Position numbers and translations under genes: made by a program | Shown here: piece by piece, positions 1 to 64,000 of the stretch | Layout of the letters: the number at the start of each line of letters is the position of its first letter | Numbering within the stretch: position 1 is the first letter of the stretch | Origin: Chloroflexota bacterium | GTDB taxonomy: Bacteria > Chloroflexota > Anaerolineae > Anaerolineales > UBA4823 | Assembly: GCA_012516075.1 (NCBI GenBank) | Contig: JAAYXE010000118.1 | Span: 1-64,000, forward strand | Direction of reading: 5' to 3' | DNA: 64,000 bases | Notes under the pieces: model-generated | The model's input: only the letters and a program-made list of their open reading frames with translations | Databases searched by the model: none | Told to the model about the DNA's origin: nothing

Positions 1-1
1 A

Positions 2-358
2 TGTCCGATTTGCGGCGGTGAAATTACCATCACCTCCATCCACTGCCGTGACTGCGATTCCAGGATCGAAGGCCGCTTCACGGGCGGTCCGTTCAGCCAG
101 CTCACCCCCGAACAGCTGGAGTTCATTGAAATTTTCGTGCGCTGCGAGGGCAAAATCAGCCGCATGGAAGATGAGATTGACCTCTCATACCCCACGATTC
201 GAAACCGGCTTCACGAGATCATTCGCGCCCTCGGCTATGAGCCGGGCGGCGAAGAGTCGAGCGGGCTGTCGGATGAGGAACGCCAGCGCATCCTTGAGGA
301 TCTGGATAAAGGGCTGATCAGCGCCGAAAAAGCCATGCTCCTCCTGAAAGAAAGTTGA
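2..358 (+). CDS. DUF2089-family putative regulator (5' end missing)
   Basis: Reading from base 2 gives an open frame that starts inside a zinc ribbon (CPICGG, then HCRDC about ten residues on), followed by a helix-turn-helix-like stretch (LSYPTIRNRLHEIIRALGY). This is the usual plan of DUF2089 proteins, which are thought to bind DNA; no target is known. Only a handful of N-terminal residues appear to lie outside the window. The C-terminus (ERQRILEDLDKGLISAEKAM) is a short helical SHOCT-like module that recurs in the next three genes. The stop codon lies 7 bp before the next start, so the genes are probably co-transcribed. The family call is good; the regulatory role is inferred from the domain. 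Confidence 0.8.
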   Translation, partial: CPICGGEITITSIHCRDCDSRIEGRFTGGPFSQLTPEQLEFIEIFVRCEGKISRMEDEIDLSYPTIRNRLHEIIRALGYEPGGEESSGLSDEERQRILEDLDKGLISAEKAMLLLKES

Positions 359-365
359 GGTCGGG

Positions 366-1733
366 ATGAACGAGCAGATTATAGCCACCAGTGACGCCCC
401 CGAAATCATTATCACTCACGTAGAAGGCGACCTGCAGGTCAAAGGCTGGGACCGGTCGGAAATCGAGGTCAAAGCCAATGTAGACGAGCTGGCGGTGCAG
501 GAAGAGGACGACGTGGTCCAGATCAGCTGTCAGGGAAGCTGCGCGCTGCGCGTCCCTGAAGCCGCCACACTACGCATCGATTATGTCGGCGGCGAAGCCC
601 GCTTCAAGCTACTGGAAGACCAGCTCCATGCCGTCCGCATCGGCGGCCTGGCCACCCTGCGCAGTGTGGCAGACGCCAGCCTGGATCATGTTATGGGGGA
701 TCTTTTCGTCAAAAACGTCTCCGGCGATCTGCGCGTTGGCCAGGTAGGCGGTAATGCCAGCATTCGTCTGGTGGATGGCGACTGCAGCCTGGAATACGTC
801 AGCGGAAATCTGGAAGCGCGAGATATCGCCGGCAGCCTGAGCGCCTCAGCAGGCGGCGACGCCAGCCTGCGTGAGATCGAAGGCGACTGCACGCTCACCC
901 GCATTGGCGGCGACCTGGCGCTGCGCGACCTGCAGGGCGACCTGCAGGCGCGCGCCGGTGGAGACTGCAGTCTGCGCCTGAGCAGCCTGGAAGGCAGTTC
1001 CTATGAAGTAAACGCAGGGGGCGACCTCAGCTGCAGACTGCCGGAAGACCCCAGCCTGCAGCTTTCTATCACCGCTCCTTTGATTCGCATCCGGCTGGCG
1101 GATGAAACGCGCACCTGCCAGGAGGGCACCTGCGAGCTGGTCCTGGGCAGTGGAGATGCCGTTATGAAGCTCACCGCGGGCGGCGATGCACTCATCGATG
1201 CCCGCGACAGCTCCACCGAAGCCGGCGAAAGCGATTTTACGGATGACTTCAGCGAGCGCATCGATAAGCAGATCGAAGCCCAGATTGAAGCGCAGATGGA
1301 CGCCATCAATGAGCAGTTGAAGCTGCTGAACAACCTCTCTGCCAGTCTGCGCGGCGCCGGGCTCGACCCGGAAGAAACACAGGAAATCCTGCGCCAGGCA
1401 CAGCGCAGCGGCGAAAAGTCATCCGCCCAGGCTCAGGAGAAAATGCGTCGTGCCCAGGAGAAGCTGGAGCGCAAGCTGGAGGCCGCCCGCCGCCGCAGCG
1501 AATTGAAAGCCATGGCCGCCGAGCGCCGCGCACAGGCGGCCGAGCGCAGGGCAGAGATCGGCAAACGCCGCGCCTGGACGTTCTCCTTCAAGTCCACACC
1601 AAAGACCCAGCAGCCACCGGTCGAGCCGGTTACCGATGAAGAACGGCTGATGATCCTGCGCATGCTGGAGCAGAAGAAGATTACCATCGAAGAAGCAGAA
1701 GCCCTGCTCGCGGCTCTGGAAGGCCAGGAGTAG
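366..1733 (+). CDS. DUF4097-like beta-solenoid protein with coiled coil and C-terminal SHOCT-like module
   Basis: This 455-residue protein has no signal peptide or membrane segment. Residues about 1-280 are made of short repeats rich in GGDASL, GDL and GNL turns spaced roughly 20 residues apart. This resembles the beta-solenoid of DUF4097/YvlB-type 'adhesin-like' proteins. Residues about 295-400 are strongly charged and Ala/Arg/Glu-rich (EAQIEAQMDAINEQ, then AAERRAQAAERRAEIGKRR), which predicts a long coiled coil. The last 30 residues (EERLMILRMLEQKKITIEEA) repeat the helical module of the neighbouring genes. A scaffold or envelope-stress sensor is plausible by analogy with LiaX/YvlB, but nothing in the sequence proves it. 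The ATG follows a GAGGTCGGG stretch. Confidence 0.7.
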   Translation: MNEQIIATSDAPEIIITHVEGDLQVKGWDRSEIEVKANVDELAVQEEDDVVQISCQGSCALRVPEAATLRIDYVGGEARFKLLEDQLHAVRIGGLATLRSVADASLDHVMGDLFVKNVSGDLRVGQVGGNASIRLVDGDCSLEYVSGNLEARDIAGSLSASAGGDASLREIEGDCTLTRIGGDLALRDLQGDLQARAGGDCSLRLSSLEGSSYEVNAGGDLSCRLPEDPSLQLSITAPLIRIRLADETRTCQEGTCELVLGSGDAVMKLTAGGDALIDARDSSTEAGESDFTDDFSERIDKQIEAQIEAQMDAINEQLKLLNNLSASLRGAGLDPEETQEILRQAQRSGEKSSAQAQEKMRRAQEKLERKLEAARRRSELKAMAAERRAQAAERRAEIGKRRAWTFSFKSTPKTQQPPVEPVTDEERLMILRMLEQKKITIEEAEALLAALEGQE

Positions 1734-1807
1734 CAGCAGGCAGGCCTGGCGAGCGCGAATGCGCCTCATGCCAGCTTTGTTGGACCAGTAATTTTCTGGA
1801 GGCAGGA

Positions 1808-2530
1808 ATGTCGGATGCACAGGCCAGGATGCAGATCCTGGAAATGATCGAGAACGGTCAGATCAGCGCGGAAGAAGGGCTGCGCCTGCTCGAGGCGATG
1901 AACGGCGCAGACGACCTGAAGGGGCTGGGGGCAGGAGAAGAAGATGTATCTTCAGCCGGTCCAGGCGCCAGCCCCGCCTTCGCACGGATTCCCATTAACG
2001 GCGGTGCCGGTTCCACACCGGAAACTCATACCGGAGAAGCCCCGGTAGAACCGGAAGTGGTGGAAGCACCTCGTGAAAGAGGGATTCCACCCGAGGCCAG
2101 AAAATTTAAACGCTGGTGGATTATCCCGATGGGGGCCGGCGTTGTGATCACCGTCTGCGGCGGGCTGCTGATGTACTGGCTGCTGCAGAGAGCTGGCGTC
2201 AGTTTGTGGTTCTTCCTGGCCTCGATCCCCTTCTTATTCGGCCTGGCGGTCATCATCCTGTCGTGGCAGGCTCGCACGGCACCCTGGCTGCACCTGCGCA
2301 TTTACGACAACGACACCGCAGGACGGACCCATCTGGCATTCAGCTTTCCGCTCCCCACGCGCCCGGCCGTATGGTTCTTTCAACGCTTTGGTAATCGCAT
2401 TTCCGGCCTGGACAGCGTGCCGGTGGAACAGGTCATCAAGGCGCTGGAGACAACCGCAACACAGGAAAATCCCTTCTACATCCATGTAGAAGATGATGAC
2501 GGAGATAAGATTGAACTCTTTATTGGCTGA
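1808..2530 (+). CDS. SHOCT-like domain membrane protein
   Basis: 240 residues. The N-terminus (ARMQILEMIENGQISAEEGL) is the shared SHOCT-like module. It is followed by a Pro/Gly/Ala-rich linker of about 70 residues and two adjacent hydrophobic helices (about residues 105-150; WWIIPMGAGVVITVCGGLLM and the following SLWFFLASIPFLFGLAVIIL). A C-terminal soluble domain (about 155-240) ends in HVEDDDGDKIELFIG. That ending closely matches the C-terminus of the next gene (YDEEDGEHVEIFIE), so the two proteins look like a membrane-bound and a soluble version of the same family. SD-like GGAGG precedes the ATG. Function unknown. Confidence 0.75.
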   Translation: MSDAQARMQILEMIENGQISAEEGLRLLEAMNGADDLKGLGAGEEDVSSAGPGASPAFARIPINGGAGSTPETHTGEAPVEPEVVEAPRERGIPPEARKFKRWWIIPMGAGVVITVCGGLLMYWLLQRAGVSLWFFLASIPFLFGLAVIILSWQARTAPWLHLRIYDNDTAGRTHLAFSFPLPTRPAVWFFQRFGNRISGLDSVPVEQVIKALETTATQENPFYIHVEDDDGDKIELFIG

Positions 2531-2584
2531 TCGTGAATTGAAGCCGGTTCTTGATTGCTACCAGCAATGCAGGAGTGAATAACC

Positions 2585-2959
2585 ATGGCAACCAGCGAAG
2601 AACGCATCAAAATATTGAAAATGGTCGAGGAGGGCAAAATTACGGCGGAGGAGGGCGCCAAACTGCTGGCGGCGCTTTCCGAAAGCCGCAGCAGTGCGCG
2701 CAAAACAAGCATGCGTACATCAGCAGGATCCGCCCGCTGGCTGCGCGTGCGCGTCACCGATACCGTCACCGGTAAAGCCAAGGCGACCGTAAACCTGCCC
2801 ATCGGGCTGGTGGACGCCGGCCTGAACATCGCCTCGCAGTATGCGCCCGGGATCGCCTTTGACGAGCTCATCGAGGCCATCAATACCGGCGCCGAAGGCA
2901 AAATCATCGACGTTTACGACGAGGAAGACGGAGAGCACGTCGAAATCTTTATCGAATGA
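2585..2959 (+). CDS. Small SHOCT-like domain protein
   Basis: 124 residues, no membrane segment. The N-terminal module (EERIKILKMVEEGKITAEEG) is the clearest copy of the motif found in all four genes at the start of the window. A short Ser/Arg linker leads to a C-terminal domain (residues about 48-124) with LRVRVTDTVTGKAKATVNLP and an acidic ending EEDGEHVEIFIE. This C-terminal domain is the same type as that of the preceding membrane protein. It is the last gene before a strong terminator. Proteins of this architecture occur widely in Chloroflexota and Firmicutes as uncharacterised SHOCT-like proteins; I infer no enzymatic role. Confidence 0.75.
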   Translation: MATSEERIKILKMVEEGKITAEEGAKLLAALSESRSSARKTSMRTSAGSARWLRVRVTDTVTGKAKATVNLPIGLVDAGLNIASQYAPGIAFDELIEAINTGAEGKIIDVYDEEDGEHVEIFIE

Positions 2960-3077
2960 CGGCAGTACGGTAACTGACTGCTGGTTAATCATTAATAGCC
3001 AGATTCAAACGCCAGCGACCGTAAACGCGCCTGGTCTTTTTTGCTTTTATTCGGGGAAAGATCGAAAAGCAATAAAC

Positions 3078-3119
3078 CAGAACCGGATTTCGTCGACAGG
3101 ACTCCGGTTCTGTTTTTAT
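3078..3119 (+). terminator. Rho-independent terminator
   Basis: Perfect 10-bp stem CAGAACCGGA / TCCGGTTCTG with a 15-nt loop, followed directly by TTTTTAT. It ends the four-gene SHOCT/DUF2089 unit. The hairpin also lies just past the stop codon of the convergent rhodanese gene, and AATAAA on its left gives a short T-rich tail on the minus strand, so it may work in both directions. Confidence 0.85.
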
Positions 3120-3484
3120 CGTTCCGTTTTTGGCTTTAACAGCGGATACCCGGCCAGCCGCCAGGCGGCCACCCCTCCCCTGAGCGAATAGGCTTCATAG
3201 CCGTGTTCCCGCAGCCAGCGCGTCCCCGGCCGGCTGCGGTGACCGCTCAGGCACAGCACCACCACGGGGATCTGCCTGTCGAGCTCGATCTGCTCCATGA
3301 CCTCCGGCATACCGGTGACCGGAGCGTGGCGGGCCTCCGGGTGGACCGTCCCCTGCCGGTACTCCAGCCCGGTGCGGGCGTCCAGCACCTGCACCGGCCG
3401 CCCTTCCTGCAGCCAGCGCTGCAGCTCCCCGGGACTGATCTCCGGGACCTTCCCAAACAGCCGCCAGCGCAGGGGGAATTTCAC
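3116..3484 (-). CDS. Rhodanese-like sulfurtransferase
   Basis: 122 residues, a single rhodanese domain. The active-site loop is CLSGHRS with Cys78 in the persulfide-forming position, and the usual early motif VQVLDART is present. Rhodaneses pass sulfane sulfur to acceptors such as thiols or cyanide; the physiological acceptor cannot be read from sequence. Translation starts at GTG, overlapping the stop of the OsmC gene upstream (GTGA), which indicates translational coupling. It is the last gene of the minus-strand thiol/redox operon. The N-terminus has no signal peptide, so a cytoplasmic location is expected. Confidence 0.85.
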   Translation of the reverse strand: MKFPLRWRLFGKVPEISPGELQRWLQEGRPVQVLDARTGLEYRQGTVHPEARHAPVTGMPEVMEQIELDRQIPVVVLCLSGHRSRPGTRWLREHGYEAYSLRGGVAAWRLAGYPLLKPKTER

Positions 3485-3966
3485 ACTTCAACCCCGTCCG
3501 GGCAGTACTCGTACCTGCCCCGCACGACCTCGCGGCGCCGGCCGTCCCCCTCATCTTCATAAATCACATATTCGTGTGCGATGGGCATGATCTTCCCCAG
3601 CATGGCCTGTGCCGGGCAGTAGCGGACTGCCGACAGTTCGATCGCCCGCACCAGGGCCGTTTCGCTGACCTGCCGGCCAACCACCTCGTATTCCAGCACG
3701 GCAGAAGTGAACACCTTTGGGTGCTCATCCGCGCGCTCCACATGAACTTTCACGTCAAACGCAGTCACATCCTGGCGCTTCTTGCGCAGGATAGAGATCA
3801 CATCCATGGCGGTACAGCCCACCAGGCTGATGGCCATTAATTCCATCGGCCGAAAGCCGTCCTCATCACCACCCACATCGGCTTTGGCACTCAGAGGCAG
3901 CTCGTAACCACTTTCCGCTGTTCCGGTAAAACTCAGGTTCTGCTTCCACGATACTCTGGCATCCAT
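3481..3966 (-). CDS. OsmC/Ohr-family peroxidase-like protein
   Basis: 161 residues with the full OsmC fold pattern. Two cysteines sit in the family positions: Cys51 (SLVGCTAMD) and Cys117 (VRYCPAQAM). OsmC/Ohr proteins reduce organic hydroperoxides with these cysteines. The sequence is closest in style to the YhfA-like subgroup, whose substrates are poorly known. The last 35 residues form an extra charged tail (EDEGDGRRREVVRGRYEYCP) that is longer than usual. It sits 2 bp downstream of the thioredoxin-like gene and overlaps the rhodanese start by 4 bp, so it is translated within the same redox operon. Confidence 0.85.
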   Translation of the reverse strand: MDARVSWKQNLSFTGTAESGYELPLSAKADVGGDEDGFRPMELMAISLVGCTAMDVISILRKKRQDVTAFDVKVHVERADEHPKVFTSAVLEYEVVGRQVSETALVRAIELSAVRYCPAQAMLGKIMPIAHEYVIYEDEGDGRRREVVRGRYEYCPDGVEV

Positions 3967-3968
3967 GT

Positions 3969-4571
3969 TTACTCCTTCAAGAGAGATGTGATGTACTTTT
4001 CCAACATCTCACGAGAAATTGCGCCCGTCCAGGTGTAGCGCACCTGTCCGCTGCGGTCGATGACATATGAATTGGGCAGGCTCAGATTTCCAAAGGTGCG
4101 CAGTGCTTTCTGCCCCCGGTCCGGCCAGACATCAAAAGTCAGGCCATATTTTTCAACAAATTCGCGCACCTGCCCGGCAGGCTCGCCGGCTTCGACAGCC
4201 ACAATCCTGAAACCCTCGTCACGGTGCGCCTCATAATAGGCCTGCAGTTCGGGCATTTCTGCCAGGCAGGGCGGACACCAGGTGGCCCAGTTGTTCACCA
4301 GCAGCACCTGGCCGCGGTAGTCCGCCAGCGACACTGTGTTCCCATTCAGGTCGGTCAGCTCAAGTTCCGGGGCCGGGAAATCCACAGCCACCGGGATGAC
4401 CGAAGCGGGCGCCTCGACCTGAGTCCCTCGCACTGCGCCCGGCCCGAACAGCAAGAAAAGAGTCACCACCCCCAGAATGAGCAGGCCTGTACCCACCAGG
4501 GCCAGAGCCAGCACCCTGCCTGGTTTTTTCATTTTTCTTTTTTTGCGTGAGAGGTCTCCGAGGGCTGACAT
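3969..4571 (-). CDS. TlpA/ResA-like membrane-anchored thioredoxin
   Basis: 200 residues. A Lys/Arg-rich N-terminus and one hydrophobic helix (about residues 18-43) anchor an extracytoplasmic thioredoxin domain with active site WCPPC (Cys99, Cys102), preceded by LVNNWAT as in TlpA/ResA/AhpC-TSA proteins. A cis-Pro region (LSLPNSYVIDRSGQ) is present. The likely role is reducing disulfides outside the membrane, for example in apocytochromes c; a cytochrome gene lies elsewhere in the window, but no ccm genes are seen. The start ATG overlaps the upstream stop (ATGA), and a second ATG at residue 14 is an alternative. No SD is visible, consistent with coupling. Confidence 0.85.
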   Translation of the reverse strand: MSALGDLSRKKRKMKKPGRVLALALVGTGLLILGVVTLFLLFGPGAVRGTQVEAPASVIPVAVDFPAPELELTDLNGNTVSLADYRGQVLLVNNWATWCPPCLAEMPELQAYYEAHRDEGFRIVAVEAGEPAGQVREFVEKYGLTFDVWPDRGQKALRTFGNLSLPNSYVIDRSGQVRYTWTGAISREMLEKYITSLLKE

Positions 4572-4942
4572 CAGTTGTGGCGGTGTATGCGGCGTGGATC
4601 GCTCTCCAGTGTTCCGTTCACATAGGCCTGTACGGCATTGCGGATAAGTCCGCCGGCCAGGACAACCCGCAGCCCTGCATCGAGGGCCTTGCGGTAGGCG
4701 GGTTCGCCCATCCCCCCGCAGATCAGCACCTGGCAGTCGGTGATGGGCGCGAACATATCCGCATGTCCGTGCGCGTGTCCATGCTCCCCTTCCCCGTGAG
4801 GGTGGCGGGCGTGGTGTGCTTTGGGACGCTCTCCCTCTTCCACCACCTCACCATTCCGGACGCTGAACACAAGATAGGCAGGCGCCATGCCGAAGTGACT
4901 GCTGACCTTTTCACCATCATCGGTAACAACAGCAATTTTCAT
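4571..4942 (-). CDS. NifX/NafY-type dinitrogenase cofactor-like protein with His-rich insert
   Basis: 123 residues. It begins MKIAVVTDDGEKVSSHFG and contains CQVLICGGMGEPAY, both typical of the NifB/NifX/NafY 'dinitrogenase iron-molybdenum cofactor' fold. That fold binds metal clusters and is common far outside nitrogen fixation. Residues 43-60 are a His-rich loop (about nine His), probably metal-binding. Stand-alone members occur with thiol/redox genes in many anaerobes, with unknown function; no nif genes are seen here. I chose the ATG at 4942 because AGAAAGG lies upstream and the longer frame would run into the preceding gene. The stop overlaps the next start. Confidence 0.8.
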   Translation of the reverse strand: MKIAVVTDDGEKVSSHFGMAPAYLVFSVRNGEVVEEGERPKAHHARHPHGEGEHGHAHGHADMFAPITDCQVLICGGMGEPAYRKALDAGLRVVLAGGLIRNAVQAYVNGTLESDPRRIHRHN

Positions 4943-4976
4943 TTTATACCTTTCTGTAGAGGTGATGAACTCCCGA

Positions 4977-5645
4977 CTATGCTGCGATGGCGCGCTGAAT
5001 TTCGGCCACCAGGTAATCCTCCGGCACCGCACCCACGACCGTTCCCGCGCCCGAGTTAATGGTCGTTTGCGGCACGCCGCTGACGCCAAACCGGTCGGCC
5101 AGGTCCGGGAATTCCATGGCCTCAACCATTTCGGCCTCCACCATGGGGCTTTCCAGGGCCATCTGGTGGGCCAGGTATACTGCCCGGGGGCAGTACGGGC
5201 AGGTGGGAGTGACGAACACCTGCAGCAGAACCGGCTTTTCCAGGCCGCGCAGGAACTCGCGGGTAGTTTCGCTCAGGTCGGAGTCGCGGCGGGAGACCAG
5301 GACCAGATCGTGGTCAAAGGTGCTGAACTCGTGCCCGGAGGGGATCCCCGACAGGCGGATGCCGTAATCAACAATCCGGTCGCCATCCCGGCCGGCGATC
5401 ACCATCGCCGGCGCTTTATCCACCCGGTACTGCCGGGCGGTCTCCGGATCCTCATCGATATCAAAGGTCTGCAGGCCCAGCCTGTCGGACAGCGCAGTGA
5501 CCTCGGTGGCTAACTGCAGGGTTTCGTCGCAGTATTCGCAGCCTTTTTTCGAACCAAAAAACAGTATTTCCACCGGCTCCTGAAGCTTTTCGAATACTTC
5601 TTTCAACTGGGCGGTGATCTCCTCGTTCAACAATGCAGTAACCAT
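4977..5645 (-). CDS. Two-domain glutaredoxin-like protein disulfide oxidoreductase (PDO type)
   Basis: 222 residues made of two thioredoxin-fold halves, each with a CxxC centre: CEYC (Cys36/Cys39) and CPYC (Cys149/Cys152). This is the plan of the archaeal and thermophile PDO/glutaredoxin-like proteins, which act as cytoplasmic thioredoxin partners or oxidoreductases. The C-terminal half, with CPYC and a later GVSGVPQT cis-Pro loop, looks like the main active unit. The ATG at 5645 has a strong SD (GGAGAGG) seven bases upstream, and the longer open frame upstream is unlikely to be translated. It is the first gene of the redox operon, downstream of the sigma/anti-sigma pair. Confidence 0.85.
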   Translation of the reverse strand: MVTALLNEEITAQLKEVFEKLQEPVEILFFGSKKGCEYCDETLQLATEVTALSDRLGLQTFDIDEDPETARQYRVDKAPAMVIAGRDGDRIVDYGIRLSGIPSGHEFSTFDHDLVLVSRRDSDLSETTREFLRGLEKPVLLQVFVTPTCPYCPRAVYLAHQMALESPMVEAEMVEAMEFPDLADRFGVSGVPQTTINSGAGTVVGAVPEDYLVAEIQRAIAA

Positions 5646-5693
5646 GTATTTCCTCTCCTTCAGACCCCGTGCGGGCCGGTTGTCGTTACAGCA

Positions 5694-5738
5694 TCCATCC
5701 TGACGCCGCTCTCTTTTTAAGGCGGACATCAGGATGGA
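5694..5738. repeat. Imperfect inverted repeat in the leader of the redox operon
   Basis: Outer arms TCCATCCTGA and TCAGGATGGA pair perfectly over 10 bp, with CGCC/GGCG pairing inside. It lies between the anti-sigma gene and the PDO-type gene, about 50 bp upstream of that start. There is no U-tract in the direction of transcription, so an RNA-processing or attenuator role is as likely as a terminator. Confidence 0.5.
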
Positions 5739-5833
5739 CGTCCAATCACTTTATAAGATGCAATCTGAAAAGAAAGGTTGCACCTGAGGCCTGAAATCCT
5801 TTCCCCCTGTAAAGCGTGTGCAGTACCAGACGC

Positions 5834-6106
5834 TCATGGTTTTTTCGCGCCCGGCAGGCGGGCGTCCAGATATTCTTCCAGATCCAGGCGGCGGTACAGG
5901 CGGGCACGCACGTCCGCGGGTACATCCGGCGAGGGTGCGGTCTGGCGGTATAGATAAATCGTCTTGCGCAGCGTATCGACGACCACCTGGCAGTTCTCGC
6001 AGCCGGCCATGTGGCGCTCGATTTCGGCGCACAGCTCTTCTTCCAATACGCCATCGATGTAATCCGACAGCGATTCCAGCAGGTGGCGGCAGTCCTTTTT
6101 ATCCAT
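5834..6106 (-). CDS. Zinc-binding anti-sigma factor (ZAS type)
   Basis: 90 residues. The N-terminal half has the ZAS motif HxxxCxxC (His32, Cys36, Cys39) plus Cys6 near the start, as in RsrA-type anti-sigma factors that bind zinc and can release their sigma factor on disulfide formation. The C-terminal 45 residues are charged and helical, with no membrane segment, so the protein is cytosolic. The ATG lies inside the end of the sigma-factor gene (8-bp overlap), the usual arrangement for a cognate pair. Redox sensing is inferred from the zinc motif and the thiol operon next door. Confidence 0.85.
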   Translation of the reverse strand: MDKKDCRHLLESLSDYIDGVLEEELCAEIERHMAGCENCQVVVDTLRKTIYLYRQTAPSPDVPADVRARLYRRLDLEEYLDARLPGAKKP

Positions 6107-6722
6107 ACCGGTTTTCTCCTTCCACCATTCGCTCTCCAAAATACCGGGAAAGCTCTTCGCGCAGGCGCAGCCGGGCACGCGAAAGGCGGGTCTTTACGGC
6201 GGTTTCGCTGATATTCAGCACCTCGGCCGTCTCCTGAGTGGAAAGGCCTTCGATTTCTCGCAGGAGAAACACTGCTCGCAGCCGCGGCGGCAGGTTTTCG
6301 ATGGCCGCATCCAGGTGCGCCAGCGCCTCTGCAGACATTAGATCTCGCTCGGGAAGGCAGCACCAGTCAACGATCTGCAGCGGCTCCTGGATCTCATCCT
6401 CACCTTCGTAAGGATCTTCGATCGATACCATGCCCGTGCTCTTCTTTCGCCGGCGCAGCAGCATGAGAGCTTCATTGGTTGCTATCCGGTAAAGCCAGGT
6501 AGACAGCTTTGATCGACCGTCAAAACTGGGAAGATGGTGGTATGCTTTAATGAACGTCTCCTGCAGGATATCCTCCGCATCCTGCGGATTCCCCAGCATT
6601 TTCAAAGACAGACGGTAGATCAAACCGGAGTACGTCTCAACCAGCCTGGCAAATTCCGCCCGATCACCGGCTTTCAATGCAGGAATGTTAAACTGTTCGG
6701 GCGAAACTGTTCCTTCAGTCAT
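6099..6722 (-). CDS. ECF-type RNA polymerase sigma factor
   Basis: 207 residues from the chosen start. Region 2 (about residues 20-95) includes NPQDAEDILQETFIKAYHHL and STWLYRIATNEALMLLRR. Region 4 (about 130-190) has the promoter-recognition helix-turn-helix LSTQETAEVLNISETAVKTR. Between them is an acidic linker. The start at 6722 is preceded by CCAGGGA at proper spacing; longer versions reaching 6875 are possible but less likely. It is paired with the overlapping anti-sigma gene and probably controls itself and the thiol genes downstream, although I could not find a convincing shared ECF promoter motif. Confidence 0.9.
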   Translation of the reverse strand: MTEGTVSPEQFNIPALKAGDRAEFARLVETYSGLIYRLSLKMLGNPQDAEDILQETFIKAYHHLPSFDGRSKLSTWLYRIATNEALMLLRRRKKSTGMVSIEDPYEGEDEIQEPLQIVDWCCLPERDLMSAEALAHLDAAIENLPPRLRAVFLLREIEGLSTQETAEVLNISETAVKTRLSRARLRLREELSRYFGERMVEGENRYG

Positions 6723-6841
6723 TTGATGCATCCCTGGAGCAATCGTTACGTTGAATTCTTCTACAGAGGATTGTAACATACCGTGCCCGGTGCAAAACCG
6801 GGCTGAATAGTGTATACCGGTCGGCGAGAGCCTGCTCGTAA

Positions 6842-6870
6842 TGATTAAAGCAGCGCCCATACAGTATAAT
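6842..6870 (+). promoter_or_regulatory. Possible sigma-70 promoter for the SAM-hydrolase/ECF operon
   Basis: A perfect TATAAT lies at 6865-6870, with TGATTA 17 bp upstream as a weak -35. It faces the SAM-hydrolase gene that starts 72 bp downstream. The -35 box is poor, so confidence is limited. Confidence 0.45.
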
Positions 6871-6941
6871 TCCACACAGTCAGGCGGGTGTTTAATGCAG
6901 AGAACTCATATATTAAAGAACGACTTTCCTGGAGGAAAGCA

Positions 6942-7745
6942 TTGACTGTTGTTACGTTAACAACTGACTTTGGCTTAAAAGACGGCAATGTCGGGGTAAT
7001 GAAGGGGGTCATCTGGCGGTTTGCACCCCATGCTCAAATTGCGGACCTGAGTCACCTGATTGGACCTCAAAACATCCGCGAAGCCGCCCTGGTGCTCGCA
7101 CGGGCGGTGCCTTATTTTCCCCCGGACAGCGTACACGTAGTCGTCGTCGACCCCGGTGTGGGGACGGAGCGCCGGCCGATCGCCGCCCAGATTGGCAGCC
7201 AGAAATTTGTCGCCCCGGATAACGGCGTCCTGTCCATGGTGCTGGACAGGGCAGAGCAGGAAAAGCAGCGGGTGGAAATCGTGCACCTGACGAAGCCGCA
7301 GTACTGGCTTCCCAGCATCAGCAACGTGTTCCACGGGCGCGACATCTTTGCGCCGGTAGCCGGGCATCTGGCGGCTGGCGCTCCGCTGGTTGTCCTGGGG
7401 ACTCCCATCAACGATCCTGTGCGCCTCGAGCTGCCCAAACCTGTGCCGGTTGAGAACGGGCTGCGCGGCGAAGTGCTCCACATTGATCATTTTGGCAATA
7501 TCACAACCACCATCCGCCAGGAGCATCTCAACGGAAAGCAGCAGGTTACGGTCCGCCTGGGTGGTCATGAAATCCGGGGGCTGGTGCGCACTTTTGGTGA
7601 CCGGCCGCCTGGATCGCTGATCGCCCTCATCGGCAGCAGCGGTGATCTGATCGTCTCGGTCGGCAACGGCAGCGCGGCCGGCCAGCTCAATGTAAAAATC
7701 GGGGACCCGGTGGACGTGCAGTACGAGCCCCAGCAGGCGAACTGA
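6942..7745 (+). CDS. S-adenosylmethionine hydrolase / SAM hydroxide adenosyltransferase (DUF62 family)
   Basis: 267 residues. The N-terminal domain has LTTDFGLKDGNVGVMKG, then VVVDPGVGTERRP, VAPDNGVLS and FHGRDIFAPVA; the C-terminal beta-barrel has IDHFGNITTTI. These are the signature blocks of the fluorinase/chlorinase-like DUF62 family, whose common members hydrolyse SAM to adenosine and methionine. Start chosen at TTG 6942 because GGAGG sits six bases upstream and the protein then begins right at the conserved strand. It is followed 14 bp later by the ECF transporter ATPase, so its product or substrate may be linked to what that transporter carries. Confidence 0.9.
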   Translation: MTVVTLTTDFGLKDGNVGVMKGVIWRFAPHAQIADLSHLIGPQNIREAALVLARAVPYFPPDSVHVVVVDPGVGTERRPIAAQIGSQKFVAPDNGVLSMVLDRAEQEKQRVEIVHLTKPQYWLPSISNVFHGRDIFAPVAGHLAAGAPLVVLGTPINDPVRLELPKPVPVENGLRGEVLHIDHFGNITTTIRQEHLNGKQQVTVRLGGHEIRGLVRTFGDRPPGSLIALIGSSGDLIVSVGNGSAAGQLNVKIGDPVDVQYEPQQAN

Positions 7746-7759
7746 TTGCAGGTTTTTCA

Positions 7760-9418
7760 ATGAATGACACCTTACCTCTCGTTGTAGAAGATTTAACCTT
7801 TCGCTACCGCGACCGGGAAGAACCTTCCATTCGTGACATATCCTTCACTGTCAGTCCTGGCGAACTGCTGCTGCTGGCGGGCGCCAGCGGCAGTGGAAAG
7901 ACCACCCTGCTGCGCTGCATTAATGGGTTGATCCCGCGCAGCTACAAGGGTGAGATCAGCGGGCGCATCCTCATCAATGGGCAGGATCCCAGCGAACTAT
8001 CGCTGGCGCGCATCTCACAGATGGTGGGCACCGTGCTGCAGGACCCCGAGCGCCAGATCCTGGGCTCGCGGGTGATCAGCGAGGTGGCCTTTGGCCTGGA
8101 GAATCTGGGACTCCCCCGCCCTGAAATCAGGGAGCGAGTGGACGAGGCGCTCAATCATTTAAAGATCGCCCACCTGCGCGACCGGGAAACTTTCAGCCTT
8201 TCAGGCGGAGAGAAACAGAAAGTTGCCCTGGCCGGTGTGCTGGCCATGCGCCCCAACATCCTGCTGCTCGACGAACCCCTTGCCAGCCTGGACCCGGCCA
8301 GCGCCCAGGAAGCGCTGCAGCTTGTGCGCGAGCTCGTGGACCAGGGGATGTCGGTGTTAATGATCGAACACCGCGTGGAAGATGTGCTCAAGATCCGGCC
8401 GGACCGGGTCATGCTGATGGAAGAGGGTACCGTGCGTTACCTGGGCCCCACAGAGGGGTTAATGAAAGCGGTGGATTACCATACGATCAAACTTCCGGCC
8501 CCGATGATCATCGAACGCGCCAGCAGAGACCCGGAACCTGCTGAGGTTCGCTTTTCCCCGGCCAATGGCGCGCAACCGGACCGCCCGCTGGTCGCGTTCC
8601 AGGACGTGCGCTTCTGGTATGAAGAGGGGGTGGATGTCCTGAAAGGTGTGAATCTGGAGCTGAACCGGGGTGATGTGATCGCCATCCTGGGGCCGAACGG
8701 AGCCGGGAAGACCACGCTGGTCAAACATGCCATCGGGCTGCTCAAACCGAAAGCCGGCCGTGTCCTGGTCAACGGTGAGGATACCCGCAAATTGAGCGTG
8801 GCTCAGGTGGCGAACACGCTCGGGTACGTCTTTCAAAGCCCCAGCCACATGTTATTTGCCCCCACGGTTGCAGAGGAACTGGCCTTTGGCCCTAAAAATC
8901 TGGGGCATCCAGCTCAGGTGATCGAAGAGGAGGTGAAAGAGGCGTTAGAAATTGTCAACTTAACAGGTCGAGAAACGGATCCTCCCCTGGCGCTTTCCTT
9001 CGGCCAGCAAAAGCGTGTAAGCATCGCCGCGATCCTGGCCATGCATTCTCGCATCCTGGTGATGGATGAGCCGACAGCTGGACAGGATTACAGGAACTAC
9101 ATGGATTTCATGGATGCAATCATGCAGATACCCAATTTTGAGGCGATCCTGTTCATCACCCATGATGTCGACCTGGCAGTGATCTACGCCAACCGGGTGC
9201 TCCTGGTGGATACCGGACAGGTCATTGCCGATGGCCCGCCTCACGAGGTTTTGAGCGACTTCGACCGGCTGAAGGCATCCAGGCTGGTGCCCACCTCGCT
9301 GCTGCAGACCAACCTGGAGTGGTTCTCACAGACCCGGCGTTTTATGCGTGCCGAGGCGCTGGCCCACGCCATCAACAGACATGGAGAGGAAAGCCCGGAT
9401 GGATCCTCACGCAGCTAA
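7760..9418 (+). CDS. ECF-type transporter ATPase, two ABC domains fused
   Basis: 552 residues with two complete ABC ATPase domains (about 1-240 and 275-520), corresponding to fused EcfA1 and EcfA2. Domain 1 has Walker A GASGSGKTT, signature LSGGEKQKVALAG and Walker B ILLLDEPLASLDP. Domain 2 has GPNGAGKTT, the variant signature LSFGQQKRVSIAA and ILVMDEPTAG. Such fused CbiO-like proteins power group-II ECF importers for vitamins, metals or nucleosides. The S and T components follow directly downstream. The asymmetric signature (LSGGE against LSFGQ) suggests two non-equivalent ATP sites. Confidence 0.92.
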   Translation: MNDTLPLVVEDLTFRYRDREEPSIRDISFTVSPGELLLLAGASGSGKTTLLRCINGLIPRSYKGEISGRILINGQDPSELSLARISQMVGTVLQDPERQILGSRVISEVAFGLENLGLPRPEIRERVDEALNHLKIAHLRDRETFSLSGGEKQKVALAGVLAMRPNILLLDEPLASLDPASAQEALQLVRELVDQGMSVLMIEHRVEDVLKIRPDRVMLMEEGTVRYLGPTEGLMKAVDYHTIKLPAPMIIERASRDPEPAEVRFSPANGAQPDRPLVAFQDVRFWYEEGVDVLKGVNLELNRGDVIAILGPNGAGKTTLVKHAIGLLKPKAGRVLVNGEDTRKLSVAQVANTLGYVFQSPSHMLFAPTVAEELAFGPKNLGHPAQVIEEEVKEALEIVNLTGRETDPPLALSFGQQKRVSIAAILAMHSRILVMDEPTAGQDYRNYMDFMDAIMQIPNFEAILFITHDVDLAVIYANRVLLVDTGQVIADGPPHEVLSDFDRLKASRLVPTSLLQTNLEWFSQTRRFMRAEALAHAINRHGEESPDGSSRS

Positions 9419-9452
9419 TTGAATTTTTTGTCTCACCGAGGAGGAACTTATC

Positions 9453-10397
9453 ATGCAAGGCACTGCTCGCAATAAATCGCTCTCTGTATTGTTGGCCCTG
9501 CTGGGAGTGGTGGTCGTCTTTGCACTGATCATCATGATCGGCGGAGCCCTGAATGAATCGCTGCAGCTCGATGAAACGGCTGTGCTGCGCTTCGTTTTCG
9601 TCGGCATTGGCCTGCTGGCCGTGTACGCCGTGTACTGGATCACACGCGAAAACCGGGTGTGGGAAGTGGGCACCCGCGAAGTCGTCTACATGTCGATCGG
9701 TGCGGCACTGTTTGCGCTGCTCTCCTGGCTGTTCAACGGCACGGTGTTCGTTGTTCCGTCGGTCAGCCAGGTGGCGCTGCGGCCTGCCATCGCCATTCCG
9801 ATGTTCTTCGGATATGCGTTCGGACCGGTCGTCGGCTTCTTTACCGGCGCAGTCGGCAACATGTTCGGCGACGCCCTCACCGGCTTTGGTCTCTCCCCGC
9901 AGTGGAGCGTGGGCAACGGCCTGATCGGCATGATCGCCGGCATGGTCTGGCTTTTTGACGACAAGCGCAGTAGCATCAACACGGTGCTGATCATCACCGC
10001 CGTGCTGGCTGCCCTGGCGACCCTGATCTACGTGTTCAACCCCACCATCCCGAACATGCTCTTCTTCGAACCGGAGAACAACATCTTCGGTGACCAGCAG
10101 ATCACCCTGTTTGCGGCCATTTCGCTGATCATCGGTTTCCTGCTGGTGCTGCTCATCCGCTTCGGCTTCGGCAAAGACATCGACGTCGCCGCGGCGGTGA
10201 CCTGGAGCGCCCTGGGGAACATCATCGGGATCGGCTTTGCCGCCATCTCTGACATCTGGATCAACGGCTTCTCCCCGGCGGTGGCCATCGTCGGCGAATT
10301 TCTCCCCGCCGCGGGCCCGAACCTGATCTTTGCGGCCATCCTGGTGCCGATCCTGGTGGTCGCTTATGAGGCCGTGCGCCGGCAGAGCGGGCGCTAG
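9453..10397 (+). CDS. ECF transporter S component (substrate-binding membrane protein)
   Basis: 314 residues, highly hydrophobic with about eight predicted helices; this is longer than the usual 170-220-residue S component. The core typical of S components is RPAIAIPMFFGYAFGPVVGF and GAVGNMFGDALTG. The first about 75 residues add two extra helices, and there is an enlarged loop (about 200-225, FEPENNIFGDQQ). The substrate cannot be told from sequence; the neighbouring SAM hydrolase makes adenosine, methionine or a related compound candidates. A good SD (GAGGAGG) precedes the ATG. It lies between the ATPase and the T component in one operon. Confidence 0.85.
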   Translation: MQGTARNKSLSVLLALLGVVVVFALIIMIGGALNESLQLDETAVLRFVFVGIGLLAVYAVYWITRENRVWEVGTREVVYMSIGAALFALLSWLFNGTVFVVPSVSQVALRPAIAIPMFFGYAFGPVVGFFTGAVGNMFGDALTGFGLSPQWSVGNGLIGMIAGMVWLFDDKRSSINTVLIITAVLAALATLIYVFNPTIPNMLFFEPENNIFGDQQITLFAAISLIIGFLLVLLIRFGFGKDIDVAAAVTWSALGNIIGIGFAAISDIWINGFSPAVAIVGEFLPAAGPNLIFAAILVPILVVAYEAVRRQSGR

Positions 10398-10490
10398 TAC
10401 CCGCAGTGCGGGCAGCCGGCCGGAGCGCAGCACACGCTTCCTGAACGGCCGGTGGACTGCGCTGCACATGCTTTTGAGAGAAAGGATCGA

Positions 10491-10524
10491 GACCGGCGGT
10501 GTGTTCGCCTGCTCACCGCCGGTC
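10491..10524 (+). repeat. Perfect stem-loop upstream of the T-component start
   Basis: GACCGGCGGTG and CACCGCCGGTC pair over 11 bp around a 12-nt loop. The 3' arm ends 14 bp before the ATG of the T component, which has no good SD of its own. The hairpin may tune translation or stability between the S and T genes. Confidence 0.6.
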
Positions 10525-10538
10525 AGCATCAAATCATC

Positions 10539-11420
10539 ATGTTAGTCAACTGGCGGTACCGAGAACGAGATTCGATCATCCAGACCTTTGACCCGCGCGC
10601 CTGGCTGATCTTCTTTGCCTGCTTCCTGGCGTCCACTCTGCTGTTCTGGGATGTGCGCTATCTGACCTTTTTCCTGGTCATCGCACTGATTGTGGTCTTT
10701 CGCTCCGGCATACCCTTTCGCGAGATGCGGCGCGCCTGGCTGTTCATCGGCGGGTTCATCATCTTCTTCGCCACGCTCACCTTCCTGACTGGCCGGGGAG
10801 GCATGGAGGTTTACACAGAAGAGCACCTGATCACGCGTCTGCAGGCTCCGTTCACTATCTTGAACTGGCGACCTGTGCTCAACATCACCGTGGAGCGCAC
10901 TTTCTTTGCCATCAGCCAGCTTGTGAGGGTGTTCAGTGTGGCCAGCATGACCATCCTGATCCCCTACTCGCTGAACCCTGCGCGCTACGGCATCACTTTC
11001 CGCGGGCTGGGTATGCCGGATAAGTTCGCGTACGCGATGGACCTGACCATGCGCTTTATCCCCACCCTGGGACGCGACTTCCAGCTCACGCTGGACGCCC
11101 AGCGCGCACGCGGCTACGAGCTGGAAAAGCTCAGGGGCGGGCTGATCGCTCAGGTGCGCAAGATGGCGCCCCTCATCGTGCCCGTTACCATCCACGCCAT
11201 CATCGGCAGTGAGGACGTGATCGACGCCATGGACCTGCGCGCCTTCGGCGTGGGACCGCGCACCTGGCTGGACGAGCTGCACTACCGCCGGCGGGACCGC
11301 ATCCTTATCGCCGTGGGCGTGACCATCCTGTTCCTGTCCATCCTGCTCTCACTCTTCGGCTTCGGCCAGTTCTGGGTGCCCCAGGCTGCCATCGAAATGT
11401 TCAGCAGCCCGGGATTGTAA
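10539..11420 (+). CDS. ecfT: ECF transporter T component (EcfT transmembrane protein)
   Basis: 293 residues. N-terminal hydrophobic segments (about residues 15-75 and beyond) are followed by the cytoplasmic coupling region with the two Ala-Arg-Gly-type motifs expected in EcfT: DAQRARGYELEK and the later AMDLRAFGVGPRT. These short helices bind the two ATPase domains. The product completes the ECF importer with the upstream ATPase and S component. Start chosen at ATG 10539, where homology to the family begins; SD support is weak, and a stem-loop lies just upstream. A terminator follows. Confidence 0.88.
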   Translation: MLVNWRYRERDSIIQTFDPRAWLIFFACFLASTLLFWDVRYLTFFLVIALIVVFRSGIPFREMRRAWLFIGGFIIFFATLTFLTGRGGMEVYTEEHLITRLQAPFTILNWRPVLNITVERTFFAISQLVRVFSVASMTILIPYSLNPARYGITFRGLGMPDKFAYAMDLTMRFIPTLGRDFQLTLDAQRARGYELEKLRGGLIAQVRKMAPLIVPVTIHAIIGSEDVIDAMDLRAFGVGPRTWLDELHYRRRDRILIAVGVTILFLSILLSLFGFGQFWVPQAAIEMFSSPGL

Positions 11421-11440
11421 AAATACCGCCGCTTAAGAGA

Positions 11441-11476
11441 AAAACGCGCTCACGGCTGCGCGCGTTTTGGTTTTTT
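11441..11476 (+). terminator. Rho-independent terminator of the ECF operon
   Basis: AAAACGCGC pairs with GCGCGTTTT around a 10-nt loop, followed by GGTTTTTT. It begins about 20 bp after the T-component stop codon and lies before the end of the convergent SDR gene. Confidence 0.85.
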
Positions 11477-11496
11477 CAGCATTCTTTACGGACAAC

Positions 11497-12822
11497 TCAG
11501 GCCTGTGCCAGCGCCCGGACCGCCGATTTCAGGGACTGGATCAGCGCGACCCGGCCCTGCGATATCTGCTGCACCTGTGCGATCACGTCCGCGTCTTTTG
11601 TAAAGCGCAAGGTCTCCGCCGGCACCTGGCGGTAATAGTCCGCCAGGCGGTCGAGATATGCTTCCATCTGCCGGTAAGCTGCCGGCAGCGCGTGGATCTG
11701 CCCCGCGCCTCGCGCCTGCTCGAGCTGCTGCTTCAGGCTCTCCGCAGCCCGGCGCCAGTCCTGCAGGCTCATCCCGCTTTTACTTTTAATTCCCGAACGA
11801 GCCAGGGGGCGCACAAAGACGGGCAGCCGCTTGAGCTCTTCCTCCGTTTCAACCAGCATTTCGATAAACCTGGCGCTTAAACCGGCGGCCGAATTGAGGC
11901 TCTCCAGGAGGTCACCATCCTTCCGGCCGGAACTCTGCTCGTCCGCCGGAAGAGCGGCGAGGGCATCTTCCACAGGCTGTGCCTGCAGAAAGCCGGCCTG
12001 CTCCAGCACCTGGTAACCGTTGACCAGCTCTCCGTGATACTCCTCACTCAGGGCGGTGATCAGGTATGCAGCCGCCGCACCGGCATGGTCGGCGGGCATG
12101 GCAGAGTCGGGATAAGCCGGGTGCAGTGAGAGTTTCATAAACTGCTCTTCACTCAGGCCCATTCGCGGCGCCAGCCCGCGGGCCGCCCCGCGCAAGCCGG
12201 GTGTATCCACAAACCCGGGGGCAAAGGCGATCACGTGCACGCCATGTTCTCCCACCTCGCCAGCAAGCGACTGGCTGAAAGCTGCGATCCCCTGCTTGGA
12301 AGCGATGTACGCAGAGAGGTAGGGCATGGCATCGGTGGAAACCATGTTCACAATGATTCCGCTGCGGCGGTCGATCATATCCGGCAGAACGGCTTTCGAG
12401 GTCAGAAAAGTGCCCTTCAGGTTGACCGCCATCACCCGGTCCCACAGGCTTTCATCCATCTCCAGCACAGCGACCGGCGGGCACAGCACCGCATTATTCA
12501 CCAGGATGTCCACCGGACCCAGAGAACGGTACGTGCCGGCAAGCATATCCGCCACGCTGCCGGCGTTAGATACGTCGGTATGGATGAAGTATGCCCGGCC
12601 TCCTGCGGAGCGGATCAGCTCCTCTGCCAATTTTCCGGTCTCAGCGTTGCTTTCGGCGATGACGACCGCAGCCCCCAGCCAGGCCAGCGCGTAAGCCGTT
12701 TCCAGCCCGATCCCGTCTCCGGCCCCGGTGACGACAGCCACCTTTCCGGCAAGCGCGTCACTGCGCAGGCCCAGGCGCTCGACTGCGCGCCCGCTTCCAG
12801 TAACTTTCTCAGAGCTCTGCAT
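11497..12822 (-). CDS. Short-chain dehydrogenase/reductase with long helical C-terminal extension
   Basis: 441 residues. Residues about 20-265 are a classical SDR: VVTGAGDGIGLETAYAL (cofactor loop), LVNNAV, catalytic YIASKQG (YxxxK), and AFAPGFVDTPG. Residues about 275-441 are not part of the SDR fold. They are Leu/Ala/Glu/Arg-rich and predicted to be helical, with segments such as EMLVETEEELKRLPVFVRPL and ADYYRQVPAETLRF. The substrate is unknown. The extension could mediate oligomerisation or partner binding. GAGAGGAAA lies upstream of the ATG at slightly long spacing. The gene stands alone, convergent with the ECF operon. Confidence 0.8.
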   Translation of the reverse strand: MQSSEKVTGSGRAVERLGLRSDALAGKVAVVTGAGDGIGLETAYALAWLGAAVVIAESNAETGKLAEELIRSAGGRAYFIHTDVSNAGSVADMLAGTYRSLGPVDILVNNAVLCPPVAVLEMDESLWDRVMAVNLKGTFLTSKAVLPDMIDRRSGIIVNMVSTDAMPYLSAYIASKQGIAAFSQSLAGEVGEHGVHVIAFAPGFVDTPGLRGAARGLAPRMGLSEEQFMKLSLHPAYPDSAMPADHAGAAAAYLITALSEEYHGELVNGYQVLEQAGFLQAQPVEDALAALPADEQSSGRKDGDLLESLNSAAGLSARFIEMLVETEEELKRLPVFVRPLARSGIKSKSGMSLQDWRRAAESLKQQLEQARGAGQIHALPAAYRQMEAYLDRLADYYRQVPAETLRFTKDADVIAQVQQISQGRVALIQSLKSAVRALAQA

Positions 12823-12959
12823 GCGCTTCGATTTCCTCTCAGTGACAGCCCTGTATTATGTAACAGGTTCTCAAAATGGTTTGCTAATTTGAAAAAGTTC
12901 GTGTAAAGTATATCCAATTCGCGAAGCAAAAAGTTTGGAATATTGCAGAGAGCCGGATT

Positions 12960-15299
12960 GTGAGTCACTTCCTTGAAAACCAGAAGTATCAGTTTGTCCT
13001 GCATCCCGATGAGGCCGTGTGGAGCCTTTTCCCGGCCGCGGGGAATGCCCCTTTCCTGGAAGCGGTTCGCATGGGGGTCTGGTACCGGAGTGGTAAGACC
13101 CGCCGCCGCGGGCTTGAATTCTGGAAGGTTTGTGAGATCACGAATGGGGAAACGGACTCACCCCACGGGCCGCTGCAGCAGATCAGCCTGTCCACCGAAC
13201 CCGACGCCGGGGGGTTAGCGTATCACCTGCACTTTGCTCTGGTCAGAGAACATCCCCTCTTTCTCTGGAAGCTGGAGGTTGAGAACCAGGGGCGCCGCCC
13301 GGTTCTCATCGACCGCCTGGACATGCTGAACGCCCCCCAGGTGCGTTTTTCCACCCCCGGCGTCAGGGATCTGGCATTCTTTTCGAACGGCTGGCAGTCC
13401 TGGAACTTCACCGGTACGTATGGAGCCGGCGACCGCTTCCGGCGCACAAAGCTGGGACCTTTGAGCGAACCCATGCGCATCAACGCCGGAACGCCTCACC
13501 CACAGGATGCGGGGCATTTTGGCAGCGACATGTTCGCCGTACTGGGGAGCCGCAGAGACCGCCAGGCTCTGCTGGCCGGCTTTCTCGCCCAGCGCGAGCA
13601 TTTCGGCTCTCTGGAGTGCTACCTTTACCCGCCGTATCCCTCGCTGTACATGTGGGCGAACGGCGATGGCGCGCTGCTCCACCCGGGCAGCCGTATGAGC
13701 ACCGACTGGGCCTGCGCCGTCGTTTTCGACGTGGACACGGCCGACCCGCTGGGTACTTATGTGGAAGCGGTCGCGCGCGAGAATGGAATTTCTCCTTCTG
13801 CTTTACCGGCCATTCCCACTGGCTGGACGTCCTGGTATCACTATTATTCAAAAGTAAGCGCAGAAGATATCCGCCGCAATCTGCAGGCCGCGGCCGCACT
13901 GCAGCCCGAAATACCCCTTAAGTTGATCCAGATCGACGATGGCTTTGAAACGGCGGTCGGCGACTGGTTTTCATTTAAACCATCCTTCCCGCAGGGCATG
14001 GCGCCGCTGGCTGCGGAGATCCGCCAGGCCGGTTTCACCCCCGGGCTGTGGCTGGCCCCATTTATCGTCGAACCAAAATCGCGCCTGGCGAAAGAACGCC
14101 GGCAGTGGCTGCTGCACGACGATAACGGCCGGCTGGTGAACGCCGGCTTCGGCTTCAGCGGCGGGCTGACCTCCGGCCTGGACCTCACCCACCCGGATGC
14201 GCTGGCCTACGCCCAGGAAGTGATGCACACGGCGGTGCACAAATGGGGCTACCCCTTCTTGAAGCTCGACTTCCTGTACGCCGGCGCGCTGCCCGGCCGC
14301 CGGCACGACCCGACCTTCACCCGCGCCAAGGCGCTGCGCCGGGGGTTGAACGCCCTGCGCCAGGCTGCCGGAGAGGAGACCTTCTTGCTGGGCTGCGGCT
14401 GCCCGCTCGGGCCGGCGCTGGGACTGGTCGATGCCATGCGCATCAGTTCGGATGTCAGCGGCCGCTGGGAACCCTCCTACTGGGGCATCGCGTTCCCCTT
14501 TAAATCGGAGCCCGACTTCCCTGCCGCACGCAACGCCGTCCAGAACTCACTCACCCGGGCCCCGCTGCACCGGCGCTGGTGGATCAATGACCCGGATGTG
14601 CTGATCCTGCGGCCCGAAACCCGCCTGACCCTGGCGGAGGTGCAGACTCTGGCCGCTGTAATCGCCCTTAGCGGAGGCGCGCTGCTGATCTCCGATGACC
14701 TTGCGCGCCTGCCCCCCGAACGCCTAAGGATCGCCCGGCAAATGCTGCCCCTGATCGGGAAGCGGCCGGAGATTCCGGACTGGTTCGACAGGACCACCCC
14801 GCAGCACGTTCGCCTGGACCTGGAAAACAAGACCGGCGCCTGGCACCTGGTGAGCCTGTTCAACTGGGCCGACCGGGAGCAGGTCATGAAGCTGCAGCCA
14901 GCCGCTTTTGGCCTGATAGGCCGCTTCATGTGCCGCGAGTTCTGGAGCGGCCGGACAGTATTGATAGAAGAAGGGGGTTATTATGAGGCCCGGGTTCCAC
15001 CTCACGGGAATCTTCTCGCCGCGCTGCGGCCCCTGAATGAGGGACAGCCGCAGTACCTGGGCAGCAGCCTGCACATCTCGCAGGGGCTGGAAATCGCCTC
15101 CTGGGAAAGCGGTCCGCAGGGCATCCGCGCCCTGATCGAGCGCCCGGGTGAGGATGCGGGGCAGGTCGATCTATATTTACCAGCAATCCCGCGCGAAATC
15201 CGCCTCAACAGGATCGCCATCCCCTGGGCTGTGTGCGGGCACGGGCATTACCGCGTCCAGGTAAAAATCGCGGGCAAAGCTCTGCTGGAAATCCGCTGA
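12960..15299 (+). CDS. Alpha-galactosidase, glycoside hydrolase family 36
   Basis: 779 residues. The N-terminal beta-sandwich (about 1-280; FSNGWQSWNFTGTY) is followed by a TIM barrel with GWTSWYHYYSKVSAEDI and LIQIDDGFE. Asp437 in LKLDFLYAG fits the catalytic nucleophile, and Asp498 in RISSDVSGRW fits the acid/base of GH36 (clan GH-D). A C-terminal beta domain completes the enzyme. It should release alpha-linked galactose from raffinose-type sugars or galactomannan. No signal peptide is present, so it is likely cytoplasmic. Translation probably starts at GTG 12960. The gene is monocistronic; no transporter is adjacent. Confidence 0.9.
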   Translation: MSHFLENQKYQFVLHPDEAVWSLFPAAGNAPFLEAVRMGVWYRSGKTRRRGLEFWKVCEITNGETDSPHGPLQQISLSTEPDAGGLAYHLHFALVREHPLFLWKLEVENQGRRPVLIDRLDMLNAPQVRFSTPGVRDLAFFSNGWQSWNFTGTYGAGDRFRRTKLGPLSEPMRINAGTPHPQDAGHFGSDMFAVLGSRRDRQALLAGFLAQREHFGSLECYLYPPYPSLYMWANGDGALLHPGSRMSTDWACAVVFDVDTADPLGTYVEAVARENGISPSALPAIPTGWTSWYHYYSKVSAEDIRRNLQAAAALQPEIPLKLIQIDDGFETAVGDWFSFKPSFPQGMAPLAAEIRQAGFTPGLWLAPFIVEPKSRLAKERRQWLLHDDNGRLVNAGFGFSGGLTSGLDLTHPDALAYAQEVMHTAVHKWGYPFLKLDFLYAGALPGRRHDPTFTRAKALRRGLNALRQAAGEETFLLGCGCPLGPALGLVDAMRISSDVSGRWEPSYWGIAFPFKSEPDFPAARNAVQNSLTRAPLHRRWWINDPDVLILRPETRLTLAEVQTLAAVIALSGGALLISDDLARLPPERLRIARQMLPLIGKRPEIPDWFDRTTPQHVRLDLENKTGAWHLVSLFNWADREQVMKLQPAAFGLIGRFMCREFWSGRTVLIEEGGYYEARVPPHGNLLAALRPLNEGQPQYLGSSLHISQGLEIASWESGPQGIRALIERPGEDAGQVDLYLPAIPREIRLNRIAIPWAVCGHGHYRVQVKIAGKALLEIR

Positions 15300-15326
15300 G
15301 CCCTTTTCCTTTAAAGCGATCTCTGT

Positions 15327-15349
15327 ACACACGCCCTCCGGGCGTGTGT
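15327..15349. terminator. GC-rich hairpin between convergent genes
   Basis: ACACACGCCC and GGGCGTGTGT pair perfectly around a 3-nt loop, 27 bp after the alpha-galactosidase stop. No U-tract follows on either strand, so it is a terminator or 3'-end stabiliser by position rather than by full motif. Confidence 0.5.
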
Positions 15350-15427
15350 GCCCGTGCATCCGTCATTCTCGCTGAAAAACTTATATAAGGGGAAAAGCCC
15401 GGCGTTCTGATGCAAGGACTGCTCTGC

Positions 15428-16540
15428 TCAGAGAGCCGGCAGTTCTCGAAAAGCGCCTTCAACCAGCGCCGCAAGCTGTTCCATCCCCCGGGAGAGCGGG
15501 GAGATGCGCACAAACTCATCCATGGTGTGCGCCCCGCCGCCGGTGGTGAGGCCGATACACACGGCCGGCAGGCCCAGGCTGAGAGGCACGTTGGCGTCTG
15601 TGGACCCGATTCCCAGATGCGCCGGGATCCCCTGGCGGTCCAGGCAGGAGCGCGCCAGGCGCACCAGCGGGTGTCCGGCAGGAATCCCGCCCGCAGGGCG
15701 TTCGCCGATCACCCTGCAGGTCACCTGCACGCCCGGGCGCGAGGCCTGCTCCACCAGTCTCTCAATGCTGCCCGCCAGCCAGACGAGCATGGCGGGATCT
15801 TCCGAGCGCAGGTCCAGTTCCAACACAGCTTCGGCGGCGATGGTGTTGATCGACGTGCCGCCGGAGATCTTACCCACATTTAACGTGGTGCGGGGGCGTG
15901 CGGGGAGCGCGATTTCCGTCATGCGCGCTACCAGGCGCGCCAGCTCGTGCACGGCCGAGGGCTTGCCGTAATCGACCCAGGAATGCCCGCCAGAGGTGTG
16001 CGCCTGGATGCGGTAGCGGCGCACCCCCAGTCCGCGGTGATAGATCTGCCCCAGGGCCATCCCCTCAAGGACCAGGTAACAGAGCACCTGTCCGTCGAAG
16101 CGCTCTACCACCGCCCGCATGCCGCGCAGATTACCCAGACCCTCTTCTCCGGTGTTGGCCACCAGCCACAGGTCCCCGGGAAGCGTGACCTCCCGTTCGC
16201 GCAGCAGCCACAGCAGCCCAAACAGCCCGGCGACGCCCAGGGCGTTATCGCCGATCCCCGGCCCGTACACCCGCTCCTTCAGACGCCGGCAGGTCAGATC
16301 CGTGGTTACCGGAAATACGGTGTCGGCATGGGCGCTGACCACCAGCGGCAGCGTGCTGCCCGTTCCCGGCATGCGTGCATACAGATTGCCTGCGGCATCT
16401 CTGGAGACATCGCACAACCCTTCCGCCTGGAAGCGGTCCAGCAGATAGCTGATACGCTCTTCTTCCTGAAATGTGGGGGCTGGAATCTGCTGGATCGCAA
16501 CGGCCAGGTCGACAATACGGGTGAGCAGGTTTTCATTCAT
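15428..16540 (-). CDS. M20-family metallopeptidase / amidohydrolase
   Basis: 370 residues. Metal-binding blocks of the M20 (ArgE/DapE/PepT/CPG2) family are present: SAHADTVFP (His-x-Asp), GIGDNALGVAG (bridging Asp), VANTGEEGLGN (catalytic Glu pair) and GGAHTMDEFV near the C-terminus. A dimerisation domain lies in the middle (about 175-290). These enzymes hydrolyse peptide or acyl-amino bonds with two zinc ions; substrate is not predictable. The ATG lies 1 bp after the stop of the PfkB kinase gene, so the two are co-transcribed and probably coupled. No signal peptide is visible. Confidence 0.88.
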   Translation of the reverse strand: MNENLLTRIVDLAVAIQQIPAPTFQEEERISYLLDRFQAEGLCDVSRDAAGNLYARMPGTGSTLPLVVSAHADTVFPVTTDLTCRRLKERVYGPGIGDNALGVAGLFGLLWLLREREVTLPGDLWLVANTGEEGLGNLRGMRAVVERFDGQVLCYLVLEGMALGQIYHRGLGVRRYRIQAHTSGGHSWVDYGKPSAVHELARLVARMTEIALPARPRTTLNVGKISGGTSINTIAAEAVLELDLRSEDPAMLVWLAGSIERLVEQASRPGVQVTCRVIGERPAGGIPAGHPLVRLARSCLDRQGIPAHLGIGSTDANVPLSLGLPAVCIGLTTGGGAHTMDEFVRISPLSRGMEQLAALVEGAFRELPAL

Positions 16541-16541
16541 T

Positions 16542-17564
16542 TCATACCTTTCGGACGGACAGTTTCAACGTCTCCAGACGCGCTTCGGCCAGGCCCGGAA
16601 GAGCATCCAGGGCATAAAACGGGCCGTTCCCTTCCACGGTGAGCGATGCGGAGATGTTGCCGTGCAGCACAGCCTGCAGCGGGTCATACGTTCTGCGGTA
16701 ACCCGCCAGAAAGCCGCCGCAGAAGGCATCACCTGCACCCGTCGGGTTCACCATACGCGAAGGGTAAGAGGGGATTTCCCAGCGAGTACGCGATTGGGCA
16801 TCATATAAGAGCTGACCGCGTTCGCCGCGTTTAATCACAATAATTTCGCAGCCAAAAGCCGCCAGGGCTTCGGCCATTTCCCACAGGTCGCTGCTGCGGC
16901 CGTGGAAGAGCGAGCGCAGTTCCTCCTCCGAGGGCAGGAAAGCCGTCAGCCCTGTAATCAGGGCAGAGACGTCATCCCAGTAGACAGAATGCATATAGCC
17001 CGGCGACGGGTCGATGGTCACCGTGGCGACCTCCATCTGCCGCAGCACAGCCGGCAGCAGGCTGTGGGTCAGATAGTCCAGGGGGCAGAGGTGAGCGGCG
17101 TTCACATTGATAAATTCCGCCGGGATATCGCCCTGACGCAGCGAGGTGGGCAGCAGCTGGGTGCGGCTGGCCACGGCCGAGGCCGGCGGCGTGCGGTAGC
17201 CCAGCAGCGCCTTGGGGAAAGGGATGCTCAGGCGGGCAAAGTGGGTCACCGGGTCTTCATAGGAGCGCGTCGTGCGGTCCGCATAAGCGTAAAAGGAACG
17301 CACATCGACCGGCTGGGGCAGCACCTTTACCCCCCGGGCGTTCAGCCCGCGGCGGTAATACTCGTCGATCCACTCCTGCGGGTAGTCTTCCCCAACCCGG
17401 GCCAGGATGCCCGGTGGAGGGTCAGGCTCCCAGACCGCCAGACCCACTGCGGCATAAAGCACATTACCGCCTGGAACATCGATCAGAGTCTCACCCGAAG
17501 GCAGAATGACGAAGTCGCGGGCCAGCTGTCCCGCGAACATGTAACGAGGAGTTTCGGGCTTCAT
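16542..17564 (-). CDS. PfkB-family sugar/nucleoside kinase
   Basis: 340 residues from the ATG at 17564. PfkB features: an N-terminal GGNVLYAAVGLAVW region and the C-terminal ATP/anion-hole motif NPTGAGDAFCGGFLAGY, whose Asp is the catalytic base. The middle section (PSPGYMHSVYWDDV) is unlike ribokinase or fructokinase, so I name no substrate. No SD is seen, and a TATAAT lies so close to the ATG that the mRNA may be leaderless. It forms a two-gene operon with the M20 peptidase. Confidence 0.85.
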   Translation of the reverse strand: MKPETPRYMFAGQLARDFVILPSGETLIDVPGGNVLYAAVGLAVWEPDPPPGILARVGEDYPQEWIDEYYRRGLNARGVKVLPQPVDVRSFYAYADRTTRSYEDPVTHFARLSIPFPKALLGYRTPPASAVASRTQLLPTSLRQGDIPAEFINVNAAHLCPLDYLTHSLLPAVLRQMEVATVTIDPSPGYMHSVYWDDVSALITGLTAFLPSEEELRSLFHGRSSDLWEMAEALAAFGCEIIVIKRGERGQLLYDAQSRTRWEIPSYPSRMVNPTGAGDAFCGGFLAGYRRTYDPLQAVLHGNISASLTVEGNGPFYALDALPGLAEARLETLKLSVRKV

Positions 17565-17572
17565 CAATAAAA

Positions 17573-17578
17573 ATTATA
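17573..17578 (-). promoter_or_regulatory. -10 box of a probable leaderless promoter
   Basis: TATAAT on the minus strand ends 8 bp before the ATG of the PfkB gene, so transcription would begin at or within a base or two of the start codon. The -35 region is only T-rich (TTTTTC, 17 bp upstream). Confidence 0.5.
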
Positions 17579-17625
17579 CGTTAGTTTGGGATCGAGAAAA
17601 AGATGCGAGCAGAATTAATGCCCTG

Positions 17626-17979
17626 TCAGGCATGCGCCAGGGACTGATAAACGGCGTCGCTCTTCGCCGCCATGATGAAGTCATTGCGGTGCAGGCCGCC
17701 GATGGCATGGGTCCACCAGGTGACAGTCACCTTCCCCCATTCGGTAACCAGGACTGGATGGTGGTCTTCCGCCTCGGCCAGCTCACCGATCCGGTTGGTG
17801 AAAGCCAGCGCCTGGGCAAAATTTTTAAACTTGAAGGCCCGCTCCAGGCGGTTCACTCCCTCGCGCGTGACAACTTCCCAGTCCGGGATCTGCTTGCGGT
17901 ACTCCTGCAGCTCGGCGTCCGTCACCGTGGGCTCGCCGCCGCGGCAGGGCACGCAGTGCAGTTCGCGCAGATCGACCAT
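17626..17979 (-). CDS. phhB: Pterin-4a-carbinolamine dehydratase
   Basis: 117 residues. The family core [20 protein letters not shown] followed by [16 protein letters not shown] holds the active-site histidines. The enzyme dehydrates 4a-hydroxytetrahydropterin and helps recycle pterin cofactors; in bacteria without phenylalanine hydroxylase it may serve molybdopterin metabolism instead. No hydroxylase gene is nearby. The N-terminus has CVPC, as in many members. Its ATG overlaps the stop of the small gene upstream by one base (TAATG), so translation is coupled. Confidence 0.92.
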
Positions 17980-18206
17980 TATGACCCTTCACCCAGGGCG
18001 GCCACCTGGCGCAGCAGCCCCAGGACGAGCAGACCCAGGCGGACGCCGTCGCCGCCGGTGATCTCCGGGCGCGCCCCGGACCGGTCGGCCGTCTGAATAA
18101 AAAGATAAGCGGCGCTCAACCCAACCAGGGCGCCGAGGACGCCGCCGATAATCAGAACTTTCGGCTTCCAGTTGTCCTGCTGTTTGACACGAATCTCCTG
18201 GCTCAT
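17979..18206 (-). CDS. Small single-pass membrane protein
   Basis: 75 residues: a charged N-terminus ([15 protein letters not shown]), one transmembrane helix (about residues 17-38, [20 protein letters not shown]), then a soluble tail with [18 protein letters not shown]. Short proteins like this next to membrane-protein genes are common in Chloroflexota, but I recognise no family. It sits between the membrane protein gene and phhB in one minus-strand operon. Coding is supported by AAGGAAG upstream of the ATG and the stop/start overlap with phhB. Confidence 0.6.
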
Positions 18207-18270
18207 ATGCTTCCTTTCTCAGTGGCTGCCCCCATCTCCCCGGCCGGGGCGGTTCAAGGTGGAGGGAACT

Positions 18271-18699
18271 TCAGCGCGTCTGGCGGCGCACCATCCTGCG
18301 CACACCGGCCGAGATGCTGCGGGCGCGAATTACGGGTGCGGCGGCTTTGTCCGTCATCCGGCTCACCTGATAACCGATGGTCGCAAACAGGTTCTGCACC
18401 CGGCGTGCAAAGACCGGCAGCGACTGCATCAGGCGTACGGTCACGTAGATCAGACCGGTCAGCAGCACCAGCGCAATCAGCCCGACAAAGAGCATGGGCA
18501 GGATCAGCCAGATCAGCGAAATATCGCCCCACCGGCTGAGTGCATCGCTCTGGCCGAAGGTGCTGAAAACCGCCAGGGCCAGGATCAGGACCGCGCCGAT
18601 GATGAGGGGGAGAAAAATCTGCACGCGCGCTTCCCGCCGGTGCTGTTCGTGGGTCACCGGGTTTCTTTCCGCCAGCCGGGAAGATCGAAAGTCGCTCAT
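18271..18699 (-). CDS. Two-helix membrane protein of unknown function
   Basis: 142 residues. A basic N-terminus is followed by two transmembrane helices (about residues 28-48 and 60-88) with a short loop, then a basic, helical cytoplasmic tail (RARSISAGVRRMVRRQTR). No recognised domain. It is the first gene of the operon with the 75-residue membrane protein and phhB, and is divergent from the ComM-type gene. The pattern of two helices plus tail could fit a membrane scaffold, but this is a guess. Confidence 0.6.
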   Translation of the reverse strand: MSDFRSSRLAERNPVTHEQHRREARVQIFLPLIIGAVLILALAVFSTFGQSDALSRWGDISLIWLILPMLFVGLIALVLLTGLIYVTVRLMQSLPVFARRVQNLFATIGYQVSRMTDKAAAPVIRARSISAGVRRMVRRQTR

Positions 18700-18737
18700 G
18701 CTGCTTCTATTTTAGCATGATTCAACCATAAAATTTG

Positions 18738-18764
18738 AATACCGCAGGTGAGGTTTGCGGTATT
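18738..18764. repeat. Stem-loop in the divergent intergenic region
   Basis: AATACCGCA and TGCGGTATT pair perfectly over 9 bp around a 9-nt loop. It lies between the divergent membrane-protein and ComM-type genes, upstream of the ComM promoter. It could be a protein-binding palindrome or a hairpin in a leader. Confidence 0.45.
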
Positions 18765-18799
18765 GATTGCAAAACCGCTGCGTCCTGGCTGTCCGCGCG

Positions 18800-18828
18800 T
18801 TGACCTCAGTCAGCGGGCATGCTACAAT
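18800..18828 (+). promoter_or_regulatory. Sigma-70-type promoter for the ComM-type gene
   Basis: TTGACC and TACAAT are separated by 17 bp, a near-consensus pair. The -10 box ends about 60 bp before the ATG at 18888. This is one of the best promoters in the window. Confidence 0.7.
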
Positions 18829-18887
18829 TCCGTTGACAGTCCATTGATATCCGAAACAAAAAATTGACAGCCGTTCCTGGAGATCTC

Positions 18888-20465
18888 ATGCTTGCCCGCG
18901 TTTACTCCTGTGCTGTGATCGGTTTAGAAGGCGTGCCCATCGAAGTGGAGGTCGATTCTGGCCCGGGGCTGCCTGCCGTGGTGATCGTCGGTCTGCCGGA
19001 TGCGGCAGTTCAGGAGAGCCGGGAGCGAGTACACTCGGCCATCAAGAACGCCGGTCTGAGCTTCCCCCGCAAACGGATTACCATCAACCTGGCGCCAGCC
19101 GCAGTGCGCAAAGAAGGGCCTGCCTACGACCTGCCGATCGCTATCGGGATCCTTGCCGCCGCGGGCGAGCTGGATCCGGACTGTTTGAACGGCTCACTGG
19201 TCGTCGGCGAACTGTCTCTGGATGGCAGCGTGCGCCACGTGCGCGGCGTGCTCTCCATGGCTGCCCTGGCCCGCGAGCAGGGTTTCCAGCGTATCTTTAC
19301 ACCCGCTGTAGACGCTGCCGAGGCTGCACTGATCCCCGGCCTGGAGGTGATCCCGGTCGCATCCCTCTCGGCGCTGTTCATGCACCTGAGCGGCATCGAG
19401 CGCATCCCACCCCAGCAGCCCGTTACGCCTGAAGAGCTGCCGTTCGTTGTGGAGACGGATTTCAAAGAAGTGAAAGGGCAGGAGCACGTCAAGCGCGCCC
19501 TGGAAGTGGCCGCGGCTGGCTCCCACAACGTGCTGATGTCAGGCCCGCCAGGCGCCGGGAAGACCCTGCTGGCGCGCGCGCTGCCTGGGATCCTGCCGCG
19601 CATGACGATTGACGAGGCGCTGGACGTCACGCGCATCTACTCCGTCGCCGACCAGCTCCCTCCCGACGTGCCCCTGATCCGCAGCCGGCCTTTCCGCGCA
19701 CCGCATCATACGATCTCGCATGCCGGTCTGGTGGGCGGCGGCAACATCCCCCACCCCGGAGAGATCTCCCTGGCGCACCGCGGTGTGCTCTTCCTGGATG
19801 AACTTCCCGAGTTCGGCCTGCGTGTGCTCGAAGTGCTGCGCCAGCCGCTCGAGGATAAGGTGGTTACCATCAGCCGCGCGCAGGGCTCGCTCACCTTCCC
19901 GGCCAATTTTCAACTTGTCGCAGCCATGAATCCCTGCCCCTGCGGCTTCTACGGCGACCCCGTGCGCGCCTGCACCTGCTCTTCCAGCACGATCACAAAG
20001 TACCAGAAGCGCATCTCGGGGCCGATGATGGACCGCATCGACATCCACATCGAGGTGCCGCGGGTCGATTTTGAGAAGCTCAGCGGCAGCCGCCTGGGCG
20101 AACCATCAGAGTCCATCCGGGCGCGGGTGGAAGCCGCACGCCAGATCCAGCGCCAGCGCTTTGCCCGCGCTGCGGAAGAGAAGGCCCCCGCACAGGGCGC
20201 TCTGGCGACCATGAACGCCTCCGCCCTGCAGTACCAGGTCACCTGCAATGCCGACATGCGCCCGGCAGAAGTGCGCGAATTCTGCCACCTGGATGAAACC
20301 TGCCGGGCCCTGATGCGCACCGCCATGGCCCAGCTCCAGCTCTCCGCCCGCGCCTATCACCGGGTGCTCAAAGTGGCGCGCACCATCGCCGATCTGGCAG
20401 GAGAACCGCGCATCTCCCCCGTTCACCTGGCCGAAGCGCTGCAGTACCGGCCGAGAGTCGACTGA
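18888..20465 (+). CDS. comM: ComM/YifB-type Mg-chelatase-like AAA+ ATPase
   Basis: 525 residues. An N-terminal Lon-protease-like fold without protease function (about 1-175; VVIVGLPDAAVQESRERV) is followed by the AAA+ Mg-chelatase domain with Walker A GPPGAGKTLLARAL, FLDELPEF (Walker B) and MNPCPCGFYGD, and a C-terminal Mg-chelatase domain (SARAYHRVLKVARTIADL). ComM is a hexameric helicase that drives branch migration during integration of transformed DNA. Start ATG 18888 chosen for its SD (TGGAGATC). The stop codon lies within the left inverted repeat of the GxxExxY unit that follows. Confidence 0.92.
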   Translation: MLARVYSCAVIGLEGVPIEVEVDSGPGLPAVVIVGLPDAAVQESRERVHSAIKNAGLSFPRKRITINLAPAAVRKEGPAYDLPIAIGILAAAGELDPDCLNGSLVVGELSLDGSVRHVRGVLSMAALAREQGFQRIFTPAVDAAEAALIPGLEVIPVASLSALFMHLSGIERIPPQQPVTPEELPFVVETDFKEVKGQEHVKRALEVAAAGSHNVLMSGPPGAGKTLLARALPGILPRMTIDEALDVTRIYSVADQLPPDVPLIRSRPFRAPHHTISHAGLVGGGNIPHPGEISLAHRGVLFLDELPEFGLRVLEVLRQPLEDKVVTISRAQGSLTFPANFQLVAAMNPCPCGFYGDPVRACTCSSSTITKYQKRISGPMMDRIDIHIEVPRVDFEKLSGSRLGEPSESIRARVEAARQIQRQRFARAAEEKAPAQGALATMNASALQYQVTCNADMRPAEVREFCHLDETCRALMRTAMAQLQLSARAYHRVLKVARTIADLAGEPRISPVHLAEALQYRPRVD

Positions 20466-20497
20466 CAACGGATTTTGATCACGGATTTCACGGATTG
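20462..20497 (+). repeat. Left 36-bp inverted repeat
   Basis: Begins CTGACAACGGATT and ends ACGGATTTCACGGATTG. Its reverse complement is found at 21022-21057 with only the central six bases differing. It contains two short CACGGATT-type direct units, which makes a compact binding site plausible. Confidence 0.85.
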
Positions 20498-20554
20498 GTG
20501 CCCTGGAGTTCGCGATTTATAACGCCAGCTTCGCCGGAAAATGAAGGAAATCTC

Positions 20555-21031
20555 ATGGCGGGTAAATTCGTCGCTACCCCCTATGACGCGATTACGTACA
20601 AAATCATTGGCTGTGCGATGGCGGTCCATCGAGAGCTGGGCCCAGGATTGAAAGAAGCCAGCTATCAAAGGGCCCTGGGGAACTCCATGGCAGATGCTTC
20701 TCTATCCTTCGAGCCTCGCAGGTTTCTTGCTGTTTATGATGACCCTGAACAGCAGAGGCTGGCGGGCTATTATATTCCCGATTTCATCGTCGAATCCTCT
20801 GTGATTGTTGAAATTAAGGCATTGAAAGGACTGGATAACAGTCATCTCGCTCAGGTGATTTGTTATCTGGCCGTTTCTGGCTGCCCGCTGGGTTTGTTGA
20901 TTAACTTCGGGGAAAGAAGCTTACGCTACCGCCGGGTTTTTCCACCGCAGAAAGTGGTTAAGGCGCTGGTCAACCGCCAGTGGCTTTTTGTTCCTGATGG
21001 GCTGAAAAGGGAGACGGACAGCAATCCGTGA
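20555..21031 (+). CDS. GxxExxY-family protein (PD-(D/E)xK-like nuclease fold)
   Basis: 158 residues. The name-giving motif GLKEASY is at residues 31-37, and the strand YIPDFIVESSVIVEIKAL gives a D...ExK pattern like PD-(D/E)xK nucleases. No function has been established for this family to my knowledge. ATG 20555 chosen because GAAGGA precedes it and family homology begins there; a longer in-frame extension to 20495 would read through part of the left repeat. The final residues (SNP) are encoded by the right inverted repeat, so repeat and gene are physically fused. Confidence 0.85.
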   Translation: MAGKFVATPYDAITYKIIGCAMAVHRELGPGLKEASYQRALGNSMADASLSFEPRRFLAVYDDPEQQRLAGYYIPDFIVESSVIVEIKALKGLDNSHLAQVICYLAVSGCPLGLLINFGERSLRYRRVFPPQKVVKALVNRQWLFVPDGLKRETDSNP

Positions 21032-21057
21032 AATCCGTGTTAGTAATCCGTTGTCAG
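21022..21057 (-). repeat. Right 36-bp inverted repeat
   Basis: Reverse complement of the left repeat except for six central bases. It overlaps the GxxExxY stop codon (TGA at 21029-21031). Downstream sequence turns AT-rich for about 100 bp, then the decayed CPBP gene begins. Confidence 0.85.
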
Positions 21058-21210
21058 CTGTGATTGTTTTCATTAATTTGACATTAAGGTTAAAATATGT
21101 ACGGTTTAGAAATCAATTAGTTATGTAATTTCAAGCGACCCTCCCACAGGCGCACAGAGAAGTTGCATAACGAAGGTGGGCATTATTTTCGGAAGTGAAA
21201 AGGAGAAAGA

Positions 21211-21938
21211 ATGTCCACCGCAGCTTCTGAAACCCATCCTGCAGCCACGGCTGCACCCGGCTGGATGGTGCACCACCCGCTGGTGGCCTTTTTTGCCATC
21301 GCCTTCGCTGGAAGCTGGGCCATGGGGATCCCCATGGCCCTGAGCAGCGGGTTCAACCTGTTCCCCCTGCCCGACCTGGCCTTCATCCTTATGTTCATCC
21401 TCGGCATCTATACCGGCCCCTTCTTGGGGGCGCTGATCGTCACGCGCGCGGTCGAGGGCCGGGCGGGCATACGGCGGCTGTTCCGGCGCGCGGTCCAGTG
21501 GCAGGTCGGGCTGCAGTGGTACCTGGCAGCGCTCTTCAGCTTTCTGCTGATCTGACTGGCCGCCTATTCCCTTCTCATGAACGGCGCACCGCTGCGCGAG
21601 TTGATCGCCAACCCACTGCTGCTGGTCACCCTCTTCCTTCCCTGGCTTTTGCAGGGGATCTTCATCCCTTCGCTGGGCGAGGAGCTGGGCTGGCGTGGAT
21701 TCGCCTTCCCCCGGCTGCAGGCCCGGTACGGGCCGGTCGCCGGGACGCTCATCCTTGGCGCCCTGCAGGGGGGGCGTCCTTTCCGGCGCAGTTCCAGGCG
21801 CTGACTCCGGACCGGCTGAACGTGATCCTTTTTGGCCTGACGGCGATCCTCCTGGTGATTTTCACGCGCGGCCGGCTGGGCTACCATCCGGAAGACCAGC
21901 CTGCTGCGTATGCAGCTTCGCTCCCGACCATGCGCTGA
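21211..21938 (+). pseudogene. Broken CPBP-family intramembrane metalloprotease
   Basis: A start with SD (AAAAGGAGAAAG) begins a typical CPBP protein (HHPLVAFFAIAFAGSWAMG). A TGA stop at 21553 interrupts it. The same frame continues with the catalytic motif EELGWRGFAFPRLQ, then a frame change near 21770, close to a run of G, shifts to another frame that ends with LGYHPEDQP. With the stop and frame change repaired, the protein would be about 240 residues. CPBP proteases (Rce1/CAAX-like) cleave within membranes. A sequencing error could explain one lesion but hardly both. Confidence 0.75.
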
Positions 21939-22018
21939 GACCAACCCGGCTGCTGTCGGGCGGCACCGGCCGGGTCGGTCCCAACGGCCTACGGATTGCC
22001 CCGTTATTCGAGCCATAG

Positions 22019-22201
22019 CTGCACGGCTTTTACCACCTCCACCAGCCCTGGGGCATCCTGGCGTCGGTCATCAGCGGCGTGTTCTTCTACGCCTTACCGA
22101 CCTGGCGCTTCCGCAGCCCCTGGATGGGGGTCATTGTCCATTCTGCCCAGAGCGTGTACTTTGCCTTCCTGATCCTTGGGCTTGTGCTGGGGCTGGCACA
22201 G
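22019..22201 (+). pseudogene. C-terminal fragment of a second CPBP-like membrane protein
   Basis: In one frame this stretch encodes LHGFYHLHQPWGILASVISG and then WMGVIVHSAQSVYFAFLILG, which look like the last two CPBP motifs (helices with conserved His). There is no start or upstream motif in this frame, and the frame runs on into low-complexity sequence. It is probably the remnant of a tandem copy of the broken gene just upstream, or its true 3' end after rearrangement. Confidence 0.5.
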
Positions 22202-22389
22202 GGGTGCGGCTGCTTCGCTTTGCCTGTACCGGGCTTCTTTCCTTTCCCGCCCCCGTTCTCTTTCGTTCCATCCATACATATCTGCGAGCGACACGCAGAA
22301 TTATCACGAGCGGCGGGATCCAATGGGCCGGCCGGTGAAAAATCTTTAATGACTTCTTCGGTTCAATGGGAAGAGGTTAAAATTTAAAA

Positions 22390-24798
22390 ATGGCTGTGAA
22401 CAATCTTCCCGTCCAGACCACCCCATTCATCGGCCGGGATGATGAGCTGGCTGAGATCGCCGCGCTCCTGGCCGACCCGGACTGCCGGCTGCTGACCCTG
22501 ACCGGGCCCGGAGGGATTGGAAAAACACGCCTGGCCGTCCAGGCTGCTGCACAGGTAGCTGCTTCCTTTGCCGACGGGGTTTATTTCGTCGCTCTTAATC
22601 CCCTCAGTTCACCTGATTACCTGATCCCTACGCTTGCCGGCACGGTTGGTTTTTCGTTCTCCGGGCAGGAGGATCCGCTCCAGCAGCTTCTGAACTATTT
22701 AAGCTCGAAGCACATGCTGCTGGTGATGGACAATTTCGAGCACCTGATCGAGGCGGCCGGCCTGATTCCTGCCATCCTGCAGGCTGCACCGGGGATCAAG
22801 GTCCTGGTGACTTCGCGTGCTGTGCTCGATCTGCAGGAAGAGTGGATCCGCCCCGTGCAGGGCCTGAAATTCCCGGAAGAGGCAGCCTCCCAGCCCATCG
22901 AAACATACAGCGCCGCGCAGTTATTTATCGAGCGCGCCCGGCGCGTGCAGGCGAATTTTTCTCCCCGCCAGGAACAGGAGTGCATCGCCCGCATATGCCG
23001 GCTCGTCCAGGGCATGCCGCTGGCACTGGAACTGGCGGCAACCTGGTTGAAGACCCTGACGTGCGCTGAGATCGCCGCAGAAATTCAGCGCAGTATGAAT
23101 ATCCTGGCGACCACGCTCCGCAATGTGCCGGAGAGGCACCGCAGCATGCGCGCTGTGTTCGAACAGTCCTGGAACCTGCTTGGATCTTCCGAAAGGGAAG
23201 CCTTCAAGCGTATGGCGGTTTTCCAGGGGCGCTTCCACCACCAGGCAGCTCAGGCGGTGACGGGGGCAGACCTGCTGACTCTTCAGGCGCTAGTGGACCA
23301 GTCACTGCTTCGCATGGCTCCGGACGGCCGCTATGAAATTCACGAGCTCCTGAAGCAGTACGCTGCCGAACGCCTGAGTGAAAACCCACATGAAGAAGAA
23401 CAGGCCTGTGAACAGCACGCTAATTACTACGCTGGTTACCTGTCTCGCCAGGAGAAGCGCCTCATCGGCCCGGACCAGCTCGCCGTACTCGACCAGATCG
23501 ATGCCGAGATCGATAATATTCGCTCCGCCTGGCGCTGGGCTGTGGAGAAGGGGAATGCTGAGACGATCAGGCAGTTCATGGGCTGCCTGCTGATCTATAA
23601 CCAGATTCGCACCAGGATCCATGAAGGTGCCGATATGTTCAACCTGGCGCTGCAGCGGTTTGAAGGTTCAGGCGGGCAGCTCGAGGGCAACCTTTGCATG
23701 CATGCAGCCTGGTTTGAAGCCACACGGGGCAAATACGGCAGGGCCGTTCATCTATTTGAAAAAGGTTTCAGCCTCTTGACGGATGGCTGCCCCCAGGGAT
23801 CATCTGCCATGGCGCTGGCGGGAACTACTTTTATCTATGATTCTCAGGGCCTGCCCTGGGACAAAGCCAAAGTCATGGAAATGATCCGTGCATATTTTGA
23901 AAACTGCCGGAGGACAGGCGAACGATGGGGCGAAGCCTGGCTGGCTTATGCCCTGGGAGCCTTCGCCTTTTACGACGACCGGTCTGATGAAGCTCTGGTC
24001 TGGTTAAGGGGCAGTCTGGATATCTTTCGAGACCTGGAAGACCGGTGGAGTTCGACGAACGTTTTGAACCTGCTCGGGGTCCTCTTGATCAAGGCCAGGT
24101 TGTATTCTGAAGCGCAGCGCGTCTTTCAGGAATCACTGGCGATCTGCCAGGAACTGCGCGATCTGGGCGGCGTAGCCTTTTGTCTCGGACACCTGGGTGA
24201 GATTGCGGCGCACCTGGAGGAGTATGAGAGCTCGCGGCAGTACATCCTCGAAGCTGTCAAGATCATGTACGAGACGAAACAAAACCTTTTCATGTTCTGG
24301 AACCTGTTCGACCTGGCTGAGTCCCTTCACCGGACTGGCGAGAATGAACGGGCCGTTCAGATCTGCGCATTTATTCTCAGCCAGCGGAGCGACCCGGAAA
24401 CCGAATCATATATCCGGCCGCGCCTGGAGGCCTATCAAAGAGAAATGCAGCCTGAAGCCTACGCGCGAGCGGTGCAGGCGGGCGAGAGCACAGACCTGGA
24501 CACTCTGATCCAGGATCTGTGGGCGGAATTTTCTCAGCAGAAAGAGACTGCTGCACAGACTTTGACTCCTCAGGCCCGGCCCACCAGCGGCAGCTCGCCC
24601 CTGGTTGAGGAGCTGAGCCCACGCGAGCTGGAAGTACTCTCTTACGTCGCTGCCGGCTATTCGAACCAGGAGATTGCCCGCAAATTGACGGTGACGGTGG
24701 GTACGGTCAAGAAACACATCAATAACATCTTTGGCAAGCTGCAGGTGAGCAACCGGACGCAGGCGGCTGCCAGGGCGCGCGAGCTGGGTATCCTCTAA
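22390..24798 (+). CDS. LuxR-family regulator with NB-ARC-like ATPase and TPR-like domain
   Basis: 802 residues. The N-terminal STAND/NB-ARC-type ATPase has Walker A GPGGIGKT (residues 39-46) and Walker B LLVMDNFEHL. It is followed by a helical winged region and TPR-like repeats (about 390-700; ALVWLRGSLDIFRDLEDRW). A C-terminal LuxR helix-turn-helix (about 738-800) has LSPRELEVLSYVAAGYSNQE and VTVGTVKKHINNIFGKLQ. This MalT/AfsR-like layout senses a ligand or partner and then binds DNA. The ligand and targets are unknown; the adjacent ParB-like gene is a possible target. The gene begins 9 bp after an AAGAGG sequence. Confidence 0.88.
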   Translation: MAVNNLPVQTTPFIGRDDELAEIAALLADPDCRLLTLTGPGGIGKTRLAVQAAAQVAASFADGVYFVALNPLSSPDYLIPTLAGTVGFSFSGQEDPLQQLLNYLSSKHMLLVMDNFEHLIEAAGLIPAILQAAPGIKVLVTSRAVLDLQEEWIRPVQGLKFPEEAASQPIETYSAAQLFIERARRVQANFSPRQEQECIARICRLVQGMPLALELAATWLKTLTCAEIAAEIQRSMNILATTLRNVPERHRSMRAVFEQSWNLLGSSEREAFKRMAVFQGRFHHQAAQAVTGADLLTLQALVDQSLLRMAPDGRYEIHELLKQYAAERLSENPHEEEQACEQHANYYAGYLSRQEKRLIGPDQLAVLDQIDAEIDNIRSAWRWAVEKGNAETIRQFMGCLLIYNQIRTRIHEGADMFNLALQRFEGSGGQLEGNLCMHAAWFEATRGKYGRAVHLFEKGFSLLTDGCPQGSSAMALAGTTFIYDSQGLPWDKAKVMEMIRAYFENCRRTGERWGEAWLAYALGAFAFYDDRSDEALVWLRGSLDIFRDLEDRWSSTNVLNLLGVLLIKARLYSEAQRVFQESLAICQELRDLGGVAFCLGHLGEIAAHLEEYESSRQYILEAVKIMYETKQNLFMFWNLFDLAESLHRTGENERAVQICAFILSQRSDPETESYIRPRLEAYQREMQPEAYARAVQAGESTDLDTLIQDLWAEFSQQKETAAQTLTPQARPTSGSSPLVEELSPRELEVLSYVAAGYSNQEIARKLTVTVGTVKKHINNIFGKLQVSNRTQAAARARELGIL

Positions 24799-24856
24799 CC
24801 CGGTTAAATCAACCCCCTCTAACCAATAATCAACCAGTGGATACTACTTTGGGTAA

Positions 24857-24886
24857 CTGACAGTTCACCCTCCTGTTTGCTATTGT
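24857..24886 (+). promoter_or_regulatory. Probable promoter of the ParB-like gene
   Basis: CTGACA and TATTGT are spaced 18 bp apart, 33 bp before the ATG. The -10 box overlaps the left arm of the inverted repeat listed next. Confidence 0.5.
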
Positions 24887-24909
24887 CGTGGCAGGTATAG
24901 CAAAACAGG
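24872..24909 (+). repeat. Inverted repeat overlapping promoter and ribosome-binding site
   Basis: CCTGTTTGCTAT pairs with ATAGCAAAACAGG (one extra base in the right arm) across 13 nt. The left arm covers the -10 region, and the right arm runs into the AGGAGG ribosome-binding site. It is either an operator or an RNA hairpin that could hide the SD. Confidence 0.55.
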
Positions 24910-24918
24910 AGGTGGGTC

Positions 24919-25416
24919 ATGCTGTCACCGCAGGAGAACGTTACGATTGTCAACCAGACGTTGGGACAGTCGGACGAGAAATATCGCGCACGCCGCCAGG
25001 CCATCCAGCTGTACTGGAGAGTCTACTACCAGGGGCAGCGCCGGCGGTTGTGGAGGAGTTTTATCCGCGGCAGGAATCGCCTGCGCGATCTGAATGAAGC
25101 ACTGCGCTCCTCGAAGGTTAAGGCTCGCCATGCTGCCGGCCTGCAGAATGTACCCATCGCCCAAATTCGCGGCAGCGAGGGGCGCAGCCGGGACTTCGAT
25201 GCCGAATTTCATCCGATCAACGAACGGACGGAGGAGCGCTGGGTAAGCATCGCCAGCGCCCAGATGCTGGATAAAGCCCTGCCGCCCGTCGAGCTCATCC
25301 AGGTGGGCGATGACTATTATGTGCGCGACGGCCATCACCGTATCTCGGTGGCCAGGGCGCTCGGGCAGATGGCCATTGAGGCCGATGTGACGGTTTGGGA
25401 GGTCGAGCCAGCCTGA
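24919..25416 (+). CDS. ParB/sulfiredoxin-like domain protein
   Basis: 165 residues. Residues about 1-70 are a basic helical region (QGQRRRLWRSFIRGRNRLRD). The C-terminal domain (about 75-165) has VPIAQIRGSEGR and the ParB/Srx-like motif VRDGHHRISVARALGQ. Members of this fold bind or hydrolyse nucleotides (CTP in ParB, ATP in sulfiredoxin); small stand-alone copies in Chloroflexota have no known role. SD AGGAGG precedes the ATG. It follows the LuxR-ATPase regulator and has its own likely promoter with an inverted repeat. Confidence 0.75.
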   Translation: MLSPQENVTIVNQTLGQSDEKYRARRQAIQLYWRVYYQGQRRRLWRSFIRGRNRLRDLNEALRSSKVKARHAAGLQNVPIAQIRGSEGRSRDFDAEFHPINERTEERWVSIASAQMLDKALPPVELIQVGDDYYVRDGHHRISVARALGQMAIEADVTVWEVEPA

Positions 25417-25470
25417 TTTCTCTTTCAGCCTTTTATGAAAGCCAGCTGCCCGGCCGGCTGGCGGAAGCGC

Positions 25471-25517
25471 CCGGCCCCCCACCCTGGTTAGCAAGGCTGA
25501 TCGTGATGGGGGGCCGG
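25471..25517. repeat. Long-loop inverted repeat downstream of the ParB-like gene
   Basis: CCGGCCCCCCA pairs perfectly with TGGGGGGCCGG across 25 nt. It lies in the 247-bp gap between the ParB-like gene and the convergent hydrolase gene. It may serve as a terminator, but there is no U-tract. I see no gene in the gap. Confidence 0.5.
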
Positions 25518-25663
25518 ATCCTGTACTGGTTTTATTGGGCAGATTTGACATGCGCGTACGATCAGCGGTCTTGCGGCAGAGGTGCGCATCAACCCCATAA
25601 TCCGGTCGTGACCTGAATGTACCGGTCAGGAACAGGTTGGTTATTGGATCAGAACCGAATCTC

Positions 25664-26533
25664 TCAAGGCGTTGCGGCCACAGCTTCCACCGCTGTTTCG
25701 ATAAGATCAACAACAGCCTTGGGGTTGGAGATCATTGCCGGGTGCGGCGCCCTGACCTGAACGATCTGGGCATTGGCGCGTTCGGCCATGAAGAACTGGA
25801 GGTAAGGAGGAATGACCTTATCGCGCGTGCCAATCAGGTACCAGGACGGGATCTCTTTCCAGGCAGGGGGTCCAGATGGCTCTGCGAGAGCACTTAATGT
25901 AACGGGCTGTTGTGAGGCAGCCAGAACAGCTGCCCCGTCAGCTCTTATCGTGTTAGCGAAGCACGATGGGAACACCTCTTGCTTAATATAAAGATCGACA
26001 TCGCCGTTCTGAGCCCCCGGATACGATACGGTATTGAAAATCGCTGCGGGATCACCCAAAACGCAGGATGGAGCTGCCCCAGGTGGCGGCGGCATCGAGG
26101 CAAGCTGCAGCGCTGACTCGCCCTCCTCAGGCGCAAAACCATCAATATAAACAAGCGCTTTAACATTTGGTTTCCCGAATGCCGCATTGGTTATAACAGC
26201 GCCGGCGTAGGAGTGTCCGACCAGGATGATCGGGCCGGGTATGGTATCGAGGATACTGGCAACATAAGCCGCATCAGATGAGAGCCCGCGCAGCGGGTTG
26301 GGCACCACCCATACTGTATATCCATCCGCCTGGAGACGAGCGGTAACCCCGGCCCAGCTGGAACCGTCTGCCCAGGCTCCATGTACCAGGACAATGGTTG
26401 GTGCAGGATCATTGGATTGGGCTGCTCCCTGCGCCTGTGTGTTCGCGCCCGTGGATAACACGGGGAGGAAGAAAATGACGACGATCACCACCCTCAGGAG
26501 TGAGCGAAGAAATTTCGATCTATTGCGTTTCAT
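25664..26533 (-). CDS. Secreted alpha/beta hydrolase
   Basis: 289 residues from ATG 26533. A Sec signal peptide (basic KRNRSKFLR, then hydrophobic VVIVVIFFLPVL) precedes the mature enzyme. The hydrolase fold shows VLVHGAWADGSSW (oxyanion region), the nucleophile elbow GHSYAGAVI, and a late VRAPHPAM with the likely catalytic His. The closest type is the EstC/pyrethroid-esterase-like or hydroxynitrile-lyase-like group of serine hydrolases; the natural substrate is unknown. The ATG is preceded by AAGGGGATC. An upstream GTG is possible but has no SD. Confidence 0.85.
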   Translation of the reverse strand: MKRNRSKFLRSLLRVVIVVIFFLPVLSTGANTQAQGAAQSNDPAPTIVLVHGAWADGSSWAGVTARLQADGYTVWVVPNPLRGLSSDAAYVASILDTIPGPIILVGHSYAGAVITNAAFGKPNVKALVYIDGFAPEEGESALQLASMPPPPGAAPSCVLGDPAAIFNTVSYPGAQNGDVDLYIKQEVFPSCFANTIRADGAAVLAASQQPVTLSALAEPSGPPAWKEIPSWYLIGTRDKVIPPYLQFFMAERANAQIVQVRAPHPAMISNPKAVVDLIETAVEAVAATP

Positions 26534-26741
26534 GATTGATCCCCTTATCACTAAAATTGGTTGACCAGAAAACCGGTTTTAAACTCCCCCGGAACCTATT
26601 TGCGGCATTAGTTAGCAGCACTGGAACACATCAGGCCAGCACCAGCAGGTACACATCTATCAGGCTGCCCTGTCATACCGGTGCTCCCTGTAGATTTTCA
26701 CAGGACCAGAAACGTGACAGTCCGATCAGGCAGCTGCAGTT

Positions 26742-27491
26742 TCAGAAAGCAGCCTGGCTGAGCCAATCTTCAAAACGGGTCTCTGCAAGTGAGGCGTCCT
26801 CACCGGGCACGAGTGTGCGCTCGCCGAGTTCTGCGCCAAAGTAGCGCGCATGCGGATCCGTGATGACTGCACGTGAATCGCCGCGTTCGCTGAGAAATCG
26901 CTGGACCAGTTCATCGAGCCGGTATTGTTGAGGTCCTGCCACTTCAACGATGGCGTTCACTGGTGCTCCTACGGAGATTGTTCCGACTGCACTGGCAACA
27001 TCCTCGGCCGCCATGGGTTGGATCAAAACATGGGCGAGCCGCACCGTGCCGTCCGTCGTCGCGTCATCAGCAATCCTTTTAATGAATTCGAAGAACTGGG
27101 TTGCATGGACGATCGAATATGGAATCGATGCTCCCCTGATCAGTTCCTCCTGTACAATCTTGGCTCGAAAGTAACCACTTTGAGAAAGCCGGTCGGTACC
27201 CACGACCGACAACACGACATGATGGCCCACACCTGCTGCCGTTTCTGCATTCAGAAGGTTGCTGGTTGACGTTTCGAAGAATTTCATCACAGCCGCATCA
27301 TCGAAGGATGGAGAGTTCGACACATCGATAACCACATCGGCGCCGTCAAGAGCCCCGGCCAGCCCTTCGCCGGTGAGTGTGTTGACACCTGTATCTGGTG
27401 ACGCCGGAATTACCTGATGTCCCTGTTCACCAAGCTTACGGACGAGCTTCGAGCCAATCAGGCCGCTTCCACCGATTACCACGATTTTCAT
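26742..27491 (-). CDS. NmrA-like NAD(P)-binding atypical SDR
   Basis: 249 residues. The N-terminal Rossmann motif is KIVVIGGSGLIGSKLVRKLG (GxxGxxG). The catalytic Tyr-Lys pair of classical SDRs is absent, as in NmrA/QOR2-like proteins. LSVVGTDRLSQSGYFRAK and YSIVHATQFFEF are typical of this group, which includes redox sensors and quinone reductases. SD GAAAGGATACAG precedes the ATG. The gene stands alone; nothing nearby suggests a pathway. Confidence 0.85.
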   Translation of the reverse strand: MKIVVIGGSGLIGSKLVRKLGEQGHQVIPASPDTGVNTLTGEGLAGALDGADVVIDVSNSPSFDDAAVMKFFETSTSNLLNAETAAGVGHHVVLSVVGTDRLSQSGYFRAKIVQEELIRGASIPYSIVHATQFFEFIKRIADDATTDGTVRLAHVLIQPMAAEDVASAVGTISVGAPVNAIVEVAGPQQYRLDELVQRFLSERGDSRAVITDPHARYFGAELGERTLVPGEDASLAETRFEDWLSQAAF

Positions 27492-28185
27492 TCTGTATCC
27501 TTTCTATGGTCTTCTGGGGCTCCTGCCGTTTTCCGGTCACGAAGCATAAACAGTGCAGCATGCCTGTGAGAGACAATTCACACAGGTTGCTGCAGGAGGG
27601 CTGCTCCAGCGCGAATCTCAGCTCTGGCAGACATGCTACCGAATGGTGCAGTAAGCTGTCACGCGATGTTACGCGCGGTGAAGCAGCATTTTATAGGACT
27701 TGCGGGATATCCTCAGGGGCGGTAAAGGAGAATGCAGCGGTTGGCGTCAGTCCATGTATTAACCCCTATCGGACGTCGACCATGCGTTGATGATGCGAAT
27801 CCAACCGGCTTTTTTAATTATATATTAAATACCCTTTAAGTCTATAAATATGCTGTTAAGGTTTGTTCACTTCCAAGATTACCCTGTTCATATCCATGTG
27901 ATCGATTTTTCATTGGAGCGGTGGATGGTAAGTTATCTCGCCGCCTGCCGGATGTTCTTCTCCTGGCGTTGGATTAGACAGCAGCGATATCTCAATGTCA
28001 CAGCCCGGCCCTGTCACTTCTTCCGTCCAAATACGAGTTACTCGGGTAAAATAGTCTCGTACAATCGAACAGGCATTCGAATTATCGACCGGCGCTGCAG
28101 AACAGCTCAGGGGAATATTATGCATGCGTTCGCGACTGCGCACTGCCTGAGTTCGAAATAACCAACAGTAAGGGGAGAGCTTTAT
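27492..28185. other. 694-bp gap without a supported gene
   Basis: Two short open frames exist here (plus 27850-28161, minus 27910-28143), but neither has a good ribosome-binding site or a family I recognise. The middle (about 27800-27870) is AT-rich, unlike the neighbours. The last 25 bp contain the SD (AAGGGGAGAG) of the next gene. It could hold the remains of a lost gene. Confidence 0.5.
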
Positions 28186-28785
28186 ATGGCAAGGAAACTG
28201 GTCGTATTAACCTTTACGTCCCTGGACGGGGTGATGCAGGCCCCGGGAGGAAAGGGCGAGGACCCTTCGGATGGGTTTGACCTGGAGGGCTGGACCGTGC
28301 ACTACTTCGACGAGGCTATGGGCGAAGAAATGGACCGTCAGATGGGCCAACCCTTTGATCTGCTGCTGGGCCGCAAGACGTACGACATCTTCGCGGCTTA
28401 CTGGCCTCACCAGGATCCCGATCCATTTGCCGGGTCGAAAAAATACGTGGTCACGAGCCGGCCTGTTCAGACGGATTGGAAAGGAACGATCCCCATCCAC
28501 GGTGATGTGACGGCAGAAGTCCGGCGCATCAAACAGGAGGATGGCCCGATGATTCAGGTTCACGGCAGCAGCCAGCTCATTCAGGCGCTGCTGGCCGGCG
28601 ACCTGGTTGACGAACTGTGGTTGAAGATCTTCCCGGTCACGCTGGGGAAAGGCAAGCGCCTGTTCGGGGCGGGGACCATTCCCGCTTCTTTTAAACTGAC
28701 CGGTTCCAGTGCAACGCCGAGCGGCGTGATTGTTGCCGCATATCAAAGGGACGGCGATATCCGCCTGGGTACGTTTATGCAATGA
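28186..28785 (+). CDS. Dihydrofolate-reductase-family protein (RibD C-terminal domain type)
   Basis: 199 residues. RibD_C/DHFR-like fold with LVVLTFTSLDGVMQAPGG at the start, LLLGRKTYDIFAAYW, and the C-terminal block VDELWLKIFPVTLGKGKRLF. Proteins like YyaP/YwjB belong here; they bind NADPH, but substrates are mostly unknown, and they are not true folate reductases. A good SD precedes the ATG. A strong hairpin follows the stop codon, separating this gene from the sugar island. Confidence 0.85.
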   Translation: MARKLVVLTFTSLDGVMQAPGGKGEDPSDGFDLEGWTVHYFDEAMGEEMDRQMGQPFDLLLGRKTYDIFAAYWPHQDPDPFAGSKKYVVTSRPVQTDWKGTIPIHGDVTAEVRRIKQEDGPMIQVHGSSQLIQALLAGDLVDELWLKIFPVTLGKGKRLFGAGTIPASFKLTGSSATPSGVIVAAYQRDGDIRLGTFMQ

Positions 28786-28792
28786 AGGATGT

Positions 28793-28828
28793 GGTTCTGG
28801 GCCGGTATAAAGTTACCGGCCCAGAACC
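28793..28828 (+). terminator. Long hairpin after the DHFR-family gene
   Basis: GGTTCTGGGCCGGTA and TACCGGCCCAGAACC pair perfectly over 15 bp around a 6-nt loop, starting 8 bp after the stop codon. The tail is A-rich (ATACCAAAAAC), not U-rich, so termination without a classical U-tract must be assumed. Confidence 0.6.
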
Positions 28829-28896
28829 ATACCAAAAACTTCGCCATTCCCTCAAAATCTGTAACAATTTACAACAAACTGGCGCGAAAAAAACCA

Positions 28897-28925
28897 TTGA
28901 TTCCATGGCGGTTCTTTGTTATACT
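28897..28925 (+). promoter_or_regulatory. Promoter of the lacI-type gene and perhaps of the whole sugar island
   Basis: TTGATT and TATACT are separated by exactly 17 bp, 43 bp before the TTG start. The operator palindrome begins 3 bp after the -10 box, so a bound repressor would cover the transcription start. Confidence 0.7.
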
Positions 28926-28928
28926 GAT

Positions 28929-28946
28929 GTTACCGCTAACGGTAAC
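28929..28946 (+). promoter_or_regulatory. LacI-family operator palindrome
   Basis: GTTACCGCTAACGGTAAC, a perfect palindrome with arms GTTACCG/CGGTAAC, the pattern bound by many LacI/GntR(gluconate)-type repressors. Its place over the predicted transcription start indicates autoregulation. I found no clear second copy in front of the transporter genes. Confidence 0.7.
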
Positions 28947-28967
28947 GCTAACATAACGGAGCCGTCC

Positions 28968-29978
28968 TTGACCACTCGAGTCACCATGTCCGATGTTGCC
29001 CGTCAGGCTGGGGTCTCCCTGATGACGGTTTCGCGCGTGATCAACCACAAGGGGGATGTCAATCCGGAAACCCGTAAGCGTATCCTCAAAGTGATTAAAG
29101 AACTAGGCTACCGGCCCAGCGCGATTGCCCGCAGCCTGGCCACGCAGGAAACACGCACCATCGGCCTGGTCATCCCGGATGTCTCGAACCCCTTCTTTGC
29201 AGATATTACCCGCGGTATCGAGCAGCTTGCTTATGCCGAGGGCTATCACGTGTTCCTCTGCAACACCGAGGAGGACCCCGGCCGTGAGCTGACCCTGATC
29301 CAGTCTCTGGAAGAAAAATGGGTGGACGGACTGATCCTGTGCAGCTCGCGCCTGGACGAGAGCGTGCTGACCGATCTGCTGGCACGGCTGCCAGCTGTCG
29401 TATTGATCAACCGCCTGATGCACAACGGCGACTATGGATCAATCCAGAGCGTGCGAGTGGACGATGAAAGCGGCGCCAGCATTGCCGTTTCTCACCTGAT
29501 CCGCAGCGGCGCCCGGCGAATCGGCTTCCTGGCCGGCCCGCCAGCCTCCTTCAGCGGGCAGGGACGTAAAACTGGATACTTTAACACAATGGACGCAGCC
29601 GGGTTTACAGTCAATCCCGGCTGGGTCGTTAACTGCCAGCCTACGGTTGAAGGCGGCCACCAGGCCACCCTGAAACTCCTCGAACAGCACACTGAACTGG
29701 AAGCCCTGTACTGCTACAACGATCTGGTAGCCGTAGGTGCACTGCAGGCCTGCAAAGAACTTAAGCGGCGCATTCCCGACGACCTGATGGTCGTGGGGAA
29801 TGATGATATTCCTCTGGCAGCTCTGGTGTCACCGACCCTGACAACCTGCAGGGTCCCGCGTCGCGACCTGGGCGCACTGGCAGTCAAAGCACTGCTGGAT
29901 CGCCTCAAAGACTGCCCGGATGACTGCCAGCAGATCGTCTTACAGCCGGAACTGGTGGTGCGACAGAGCGCACCGTAA
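28968..29978 (+). CDS. LacI-family transcriptional regulator
   Basis: 336 residues from TTG 28968 (SD CGGAG six bases upstream); ATG 28986 is an alternative without SD. The N-terminal helix-turn-helix is TMSDVARQAGVSLMTVSRVI, and the hinge GYRPSAIARSL inserts in the operator minor groove. The periplasmic-binding-protein-like effector domain (TIGLVIPDVSNPFFADITRG) should bind a sugar. As first gene of the island, with a palindromic operator at its own promoter, it very likely represses the transporter and catabolic genes until substrate is present. The effector cannot be named from sequence. Confidence 0.9.
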   Translation: MTTRVTMSDVARQAGVSLMTVSRVINHKGDVNPETRKRILKVIKELGYRPSAIARSLATQETRTIGLVIPDVSNPFFADITRGIEQLAYAEGYHVFLCNTEEDPGRELTLIQSLEEKWVDGLILCSSRLDESVLTDLLARLPAVVLINRLMHNGDYGSIQSVRVDDESGASIAVSHLIRSGARRIGFLAGPPASFSGQGRKTGYFNTMDAAGFTVNPGWVVNCQPTVEGGHQATLKLLEQHTELEALYCYNDLVAVGALQACKELKRRIPDDLMVVGNDDIPLAALVSPTLTTCRVPRRDLGALAVKALLDRLKDCPDDCQQIVLQPELVVRQSAP

Positions 29979-30117
29979 AGCTTCCTTAGAAAGAAAGGAG
30001 GTGCAGCGTCATCGAATTCTCCTTCACGTTCTCCCCTCAGAGTAGCCCATCCGAACCATTCATCAGACGGACAACTTTGTCAACCACCATTCAGGTCGTC
30101 GTGGAGAAGGAGATACA

Positions 30118-32193
30118 ATGTATTCGAAGAAGCTCTTAAGGCTCAGGGTCGTCCTCAGTGCCCTCCTGGTTCTTGGCATGCTCCTCACCGCCTGCCAGTC
30201 CCCAGCCACCCCCACTACCGCGCCCGAAGGAAAACCCGAAGCGGCGCCCACCGAGGCTGTGAAAGAGCCTGTCGATGAACCCGAACCCCCAGAACAGGCC
30301 GAAGTTGAAGAAGAACCGGCCGCTCCCCCCGCTACCGATCCCGAAACACCCATAACGAAATATAACGAAGCTCCCTCCCTTAAGGAGCTGGTTGAAAAAG
30401 GCGAGCTGCCTCCTGTGGAAGAGCGCCTGCCCGAAAACCCGCTGGTCATTCCCGTTGTTGACGGCATCGGCAAATATGGCGGCACATGGCGGCGCGGTTT
30501 CCTGGGCCCATCCGACTACAACAGCTACGTTCGCGTGGTCTATGATGGCCTGGTGCGCTTCTCGCCGGATGGTGGCAGCATCGTGCCGCGCCTGCTCGAA
30601 TCCTGGGAGGCCAACGATGATTACACCGTCTGGACCCTCTACCTGCGCAAAGGCGCTAAATGGTCCGACGGCCACCCCTTCACAGCTGATGACATCCTGT
30701 TCTGGTACGAGGATGTGCTGCTGAACACAGACCTGACCCCCACCGTTCCGAAGTGGATGCAGAACAAGGATGGCACACCGGCTGTGGTTTCCAAGGTGGA
30801 TGATTACACGGTCACCTGGACTTACAACGAGTCCAACACCACCCTGATGATGGAGCTGGCCAACCAGGACGGCGGCGATAAGAACTACGCTGTTTTCCTG
30901 CCGGCCCACTATCTCAAGCAGCTCCATGCCAAGTATGCCGATCCTGATGAACTGGCTCAACTCGTGAAGGAAGGCGGCTTCCAGACCTGGGGCGAGCTCT
31001 TCGCCACCCGCAAGAACCCCGCGGAAAACCCTGATCGCCCCGTGATGGCTGCCTGGAAGCCGGTCACCCGCGTCAGCGATGACGTCCTCGTCCTGGAGCG
31101 CAACCCCTACTTTGTGGGTGTGGACCCCGAAGGCAACCAGCTGCCCTACATTGACCGCATCGAGTTCAAGTTCTTCCAGGACACCCAGGCGCTGAACCTG
31201 GCGGCTATCGCCGGTGAGCTGGACCTGCAGGAACGCCACATCATCATGGGCAACTACCCGGTCTTCAAGGAAAACGAAATGGCCGGGAAGTACCGCGTGA
31301 TCACCTGGCCGACCTTCGGTGGTTCAGACGCCATCATCGCCTTCAACCAGACCTACGTCAAAGACCCGCTGGTGGGAGATCTGCTGCGCAACCGCGACTT
31401 CCGCGTAGCCCTCTCTTACGCCATCGACCGTGAAGAGATCAAGGAAGCGGTCTTCCTTGGCCTGGGTGAAGCCCGCCAGCCTGTGCCCGCCCCCTGGCAC
31501 CCCTACTATCCGGGCGATGATGTCGCCTACAAGTTCACCGAGTTCAACCAGGACCTGGCGAACCAGATGCTGGACAGCATCGGCCTCACCGAGCGGGATG
31601 CCGAAGGCTTCCGCATGAAGGATGGCAAGCAGTTCTCCATCGAAATCTCGGTTGTGCCCAACTTCGCCAACTGGCCCGATGTCGCCCAGATGGTCGCGGC
31701 CAACTGGCAGGAGGTCGGCATCCGCACCATCGTCCAGGTTCGTGAGCGCGCTGTCCACTTCGAGATGCGCGACGCCAACGAGATTGTCACCGAACTCTGG
31801 AACGAAGACACCACCGGGTTCCCCTTCACCGGCGCTCCCAAGTTTGACCCCCGCACGCAGCCGGGCCTGGGCATCGCCCCTCTGGTGCGCCAGTGGCTGA
31901 ACTCCGGTGGTAAAGAAGGTATGGAGCCTACCCCAGAGATGGCCCGCATTGTTGAGATCATCGACAGAGGCAAGACCGTCGGCGAGGAGGAGCAGATCGA
32001 ACTGGCGAAGGAACTGTTCACCCTGTACGTCGATCAGTGCTACGAAATCGGCACCGTTGGCCTGACTCCGCTCGTTCAGGGTGTGGTCGTAGCGAACAAC
32101 GATCTCAAGAACATCCCGCTGACCCTTGGCAATGACTGGCCTCTGCGCACGCCGGGCAATGCCAATCCGGAACAGTTCTTCTTCGACCGGTAA
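30118..32193 (+). CDS. Family-5 solute-binding lipoprotein (peptide/oligosaccharide ABC importer)
   Basis: 691 residues, longer than typical DppA/OppA (about 540). A lipoprotein signal ends at LLTAC (Cys26), followed by a Pro/Glu-rich linker (about 27-75) and the SBP_bac_5 domain (KYGGTWRRGFLGPSDYNSYV, WSDGHPFTADDILFWYEDVL). Family-5 proteins of this length are known in thermophiles as oligosaccharide binders, and the catabolic genes downstream support a sugar or glycan substrate here. SD AAGGAGATAC is strong, which suits a highly expressed binding protein. A stem-loop follows before the permease genes. Confidence 0.88.
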   Translation: MYSKKLLRLRVVLSALLVLGMLLTACQSPATPTTAPEGKPEAAPTEAVKEPVDEPEPPEQAEVEEEPAAPPATDPETPITKYNEAPSLKELVEKGELPPVEERLPENPLVIPVVDGIGKYGGTWRRGFLGPSDYNSYVRVVYDGLVRFSPDGGSIVPRLLESWEANDDYTVWTLYLRKGAKWSDGHPFTADDILFWYEDVLLNTDLTPTVPKWMQNKDGTPAVVSKVDDYTVTWTYNESNTTLMMELANQDGGDKNYAVFLPAHYLKQLHAKYADPDELAQLVKEGGFQTWGELFATRKNPAENPDRPVMAAWKPVTRVSDDVLVLERNPYFVGVDPEGNQLPYIDRIEFKFFQDTQALNLAAIAGELDLQERHIIMGNYPVFKENEMAGKYRVITWPTFGGSDAIIAFNQTYVKDPLVGDLLRNRDFRVALSYAIDREEIKEAVFLGLGEARQPVPAPWHPYYPGDDVAYKFTEFNQDLANQMLDSIGLTERDAEGFRMKDGKQFSIEISVVPNFANWPDVAQMVAANWQEVGIRTIVQVRERAVHFEMRDANEIVTELWNEDTTGFPFTGAPKFDPRTQPGLGIAPLVRQWLNSGGKEGMEPTPEMARIVEIIDRGKTVGEEEQIELAKELFTLYVDQCYEIGTVGLTPLVQGVVVANNDLKNIPLTLGNDWPLRTPGNANPEQFFFDR

Positions 32194-32220
32194 TAACTGA
32201 GCGCAGATTATCCTTCTATC

Positions 32221-32257
32221 TCTCCTGTGGGCGGCCTGTAAGGCCGCCCACAGGAGA
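32221..32257 (+). repeat. Perfect 16-bp stem-loop between binding-protein and permease genes
   Basis: TCTCCTGTGGGCGGCC pairs with GGCCGCCCACAGGAGA around the loop TGTAA. It sits 28 bp after the binding-protein stop and 34 bp before the permease start. With no U-tract it probably stabilises the upstream mRNA or partly terminates, giving more binding protein than permease, as known for malE/malF. Confidence 0.75.
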
Positions 32258-32290
32258 CACCCGGTGTAACCAGAAAGGATAGGCCGACCG

Positions 32291-33280
32291 GTGACTCGAT
32301 TTATCATCCAGCGCCTTTTATTGATCCCCGTCCTGCTCCTGATTTTTTCTGTGATGGTTTTTGCTCTGGTTCAGGCTCCCCCAGGAGACTTCCTGACCAG
32401 CTACATTGCCACCCTGGCTTCCACGGGCTCCAGCCTGGATCAGGAAACCATCGCCATGCTCGAGCGCCAGTTCGGGCTGGATCAACCGGTTCATATCCAG
32501 TATCTCAGGTGGATGGGCCGCCTGCTGCAGGGTGATCTGGGCCTGTCACTGGAATATCAAAGACCGAACGCAGAGCTGATTGCCGAGCGGTTGGGGCTGA
32601 CCGTTACCCTGGCTTTGTCTGCGTTCGTCTTCACCTGGATCGTGGCCATACCCCTTGGCATTTATTCGGCCACCCACCGCAATACCATCCTCGATTATCT
32701 GACCACGGTATTGAATTACATCGGCGTGGCCACCCCGAACTTTATGCTGGCGCTGATCTTGATGTGGTGGGCGTATTCAAGGTTCGGCGTCAGTATTACC
32801 GGCCTGTTTTCGCGCGAATTCGAACAGGCACCCTGGTCGCTCGCCAAAGTGATCGACCTGGCCAAACACATCTGGCTGCCCATGATTGTGCTTGGAATTG
32901 CCGGAACCGCCCGCCTGACGCGCGTGATGCGCGCCAACCTGCTCGATGAGCTCAATAAACCCTATATGATCTCAGGACGAGCACGCGGGCTTTCTGAATG
33001 GCAACTGGTGATGAAATATCCCGTGCGCCTGGCGATCAACCCCCTGATCAGCACGATCGGCTGGTACCTCCCCGAGCTGTTCTCCGGAAGTCTGATCGTC
33101 GCCACGGTTATGAACCTGCAAAATATTGGTCCGCTTCTGCTGCGCTCTCTGATCAACCAGGATATGTATCTTGCCGGCGGCATCCTGCTGATCTACTGCT
33201 TCCTGGCAATCATCGGAACCCTGATTTCCGATCTCCTCCTCGCCTGGTTGGATCCGCGCATCCGCATGGAAAAGAGCTGA
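32291..33280 (+). CDS. ABC transporter permease (DppB/OppB type)
   Basis: 329 residues with six predicted helices. The N-terminal IIQRLLLIPVLLLIFSVMVF and the coupling-helix region (MRANLLDELNKPYMISGRARGLSE, the EAA-like loop) match DppB-type permeases. It forms the channel with the next gene's product. Translation starts at GTG 32291 after AAAGGAT. Co-transcribed with the binding protein, although separated from it by a strong stem-loop. Confidence 0.9.
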   Translation: MTRFIIQRLLLIPVLLLIFSVMVFALVQAPPGDFLTSYIATLASTGSSLDQETIAMLERQFGLDQPVHIQYLRWMGRLLQGDLGLSLEYQRPNAELIAERLGLTVTLALSAFVFTWIVAIPLGIYSATHRNTILDYLTTVLNYIGVATPNFMLALILMWWAYSRFGVSITGLFSREFEQAPWSLAKVIDLAKHIWLPMIVLGIAGTARLTRVMRANLLDELNKPYMISGRARGLSEWQLVMKYPVRLAINPLISTIGWYLPELFSGSLIVATVMNLQNIGPLLLRSLINQDMYLAGGILLIYCFLAIIGTLISDLLLAWLDPRIRMEKS

Positions 33281-33282
33281 AG

Positions 33283-34479
33283 ATGAACGGTATCGAAAAC
33301 AACGTCCTGCAACCCGAAGGTCACAACCAGCCGCAAATAACAGAAGCGGACGCACTGGTGGATACCGAAGAACTGCTGATCACCACACAGGAAGAGGAAC
33401 GCATATCGGTAGCCTCCAACTGGAAACTGGTCTGGTGGCGTTTTCGGAAGAACAAACTGGCCGTTATCAGCGCGATCCTGCTGTTGTTTTTCTCGATCGT
33501 GGTTCTGGTCCCGGACTTCTTTTCCACCCACGATCCGGAAGCAACCAACGCACGCCTGGCGTTCATCCCCATCCAGCACATCCACCGGATAGCCGAAGGC
33601 CGGCTCAGACCGTGGGTCCCTGCTGTCAGTGGTGAGCGCGATCCAGTTACCCTGGCCATGGTGTGGAAGATCGACGAGACGCAGAAGATTTACATCCGCT
33701 TCTTCGCCCGGGGTTATCCCTATAAAATCCTCAATCTAATTGAGACCGATATCCACCTGGTTGGAACGGTGGACCCGGAACAGTCCGATCAGATCTTCCT
33801 GCTGGGAACCGATCGCCTGGGTCGAGACCAGTTCTCACGCCTGGCTCACGCCACTCGCATCTCCATGACCATCGGTATGGCCTCCGTCATCCTGAGCGTC
33901 ATCCTGGGGATGGTGCTGGGCGGTATTTCGGGCTATTTTGGCGGCTGGGTCGACAATTTTATCCAGCGCCTGATCGAACTCCTGCAGTCGCTGCCGACGA
34001 TCCCGATCTGGCTGGCCCTCACGGCTGCTCTGCCGCGCACCTGGTCTCCGGAGAAAGTTTTCTTCGCCATCACCATCATTCTGGCGCTGCGCGGCTGGAC
34101 CACCCTGGCGCGTGAAGTGCGCGGCCGCTTTCTCTCGCTGCGAGAGGAGGACTTCATTCTGGCTGCCGAGCTGGCCGGCTGCAGCCGCTGGCGCGTCATT
34201 CTGGTGCACATGATTCCCACATTCACCAGCCATATTATTGCCACCAGCACGCTGTCTATTCCGGTGATGATTGTCACTGAGACCTCGCTCAGCTACCTGG
34301 GCCTGGGGCTTCGCCCGCCGGCAATCAGCTGGGGCGTCATGCTGCAGGAAGCCCAGAACATCCAGACGCTGGCGCTGGCCCCCTGGCTGCTGATCCCCGG
34401 CCTGACGGTGATCATCGCCGTCCTGGCGTTCAACCTGGTAGGCGACGGGCTGCGCGATGCTGCTGACCCGTACAGTTAA
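33283..34479 (+). CDS. ABC transporter permease (DppC/OppC type)
   Basis: 398 residues, about 100 more than typical DppC. The N-terminal 50 residues are soluble and acidic (EADALVDTEELLITTQEEE). Then come the first helix (NKLAVISAILLLFFSIVVLV), a large periplasmic loop of about 110 residues, and the core permease with LGTDRLGRDQFSRLAHATRI and the EAA-like loop FILAAELAGCSRWRVILVHM. The long N-terminus and enlarged loop resemble family-5 oligosaccharide systems. It begins 2 bp after the DppB-type stop. Confidence 0.88.
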   Translation: MNGIENNVLQPEGHNQPQITEADALVDTEELLITTQEEERISVASNWKLVWWRFRKNKLAVISAILLLFFSIVVLVPDFFSTHDPEATNARLAFIPIQHIHRIAEGRLRPWVPAVSGERDPVTLAMVWKIDETQKIYIRFFARGYPYKILNLIETDIHLVGTVDPEQSDQIFLLGTDRLGRDQFSRLAHATRISMTIGMASVILSVILGMVLGGISGYFGGWVDNFIQRLIELLQSLPTIPIWLALTAALPRTWSPEKVFFAITIILALRGWTTLAREVRGRFLSLREEDFILAAELAGCSRWRVILVHMIPTFTSHIIATSTLSIPVMIVTETSLSYLGLGLRPPAISWGVMLQEAQNIQTLALAPWLLIPGLTVIIAVLAFNLVGDGLRDAADPYS

Positions 34480-34495
34480 CCGCAAAGGATAAGCG

Positions 34496-35641
34496 ATGCC
34501 AATCATATCGAAACTGGTAAACAATACGGTCGCAAAAACAGGCATAACTTCCGCACCCCCTGGCCCAAACGATCCGCTGCTCCGCGTGGAAGACCTCAGA
34601 GCATATTTTTATATGGATGAGGGGATCGTAAAGGCCGTTGACGGTGTCAGTTTTGAGGTCCATCCGGGAAAGGTGGTCGGGATTGTTGGCGAGAGCGGCT
34701 GCGGGAAAAGCGTCACCATGAAAGCAATCCTGCAGATTCTGGAACCGACAGCCAAAATCGTCTCCGGAAAGGTTAGCCTGCGCATGCGCACGGGGTCAGA
34801 TGATCCTAACAGCGCAGAGGAATGGATCGAACTGACACGCCAGAAGCCGAACAGCCGCATTATGCGCCGCATCCGGGGCGCCGAGATTGCCCTTATCCCC
34901 CAGGAACCGATGGCTGCCTTCAGCCCGGTGCACACGGTGGGCAACCAGATCATGGAAACCATCCTGCTGCACCGCAAGGTCAGCAAGGCGGAAGCACGTC
35001 AGATCGCCATAGATGTGTTCCGCGCCGTGGGGATTTCGATGCCCGAACAGCGCATCGATTCTTACTCATGGGAGCTTTCCGGAGGTCTGCGTCAGCGAGC
35101 AATAATCGCTATGGCGTTGAGCTGCAACCCGCGCCTGCTGATTGCGGACGAACCCACGACGGCGATCGATGTCACCACGCAGGCACAAATCCTCAAACTT
35201 CTGCGCAGGCTGCAGGAGGAGCGCCAGACCTCGATCATCTTTATCACCCACGATCTGGGAGTGATTGCCCAGATGGCGGATGAAGTGGTGGTTATGTATC
35301 TCGGGATGGTCATGGAAAGAGGTCCGGTGATGACGATCTTCAAGGACGCCCGGCACCCCTACACACAGGCGCTGCTGCGCTCGATCCCCAGTGTGCAGTC
35401 GACGCCGCGGGTCAAACTGCCGACCATCGCCGGCTCGATCGCCCATCCGTTCAACCGGCCAAGCGGTTGTCCATTCCACCCGCGCTGCACACGCTTCATG
35501 CGCGGGGTATGCAACACAGCCGAACCCAGGATGATCCCCCTGGGCGATAATCATTTTGTCAACTGCTTCCTGTACTCGCAAGAGACAGCCCCTGCGGCGG
35601 ACACCGCAGCGCCGGCAGCCCCTACGGAGCAAAGTGCATGA
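34496..35641 (+). CDS. ABC transporter ATPase (DppD/OppD type)
   Basis: 381 residues. Walker [15 protein letters not shown], signature [20 protein letters not shown], Walker [13 protein letters not shown], and the C-terminal oligopeptide-type extension with Cys residues ([20 protein letters not shown]) that in this subfamily can hold an Fe-S cluster. An insertion between Walker A and the Q-loop ([12 protein letters not shown]) is unusual but seen in some family members. The stop overlaps the next ATPase start (ATGA). Confidence 0.92.
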
Positions 35642-36714
35642 GCGACGGTGTGAATCCCAATAACTCAAAATCTGAACAGGCTTCCAGCGCACCGCTGCTT
35701 GAGGTGCGTAACCTGAAGAAGTATTTCCCGATCTATAAAGGCCTGATGCGCAGGGTGGTTAACCACGTGCGCGCCGTGGATGACGTCAGCTTCTTTGTGC
35801 GCGAGGGCGAAACGCTGGGGCTGGTCGGTGAGAGCGGCTGCGGAAAAACAACCGTTTCACGCTGCATTCTGCGCGCGCATCCCCCTACCAGCGGCCAGAT
35901 CTTATTCCGCGAAGCGGATGGCACCGTGACAGACCTGGCCCCGCTCGACCGCAAAGAGCTGGCGCGCTTTCGCCCCCAGATGCAGATGATCTTCCAGGAT
36001 CCTTACGGCTCGCTCAATCCGCGCATGACGATCTTCGACATTATCAGCGAGCCGCTGTACGTAAACGGCGTAAAGTCCCGCGCCCAGCGCAGTGAAATGG
36101 TGGCCGAGCTGCTCAAGCTGGTTGGGCTGCGCCCCGAATATATGCAGCGCTACCCACACGCCTTCAGTGGTGGGCAGCGGCAGCGCATCGGCATCGCCCG
36201 CGCCCTGGCCCTGAAACCACGTCTGATCGTGGCCGATGAACCGGTTTCCGCCCTGGATGTCTCTGTACAGGCTCAGGTGCTCAACCTGATGCTGGAACTG
36301 CAGGAGAAGTTCAACCTGACCTACCTGTTCGTCGCTCACGATTTGAGCGTGGTCAAGCATATCTGCGACCGCGTGGCCGTGATGTATGTGGGTAAAGTGG
36401 TGGAGTTGGCTTCCACAGAAGAACTGTTCGAAACGCCGCGCCATCCCTACACCGCCGCGCTGATGACGGCTGTGCCGGTCCCGGATCCAACGCGCCGCGA
36501 CATCATCCAGGACCTGCCCGGAGAAGTGGCCAGCCCAGCGAACCCGCCCAGCGGCTGCTATTTCCACCCCCGCTGTAAGTACGCTGAGAGTATCTGCAGC
36601 ACACAGACCCCCGACCTGCGTGAAATCACCCCGGGGCATTATGTGAGCTGTCACCGCGCCGAAGAACTGCAGCTGGCGGGCATTTCGGGGCATAAAGTGG
36701 GTATAAGCTCATGA
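35638..36714 (+). CDS. ABC transporter ATPase (DppF/OppF type)
   Basis: 358 residues. Walker [16 protein letters not shown], signature [20 protein letters not shown], Walker [15 protein letters not shown], and the Cys-rich C-terminal extension [19 protein letters not shown]. It pairs with the preceding ATPase to power the importer. The gene overlaps both neighbours by 4 bp, so the importer and nagA are translated as one coupled block. This overlap is the best evidence that import and amino-sugar catabolism belong to one pathway. Confidence 0.92.
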
Positions 36715-37928
36715 AAAATACAGTCAACCCGCCTTTTGCCCTGGTCAACGGGCAGGTCGTCCTTCCCGACCGCATCGCCGGTAATCTGGCCATCGTTATC
36801 GACTACCCGCAGGATGGAGCTGGCACCGGGGTCCCCATCATCGCAGACGTTCTCGAGGCGGAACGCCTGCCCGCCTCAATCGAGCGCATTGACGTGGGCG
36901 GTCGCTGGATCTGTCCGGGACTGATCGATATCCACACCCACGGCGCTCTGGGCCACACCTTTAATGAGCCCGATGAGAGGGCTTTTGAGACCATTCTGCA
37001 GGAGAACGGCCGCCGTGGGGTGACCGGTCTACTGGCGACCATCGGCGCGGCTCCTATGGATGAGCTCATCCAGGTCCTGGAATTAATTCGCTCCTGGATG
37101 GCCTCACCTCGACCGGGAACACAGTTGTACGGGGCCTATCTGGAGAGCCCGTACATTTCCCCGTTGCAGGCCGGCGCGCTGGACCCGGGGAGTCTGCGTT
37201 CGCCGCTGGACGGCAGCGCCGACCAGATTCTGGCTTATGCCGATGTACTGCGCATCCTGATGCTTGCCCCGGAACTGCCAGGTGCCCCTGAACTGGCTGC
37301 CCGTGTCACTGAACGCGGAATGATCGCTGCTGCCGGGCACAGCATGGCCAAAGAAGAGCATGTGCTGGAGGCCATGCGCTGCGGCTTGCGGCACGTAACC
37401 CACCTGTTCAGCGCCATGTCTACCACCGTACGCGAAGGACCGTGGCGCAAACCCGGCCTGCTCGAGACCGCCCTGGTGTATCCAGAGCTGACGGTCGAGA
37501 TGATCGCCGACAACCGCCACCTACCGCCCACGCTGATGAAGCTGGCCTACCGCTGCGCCGGTCCCGACCGGCTGATCGTGGTCTCCGATGCACTCAGCGG
37601 CGCAGGGCTGCCCGAAGGGGCGCGCTTCCACATGGGCGCAATGGAATATGAGGTCGCAGACGGCGTAGGTATGATGCTGGACCGCTCTGCGTTCGCGGGC
37701 AGCACGACGCTGCTCAACCAGATGATCCCGGTGCTCACGGAGGTGGTGGGAATCCCGCTGCACGAAGCCATCCGTATGACCAGTCTGAACCCGGCGCGTT
37801 TGCTCGGCATGGTAGACCGCAAAGGCAGTCTGGAAGCCGGCAAAGACGCCGATCTGGCAATTTTCAACCCCGATTTCAGCGCCTGGCGCACCATGATTGC
37901 CGGCCAGTGGGTATATCAAGAGGATTAA
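36711..37928 (+). CDS. nagA: N-acetylglucosamine-6-phosphate deacetylase
   Basis: 405 residues of the amidohydrolase superfamily. Metal-binding [13 protein letters not shown] (His75, His77), [14 protein letters not shown] and THLFSAMS (further His ligands), and the catalytic Asp in [10 protein letters not shown]. NagA removes acetate from N-acetylglucosamine 6-phosphate to give glucosamine 6-phosphate. The start overlaps the ATPase stop; nagB follows 1 bp after its stop. No kinase for N-acetylglucosamine is seen nearby, so phosphorylation must come from elsewhere or the substrate arrives differently. Confidence 0.9.
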
Positions 37929-37929
37929 C

Positions 37930-38739
37930 ATGACGACCAGCCCAATCTTTACAACGACCATCGATGTTCTGCCTGTAAGTATTTACGACAGCAATGCCAG
38001 CGCCGGCCAGGCCGCCGCGGCAGATGCAGCCGCCTTCCTGAAGCAGACGATTGAGGAGCGCGGTCATGCCAACGTGATCCTGGCGACAGGCAACTCTCAG
38101 CTCACTTTCCTGGAAGCGCTGCGGGAGACGCCCGGCATCGACTGGAGCAAAGTCTACGTCTTCCATATGGACGAATATATCAATCTGCCGGCGGATCACC
38201 CGGCCAGCTTCCCGGCTTTCCTTAAGCGCCATTTTCTCGACCATCTACCCGTACCGGCCGGGGCCTTCTTCCCCGTCCCGGGGCAGCAGGCAGGCGATGG
38301 AACCGGACCGGAAGCCGAGCGCGTGTGCCGGGAATATGAAGAGCTGCTGCGCCGCTACCCGGCCGACCTGTGCGCGCTGGGCATCGGTGAGAACGGCCAC
38401 CTGGCCTTCAACGACCCGCCCTTCGCCGACTTCAATGACCCGGTGTGGGTTAAAGTGATCAAACTGGCCGAAAAATCCCGCCAGCAGCAGGCTGGTGAAG
38501 GACACTTCCCCGCCCTGGAATCGGTACCCACACATGCCATCACCCTCACGATCCCGGCCCTGCTGGCGGCGCGCAAAGTGCTGGCCATCGTGCCCGAGAG
38601 GCGTAAAGCGCCGGCCGTAAAGCAATCGCTGTTCGGCCCGCTGACACCCGACTGCCCGGGCAGCATCCTGCGCAAGACTGCACACGCTCACCTGTATCTG
38701 GACCGCGACTCGGCCTGCGAGGCCTTCCCGGAGATTTGA
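37930..38739 (+). CDS. nagB: Glucosamine-6-phosphate deaminase family protein
   Basis: 269 residues. NagB/6-phosphogluconolactonase fold with ATGNSQLTFLEAL (phosphate loop), HMDEYINLPADHPASF (catalytic Asp) and GIGENGHLAFNDP. In E. coli NagB the last motif reads GxDGHIAFNEP; here the Asp before Gly-His is Asn, a variant seen in other long NagB-like proteins. The expected reaction is glucosamine 6-phosphate to fructose 6-phosphate plus ammonia, completing the NagA route. The ATG follows nagA by one base. Confidence 0.85.
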   Translation: MTTSPIFTTTIDVLPVSIYDSNASAGQAAAADAAAFLKQTIEERGHANVILATGNSQLTFLEALRETPGIDWSKVYVFHMDEYINLPADHPASFPAFLKRHFLDHLPVPAGAFFPVPGQQAGDGTGPEAERVCREYEELLRRYPADLCALGIGENGHLAFNDPPFADFNDPVWVKVIKLAEKSRQQQAGEGHFPALESVPTHAITLTIPALLAARKVLAIVPERRKAPAVKQSLFGPLTPDCPGSILRKTAHAHLYLDRDSACEAFPEI

Positions 38740-38748
38740 GGTCGGGTC

Positions 38749-39459
38749 TTGCTGCTCGCAGATCCCCCACCTGTTATGAACGGACGGCCTGAGTACAGGT
38801 TGTTCATCCTGGGTGACAGCATCTCGCTGGGTTATGGTCCCTATTTAGAACAGATGCTGGCGGGGCGCTTTCAATGCGACCGCAAGGGCAGCGAGCTTTT
38901 GAGCCCGGACCAGCGCGAGCAGAATATTCTTCAGCGCCTGGGCGCCCTGGACAGTTCGATCCCCGATTTGAACGGCGGCGACAGCGCCCAGGTGCTGGAT
39001 TACCTGCGTAAACGCGGCCCCCTGATTAATGCAGATAGCACCCTGCTGCTGCTCAACTGCGGGCTGCACGATGTGCGCGTGGACGCCGGAAGCGGAACTT
39101 ACCAGGTGGAAGCAGGGGATTATGCTCGCAACCTGGAAGAAATCATCCGTCTGGCCAGAGCCGCAGCCCGGTGGGTGGTCTGGGTGAATACCACACCGGT
39201 ATGCGATGAGCATCATAACCGCCTGAGCCCCGGTTATCTGCGTTTCAACCGGGATGTGAACATCTATAACGATATCGCCGGTGAACAGATGCGCGCAGCC
39301 GGGATCCCGGTGATTGACCTGAACCGCTTCACAAGCAGCATCAGTACGACCGGCCGGCTTGAGGATCTGCTGGTCGATCATGTGCATTTCAGCGAGCCGG
39401 TGAGAAAGCTGCAGGCCGCTTTCCTTGCCGGCTGGATCGAAGCTTATTGTCATGACTGA
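38749..39459 (+). CDS. SGNH/GDSL-family hydrolase (probable carbohydrate esterase)
   Basis: 236 residues. Block I FILGDSISLGYG has the catalytic Ser, LLLNCGLHD replaces the usual GxND block, and DHVHFSEPV has the catalytic Asp-x-x-His. These serve as acetyl- or acyl-esterases on sugars. Start TTG 38749 has GAGGT upstream; ATG 38776 lacks an SD. There is no signal peptide, so it acts in the cytoplasm, perhaps de-esterifying an imported sugar before NagA/NagB or uronate enzymes act. The stop overlaps the next gene by 8 bp. Confidence 0.85.
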   Translation: MLLADPPPVMNGRPEYRLFILGDSISLGYGPYLEQMLAGRFQCDRKGSELLSPDQREQNILQRLGALDSSIPDLNGGDSAQVLDYLRKRGPLINADSTLLLLNCGLHDVRVDAGSGTYQVEAGDYARNLEEIIRLARAAARWVVWVNTTPVCDEHHNRLSPGYLRFNRDVNIYNDIAGEQMRAAGIPVIDLNRFTSSISTTGRLEDLLVDHVHFSEPVRKLQAAFLAGWIEAYCHD

Positions 39460-40525
39460 TCAAGAGCATCCCTTCTTACCTGTAGAGCTGGTGTTTAACC
39501 CGAACTGGTGGCATAAGACAGCCGGGATCTGCTTCGACCGTTCCTTCTACCTGGATCCCAAAGTGCGTATTGAAAACGACATGATCATGCGCCGGGTGCT
39601 GTACGAACGCTACGGGGAGCTGGGCCTGGGTGAACCCGACCCCCAGCCCCGGCCGGTGATCGGGTCGCTGCACGTGGCCGGGGGTTTTGTGATCCCGGCC
39701 CTGCTGGGTGCTGAGATCCTGTTCATCAAGGATGCCGCCCCCCAGCCGCTGCCCATGCACCTGACGGCAGAGCAGATCGACCGGCTGAAAAAGCCCGACT
39801 TCCGCAAGACCTGGCCGATGAATGTGCTCATCGAGCAGATGGACGCGCTGGAGGCTGAATGGGGCTATCTGGTCGGAGACCTGAACACAGACGGCCTGCT
39901 CAACGCCGCCTACCATCTGTACGGGGGCGACCTGTTCACTGATTTTTATACCGCCCCGCACCGTGTGCAGCGCCTGCTGGGGATGATTGCCGATTTGATC
40001 GTGGATGTGAGCGAATATGTTCGCGCTCGCACCGGCAGCTGCTCCATCTCCGTCAACCGCATGATTGCGCGCGTCTGCCCGCAGGCCTTTCTGCACGCTA
40101 ACTGCTCGGTGCCCATGATCTCACCCCGCAGCTACCGGGATCTGCAGCTCCCCATCGAGAAGCGTATGGCACAGCGCATCCAACCCTTTGGTATTCATCA
40201 CTGCGGCGACAATCTGCAGCGCTACGCCGGGTATTACAGCGAACTGCCTTTATCCTTTGTAGATGTGGGCTGGGGTTCCGACGTCGCCGCCTGCCGCAGA
40301 GCCTTTCCAGATGCCTTTTTAAACCTGCGCCTCAGCCCGGTGCGTATGCTCAAATGCACACCTGAGGAGGTGGCAGCCGACACGGAGGCACTGCTGAGCG
40401 CCGCTGGCCCGCTGGACCGGGTGGGCGTGTGCTGCATCAACATGGATTATGGAACCCCTGACGAAAATATTTTCGCCATGTACTCCGTGGTTGAAAAATA
40501 TCGCCTGAACCGAAAGGAGGTTTGA
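39452..40525 (+). CDS. Uroporphyrinogen-decarboxylase-family protein 1 (zinc-motif-containing)
   Basis: 357 residues with the UroD/MtaA TIM-barrel pattern. It contains HHCGDN (His249/His250, Cys251) and a later CC pair (Cys327/Cys328). The His-x-Cys...Cys arrangement is that of the zinc-binding methylcobamide methyltransferases (MtaA/MtbA) of this family rather than true HemE. No corrinoid protein or heme genes are nearby, so it is not a heme-pathway enzyme. A methyl-transfer or sugar-related reaction is possible. The first of three diverged family members in the operon. Confidence 0.8.
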   Translation: MTDQEHPFLPVELVFNPNWWHKTAGICFDRSFYLDPKVRIENDMIMRRVLYERYGELGLGEPDPQPRPVIGSLHVAGGFVIPALLGAEILFIKDAAPQPLPMHLTAEQIDRLKKPDFRKTWPMNVLIEQMDALEAEWGYLVGDLNTDGLLNAAYHLYGGDLFTDFYTAPHRVQRLLGMIADLIVDVSEYVRARTGSCSISVNRMIARVCPQAFLHANCSVPMISPRSYRDLQLPIEKRMAQRIQPFGIHHCGDNLQRYAGYYSELPLSFVDVGWGSDVAACRRAFPDAFLNLRLSPVRMLKCTPEEVAADTEALLSAAGPLDRVGVCCINMDYGTPDENIFAMYSVVEKYRLNRKEV

Positions 40526-40526
40526 T

Positions 40527-41555
40527 ATGGAATACCGCTTACTCGGGCGCACAGGCGTATGGGTATCGCCGCTCTGTCTGGGCACGATGAATTTTGGTAA
40601 TCCCACCAGCCCGGAGGATTCAGCCCGCATCATTGAGCGTGCACTGGATGCAGGGATCAACTTCATCGACACCGCCGACTTATACCAGCAGGGTGAAAGC
40701 GAATCCATTATCGGTAAAACTCTTAAGGATCTTGGCCGGCGGCACGAGGTCATCCTGGCGACCAAAGGGTACAACCGCACGGGAGAGGGCCCCAACGATT
40801 TCGGCGCCAGCCGCCGCCATATAATCCAGGCCTGTGAGGCCTCGCTGCGCCGCCTGCAAACCGACTATATCGATCTCTACCAGCTTCACCGCCCTCCCCA
40901 GGCATATATTCCTCACGATGAAACCCTGCGCGCGCTGGAGGACCTGGTGCGGGCGGGCAAAGTGCTCTATATCGGTTCATCGACCTTCCCTGCCTGGATG
41001 ATTATGGAAGGACTGGCCGTCAGCGACCGCCACGGCTGGTCACGCTATATCAGCGAGCAGCCGCCCTACAATCTGCTCGACCGTCGCGCGGAGAACGAAG
41101 TGATCCCCCTGTGCCAGAAGTATGGTCTGGCTGTGCTGCCCTGGTCGCCGCTCGCCATGGGCGTGCTCGCCGGGCGTTATTCCCGGCCGGATGAGGCTCC
41201 TGAAGGCTCACGTAAGGCGAACTGGAAAAACCCGCTTCTGGATGAACGCATAACCCGCAGGGGCATTGCCGTGGGCCGCCGGGTGGCGGAAATGGCGGCC
41301 GAGCGCGGCCTGAAGCCGGCACAGCTCGCCCTGCTGTGGGTAAAAGACCAGCCAGGCGTCACCGCCCCGGTGATCGGTCCACGGACTTTACAGCACCTGG
41401 AGGACGCCATCCCGGTGATGGAGATGAAGCTGGCGGATGAAGACCGCCCGCTCTTCGACGCCCTGGTGCATCCCGGAAATGCCGTCGCCGATTTCTACAA
41501 CAGCAACGATTGGATGAAAGCCCGCATCACCGACCCGCCCGAGGAGTTAGCGTGA
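40527..41555 (+). CDS. Aldo/keto reductase
   Basis: 342 residues. Catalytic tetrad region: FIDTADLYQQGESE (Asp48, Tyr53), ILATKGYN (Lys) and DLYQLHRPP (His). The C-terminal NADPH motif region is GVTAPVIGPRTLQHLEDAI. This is the YajO/Tas-like class of monomeric reductases acting on aldehydes or keto-sugars. SD AAAGGAGG is strong. It overlaps the Gfo/Idh/MocA gene (GTGA), so the two oxidoreductases are made together. Confidence 0.88.
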   Translation: MEYRLLGRTGVWVSPLCLGTMNFGNPTSPEDSARIIERALDAGINFIDTADLYQQGESESIIGKTLKDLGRRHEVILATKGYNRTGEGPNDFGASRRHIIQACEASLRRLQTDYIDLYQLHRPPQAYIPHDETLRALEDLVRAGKVLYIGSSTFPAWMIMEGLAVSDRHGWSRYISEQPPYNLLDRRAENEVIPLCQKYGLAVLPWSPLAMGVLAGRYSRPDEAPEGSRKANWKNPLLDERITRRGIAVGRRVAEMAAERGLKPAQLALLWVKDQPGVTAPVIGPRTLQHLEDAIPVMEMKLADEDRPLFDALVHPGNAVADFYNSNDWMKARITDPPEELA

Positions 41556-42559
41556 AAACCATTCGCTGGGGAATCATCGGCTGTGGCAATGTGACCGAGG
41601 TGAAAAGCGGGCCCGCCCTCCAGAAGGCAGACGGTTCGCAGCTTGTGGCGGTGATGCGCCGCAGTCCAGACCTGGCGCAGGATTACGCCCGGCGCCACGG
41701 GGTACCGCGCTGGTACACCAGTGCTCAGGAACTGATCGACGACCCTGAAGTGGACGCGGTCTATATTGCTACCCCGCCTCACCTGCACTGTCACTACACA
41801 CTGGCAGCGGCCCGCGCTGGCAAACCGGTCTATGTTGAAAAGCCCATGGCTACCAGCACGGCCGAATGCGAGCAGATGATCGCTGCCTGCCGGGATGCCG
41901 GGGTTCCGCTGTGGGTCGCCTACTACCGGCGCGCCCTGCCGCGCTTCCTCAAAGTGAAAGAGCTGCTGGAGAGCGGCGCAATTGGCGAGCTGCGCGCCGT
42001 AACGATCTTGCTCATCCAGCCGGCCCCTTCTTTCCCACCGGGCGAGATTCCCTGGCGGCTGCAGCCTGAGATCGCTGGCGGAGGCCTGTTCGTCGACCTG
42101 GCCAGCCATACGCTGGATTTCCTGGATTATTTGATTGGTCCGATCCGCAGCGCGCGCGGTTTTGCTGCCAACCAGACCGGTGCCTACCCGGCGGAGGACA
42201 TTGTTTGCGCAGCCCTGAGCTTTGAAAATGGGGTTCAGGGCGCCGGTCTGTGGTGCTTCAGCAGCTATAAGAATGAAGACCGGGTCACGCTCACCGGCTC
42301 GGCCGGCAGCATCACTTTCTCCACCTTTGAGAACCGCCCGGTGACTCTCTCCACAGCATCCGGCAGCCAGGATTTCGACATCCCCAACCCACTCCATATC
42401 CAGCAGCCCATGGTCCAGCAGGTGGTCGACGAACTGCTGGGGCGGGGGCGCTGCGAAAGCACCGGTGAGAGCGCTCTGCGCACGACCCGTGTGATGGAAA
42501 CGATCCTGGCTGATTATTACCAGAACCGAAACATACCGGCGGAGAAGATATCCGAATGA
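41552..42559 (+). CDS. Gfo/Idh/MocA-family oxidoreductase
   Basis: 335 residues from GTG 41552, which has SD GAGGAG and overlaps the upstream stop. The N-terminal Rossmann domain is TIRWGIIGCGNVTEVKSGPA with VYIATPPHLHCHY and the conserved VEKPMATS (Glu-Lys-Pro). The C-terminal alpha/beta domain includes GGGLFVDLASHTLDFLDYL, with likely catalytic Asp/His. These act on sugars, inositols or glycosides with NAD(P). Some relatives start non-hydrolytic glycoside cleavage by oxidising C3, of interest because no glycosidase is encoded in this operon. Confidence 0.88.
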   Translation: MKTIRWGIIGCGNVTEVKSGPALQKADGSQLVAVMRRSPDLAQDYARRHGVPRWYTSAQELIDDPEVDAVYIATPPHLHCHYTLAAARAGKPVYVEKPMATSTAECEQMIAACRDAGVPLWVAYYRRALPRFLKVKELLESGAIGELRAVTILLIQPAPSFPPGEIPWRLQPEIAGGGLFVDLASHTLDFLDYLIGPIRSARGFAANQTGAYPAEDIVCAALSFENGVQGAGLWCFSSYKNEDRVTLTGSAGSITFSTFENRPVTLSTASGSQDFDIPNPLHIQQPMVQQVVDELLGRGRCESTGESALRTTRVMETILADYYQNRNIPAEKISE

Positions 42560-43749
42560 ACAATCCCCCCAACCATGACAGCGACTCGGTCAGCGGACGC
42601 CAGCGCCTGCTGACTGCACTCAACCATCAGGAGCCGGACCGCATCCCGCTGGATCTGGGCAGCACGCAGGTGACCGGTATCCACGTCACGGCTTACCACA
42701 AACTGCGGCAGGCGCTGGGCCTGCCGCCGGTAGAGGCGCAGATCTGCGACCAGATTCAGGGTCTGGCGCTGCCCGATTCCGACCTGCTCGAATGCCTGGG
42801 TGTGGATGTGCGCGGTTTGTTCCCGCTCAACAGCCACAACTGGAACGTGGTCGAGACCGAGATCACCGATGAACAATCAGGCGAAAAGTACTGGAGCTAC
42901 CACGACGAATGGGGGATCACCCACTACAAGCCCCGCCCGGACGGGCTGTACTACACGGTCCGCTTCTCGCCTCTGGACCAACCCGAATTGACTGTGCAGG
43001 ACATCGAACGCCATCCCTGGCCGCGCATGGACGACCCGCGCCGGATTGAAGGGCTGCGCGACCAGGCTGAATGCTACCGGGCGGCCGGATTTGCCGTAAT
43101 GCTCAAAGATCCCTTTGCCGGCATTTTCGAAATGGCCCAGCGCATCGTGGGCATGGAGAACCTGCTGGTGCTCATGGCCAGCGACAGCGCCGTGGCAGGC
43201 GCCCTGTTCAACAAACTGGCCGAACTAAAGGTCAGTTTCTGGGAGATGGCCCTGCCGCAGCTGGCGGATGTAGTCGATGTGATCAGCCATGCTGATGATT
43301 ACGGCACGCAGGTTTCGCAGATCATCTCGCCGCGCATGTACCGCCAGCAGGTCAAGCCGCACTGGAAAACGGTCTTTGACTGCGTGCGCCGGCTGGCGCC
43401 GAACGTGCGACGCTTCTTCCATTCCTGCGGCAACGTGCGCCCACTGATCCCCGATTTCATCGAGCTGGGTGGGGAGATCCTCAACCCGGTCCATATCCGC
43501 GCCACCGGCATGGAGCCGGCAGCACTAAAGCGCGATTTTGGCGACGTGCTGGTGTTCTGGGGCGGCGGTGTGGACACGCAGGGAGTGCTGCCTTACGGCA
43601 CCCCACAGCAGGTCAAAGACGACGTGCGCCGCAACCTGGATGCACTCGCACCGGGCGGCGGTTACGTCTTCAACACTGTGCACAACATCCAGGCGGATAT
43701 TCCCGTCGAGAACCTCGTTGCCATGTACGAGGCGCTGCGGGAAGCCTGA
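42556..43749 (+). CDS. Uroporphyrinogen-decarboxylase-family protein 2
   Basis: 397 residues, the longest of the three paralogues. The N-terminus RLLTALNHQEPDRIPLDLGS is the usual entry to the family. FFHSCGNVRPLIPDFI supplies His289 and Cys291, but the distal Cys of the zinc motif is replaced; the equivalent loop reads YVFNTVHNIQADI with His376. A His-Cys-His metal site is possible. The gene overlaps its upstream neighbour by 4 bp. Function unknown; proteins of exactly this type are frequent in sugar operons of anaerobes. Confidence 0.82.
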   Translation: MNNPPNHDSDSVSGRQRLLTALNHQEPDRIPLDLGSTQVTGIHVTAYHKLRQALGLPPVEAQICDQIQGLALPDSDLLECLGVDVRGLFPLNSHNWNVVETEITDEQSGEKYWSYHDEWGITHYKPRPDGLYYTVRFSPLDQPELTVQDIERHPWPRMDDPRRIEGLRDQAECYRAAGFAVMLKDPFAGIFEMAQRIVGMENLLVLMASDSAVAGALFNKLAELKVSFWEMALPQLADVVDVISHADDYGTQVSQIISPRMYRQQVKPHWKTVFDCVRRLAPNVRRFFHSCGNVRPLIPDFIELGGEILNPVHIRATGMEPAALKRDFGDVLVFWGGGVDTQGVLPYGTPQQVKDDVRRNLDALAPGGGYVFNTVHNIQADIPVENLVAMYEALREA

Positions 43750-43817
43750 CGGGTCATATCCCTGGGGTGTGCCCGGTGCACATCCCGGAGAATTTCCAGC
43801 ACAGCGAGGCAATCGGA

Positions 43818-44858
43818 ATGAGCACAAATTGGGAGTGTTTTCTTACCGCAGCACAGCGCAAACAGCCTGACCGGGTTCCCGTGGCCCTGATTGTGGACAG
43901 TCCCTGGCTCCCCGGCTATGCCGGGATCGATACCCGGGATTACTTCCTCTTCCCAGAGAAATGGCTGCAGATCAATCTGGACCTGTTGAAACGGTTTCCC
44001 GATGTTGTCTGGATCCCGGGCTTCTGGGTGGAATTCGGTATGGCGGCCGAGCCTTCGGCATTTGGCTGCCGCATGCGCTTCTATCCCGACCGCCCGCCGT
44101 CCATCGAGCCCCTGGTAGCCGACCTGGAGTTCTGGCAGAACGCTGCGCCGGTCAACCCCGCCGAGGACGGGCTCATGCCCCTGGCGCTGCGCCTGTACGG
44201 GCACATGGAAGAGCGGCTGCAGGCCGAAGGGCTGGGCATCCGTATGGTGGCTGCTCGCGGCCCACTGACCGCCGCATCCTGGCTCACCGGCATCACGCCG
44301 CTCATGGAAGGCATGATCACCCAGCCAGAGATGGTCAACCGGCTGCTGGAAACGGTCACCACCTCGCTGATCCGCTGGCTGGAAGCCCAGCTCGAGACCC
44401 TCAAGCACCCGGAGGGCATCCTGCTGCTGGACGACCTGGTTGGTATGGTCTCACGGCGCACCTATAACAACATGGTGGAGCCGCATCTGAAGCGCCTGTT
44501 CGAGCATTTCTCCGGCCTGCTGCGGGTGTATCACAACGACACACCCTGCCCGCACCTGCTGGAAAGCCTCTCGCAGGCCGGGTTCGACGTCTTCAATTTC
44601 AGCCACGAGATGGATATCGCCCTGGTTAAAGAAAAGATGGGTGACCGTGTGGCGCTGATGGGCAACGTTGCCCCGCTCGACCTGGGTGTACGCGGCAGTG
44701 CCGAAGACGTTTATCGTGCGGGGCTGGAATGCCTGGAGAAAGCCGCACCCGGAGGCGGCATGATCCTGTCATTTGGCGGCGGCGTCTCACCTGGCACACC
44801 ACCCGAAAACATCGATGCCCTGGTTAATGCGGCTAAAGAATGGAATAATCGTATATGA
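43818..44858 (+). CDS. Uroporphyrinogen-decarboxylase-family protein 3 (zinc motif lost)
   Basis: 346 residues from ATG 43818 (GAGGC upstream; an in-frame ATG at 43767 is a weaker choice). UroD-like barrel with RKQPDRVPVALIVDSPWLPG and GGGMILSFGGGV. At the place of HxCG there is YHNDTPC (His239, Asn240, Asp241), and no distal Cys exists. Zinc-dependent methyl transfer as in MtaA therefore looks unlikely for this copy. The stop overlaps uxaC by 4 bp, physically linking the UroD trio to hexuronate catabolism. Confidence 0.8.
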   Translation: MSTNWECFLTAAQRKQPDRVPVALIVDSPWLPGYAGIDTRDYFLFPEKWLQINLDLLKRFPDVVWIPGFWVEFGMAAEPSAFGCRMRFYPDRPPSIEPLVADLEFWQNAAPVNPAEDGLMPLALRLYGHMEERLQAEGLGIRMVAARGPLTAASWLTGITPLMEGMITQPEMVNRLLETVTTSLIRWLEAQLETLKHPEGILLLDDLVGMVSRRTYNNMVEPHLKRLFEHFSGLLRVYHNDTPCPHLLESLSQAGFDVFNFSHEMDIALVKEKMGDRVALMGNVAPLDLGVRGSAEDVYRAGLECLEKAAPGGGMILSFGGGVSPGTPPENIDALVNAAKEWNNRI

Positions 44859-46285
44859 GAGTTATAGACAACCGTTTTCAAGACCTCTTTTTCGATCCCG
44901 ATCCCGCACAGCGTGAGCTGGCGCGCCAGCTCTACACATCCGCAGCGGGCTTACCCATCGTCAGCCCGCACGGACACGTAGATCCCTGGCTGTTTGTGGA
45001 TGAGAACGCCAGCTTCGGCTCGCCGGCCCAGCTGCTGATCATCCCCGATCACTACGTGTACCGCATGCTGTACTCGCAGGGGATCCCGCTTGAAGCGCTG
45101 GGCGTGCCCCGACTGGACGGCGGCCCGGTGGAACAGGACCCGCGCAAAATCTGGCAGTTGTTTGCCGACCATTTTTATCTCTTCCGCGGCACGCCCACCG
45201 GCATCTGGCTGACGCTGGAGCTGCGCCAGGTGTTCGGCTGCCAGCAGCCGCTCAACAGCGCCACAGCCCAGGAGATTTACGATCAGATCGAGGCCCAGCT
45301 GTCCAGCCCTGAGTTCCGGCCGCGGCGCCTGTTTGAACGCTTCAACATCGAGGTGCTGTGCACCACAGACCCGGCCTGGGACCGCCTGGAAGCCCACCAG
45401 GCCATCCGCGCCTCGGGCTGGAAAGGGAACATCCGGCCAACCTTCCGCCCGGACGGCGTGGTGAACCTGGATGCACCCGGCTGGCGGGCAAATATTGATC
45501 GCCTGAGTGAAGCCAGCGGCGTCGAAGTCAGCTCATACGCCAGCTTTATCCAGGCGCTGGAAAAACAGCGCGCCCATTTCAAAGCGCTGGGCGCCACGGC
45601 CACAGACCACGCGGCGCTTACCCCGCGTACAGAAGTCCTTGAAGCTGCTGAAGCCGAAGCCATCTTCCAGCGCGCCCTGAAAGGCGCCGCGCGGCCGGAG
45701 GACGCGCCGCGCTTCACAGCCCATATGCTGGTGGAAATGGCGCGCATGAGCGTGGAGGACGGCCTGGTGATGCAGATTCACCCCGGTTCTCTGCGCAACC
45801 ATAACCCGCTCGTCTTCAATGGATTCGGCCTGGATAAAGGTGCGGATATTCCCATCGCCGTGGAGTTCACCCGGGCGCTGCAGCCGCTCCTTGAGCGCTT
45901 TGGCAACGATCCGCGCCTGCGCCTGATCCTGTTCACGCTGGACGAGAGCACCTATGCCCGCGAACTGGCGCCCCTGGCCGGGCATTACCCGTCAGTATTT
46001 CTCGGTCCGCCCTGGTGGTTCCACGACAGCCCCAACGGCATGCGCCGCTATTTTGACCAGGTGATCGAAACCGCCGGGCTGTACAACACCACAGGGTTCA
46101 ACGACGACACCCGCGCCTTCCCGTCCATCCCCGCGCGCCATGATGTCTGGCGGCGGGTGAGCGCCGACTGGCTGGCAGGCCTGGTGATACACGGCCTGAT
46201 CAGCCTGGAAGAAGCTGCGGAGATGATGGTTGACCTTGCCGTTGGCCTGGCCCGCAGAGCTTACCGGTTGGAGCCTCAATCATGA
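44855..46285 (+). CDS. uxaC: Glucuronate isomerase
   Basis: 476 residues. Amidohydrolase-type metal motif LPIVSPHGHVDPWLF near the N-terminus, GFNDDTRAFPSIPARHDVWR near the C-terminus, and TPTGIWLTLELRQVFG as in UxaC proteins. It converts D-glucuronate to D-fructuronate and D-galacturonate to D-tagaturonate. It overlaps both neighbours by 4 bp. This fixes uronic acids as substrates of the operon. Confidence 0.92.
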   Translation: MRVIDNRFQDLFFDPDPAQRELARQLYTSAAGLPIVSPHGHVDPWLFVDENASFGSPAQLLIIPDHYVYRMLYSQGIPLEALGVPRLDGGPVEQDPRKIWQLFADHFYLFRGTPTGIWLTLELRQVFGCQQPLNSATAQEIYDQIEAQLSSPEFRPRRLFERFNIEVLCTTDPAWDRLEAHQAIRASGWKGNIRPTFRPDGVVNLDAPGWRANIDRLSEASGVEVSSYASFIQALEKQRAHFKALGATATDHAALTPRTEVLEAAEAEAIFQRALKGAARPEDAPRFTAHMLVEMARMSVEDGLVMQIHPGSLRNHNPLVFNGFGLDKGADIPIAVEFTRALQPLLERFGNDPRLRLILFTLDESTYARELAPLAGHYPSVFLGPPWWFHDSPNGMRRYFDQVIETAGLYNTTGFNDDTRAFPSIPARHDVWRRVSADWLAGLVIHGLISLEEAAEMMVDLAVGLARRAYRLEPQS

Positions 46286-47805
46286 CCTCAACACCCATCT
46301 CCTCAATCCCCAATATTCGCGTGTATCCCCGTTCCATCCATTCGGGAAACCTGATACCTGCGGACAACGAGGGGGCGCCCGCTGTACCCGTCACCTGTTT
46401 CCTGGCTCAGAACGAGGCCGGCGAGCACATCTTAGGGGTACGCAGCGATTCCGGCGCTCCGCTGCCCTTTACTGAACCCCTCTTTGTCAGTGGTGAGGAT
46501 CAATTCTTCGCCGCAAACGAGGAAAACGCCGCCATTCTACGCCGCATCTTCCCCTGGCTCAACCCCGCGCCGCTGGAGCCGGCCGGAATGCCTTCATTTG
46601 GCTTCGGAGACCGGTTGGGCCTGGCGACCCCTGGCCACATCCAGGCGCTGCGGGCTGCCGGATCGTCTCCGGTGATCGCTCCGGTGTTCGCCCAGCAGTC
46701 GGTGCGCGAGAACACACGCACCGGGCGGACGCCGCAGCAGGTGCTGGATGAGGCCATGTGGGGCGTCTTCCAGGAAGGCTGGCATTCCCCCTGGGGGGCG
46801 GATGCCGACCACCTCAAGCAGCTTTCAGACCTAGAGCCTTTCGTAAAGGCTGGATATTCCTTTTACACCGTCGACCCGGGAGAGCATGTAGACCCGGCTG
46901 CGGACAGCGACACGCCGGAGATACTGCGGGAAAAAATCGCAGCCCAGCCCTGGAGCGACATCGATATCCAGCCTATCAGCGCCGATGAACTGGCAAGCAG
47001 CTTCCAGCGCTTCTGTTCGTCCGCCAAGCTGGAATGCGATCCCCAGATGTTGAAGACCGCTGCGCTGCGGGCAATGGCAAAGTACGGGCGGGCCGTGCTG
47101 CATATTACCAAAATGTACCGGGCCCTGCAGGACCTCAAACCAGACGGCTTCGATTTTGAGGCCTCGGTGGATGAAACCGATTCGCCCACCACGGTGTTCG
47201 AGCATTTCTACATTGCCAGCGAACTGCGCCGCCTGGGCGTTCGCTTCACGAGCCTGGCGCCGCGCTTGACCGGCCGCTTTGAGAAAGGTGTGGACTACAT
47301 CGGTGACCTGCAGGCACTTGAAGCGGAGCTCCAGCAGCACGTGGCGGTGATGATAGCAGTCGGCGGCTACAAGCTCAGTCTGCATTCCGGATCCGACAAA
47401 TTCAGCCTGTATCCCCTGTTCGCACGCCGCGCCGGCACGTCGGTGCATGTCAAAACTGCCGGTACGAGCTATCTGGAAGCGCTGCGTGTAACGGCCAGCT
47501 ATGACCCGGACCTGTTCCGCGAGATCCTGGCCCTGGCTCGCCGGCGCTATGCAGTGGACCGCCAGTCGTACCACGTTTCGGCATTAGAGGAACGCCTGCC
47601 CGAACCGGAAGGCCTCGCGGACGACGCTTTGCCCGGCCTGCTGGATGACTTCCACGTACGCCAGGCCCTGCACGTCACATTCGGCTCTGCTCTGGCCCAA
47701 TACGGGGCTGCGCTCAAAGATCTGCTGCGCGCCAGGCCCGAAGCGTATGAACAGGTGCTGCTGGCGCATTTCAAACGTCATTTAGATCCGCTTCTGGACT
47801 TATAG
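46282..47805 (+). CDS. uxaE: Tagaturonate/fructuronate epimerase
   Basis: 507 residues. The conserved FGFGDRLGLATPGHIQALRA and the long central domain (QEGWHSPWGADADHLKQL, and DETDSPTTVFEHFYIASEL) match the UxaE family first described in Thermotoga, which interconverts D-tagaturonate and D-fructuronate. This lets galacturonate enter the glucuronate branch without altronate enzymes, and indeed no altronate genes are present. The start overlaps the uxaC stop (ATGA). Metal-binding His and Asp/Glu residues lie in the central region. Confidence 0.8.
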   Translation: MTSTPISSIPNIRVYPRSIHSGNLIPADNEGAPAVPVTCFLAQNEAGEHILGVRSDSGAPLPFTEPLFVSGEDQFFAANEENAAILRRIFPWLNPAPLEPAGMPSFGFGDRLGLATPGHIQALRAAGSSPVIAPVFAQQSVRENTRTGRTPQQVLDEAMWGVFQEGWHSPWGADADHLKQLSDLEPFVKAGYSFYTVDPGEHVDPAADSDTPEILREKIAAQPWSDIDIQPISADELASSFQRFCSSAKLECDPQMLKTAALRAMAKYGRAVLHITKMYRALQDLKPDGFDFEASVDETDSPTTVFEHFYIASELRRLGVRFTSLAPRLTGRFEKGVDYIGDLQALEAELQQHVAVMIAVGGYKLSLHSGSDKFSLYPLFARRAGTSVHVKTAGTSYLEALRVTASYDPDLFREILALARRRYAVDRQSYHVSALEERLPEPEGLADDALPGLLDDFHVRQALHVTFGSALAQYGAALKDLLRARPEAYEQVLLAHFKRHLDPLLDL

Positions 47806-47825
47806 CATCACTGGAGTTGTCAATC

Positions 47826-48650
47826 ATGTATCTGGATGAGTTGTTTTCCGTCGATGGTTTGACCGCAGCCGTAACCGGCGGTGGTGGGGTGCTCTGTTCG
47901 ACCATGGCTGAGGCGCTGGCCTGTGCTGGGGTTCGCGTGGCTGTGCTCGACCTGCGTCTGGATATGGCCCAGGCTGTTGCCAGCCGCATACAACAAGCAG
48001 GTGGACAGGCGATCGCCGTCGAGTGCAATGTCCTGGATAAAGCCAGCATCGTGCAGGCCGCAGATGCGGTGGAGAAAGCCTTCGGGCCGGTCGACATTCT
48101 CATCAACGGCGCCGGGGGCAACAAACCGCAGGCCACCACCAGCCCGGACCTGAGCTTTTTCGACCTGCCGGCGGACGCAGCCCAGTGGGTCTTCAACCTG
48201 AATTTCATCGGCACCCTGCTGCCCTGCCAGGTTTTTGGTAAAGGAATGGCTGCCAGGGGACACGGCAGTATTCTCAATATCTCTTCGATGAACGCCTTCC
48301 GCCCGCTGACGCGCGTCCCTGCCTATTCAGCAGCCAAAGCATCCGTCAGCAACTTCACGCAGTGGCTGGCCGTACACCTGGCCCAGGAATACTCTCCGGG
48401 CATCCGTGTCAACGCCCTGGCACCCGGTTTCTTTCTGACCGAGCAGAACCGCTTCCTGCTCACCGATCGCGACAGCGGCGCACTGACAGAGCGCGGCCAG
48501 AAGATTATCGATCACACTCCGATGCAGCGCTTTGGAACGCCCGAAGACCTGATCGGCGCCATGTTCTACCTGTTATCGCCCGCCGCGAAGTTTGTCACCG
48601 GCGTCGTCCTTCCGGTGGATGGTGGTTTTTCTGCTTACAGCGGCGTTTAG
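47826..48650 (+). CDS. uxuB: SDR-type D-fructuronate reductase (mannonate oxidoreductase)
   Basis: 274 residues from ATG 47826 (SD GGAG nine bases upstream). Rossmann motif AAVTGGGGVLCSTMAEAL, NISSMNAF, catalytic PAYSAAKASVSNF (YxxxK), and the diagnostic LAPGFFLTEQNRFLLTD shared with the SDR-type mannonate oxidoreductases (as in B. subtilis) rather than the unrelated E. coli UxuB fold. It should reduce D-fructuronate to D-mannonate with NAD(P)H. Its position directly after uxaE supports this. Confidence 0.82.
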   Translation: MYLDELFSVDGLTAAVTGGGGVLCSTMAEALACAGVRVAVLDLRLDMAQAVASRIQQAGGQAIAVECNVLDKASIVQAADAVEKAFGPVDILINGAGGNKPQATTSPDLSFFDLPADAAQWVFNLNFIGTLLPCQVFGKGMAARGHGSILNISSMNAFRPLTRVPAYSAAKASVSNFTQWLAVHLAQEYSPGIRVNALAPGFFLTEQNRFLLTDRDSGALTERGQKIIDHTPMQRFGTPEDLIGAMFYLLSPAAKFVTGVVLPVDGGFSAYSGV

Positions 48651-48684
48651 CTCCATAGTGAATCAGAGCAAAGGAGTGAACCCG

Positions 48685-49974
48685 ATGCACATTCCCCAGA
48701 TTGGTGAAGATACCCAACTCCTGAGCGGCTACGGAAGTCCCCAGCGGCTGCTGGCTCCTTCTGAAATCGAGGCGATCGTGGCCAGCGGATTAAGCCGCCT
48801 GGATCTGGACGGGCGCAGGGTGCTGGTTATCATCCCAGACCACACGCGCACCATGCCGCTGCCCCTCTTTTTCCGCCTGCTCACCCAGGAGCTGTCGGGG
48901 CGCGCTGCCGCTCTCGATTTTCTTGTTGCACTGGGGACTCACCCCCCGATGAGCGAGGTTGAGCTCTGCAGGCTGGTGGGGATCACTCCCGAACAGCTTG
49001 CTGGCCCTTACCGGCATATTCACCTGATCAACCATGCCTGGAGTGATCCCCAGGCGCTGGTCACCCTGGGGGTGATCCCCCGCGAAGAGATTGAGAGCAT
49101 CACCGGCGGGCTGCTGAGTGTCGAAGTGCCGGTGCGCCTGAATCGCCTGGTGCTGGAATACGACCACATCCTGATCTGCGGCCCGGTGTTCCCTCACGAA
49201 GTGGTGGGGTTCTCGGGTGGCAACAAGTACTTCTTCCCGGGCATCGCGGGGCGTGAAATCATCGACATCACCCACTGGCTGGGAGCGCTGATCACTTCTT
49301 ACAGTATGATCGGCACCCGCGACACGCCGGTGCGCAAGGTCATCGACCGTGCTGCAGCCTTCATCGACCGCCCCCGCCACGCGTTCTGCTCGGTGGTTAA
49401 GCCGGAAGGGGTTTACGGGGTGTTCGCCGGCACACCAGAAGCGGCGTTTTCAGCCGCCGCAGACCTGTCAGCCCAAATTCACATCCGCTGGGTAGAACGT
49501 CCCTTCAAGCAGGTGCTCTCCGTGCTGCCCGAAATGTACGATGAGATCTGGACCGGCGCCAAAGGAATGTACAAGCTGGAGCCCGTGGTGGCTGATAACG
49601 GCGAACTGATCATCTATGCACCCCATATTCGCGAGTTCAGCGTCGTGCACGGAAGGATTATTCGCCAGATCGGTTACCATGTACGCGATTACTTCGTCAA
49701 ACAGTGGGACCGCTTCAAAGACCTGCCCTGGGGCGTGCTGGCCCACTCCACACACCTGCGCGGCGTGGGCACCTACGATGCCGAGGCAGGCGTGGAGCAG
49801 CCCCGCATCCAGGTCACCCTGGCGACCGGGATCCCCGAAGCCGAGTGCCGCGCGGTTAACCTGGGCTACCGCGACCCGGCGAGCATTGACCCCCGGGAGT
49901 GGGCGAACCGTGAAGACGAGGGCATCCTGCTGGTTCCCCATGCCGGGGAAGTGCTGTATCGATTACAGCCGTGA
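48685..49974 (+). CDS. LarA-family nickel-dependent racemase/epimerase homologue
   Basis: 429 residues from ATG 48685 (SD AAGGAG). The LarA signature VIIPDHTRTMPLP is followed by His86 (LGTHPP), His171, Lys181 (in HEVVGFSGGNKYFFPG) and His197. The spacing of the last three (10, then 16) equals that of the nickel-pincer cofactor ligands and catalytic residues of lactate racemase. Homologues can epimerise other 2-hydroxy acids, including D-gluconate at C2. Here, between uxuB and gnd, a mannonate/gluconate 2-epimerase would fit exactly. The cofactor-making LarB, LarC and LarE are not in the window. Confidence 0.85.
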   Translation: MHIPQIGEDTQLLSGYGSPQRLLAPSEIEAIVASGLSRLDLDGRRVLVIIPDHTRTMPLPLFFRLLTQELSGRAAALDFLVALGTHPPMSEVELCRLVGITPEQLAGPYRHIHLINHAWSDPQALVTLGVIPREEIESITGGLLSVEVPVRLNRLVLEYDHILICGPVFPHEVVGFSGGNKYFFPGIAGREIIDITHWLGALITSYSMIGTRDTPVRKVIDRAAAFIDRPRHAFCSVVKPEGVYGVFAGTPEAAFSAAADLSAQIHIRWVERPFKQVLSVLPEMYDEIWTGAKGMYKLEPVVADNGELIIYAPHIREFSVVHGRIIRQIGYHVRDYFVKQWDRFKDLPWGVLAHSTHLRGVGTYDAEAGVEQPRIQVTLATGIPEAECRAVNLGYRDPASIDPREWANREDEGILLVPHAGEVLYRLQP

Positions 49975-50029
49975 CGAACAGGCCCGGTGATCCACAGCCG
50001 CCGGGTATATCCATGCAATTGGAGATGCT

Positions 50030-51478
50030 ATGAGCGCAAATAAGGTCACCCAGAAAGCAAATTTCGGTTTTGTCGGCCTGGGCGTGATGGGCAAGATGCT
50101 GGCCCTCAACATGCAGCGCCACGGGTTCCGTGTGGCCGGTTATGACCTGGACCCGGAGAAAGTGCGCGCCTTTGGCCAGATTGAGACTACCGATCCATCC
50201 CTTCCCCCGCTGGTGCCGGCAGCCACGCTGGAAGAATTTATCGCCGTGCTGGAACGCCCCCGCCGCATCATGCTGATGGTGCCGGCCGGGAAACCGGTGG
50301 ACGCCGCCATCCAGAGCCTGAAGCCGGTGCTCGAACCCGGCGATCTGCTGATCGACGGCGGCAACACCTTCTTTATGGACACAGAGCGCCGTTCCGCCGA
50401 GCTGGAGGCCCTGGGAATCATCTACATCGGCACCGGGGTAAGCGGCGGCGAACAGGGTGCGCTCTGGGGGCCGTCCATCATGCCCGGCGGGCAGCCGCAG
50501 GCCTGGGAGCTGGTCAAACCGATCTTCGAAGCCATCGCCGCTAAAGTCAACGGCGAGCCCTGCGTGACCCATATCGGGCCGCGCGGCGCCGGTCATTACG
50601 TCAAGATGGTCCACAACGGCATCGAATACGGTGATATGCAGTTGATCGCCGAGGCTTACGACCTGCTCAAACGCGGGCTGGGCCTGAGCAACACGCAGCT
50701 GGCTGGCATCTTCGCCGAGTGGAACCAGGGCGAGCTGGAATCGTATCTGATCGAGATCACGGCCGACATCTTCACCCGCCGCGATCCGGAAACCGGCCAG
50801 GCGATCGTCGACCTCATCCTGGATGAGGCGCAGCAAAAAGGGACCGGAAAATGGACCTCTCAAAATGCCCTGGACCTGGGCACACCCACTCCGACCATCA
50901 ACGCGGCCGTGGAATCGCGCATTCTATCGGCTTATAAAGCGGAACGGGTGGCTGCATCAGAGGTCCTCAGCGGACCGGACCCCGTAAAGGTCCCTGGCCC
51001 CGCCGAAAGTGCTGCTTTTATCAATCAGGTGCGCGATGCCCTGTACGCAGCCAAAATCTGTTCGTATGCCCAGGGCTTTGCCCTGATGCGCCTGGCCAGC
51101 CAGGAATACGGTTACGACCTGAACTACAGTGAAATCGCCCGCATCTGGCGCGGCGGCTGCATCATTCGAGCCCGCTTCCTGAACGATATCCGTGAGGCGT
51201 TCACCCGCCGTCCGGATCTGCCCAATCTGATGATCGACCCCGTTTTTGCCCGGGCTTTAAACGAGCGCCAGGCTGCACTGCGCAGGGTGGTTGCTTTTGC
51301 TGCCGAAAGCGGCATTCCTGCACTGGCCTTCAGCTCCGCGCTGGCATATTTTGACGCCTACCGCAGTGCGCGCCTGCCGGCCAACCTGACGCAGGCGCAG
51401 CGTGATTATTTCGGAGCGCACACCTACCGCCGGATCGATCGCGAAGGCAGTTTTCATACTGACTGGACACAACCATAA
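50030..51478 (+). CDS. gnd: 6-phosphogluconate dehydrogenase, decarboxylating
   Basis: 482 residues, full length for the long dimeric class. NADP-binding [34 protein letters not shown], substrate motif [19 protein letters not shown], active-site [16 protein letters not shown] (Lys/Asn), and the C-terminal tail [17 protein letters not shown] that caps the partner active site. It oxidises 6-phosphogluconate to ribulose 5-phosphate and CO2. Usually a housekeeping gene next to zwf; here it is inside a uronate operon, which points to gluconate or 6-phosphogluconate being an intermediate of this pathway. Confidence 0.92.
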
Positions 51479-51496
51479 CACGTACTGGAGGAAAAC

Positions 51497-52579
51497 ATGG
51501 ATTCCGGACTTAACTTACTCCCCCAGGCAGACCTGGACCTTCTTTCCATCGGCGCGCTGGTACACCGGCTGGATCCCGGTGTTATCCCATTCCGCAAAGC
51601 GACCGAGTGCAAGATCCACGTCAGCGGTGGAGAATTTAATGTCGCTGCCAACCTGGCCGACTGCTTTCGCCTGAAGACGGGTATCGCCACCGCCATGGTC
51701 AACTATCCCATTGGCGATCTGATTGCCGAACGGGTCAGGGCCATGGGAGTCCGGCCGTATTACAAGTATTTCGAGCACAACGGCGTCAACGGACCCAACA
51801 TGGCCACCGTATATTCAGACCGGGGTTTTGGTGTGCGCGCGCCGGTGGTCTTTTACAACCGCAGCAACGAAGCGGCCGCGCTGCTCAAGCCAGGCGACTT
51901 TGACTGGGAGGCGATTTTTGCCGGTGGTGTACGCTGGGTGCACAGCGGCGGCATCTTCGCCGCGCTTTCCGAGACCACCGGAGAGGTCATTATCGAAGGG
52001 ATGAAAGCCGCCAAAGCGGCAGGGGCAGTCACATCCTTCGACCTGAACTACCGCGCCAAGCTGTGGAACATCTGGGGCGGCCAGGAGAAGGCGGTTTCGA
52101 TCATTCGACGCATTGTCGAGCACGTGGATGTGCTGGTGGGCAATGAGGAAGACCTGCAGCTCGGGCTGGGCATCCCCGGCCCGGATGTGACCACGACCTC
52201 CAAACTGGACCCGAGCAAGTTCTTCGGCATGATCGATCAGGTGGTGGAAAAGTACCCCAACATCAAGGTGGTGGCAACGACGCTGCGCGAAGTCCATTCG
52301 ACGAACCACCACAGCTGGGGAGCTGTGGCCTGGATCAACGGCAGCACCTATGTCTCTCCCACCTGCGAACTGCATATTTACGACCGGGTGGGCGGCGGTG
52401 ATGGGTTTGCATCCGGCTTCTTCTACGGTCTGCTGACCGGCGAGCCCCCACAGGTAGCTGTGAACCTGGGCTGGGCGCACGGCGCTCTGCTGACCACCTT
52501 CCCGGGCGATACCACCATGGCCACGGTTGAGCAGGTTCGCGCCTTCGCCAAAGGCGGATCGGCGCGCATCCAGCGCTAG
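51497..52579 (+). CDS. PfkB-family sugar-acid kinase (KDG kinase-like or gluconate kinase)
   Basis: 360 residues. PfkB motifs: VSGGEFNVAANLADCF near the start, SFDLNYRAKLWNIWGG, and the C-terminal YDRVGGGDGFASGFFYGLL with the catalytic Asp. The pattern resembles 2-keto-3-deoxygluconate kinases of the Thermotoga type. In this operon there is no mannonate dehydratase to make KDG and no KDPG aldolase, but 6-phosphogluconate dehydrogenase is adjacent, so gluconate is an equally good substrate candidate. Last gene of the island, followed by a hairpin. Confidence 0.85.
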   Translation: MDSGLNLLPQADLDLLSIGALVHRLDPGVIPFRKATECKIHVSGGEFNVAANLADCFRLKTGIATAMVNYPIGDLIAERVRAMGVRPYYKYFEHNGVNGPNMATVYSDRGFGVRAPVVFYNRSNEAAALLKPGDFDWEAIFAGGVRWVHSGGIFAALSETTGEVIIEGMKAAKAAGAVTSFDLNYRAKLWNIWGGQEKAVSIIRRIVEHVDVLVGNEEDLQLGLGIPGPDVTTTSKLDPSKFFGMIDQVVEKYPNIKVVATTLREVHSTNHHSWGAVAWINGSTYVSPTCELHIYDRVGGGDGFASGFFYGLLTGEPPQVAVNLGWAHGALLTTFPGDTTMATVEQVRAFAKGGSARIQR

Positions 52580-52601
52580 CCAGAGACCTGTCCAAATATT
52601 G

Positions 52602-52628
52602 AAGGGCTGCCCTCTTTGGGCAGCCCTT
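52602..52628 (+). terminator. Hairpin at the end of the sugar island
   Basis: AAGGGCTGCCC and GGGCAGCCCTT pair perfectly over 11 bp around TCTTT, 22 bp after the kinase stop. Only a weak T-rich tail (ATGTTATCC) follows. Position and strength make it the likely terminator of the island; it also faces the convergent XRE gene. Confidence 0.7.
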
Positions 52629-52654
52629 ATGTTATCCGCCGCTCGCGCACGAAC

Positions 52655-53665
52655 TCAGACTTCCATACTCCGGATGAGATGAGCCAGTGTCTCGCGATCC
52701 AGGTGAGGCGCCAGCTTGACGACTACCTTCGCGGGCAGCGGCCCGGAAGGCAGGTTGAGGATCATCCGCTTGAGGCTGACCTCATCCAGAAACGGCGCCA
52801 GGTCCACCAGATGTTCGGCGCGAAGCTCATCCTGCGCGATCTGGGCTGCGATTTGTTCCAGCGCACGCTGGCTCAGGAAAGGAGCCAGCGCCATGATCCG
52901 CGAAAGATCGGGATCCTCGAGAAGCAGATCGAGAGCCAGCCGGTCTACAGCCTCCTCGCTCAGGTGAGGGGCCAGTGCAGCCAGCACATCCTTATCCACG
53001 CTGCCCGCCGGCTGGCTGGCGACCAGCCTCTCCAGGGTTTCTTCGCCTAAGAAAGGCGCCAGGGCAATCACCTGCCGGATGTCCATGCCCTCTGCCAGAC
53101 CCTGATCGACCAGGCGGGACAGCGTCTCCTCACTTAAGTGTGGAGCCAGTCCGGTGAGGAAACGCGAATCCAGAGTGGATACATCCAGTCTCGAGATCAG
53201 CGTGTCGAGCAGTTCTTCGTCCAGGAAAGGCGCCAGCGCCGCCAGCTGCTCGGGCGTGAAACGGTATGAATGCATTTCCCCAATCGCCTGCTCCATCTGG
53301 CTTGGGCGCAGCAGCGGGCCGGCATCGATCAGGGCTTCCACACCGGCGGTATCCTCCAGCGCCAGACGGGCGGCCTGCCGTGGGTTTCCCTGTGCGAGCT
53401 GTTCGAGCACCTGGCTCGCTGCGACCTGCGAGCGGCGGGTGGCCTCCCCGGGCAGCTCCCCGTACAGCAGCGCATCGATGCTGATATCGAACAGGTGGGC
53501 CAGCTCTGCCAGAAGCGCGATATCCGGGAAAGAGTCTCCCGTCTCCCATCGTGAGACAGCCTGTGGGGTGATGTGCAGCCTTTCGGCCAGTTCAAGCTGT
53601 GTCCAATCTTTTTCCCGGCGCAGCCGTGCGATCAGTGCGCCGGTCTTGCGTGAGTCGAGTTGCAT
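52655..53665 (-). CDS. XRE-family regulator with seven LAPFL/LAPHL repeats
   Basis: 336 residues from ATG 53665 (SD GGAGG). The N-terminal helix-turn-helix (about 5-65) has LARLRREKDWTQLELAERL and ITPQAVSRWETGDSFPDIAL. After a linker come seven repeats of about 28-31 residues, each with LAP(F/H)LxEExLxRL (for example LAPFLDEELLDTLI and LAPHLSEETLSRLV), ending at the C-terminus. Such alpha-helical repeats would form a superhelical rod for protein or peptide contact. I know of no function. The gene stands alone, convergent with the sugar island. Confidence 0.8.
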   Translation of the reverse strand: MQLDSRKTGALIARLRREKDWTQLELAERLHITPQAVSRWETGDSFPDIALLAELAHLFDISIDALLYGELPGEATRRSQVAASQVLEQLAQGNPRQAARLALEDTAGVEALIDAGPLLRPSQMEQAIGEMHSYRFTPEQLAALAPFLDEELLDTLISRLDVSTLDSRFLTGLAPHLSEETLSRLVDQGLAEGMDIRQVIALAPFLGEETLERLVASQPAGSVDKDVLAALAPHLSEEAVDRLALDLLLEDPDLSRIMALAPFLSQRALEQIAAQIAQDELRAEHLVDLAPFLDEVSLKRMILNLPSGPLPAKVVVKLAPHLDRETLAHLIRSMEV

Positions 53666-53848
53666 ACTGCCTCCATTTCTTGATCGTTCAGCCCCCAGCT
53701 GCTGGTTGCTGTCCAAACTTTAGCACGCCGCACAGGAAAAATCAATCAACCGTTCGTTGAGTCGCCCGATTTCTGGACTCAACCTGCAGTTGAGCGCAGC
53801 CAGACAGATCGGACCTGCAGCAGGTGAAATTGAGCAGCCAGTGAAGAC

Positions 53849-53877
53849 GATAAAACCCTGCCAGACCGGCAGGGTTT
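53849..53877 (-). terminator. Rho-independent terminator of the glycosyltransferase cluster
   Basis: AAACCCTGCC and GGCAGGGTTT form a 10-bp stem with a 5-nt loop. Read on the minus strand it ends in GGGTTTTA. It lies 53 bp after the stop of the GT2 gene. Confidence 0.75.
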
Positions 53878-53930
53878 CTGGTAAATCCTAATAATGCAGA
53901 GATTATGCAGACCGGAAGAGGCTGCTGCGT

Positions 53931-54719
53931 TTATCGGGCCTGTGTTCGTGCCTGGAGCCGGTGGTAGACCCACAGGATGAGCGCGTTGTGCATCCTGTGC
54001 AGGCTGAGGAGCAGCGGCGACTGAACGTAGCGGCGAGCAATGAGAAGCTGCTCTTCGAACTGGTGCACCGCTCCGGTCCCCCCCTTCGATTTTGAGTGTA
54101 CGCGGAAATGGGCCAGATCTTCATTGAGCACGTATAATGGATACTGCTTCCCGATGCGCAGCCAGTACTCATAATCCATGGCGTAATTCCAGTGCTCAGA
54201 GAAGTACCCCACCTGTTCCACGACCTGGCGCGTCCAGAAAGTAGCCGGCTGTGAGATGTAATTTAATATCGCCAGCACCAGCCGGCTGCGGGTGGATAGC
54301 CACAAATTTTTATACAGCGTAATCGACCGCCGCACCTCATTCCCGTTTTCATCCACCATGCGGCAGCGGCCGGTCAGCCAGTGCGCCTGGGGGTGAGCCC
54401 GGAAGAAGTATCCGACCTTCTGCAGCGCCCCCGGCGCCAGCAGGTCGTCCGAGTTCAGATAACACAGAATCTCTCCGCTGGCCATGTGCAGCCCTTTATT
54501 AATAGCATGCGACTGGCCCCGATCTGGCTCGCTCACGTACTGCAGCTGGCCTTTATAGCGCTCAAGCACCTCCAGGGTGCAGTCCGTCGAACCGCCGTCC
54601 ATCACCAGGTATTCCAGGTTCGGATAGCCCTGATCGAGGACCGACCGGATGGTCTGTTCGATGAATTCCCCCTGATTGAATGAAGGGGTGATTACGGTAA
54701 TGCGTGGAAGACCGGTCAT
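53931..54719 (-). CDS. Glycosyltransferase family 2 protein
   Basis: 262 residues, a single GT-A domain without membrane helices. PRITVITPSFNQGEFIEQTI at the start binds the nucleotide, GGSTDCTLEVLERY follows, and CYLNSDDLLAP holds the metal-binding Asp pair. Such enzymes add sugars to cell-surface polymers from UDP- or GDP-sugars. It closes a three-gene cluster with a DPM1-like GT and a large GT-C-type membrane protein, suggesting synthesis of a glycolipid or surface glycan. Confidence 0.88.
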   Translation of the reverse strand: MTGLPRITVITPSFNQGEFIEQTIRSVLDQGYPNLEYLVMDGGSTDCTLEVLERYKGQLQYVSEPDRGQSHAINKGLHMASGEILCYLNSDDLLAPGALQKVGYFFRAHPQAHWLTGRCRMVDENGNEVRRSITLYKNLWLSTRSRLVLAILNYISQPATFWTRQVVEQVGYFSEHWNYAMDYEYWLRIGKQYPLYVLNEDLAHFRVHSKSKGGTGAVHQFEEQLLIARRYVQSPLLLSLHRMHNALILWVYHRLQARTQAR

Positions 54720-54748
54720 TGGATTTCGGGGCAGTTGTTGATCAGGAT

Positions 54749-55705
54749 TTACTTACGGCGGATTTCGTCCTGCAGTTCCAGAATAAGCCCGCGCACCGAA
54801 TGCAGGATGAACCCTACCGCCAGGAGCAAGCTGCCAAGGATGGTGAGCAGGACGCTGATCATGGCATAACCGACCGCCAGCTCCAGCTTCTTGCGGTAGA
54901 TATCCACAACCACACCGCCCCAGATCAGACCGGCCAGCAGGATGGTGAACCCGATCACGCTGAAGAAAAGCAGCGGGCGGTACTGACCGATCAGGCGCAG
55001 GATGCCGTTTAACACCATCACCCCGTGCACGATAACGCTGCGCTTCGGCCTGTCCGGATATTTAATGGTGACCGGAACCTCCTCTGTCCGCAGCCCGTGC
55101 TGTTTGACCAGGAACTGCATTTCCGATTCCACCGAAAAACCGCTGGACTGAAAAGAGATCACCTCCAGCGCCCGGGGAGAAAAGGCGCGAAAGCCGCTCT
55201 GCGAATCGCTGGAGGTCACGCCCGATGCCGCGCTCGTGAGCAGGTTAAAAGCCCAGTGGCCCCAGATGCGGTGCCGGGGAGTCTCTGTGCTGGCGTTCAG
55301 GTAGCGCGAGCCGATCACGATATCCGCCTGGCCCTTCAAAATGGGAGCAGCGATGCGCTCGATCTCTGCGGGTGAGTGCTGTCCATCGGCATCCAGTGTG
55401 ACGACGGCATCCGGATGCTGGGCCAGGGCCGCCCGCAGCGCGGTGTTCAAAGCCGCGCCTTTGCCGCGGTTCTCCTGATGGCAGATCACCTGAGCGCCGG
55501 CCAGCTGCGCCAGATGGGCGGTGTCATCCGTCGAGCCGTCATCCACGACGATCACCGTTCGGCAGTACTGCCGGGTGCTGAGGACCATACTGCCGATAAA
55601 TCGCCCTTCATTATAGGCCGGGATCACCGCAATGACGTTGTAGGCTGACAGGTCAATCTGCGCGTCTTCTCCGGCAGCTTTGGATAAGGACAGAGTACCA
55701 TTCAC
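54749..55705 (-). CDS. Polyprenol-phosphate glycosyltransferase-like GT2 with two C-terminal membrane helices
   Basis: 318 residues. GT-A domain VIAVIPAYNEGRFIGSMVL, VVDDGSTDDTAHLAQLAG and TLDADGQHSP (metal-binding), as in dolichyl/undecaprenyl-phosphate mannose synthases and GtrB. Two hydrophobic helices (about 238-262 and 275-300) anchor it. It probably makes a polyprenyl-phosphate sugar, the donor used by GT-C enzymes such as the adjacent 893-residue protein. Starts at GTG with AAGGGAAA upstream. Confidence 0.88.
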   Translation of the reverse strand: MNGTLSLSKAAGEDAQIDLSAYNVIAVIPAYNEGRFIGSMVLSTRQYCRTVIVVDDGSTDDTAHLAQLAGAQVICHQENRGKGAALNTALRAALAQHPDAVVTLDADGQHSPAEIERIAAPILKGQADIVIGSRYLNASTETPRHRIWGHWAFNLLTSAASGVTSSDSQSGFRAFSPRALEVISFQSSGFSVESEMQFLVKQHGLRTEEVPVTIKYPDRPKRSVIVHGVMVLNGILRLIGQYRPLLFFSVIGFTILLAGLIWGGVVVDIYRKKLELAVGYAMISVLLTILGSLLLAVGFILHSVRGLILELQDEIRRK

Positions 55706-55730
55706 TGCTTATTTCCCTTATTCGAACATC

Positions 55731-58412
55731 TCAAGGTGAGGCGCAGCTCCACTGCTCCACCTGCTGGCCCACCAGGATATCTCCGGGCTCGTCGAGGAAC
55801 GCAACCAGATACGCCTGCAGATAGCCCTCCTCCAGATCTTCGCCGATTCTGCAGCCCATCACAAAGACATCCGCAGCGTTCGGAAAATATTCCGGGGCCT
55901 TCCTGAGCGGCAGGATGACCTGCACCTTGTCGGGGGCCAGCATAAAGCCCAGACGGGGATAATCTCTCACCAGGTACACCGGCCAGCGAACAGACAGCTC
56001 GCCGCGGTTCGCCGGGTAGTGGCGGGGATAGAGCGCGCGCCCGATGTACGCCTCAGCGCCATCTTCGGCCAGCATCCGCTCGAGCGCGTCCCGGTCAATG
56101 CCGGCTGCGGCCAGCAGGCCTTCTTCGTCGAGATCATCTATGACCGCTTCCACGGTCAGGCCTGCGTAGCGATCCTCTATTACACGCTCGGCAACCGGCA
56201 GCGAGGCGGTGAACAGGAAGAACAGCGCCCCCGCCAGCGCCACCGTCTTCCAGGGGAACCCTGTTTCTCCGGGCAGAGGAGCCGGGACAGTCTCCACGCC
56301 AGGGGCTGCTGCGGGGATGCGCCGGTTGCTGAAGAGCATCCCGACCCAGAAAAGAACCTGTACCAGCCCAACCGTATAGAACAGCATTCCCACCCAATCG
56401 ACTGGCAGGTTGAAGCGCCAGCCCGAAAGCCGTGTGCCGGCGTTGCCCCAATTGTAAAGGAAAGCGATCAGCAGCGGGGCGACTGCAGCCATGCGCGCCT
56501 GTTCCCAGCTTACCGCCACGCCCAGGCCCACCAGCAGCAGGGTTACGGTCACCGGGAGCCAGATGGCTGAGAAATCCATGTCCCATTCACCGCTCCAGTA
56601 CGGGACGCTTCTCACATAGGAGTTGACCGAGCAGCACTGCTCCCAGAAAGAGAGCCAGAACAGGCCCGAGCAGGGGTTGTAGGCCGCGCCGCCAAAAGCT
56701 GCCGGCAGCGGATACGATGTGGGCAGGACAAAGAGGCTGGCAATATGATTGTTCACATAATGCCCGCTGATGACGTTGAATGTCCGCAGCGGTTGGGCCA
56801 GCAAGCCGGCCAGGATCAGCTCTCGCCGGCGCCCGTCGTATTCCGCTCTCGTCTCACCCGGCTGGGGCGCTACATCTTCAGCGATAAAGTCGTCGAAGCG
56901 GAAAATCACACCGGACGGTTCGGGGTCGGAGAGCACCGAGTTGACCGTCGTCAGAGAGCGGATATTCCACGGCAGCAGACTGGCTGCCATCCCGGCCACC
57001 AGCAGCAGGCTGCCCTGCAGCCAGAGCGCCGGCCTGCGGCGGAACGCGAGCCAGCCCAGCACCGGCAGGACCGGCAGAATCAAAACGATCTGGGTGCGCA
57101 CCAGCAGACAGATCCCCAGGAACCCGCCTGCCAGGAAGGGGGAGGCTTTCTTCTCCTGCGGGGCTTTCAACCAGGCAGCCGTAAACAGACAGAAGAGAAT
57201 GACGCCCAGTTGAGCCGGCAGGTCCGACATGTACATTTTTGAGTTGGATACGTCGATCTGGCCGGCAAGCTGCAGGGAGTTCATCTCGTGGAAGATAGAC
57301 AGCAGGCCCACCAGGATCCCCGACAGGCGGTGGTGAAGGGTCTTCCCCAGCAGATAAAGCAGGGGCGAGATGAGCGCCAGGACCATGACCTGCCATTTGA
57401 TCACACTCTCGTAGCTGATCCCGCTGACAGCCTGCGCCAGGGCCAGGAAACCCGAATAAACCGGACGGATCACGTCCGGCTCAAAACCCCTGCCCAGCAG
57501 CAGCCGCTGGGCAGACATGTCGTAATGGATCGAATCTGAGTAGGGGAAGTACTCCTGCGCCGGCAGCCTGGGTTTGGGGTTAAACCAGCTCGCTTTAAGC
57601 GGCTGCGCATTCCACAGCCAGACGGCCCCGGCCCAGAGCAGTAAACAGATTAATGCGTCGACTGCAAATTCCCGGGCCTTCAGGCCGTCCTGCGGCCGCA
57701 GCCGCTTCCAGGCCAGGATCACAAGTTTTCCCACAGCAACCAGTACGAACGCCAGGGCCGCGCCCAGCAGCACCTGCGAGGCCAGCAGCGGCACCCCGGG
57801 CACGCCCCAGTCCACCGGATCCGGATGCAGCCCGATGCCGGTCAGCGCGATGAGCAGCACGATCAGGAGGATCACACCCAGGGCAACGGCAAAGGTGCGC
57901 AAAATCCCCCTTTCAGAGGCAAAGGCGCTCAGGCTGAGACCGTGCCGCAGCACGCGCACGCTGACCAGCGTTTGAATGCCCAGAAGCGCAAACCACAGGA
58001 GATGAGGGGTCAGGATATAGACGATGCAGAGCTCAACAAAAGAGCTGGAGATGTTGAAGGAAACGGGCAGAAAGTAAAGCGCGCTGGCGCTGCCCACCGC
58101 CAGCAGAAAAACCAGACCCCAGTAAACTGGCTCCCTGGACAGCCAAATGGAAACCCGCTGGACAATGGGAAGGATGCGTGCGGGGTGCTGCCAGGCCAGC
58201 CAGGCAAAGCCTGCGCACAGCAGCAGGCTGATAAGAAAAAGAAGAAGGAGCGGGAGAGAAAGGGCAGGAGACCAGGACAGCGGATTGCGGCCGGCGGTCA
58301 GCAGTCCAACCGCCATGAGCGCAATCCCTTCGATTACAGCGAGTGAAAAGTACAGCCGGACGATGCGCAGAATGCGTTGACTATCCAAAGTAGTACCTGA
58401 TCTGAAAGTCAA
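55731..58412 (-). CDS. Large membrane glycosyltransferase-like protein (GT39/ArnT-like)
   Basis: 893 residues, with about 13 or more hydrophobic helices up to about residue 730 and a soluble C-terminal domain of about 150 residues (EEGLLAAAGIDRDALERML ... DKVQVILPLRK). The loop after the early helices, EYFPYSDSIHYDMSAQRLL, is Asp-rich, as in the first periplasmic loop of GT-C enzymes, where the catalytic acid sits. It probably transfers a sugar from a polyprenyl-phosphate donor made by the next gene. The start is TTG at the edge of the frame and is uncertain; an extended -10 promoter lies just upstream. Confidence 0.75.
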   Translation of the reverse strand: MTFRSGTTLDSQRILRIVRLYFSLAVIEGIALMAVGLLTAGRNPLSWSPALSLPLLLLFLISLLLCAGFAWLAWQHPARILPIVQRVSIWLSREPVYWGLVFLLAVGSASALYFLPVSFNISSSFVELCIVYILTPHLLWFALLGIQTLVSVRVLRHGLSLSAFASERGILRTFAVALGVILLIVLLIALTGIGLHPDPVDWGVPGVPLLASQVLLGAALAFVLVAVGKLVILAWKRLRPQDGLKAREFAVDALICLLLWAGAVWLWNAQPLKASWFNPKPRLPAQEYFPYSDSIHYDMSAQRLLLGRGFEPDVIRPVYSGFLALAQAVSGISYESVIKWQVMVLALISPLLYLLGKTLHHRLSGILVGLLSIFHEMNSLQLAGQIDVSNSKMYMSDLPAQLGVILFCLFTAAWLKAPQEKKASPFLAGGFLGICLLVRTQIVLILPVLPVLGWLAFRRRPALWLQGSLLLVAGMAASLLPWNIRSLTTVNSVLSDPEPSGVIFRFDDFIAEDVAPQPGETRAEYDGRRRELILAGLLAQPLRTFNVISGHYVNNHIASLFVLPTSYPLPAAFGGAAYNPCSGLFWLSFWEQCCSVNSYVRSVPYWSGEWDMDFSAIWLPVTVTLLLVGLGVAVSWEQARMAAVAPLLIAFLYNWGNAGTRLSGWRFNLPVDWVGMLFYTVGLVQVLFWVGMLFSNRRIPAAAPGVETVPAPLPGETGFPWKTVALAGALFFLFTASLPVAERVIEDRYAGLTVEAVIDDLDEEGLLAAAGIDRDALERMLAEDGAEAYIGRALYPRHYPANRGELSVRWPVYLVRDYPRLGFMLAPDKVQVILPLRKAPEYFPNAADVFVMGCRIGEDLEEGYLQAYLVAFLDEPGDILVGQQVEQWSCASP

Positions 58413-58433
58413 ATCCCGGGAAACCGGCCTGAA

Positions 58434-58442
58434 ATTATATCA
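58434..58442 (-). promoter_or_regulatory. Extended -10 promoter of the glycosyltransferase cluster
   Basis: TGATATAAT on the minus strand (TGn plus TATAAT), about 22 bp before the TTG start. No good -35 box is seen, which fits an extended -10 promoter. Confidence 0.5.
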
Positions 58443-58813
58443 CAGCGGCCCGGTGACACTGGTCCAGTTCGTGACCATAGGGCAGCGCATCGTTTGGATG
58501 CATATCCTGCTGTGGGCACGCGATGAGAATGGGGCGCCGTTCACGGGCAGGCTGTTCATCAGGCCGATGTTCGTATCCGTCATTACGGTGGGTTTTGATT
58601 ATTTGAGCAATACGGAGCGCAAATTTTCATACCCATCTCGGTCGATTTAACAGGAATATTTGCCGTAAAGCAACGGCGCTGCGGCGAGAGCCAGTTTTCC
58701 TCTTTCAGGTGAAAGACTCCGAGGAATACAGAGCAGTTCAATTTCTAGGTGTAAGCAGTGGCGATGGAAGTAATAATAAACGATTTAGGGAGCTGCCTGG
58801 CGAGGGAATCAGT

Positions 58814-58848
58814 TGGGGGTGATGGACAGGACCTGTCCTTCACCCCCA
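58814..58848 (-). terminator. Hairpin after the conserved hypothetical gene
   Basis: TGGGGGTGA pairs with TCACCCCCA, and GGACA with TGTCC inside, broken by one mismatch. It lies 30 bp past the stop of the minus-strand gene at 58878. There is no U-tract. Confidence 0.55.
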
Positions 58849-58877
58849 GAGCTTCAAAAGCAGCAGCCGGCGCCGGA

Positions 58878-59309
58878 TCAGGCGTGCCGCTCGATTGTGA
58901 AAGCGCCCATGCGGCAGAACTCGCAGACAGCGACAATGGCGCCGATTCCGGGCAGCGGGGGGAAGTAGCGCCGGAAGCGGCTGAAACCCGGAAGATCCAG
59001 AAAACCGGGATCCGGTTCCGGTTCGTAATCCAGAAAAGCCTGCTCCAGGGCATCGGCCAGATTGAGAGCGTCTTCCAGTGTAACTGCACGTACATCTTTT
59101 TCACGTAGAGAACTGCCGCCGCGGTCCAGCGGTGCATACTGTTCTCCACCATTTGAAACAGAGCTGGAATCCAGACACCACTCCGGAGATACAGTCCCCA
59201 TCGGGTTCCAGCCGTATTCTTCAGCCAGTTCCAGAAGACTGAACCAGGCGCTGCTGCTGATGCTGATCGTTTTCCTGGGGTTGTTCAAGTTTCTCAGTCG
59301 TAACGCCAC
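58878..59309 (-). CDS. Conserved hypothetical protein
   Basis: 143 residues from GTG 59309, chosen because GGAGGAG precedes it; an ATG at 59357 has no SD. The N-terminal part (LNNPRKTISISSSAWFSLLE and LAEEYGWNPMGT) resembles a family of small uncharacterised proteins found in many bacteria. The middle contains TLEDALNLADALEQAFLDYE, a helix pair, and the end has CEFC (CxxC), a possible metal site. No membrane segment. It stands alone between two hairpins. Confidence 0.6.
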   Translation of the reverse strand: MALRLRNLNNPRKTISISSSAWFSLLELAEEYGWNPMGTVSPEWCLDSSSVSNGGEQYAPLDRGGSSLREKDVRAVTLEDALNLADALEQAFLDYEPEPDPGFLDLPGFSRFRRYFPPLPGIGAIVAVCEFCRMGAFTIERHA

Positions 59310-59432
59310 AATTAAGTTCTCCTCCGACTTCAGTCTCCCCTCCTCCGTCTTTCGCATACCATGATCGGCGTCCGGCGATCGATTGGGTGATACCCCCGGA
59401 ACTCTCGCCTTTTCATGAAAAAAAGAAGGAGG

Positions 59433-59453
59433 GGCCGGGTAAGATACCCGGCC
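59433..59453 (-). terminator. Rho-independent terminator of the iron-transport operon
   Basis: GGCCGGGTA and TACCCGGCC pair over 9 bp around a 3-nt loop. Read on the minus strand, CCTCCTTCTTTTTTT follows. It lies 81 bp after the methyltransferase stop. Confidence 0.75.
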
Positions 59454-59534
59454 TCACAGCATACCATTGTAACAGGTGATGATAACGGCTGACAACACCA
59501 GGAAATTTTTTTACTGATCCCCCGCCTGGGCTGT

Positions 59535-60392
59535 TCAGTTCGCTGCGGGCCTGTCCCAGTAAACCATCGCAGTACGGATACCCCTGGGCCAGACATAATT
59601 CTCGCCGTCAAACGTCAGTTCTTCCTTTAACCGGGAATAAATGTAATCATCGTATTCCGGGTTTTGCTTCAGCCCCAGGCGCTGCTTTACATCCTGCAGT
59701 GCATCCTCAAGGCTTTTGCTGGTCCATCCATCCCACAGGCCTTCATTACTAAATAGGACATTAGCATAAATGCCCTTCTGAATCAAGAGGTTATATAGAA
59801 CAGGAAAATCCGGGCTGTCGAAGGGATGTCCCAGAACCCGGCGCGCAAACTCGGCCATCAGAGCGTCCATTTCAGGCGCGATGACGAGCATAAAGCATGT
59901 TTTCAGGGTCTTTTCATTGAGCTGGTCGATGAACGGAGAGATTTCCCTGACGCCGTAAATCGCATGAGCACACAGCGTAAAATCGTGCTGTTCGACCTGC
60001 GCGGCGACCTCGGGCCAGTAACCGTGGACGATTTGAATACCGTCCTCCCCTTCGACAATCCCTTCGGCTGCCATTTCTTCCCGCATCACCTCCAGCATCG
60101 CAGCTGATGGGTCCACGGCGGTAACTCGCAGACCACATTTGGCTGCCAGGAGCGACCAGGCGCCTGTTCCCGCGCCAACATCCAGCAGGCTGGCGCCTTT
60201 CTTCTCCGACACCCGGGCCAGGAAGAAATCACGAATGCTGTCTGGTTTCTGCCAGCGTTTGCGAACAGCTTCTGCAAACTTTCGAGCAGACTTCCGCCAG
60301 TGATCCTCCTGAGTTTCATCTTTTTCAAGCCAGCGATCGTTCAGGTCAACCAGATCTCTCCAGAAATCGATCCAATCGGGGACACTTTGCAT
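59535..60392 (-). CDS. Class I SAM-dependent methyltransferase
   Basis: 285 residues from ATG 60392 (AAAGGA eight bases upstream). SAM-binding motif I LLDVGAGTGAWSLLAA, acidic motif II VTAVDPSAAMLEVM. The N-terminal about 65 residues are helical and Trp/Asp-rich (DWIDFWRDLVDLNDRW). The C-terminal part (RLKEELTFDGENYVWPRGI) is typical of methyltransferases encoded next to iron/corrinoid importers in anaerobes. Substrate unknown; a chelator or tetrapyrrole is a reasonable guess. It is the last gene of the operon, 29 bp after the transporter ATPase. Confidence 0.85.
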   Translation of the reverse strand: MQSVPDWIDFWRDLVDLNDRWLEKDETQEDHWRKSARKFAEAVRKRWQKPDSIRDFFLARVSEKKGASLLDVGAGTGAWSLLAAKCGLRVTAVDPSAAMLEVMREEMAAEGIVEGEDGIQIVHGYWPEVAAQVEQHDFTLCAHAIYGVREISPFIDQLNEKTLKTCFMLVIAPEMDALMAEFARRVLGHPFDSPDFPVLYNLLIQKGIYANVLFSNEGLWDGWTSKSLEDALQDVKQRLGLKQNPEYDDYIYSRLKEELTFDGENYVWPRGIRTAMVYWDRPAAN

Positions 60393-60421
60393 GATACACA
60401 TCCTTTCATACTGCCGTCTGG

Positions 60422-61228
60422 TTAACGGGCGGAATACGTGCTCTGATCCCTGACCGCGACAAAGGTCCGCTGGTCAGAGCGGTGAACTTCGATTTCAACG
60501 CCATAGGTCTGACTGAGCAGTTCTTCGGACAGCATGTCACCTGACGGCCCGGCAGCGATGACCCGGCCGGCGCGCATCAAGATGACTGAACTGGCCACAC
60601 CGGGGATCGAGTTTGGGTCGTGGGTGGTAAAAATCATCGTCTTGCCCTGCCGGCTCATGGCTTTCACCAGCTGGAGAATTTGATGCGTGTTGGGAAGGTC
60701 CAGGTGCGAGGTGGGCTCATCCAGTAACAGGATGGATGGCTGCTGAACCAGGACGCGCGCAAACGTGACCAGCTGCCGCTCTCCGCCGCTCAGGGTGGTC
60801 ACCGAACGATGTGCCATATCACCGATACCGAGCTGGGCCAGCGCCTGCACTGCCAGCTCATAATCGCGGTCGTCCGGAAGCTGCAGCAGCTTCAGATACG
60901 GAGCCCGACCCATCAATACATATTCCAGCACCGGCAGGTCGAAGCTGAAATCATCCTCCTGGGCAACCAGCCCAATTTCGCGGCTCAGCTCACGACGGGA
61001 AAGGTCGTGCTGGTCTTTACCTTTGACAAGAATTTTCCCCCGGGTGGGAGTGAGCAGGCCCAGCAGCAGGTGCAGCAGAGTAGTTTTGCCGGAACCATTC
61101 GGCCCTAAGATGGCCGTTACCGAGCCCGGATAAATTTCCAGTGAGACATTCTCCAGCGCATCCACTGAACTACCCGGGTAGCGAAAAGACATCGCTTGAA
61201 TGACAATGTCGGCTTCTACAGAACCCAT
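60422..61228 (-). CDS. FecE/BtuD-type ABC transporter ATPase
   Basis: 268 residues. Walker A GPNGSGKTTLLHLLLGLL, Q-loop AQEDDFSFD, signature LSGGERQLVTFARVL, Walker B ILLLDEPTSHLD, and the H-loop FTTHDPN. This is the ATPase class for siderophore, heme and cobalamin importers. The start is either ATG 61228 or GTG 61234; neither has a good SD. It lies 12 bp (ATG) downstream of the permease stop, so coupling is likely. Confidence 0.92.
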   Translation of the reverse strand: MGSVEADIVIQAMSFRYPGSSVDALENVSLEIYPGSVTAILGPNGSGKTTLLHLLLGLLTPTRGKILVKGKDQHDLSRRELSREIGLVAQEDDFSFDLPVLEYVLMGRAPYLKLLQLPDDRDYELAVQALAQLGIGDMAHRSVTTLSGGERQLVTFARVLVQQPSILLLDEPTSHLDLPNTHQILQLVKAMSRQGKTMIFTTHDPNSIPGVASSVILMRAGRVIAAGPSGDMLSEELLSQTYGVEIEVHRSDQRTFVAVRDQSTYSAR

Positions 61229-61240
61229 ATCCACCGCACT

Positions 61241-62311
61241 TTATTTGCGCTTTACAGACACGCCGCCACGCAGAAGCAGGAACAGGAATAGCGTAGCACC
61301 AAAGAACGACGTGATGATGCCCAGGGGGATTTCTCCGGATAACACCGTACGGGCAGCGTTGTCGCCAAGCAGTACAAAAATCCCGCCGAGCAGCATGGAT
61401 CCCGGCAGTGTCGTCTGGGCATCGGCTCCTAACAGCCGGCGGGTGATATGCGGCACAATCAGCCCCACCCAGCCAACCAGGCCAGCTTTGGACACGATGA
61501 CTGCGGTCCCGGTGACCGCTGCCAGAAGCAGGACCAATCTCTCCCGGCCGGCGGAGACGCCCAGCGAAAAAATGGTTTCATCGCGCATGGCCAGCAGGTT
61601 CAGGCGCCAGCGCATCAGGTACATCACCACCAGGCAAATACAGGTGACCGGCAGTATCTGAATGACATCGGGCCAGGTGATGCTCCACAGACCGCCCATC
61701 AACCAGAAGGTGATATCGGGGAGCTGTTTGAGTGGGTCGGCCATGTATTTCAAAACACTGCCCCCGGCGGAAAACAGCGCCGAGACGGAAATACCCGCCA
61801 GCACCAGTCGTAAAATCCAGTCTCCCAGGCGGATGCGGCGGGCAAAAAAGTAAGATATCCCCAGACCCAGCATAGCGAAAAGTCCAGCGCACAGCTGGAT
61901 CATCGCCGGTGAACCGCCGAGGGCGACAATGGCGAGCGAAGCGCCAAATCCGGCGCCCTGCGAAACACCCAGGAAGCCTGTGTCGACCAGCGGGTTGCGG
62001 AACACCATCTGCAGCACTGTGCCCGCAGCCGCCAGCACCATGCCGGTCAGAAAAGCGGCGATGATGCGCGGCAGGCGAATATGCAGCAGCAGCTGCAGCG
62101 CCCGCGGATCATTCCAGAAAAGGCTCGGAGGTGTGATAAAGGGGACAGGATAGCGCCCCAGAAGCAGTGACAGTAAAAAAATCAACACCAGCACTGCCAG
62201 CAGCGTCCAGCCCCAGCGTTTTTTGCGGTAAGCAATGGTTACATCCGTCAATGTCTTCAGTTCCTTATCCACATTGCAAAGGACAGGTGAATGTGCGGGA
62301 ATAATGATCAA
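61241..62311 (-). CDS. FecCD-family ABC transporter permease
   Basis: Up to 356 residues with about ten helices, typical of FecCD/BtuC. Conserved LHIRLPRIIAAFLTGMVLAA, GTVLQMVFRNPLVDTGFLG and GLIVPHITRRLLG near the C-terminus. The open frame starts at TTG 62311 without an SD; GTG 62272 or TTG 62251 (AAGGA upstream) may be the true start. It forms the homodimeric channel of the importer with the adjacent ATPase and binding protein. Confidence 0.88.
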   Translation of the reverse strand: MIIIPAHSPVLCNVDKELKTLTDVTIAYRKKRWGWTLLAVLVLIFLLSLLLGRYPVPFITPPSLFWNDPRALQLLLHIRLPRIIAAFLTGMVLAAAGTVLQMVFRNPLVDTGFLGVSQGAGFGASLAIVALGGSPAMIQLCAGLFAMLGLGISYFFARRIRLGDWILRLVLAGISVSALFSAGGSVLKYMADPLKQLPDITFWLMGGLWSITWPDVIQILPVTCICLVVMYLMRWRLNLLAMRDETIFSLGVSAGRERLVLLLAAVTGTAVIVSKAGLVGWVGLIVPHITRRLLGADAQTTLPGSMLLGGIFVLLGDNAARTVLSGEIPLGIITSFFGATLFLFLLLRGGVSVKRK

Positions 62312-62385
62312 CCCGGATGGAAGGGGGAAAGGTGTTCACCGCTAATGAAATGGCCGTAACTGACCAGAATGAAATACGATCCGTG

Positions 62386-62425
62386 GCAATCCGGCCAGGC
62401 GCATTTGCGTACCTGGCCGGATTGC
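62386..62425. repeat. Perfect 14-bp stem-loop between binding-protein and permease genes
   Basis: GCAATCCGGCCAGG and CCTGGCCGGATTGC pair perfectly, with a small CGCA/TGCG stem inside the 12-nt loop. It lies 17 bp after the binding-protein stop on the minus strand. There is no U-tract; it probably protects the binding-protein mRNA or partly ends transcription. Confidence 0.7.
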
Positions 62426-62441
62426 ACTCACAGGCTGGGCA

Positions 62442-63659
62442 TTAGAGCCCTGTTCGGATGGCGGATAGAATTACGTTTTCAATTGTGGCATCGTCCATAC
62501 CGTACAACGTGCTGTAGAACTCGAATACCTCCTGCCGGATGTCCACATCGGGGAACAGGTCGGGGTGGAGGGTCTTAGCAACCCAGGTGGTGCCCAGGAT
62601 CCAGCGCACATCGGGGGTATCCCAACCGTAAATATCGGACGGCATCGCATAAAGCTGGTCGTTCTTCACGGCCGAGAGGCCAGCCCACAGCGGATCGGCC
62701 TTCAGAGTTTCGAGCAGCTCTACCGGGTCGATGGTGTACCACACGATGACGATGATCTTCTCCGGGTCCCAACTGGTTATCTGTTCGATATTGGTGATGT
62801 TCCAGCCTGTCTCGTTGGATACTTCGGGCAGCCAGATGGGGTTCCCGCCGCCGTTCTGCACGTGAATGGTCTGCATCCATCCTGGAGGCGGGACCTGCGA
62901 GGCCACTTCTCCGCCGCGGTCCGAGTATTCCACCATCAACACAGTGGGTTTCTCATCTTCTGCCAGTGTCGAGGTCTTCTCAAGGATGCGGTCCAGCTTT
63001 TCCTGATAGAACGCCTGGATTTCTTTCGCACGCTCCGGGTTGCCAAAGATGATGCCCAGGTTCTCAATATCGACCACATACTGCTCGGGGGTTTCGAGAC
63101 CGAGATAGACGGTCGGGATGCCCAGCAGCTCCAGCGAGGCATCGATCTGGCCGGGGGCCAGGCCTTTCATGATCACCAGATCCGGATTGAGCGCAGCCAC
63201 CTGTTCAGGCCCGGGGTTGGCTTCCAGAACGGGGACCTGATCAAAGCCATCGATGATGGCGCTGAGGAAATCACTGGCCGTTTCGCCGCGCTTCTCAATC
63301 CCTGCAACCCGGTCCTTCGCCTCGGGGAACATGTAAGCAGCGTGCAGAGGCATATAGACGCCGCGCCCGATGTACACAATCCGCTCCTGCAGGTTTTCCA
63401 GAACCACTTCACGCCCGGCCGCGTCGGTCAGCCTGATCGGCAGGGGTTCTTCAGTAGGATCAGGGGTGGGTTCCTCTGTAGGTGGGGGCGGCGCTTCCGT
63501 CTTCGTTGGTTCAACCGGCGCCTGGGTGGGAGGCAGGGTGGCCGTTGCAGGGGGCTCAGTGGGCGGCGCTGCCGTTGGAGCAGCCTGCTGGGCACACCCG
63601 GACAGCAGCATTGCAGCCATTAAGGCTGCAGCTAAGAGGAAAGCGGTTATCTTCTTCAT
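62442..63659 (-). CDS. Periplasmic-type metal/corrinoid-binding lipoprotein (FepB/BtuF type)
   Basis: 405 residues from ATG 63659 (GGAAG upstream). The lipoprotein signal ends at LLSGC (Cys22), followed by a Pro/Thr/Glu-rich linker (about 26-75) and a two-lobed binding domain with IRLTDAAGREVVLENLQERI and NPDLVIMKG. These bind iron-siderophores, heme or cobalamin; the exact ligand is not readable, but the neighbouring cytochrome gene favours iron, heme or cobalt. It is the first gene of the importer, separated from the permease by a strong hairpin. Confidence 0.9.
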   Translation of the reverse strand: MKKITAFLLAAALMAAMLLSGCAQQAAPTAAPPTEPPATATLPPTQAPVEPTKTEAPPPPTEEPTPDPTEEPLPIRLTDAAGREVVLENLQERIVYIGRGVYMPLHAAYMFPEAKDRVAGIEKRGETASDFLSAIIDGFDQVPVLEANPGPEQVAALNPDLVIMKGLAPGQIDASLELLGIPTVYLGLETPEQYVVDIENLGIIFGNPERAKEIQAFYQEKLDRILEKTSTLAEDEKPTVLMVEYSDRGGEVASQVPPPGWMQTIHVQNGGGNPIWLPEVSNETGWNITNIEQITSWDPEKIIVIVWYTIDPVELLETLKADPLWAGLSAVKNDQLYAMPSDIYGWDTPDVRWILGTTWVAKTLHPDLFPDVDIRQEVFEFYSTLYGMDDATIENVILSAIRTGL

Positions 63660-63670
63660 ATCTCTTCCTT

Positions 63671-64000
63671 TCATGGTTGTTGGGTTGGACGGTCCTCGAT
63701 GAATGGGTTGTTCTCAATTTCCTGGTGATAATCGGAAGCAACCTGAAGCAGTAATTCATCACTGATCGGCGCTGCTTCACCACCAACGGCATGGCAGTGG
63801 TTGCAGGCATAGTTCAAACCAACATCGGGGTAAACATTCCCCTCAGAATCAACCTGCTCCATACGATTGGCAGCGATCACGGACTGGTGCGTGCGCACAT
63901 CACCCGTAATACGCTCGACCACAGCCGAAGCCTTCTTAATCAGGCGCGGCATGTGACAGTCCAGGCATTCAACGTTCATGGGGAAGTGGATAACCACTTT
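63671..64000 (-). CDS. C-terminal part of a multiheme c-type cytochrome (cut by window edge)
   Basis: The open frame runs off the right edge; 109 codons are visible. Two heme-binding CxxCH motifs are seen: NVECLDCHMP and NYACNHCHAV, with HQSVIAANRMEQ between them offering distal His ligands. It resembles periplasmic multiheme cytochromes involved in electron transfer or nitrite/sulfite-type reductions. The stop codon lies only 11 bp before the binding-protein ATG, so the cytochrome and the importer may share an operon, linking cytochrome production with iron or heme supply. Confidence 0.75.
   Translation of the reverse strand, partial: KVVIHFPMNVECLDCHMPRLIKKASAVVERITGDVRTHQSVIAANRMEQVDSEGNVYPDVGLNYACNHCHAVGGEAAPISDELLLQVASDYHQEIENNPFIEDRPTQQP

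Follow-up and report, generated by a model that had tools for sequence, protein, structure and literature searches.

A candidate thiol-redox sigma/anti-sigma switch and its predicted promoter in the Chloroflexota class Anaerolineae

Genes and predicted elements of the locus

Investigating the window, i.e. the whole 64-kb stretch of Chloroflexota DNA analysed here, we found on its minus strand a gene pair for an ECF sigma factor and a zinc anti-sigma factor together with five thiol genes; all of them lie where the original prediction had placed them, and the Pfam cut-offs are exceeded. In the direction of transcription, the locus comprises:

6722..6751, minus strand: predicted autoregulatory ECF promoter, ACGTAACG-N14-GCATCAAA (matrix score 14.05)
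6099..6722, minus strand: ECF sigma factor, 207 aa (Pfam Sigma70_r2 and r4_2)
5834..6106, minus strand: soluble CHCC zinc anti-sigma factor, 90 aa (Pfam zf-HC2)
5754..5783, minus strand: predicted thiol-operon promoter, GTGCAACC-N14-GCATCTTA (matrix score 12.48)
5690..5742, minus strand: long, stable hairpin within the leader of PDO (the intergenic region as a whole folds with a z-score of -3.5)
4977..5645, minus strand: protein disulfide oxidoreductase (PDO) with two thioredoxin folds (Thioredoxin_3; TIGR02187)
4571..4942, minus strand: NifX-like protein (Nitro_FeMo-Co, PF02579, 62 bits) with a His-rich insert read from the translation
3969..4532 (alternative start 4571), minus strand: TlpA/ResA-like membrane-anchored thioredoxin, WCPPC (AhpC-TSA, 95.6 bits)
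3481..3966, minus strand: OsmC-family protein (PF02566, 62.4 bits)
3116..3484, minus strand: single-domain rhodanese with a catalytic-type Cys, CLSGHRS (PF00581, 47 bits)

The proposed linkage of these genes by overlaps holds for the sigma and anti-sigma genes (8 nt) and for the OsmC and rhodanese genes (4 nt), but not for PDO and the NifX-like gene, which are 34 nt apart; the TlpA-like gene touches the NifX-like gene only if translation begins at 4571, not if it begins at 4532. The anti-sigma gene and PDO are 188 nt apart, and this gap holds a promoter-like site of its own as well as a strong hairpin; the block from the sigma pair to the rhodanese gene is thus probably transcribed as two units, both dependent on the same sigma factor. 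The hairpin was ruled out as a repeat element, occurring as a single copy in its own genome, and an Rfam search of the region matched no family.

The solved protein closest to the sigma factor is SigW of B. subtilis (5wuq, E 6e-32). Against SigW models it scores 140.9-150.1 bits and against the SigH/SigR model TIGR02947, taken here as ECF12, 81.5 bits (curated cut-off 251.55), in each case remaining under the cut-off. The family is present in 122 of the 298 genomes of the class (E <= 1e-35, at most 10 candidates scored per genome), so a few of the genomes termed sigma-less below, i.e. those with no match at this threshold, may carry a diverged sigma factor. Judged by named relatives, the sigma/anti-sigma pair recurs across the Anaerolineae, with PDO and OsmC genes each close to about two thirds of 77 named pair loci. 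The sigma factor may perhaps belong to ECF271 of the Casas-Pastor classification, a group whose membership is judged by the group model or by similarity to OGO36537.1. In PMC8999054, this group is given a soluble zinc anti-sigma factor (ZAS), an uncharacterised mechanism and a model protein from Chloroflexi bacterium RBG_16_56_8.

The anti-sigma factor has Cys6, His32, Cys36 and Cys39 exactly as foreseen. In an alignment of 69 sequences that includes the one from the window, each of these residues, and Cys26 as well, is conserved in 68; the CHCC pattern is therefore not a matter of chance. The protein displays the marks of a ZAS (HxxxCxxC with a Cys/His 23-26 residues upstream, an ECF sigma gene alongside, zf-HC2 above its cut-off) as well as those of the redox-sensing, RsrA-like CHCC type, being soluble, single-domain and 90 aa long with a Cys (C6) as N-terminal ligand; inspection by eye revealed no hydrophobic stretch. 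Its nearest solved anti-sigma factor is RsrA (5frf, E 1.3e-4), and the RsrA equivalog TIGR03988 aligns over nearly the full length (E 3.3e-10) at 39.9 bits, below the curated cut-off of 62.5. An AlphaFold model shows four helices, but is poor (pLDDT 63), its quality being insufficient for a search by fold. Oxidation sensing by RsrA requires Cys as the N-terminal zinc ligand (PMC4960319), and Cys is what the Anaerolineae family has at this position.

PDO, with its two CxxC sites (CEYC at 36 and CPYC at 149), scores 264.3 bits against NCBIfam TIGR02187 (cut-off 185) and matches the Pyrococcus structures 1j08/1a8l at E 1e-46. The TlpA/ResA-like protein matches the ResA model at E 6e-37, under the cut-off.

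A promoter shared by the sigma gene and thiol genes

When motifs were enumerated blindly in the DNA preceding the sigma gene, 19 of 75 loci showed GTAAC-N17-CAT (best shuffle, 8); in other genomes the motif reads TGTAAC(C/T)-N15/16-GCATC(T/C)AA. A matrix was trained on 40 of the 74 loci outside the window. To detect a common ECF promoter, it had been suggested that the DNA preceding 6722 and 5645 be searched for motifs, and the two top-scoring sites of the 64 kb are found in exactly these places, the best (14.05) upstream of the sigma gene and the second (12.48) about 109 nt upstream of the PDO start. Sites of at least 12.5 are expected by chance at 0.05 per 64 kb, or about 4 per genome of the organism's own size. 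A third match (17539-17568, plus strand, score 10.0) was set aside, because chance alone predicts about 0.4 sites of this strength per 64 kb and there is no plausible gene downstream of it. A further 80 named loci were examined, of which three had no sigma gene on the contig, one was too short and nine shared DNA with the training set. Of the 67 left, all free of shared 40-mers, 55 carry a site upstream of the sigma gene. In the first set, 38 of 76 sigma genes show no site over the 9.2 cut. The SigR-type promoter GGGAAT-16 nt-GTTG was not found at these genes, which instead show TGTAAC-N16/17-CATC, and a scan for sigma-70-type promoters gave no more sites than shuffles.

In the window, the promoter at 6722..6751 ends in the A that opens the sigma start codon, and among 94 distinct sigma promoters, 67 have an in-frame ATG/GTG beginning 2-4 nt after CATC. 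This set was obtained by dropping loci whose sigma match was not over 110 bits, whose homology started after residue 25 or whose upstream DNA was short, along with scores under 9.2 and duplicates. With about even odds, one of two readings applies: the autoregulated message is leaderless, beginning at the ATG, or the start of the sigma-driven transcript lies within the sigma gene. If the start does lie inside the gene, the anti-sigma factor (and PDO by read-through) would be made, but no sigma factor; such a transcript would imply a purely negative feedback loop, which would shut the response off quickly.

At PDO and thioredoxin reductase, the site depends on the presence of the sigma factor. 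A site upstream of PDO was found in 20 of 34 genomes with the sigma factor and in none of 26 without it (Fisher p 5e-7, uncorrected for kinship), leaving 14 of the 34 PDO genes in sigma-bearing genomes without a site of their own. This count combines 40 PDO loci with 20 hand-picked from the matches listed in genomes absent from the sigma survey, and is cleaner than the first matrix scan, in which some PDO genes split by TGA are counted twice. Upstream of the thioredoxin-reductase gene or operon, the site occurs in 12 of 14 sigma-bearing genomes (the organism's own included) and in 0 of 16 others.

In the organism's own genome, seven of the eight pattern matches scoring about 12.5 or more precede the genes for sigma, PDO, a second OsmC, glutaredoxin and two thioredoxin reductases as well as an operon of DUF2892 and thioredoxin genes. 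The remaining one (12.6, C34:331-359) was discarded: no gene can be recognised before the contig ends some 330 nt further on at most. In this genome, matches to the loose core pattern show no enrichment (432 vs 1154 in the reversed control) and about four sites of 12.5 or more are expected by chance; the regulon assignment is based on high-scoring sites adjoining redox genes. Among the stretches fetched from two named genomes, one of them the cultured Anaerolinea thermolimosa, sites of 15 or more precede genes for glutaredoxin, peroxiredoxin, rhodanese lipoproteins, OsmC, sigma, PDO and one FmdB-like protein. These 20 stretches, covering 23 of 64 pattern matches, were picked by eye for their good matches, so the list is a selection and not a rate; several inspected sites of 9.6-14.7 have no redox gene.

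Altogether, the idea that a redox-type sigma pair drives the adjoining thiol genes gains support from the window sites, the sigma-dependent PDO sites and the regulon content. As for a disulfide- or sulfane-sulfur-stress regulon in one block, the disulfide/thiol content is borne out; the regulon is, however, spread over the genome, and sulfane sulfur finds no specific evidence.

A cytoplasmic redox switch and competing explanations

We consider it quite probable that the pair constitutes a cytoplasmic thiol-redox switch working like SigR-RsrA with a sigma factor of a different ECF group; that the signal is oxidative we infer from the kinds of gene present and from the CHCC make-up of the anti-sigma factor. 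Under reducing conditions, the anti-sigma factor would bind one zinc via Cys6-His32-Cys36-Cys39 and hold the sigma factor silent. Disulfide or oxidant stress would oxidise the zinc-binding cysteines, the likeliest pairing being that of Cys6 with either Cys36 or Cys39, upon which zinc would be lost and the sigma factor freed to direct RNA polymerase to the above motif upstream of its own gene, to the PDO-NifX-like-TlpA-OsmC-rhodanese operon and to unlinked genes for thioredoxin reductase, thioredoxin, glutaredoxin and OsmC. The induced PDO/thioredoxin-reductase system may then reduce cytoplasmic disulfides, including that of the anti-sigma factor, and thereby reset the switch.

A switch responding to sulfane sulfur, in which persulfides or polysulfides would persulfidate the anti-sigma cysteines and PDO, rhodanese, OsmC and TlpA would remove or transfer sulfane sulfur, appears unlikely. 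It could account for the rhodanese in the window operon, near 8 of the 77 named loci and, as lipoproteins, behind the strongest sites in the two other genomes, as well as for a CsoR-like gene (named by eye from sequence) in four neighbourhoods; yet the PDO of the window is a protein disulfide oxidoreductase and not a persulfide dioxygenase, neither persulfide dioxygenase nor sulfide:quinone reductase was found among the predicted targets read by eye, and most targets (TrxB, thioredoxin, glutaredoxin, PDO) belong to a disulfide-reduction set. Sensing of zinc or another metal, whose loss or displacement would free the sigma factor while the His-rich NifX-like protein buffers metal, is very improbable: the His-rich insert, a gene resembling those of heavy-metal ATPases that follows a 12.7 site in Anaerolinea thermolimosa and the activation of the SigR regulon by zinc limitation (PMC4960319) would fit it, but the NifX-like gene occurs in only 7 of the 77 named loci, and thiol genes rather than metal transport genes follow strong sites. 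That the pair merely lies beside an operon transcribed from a housekeeping promoter, as the 188-nt gap might suggest, hardly deserves credence given the ECF-type site of 12.5 inside this gap, the lack of such a PDO site in 26 of 26 sigma-less genomes and a sigma-70-type scan that detected nothing in the gap.

Relation to known systems

The proposed redox switch shares with the Streptomyces pair SigR-RsrA (ECF12) and the Corynebacterium pair SigH-RshA a soluble, single-domain CHCC anti-sigma factor in which the Cys and His residues are spaced identically. Also in common is a regulon that comprises thioredoxin reductase, thioredoxin and other thiol enzymes related to them (PMC4960319 and PMC3489674). 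It differs in its sigma factor, which is nearer SigW, in its promoter (the SigR-type sequence given above being that of PMC3489674), in PDO as the central output and in its phylum, Chloroflexota. With ECF271, the window pair has the phylum and the soluble zinc anti-sigma partner in common (PMC8999054). If this assignment is correct, a promoter and a regulon would be supplied for ECF271.

Of the B. subtilis SigW/SigX type, SigW has the solved sigma sequence nearest to that of the window, while its partner RsiW is of the HHCC type, in contrast to the soluble CHCC anti-sigma factor and thiol regulon here. The -35 element of SigX, TGTAAC, resembles that of the window family; RsiW is membrane-bound, and the SigW/SigX type serves envelope stress.

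Searches of a limited set of papers found no function for the Chloroflexota ECF family, for which our reading, if true, would define a regulon along with its promoter code and offer a mechanism open to testing. It would also mean that a SigR-RsrA-like thiol homeostat can be built on another sigma factor and another promoter, in a large class that is known for the most part through metagenomes, and that its main output is a PDO system of the kind seen in hyperthermophiles. The matrix is directly usable for listing thiol genes of unknown role, such as those for NifX-like, DUF2892 and FmdB-like proteins.

With the protein disulfide oxidoreductases of Pyrococcus and Aquifex, the PDO of the window shares the two thioredoxin folds and two CxxC sites; unlike them, it is predicted to stand under an ECF sigma factor. 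A further difference concerns its relatives: in 32 of 108 distinct ones, a TGA codon takes the place of the first Cys in the second CxxC.

Gene block and conserved neighbourhood

The thiol block had been described originally as an ECF sigma/zinc anti-sigma pair followed by a five-gene thiol operon, and family searches confirmed this arrangement at 6722-3116 with small corrections, for example a gap ahead of the protein disulfide oxidoreductase (PDO, with two CxxC motifs):

6722-6099, minus strand: ECF sigma factor, first gene of the block
minus strand, overlapping the sigma gene by 8 nt: anti-sigma factor, 90 aa
minus strand: 188-nt gap between the anti-sigma gene and the PDO gene
minus strand, after the gap: PDO
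minus strand, next: NifX-like protein
minus strand, next: TlpA/ResA-like membrane-anchored thioredoxin
minus strand, next: OsmC
minus strand, last gene, block end at 3116: rhodanese

A SAM hydroxide adenosyltransferase gene (6888-7745, plus strand; Pfam SAM_HAT_N/C) lies divergently and is followed by energy-coupling-factor transporter-like genes (7760-11420, by eye), while two SHOCT-like domain genes (1808-2959, plus strand) converge on the operon end. The PDO operon leader carries a strong hairpin (5742-5690), present once in the window's own genome and matching no Rfam family.

In relatives the sigma/anti-sigma pair regularly adjoins thiol genes: among 77 named loci containing both, OsmC was found in 50, PDO in 49, a TlpA-like protein in 36, glutaredoxin in 24, rhodanese in 8 and a NifX-like protein in 7. 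One relative's locus, L209, has the full gene order of the window plus a glutaredoxin. In the first set of loci, thioredoxin reductase occurs in five and a second OsmC type in six, the names being given by eye and through a later comparison.

A candidate thiol switch

The nearest solved structure to the sigma factor is SigW (E 6e-32), M. tuberculosis SigH being a weaker match (E 3e-16); that to the anti-sigma factor is RsrA (5frf, E 1.3e-4). Anti-sigma residues Cys6, Cys26, His32, Cys36 and Cys39, each kept in 68 of 69 sequences, align to RsrA positions 11, 31, 37, 41 and 44 (numbering as in PMC4960319; the solved RsrA carries substitutions at 31 and 41). As described in PMC4960319, RsrA binds zinc through Cys11, His37, Cys41 and Cys44, its trigger disulfide joins Cys11 with Cys41 or Cys44, Cys31 is non-essential, and HHCC proteins are insensitive to disulfide stress; by that rule the CHCC ligands would place this anti-sigma family among the sensing kind. 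The anti-sigma factor's closest relatives in named genomes (the best 80 of 290) are Chloroflexota, mostly labelled Anaerolineae or its orders, and include the cultured Anaerolinea thermolimosa IMO-1.

The simplest account of the pair and its regulon would be a thiol homeostat working like SigR-RsrA: oxidation of the CHCC anti-sigma factor would free the sigma factor, which would induce disulfide reductases and so restore the reduced state. The RsrA-like redox reading originally proposed finds support in sequences far outside the window, with the mechanism itself putative. By the tests made, the pair falls outside the SigR-RsrA family, because both NCBIfam cut-offs were missed and the predicted TGTAAC-type promoter is unlike the SigR consensus as quoted in PMC3489674. 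The sigma factor may belong to ECF271, a group that PMC8999054 lists with a soluble zinc anti-sigma factor and an unknown mechanism. Among the papers searched for this system, none described a closer match.

Predicted promoter motif and its co-occurrence with the sigma factor

When 5-mer/gap/3-mer words were counted in the DNA upstream of sigma at 75 loci, GTAAC-N17-CAT occurred in 19 and GTAAC-N18-ATC in 18; across five shuffled sets, the top-ranking word reached 8. A weight matrix refined on 74 loci, leaving out the window and using 40 sites, gave the consensus TGTAAC(C/T)-N15/16-GCATC(T/C)AA with a clearly two-peaked score distribution. The motif search originally suggested upstream of 6722 and 5645 proved productive: across both strands of the 64 kb, the two best sites are the predicted promoters of sigma (6751-6722, 14.05) and PDO (5783-5754, 12.48), the next best scoring 10.0, where chance would yield 0.05 sites of at least 12.5. 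In 55 of 67 named loci that have no DNA in common with the training set, sigma is preceded by a site above the 9.2 cut.

Among genomes that encode the sigma family, 20 of 34 have a site within 250 nt of PDO, versus 0 of 26 genomes that lack it; many of these 20 PDO genes are far from the sigma gene. The thioredoxin reductase type present in the own genome was compared likewise: a site precedes it, or a glutaredoxin or PDO gene ahead of it, in 12 of 14 genomes with sigma (counting the own genome) and in 0 of 16 without. Since the genomes are related, both comparisons suggest more independent events than there are. Some of the 14 site-less PDO genes (loci L035, L037, L041 and L058) could be reached by read-through, since they follow the anti-sigma gene in the same orientation; others have no such explanation.

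Of 94 distinct sigma promoters, 67 have the start codon 2-4 nt after the -10 CATC (first in-frame ATG/GTG at 2, 3 and 4 nt in 34, 27 and 6 cases); in the window (CATC and start codon at 6728-6720) the codon's A is also the final A of the matrix site. Other targets differ, PDO sites lying 27-140 nt upstream of the gene. At 18 loci CATC runs directly into an in-frame stop codon, which rules out an earlier start there. Transcripts from ECF promoters should start several bases past the -10 element, which here would be at or beyond the ATG, suggesting that the sigma-driven message is leaderless or lacks the sigma start. C. glutamicum offers a partial parallel: rshA is transcribed by SigH from a separate promoter, while the promoters of the sigH-rshA operon are of the SigA type (PMC3489674).

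Predicted regulon

In the own genome (4.86 Mb, 199 contigs) the pattern GYMACN{16,17}CATCNWA has 20 hits versus 8 for the reversed control. Eight score about 12.5 or more, of which seven precede redox or sigma genes and the eighth runs into a contig end; about four such sites are expected by chance, and the case for a regulon therefore rests on the genes behind them. These are sigma, PDO and, named by eye, a second OsmC, a CAFC glutaredoxin, two thioredoxin reductases and a DUF2892 gene followed by a WCGPC thioredoxin. Within 20 stretches selected from two other genomes, sites scoring at least 15 stand ahead of glutaredoxin, peroxiredoxin, rhodanese lipoproteins, OsmC genes, the sigma gene, PDO and an FmdB-like gene (products named by eye).

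Many genomes (L286, L288-L293, L300 and other loci) have one thioredoxin reductase type next to a PDO or glutaredoxin gene; this type is unlinked in the own genome, yet has the same promoter there; on these grounds it is probably the reductase of the PDO. The A. thermolimosa contig L364 carries two copies of a heavy-metal ATPase-like gene in inverted orientation, some 4.4 kb from one another and with the same 12.7 site ahead of each, a duplication that could be an assembly artefact. Among 108 distinct PDO relatives, 32 (L045, L206, L209 and others) have an in-frame TGA in place of the leading Cys codon of the second CxxC, followed in some printed sequences by a short inverted repeat (by eye), which makes them probable selenocysteine PDOs; in the PDO of the window this position is Cys.
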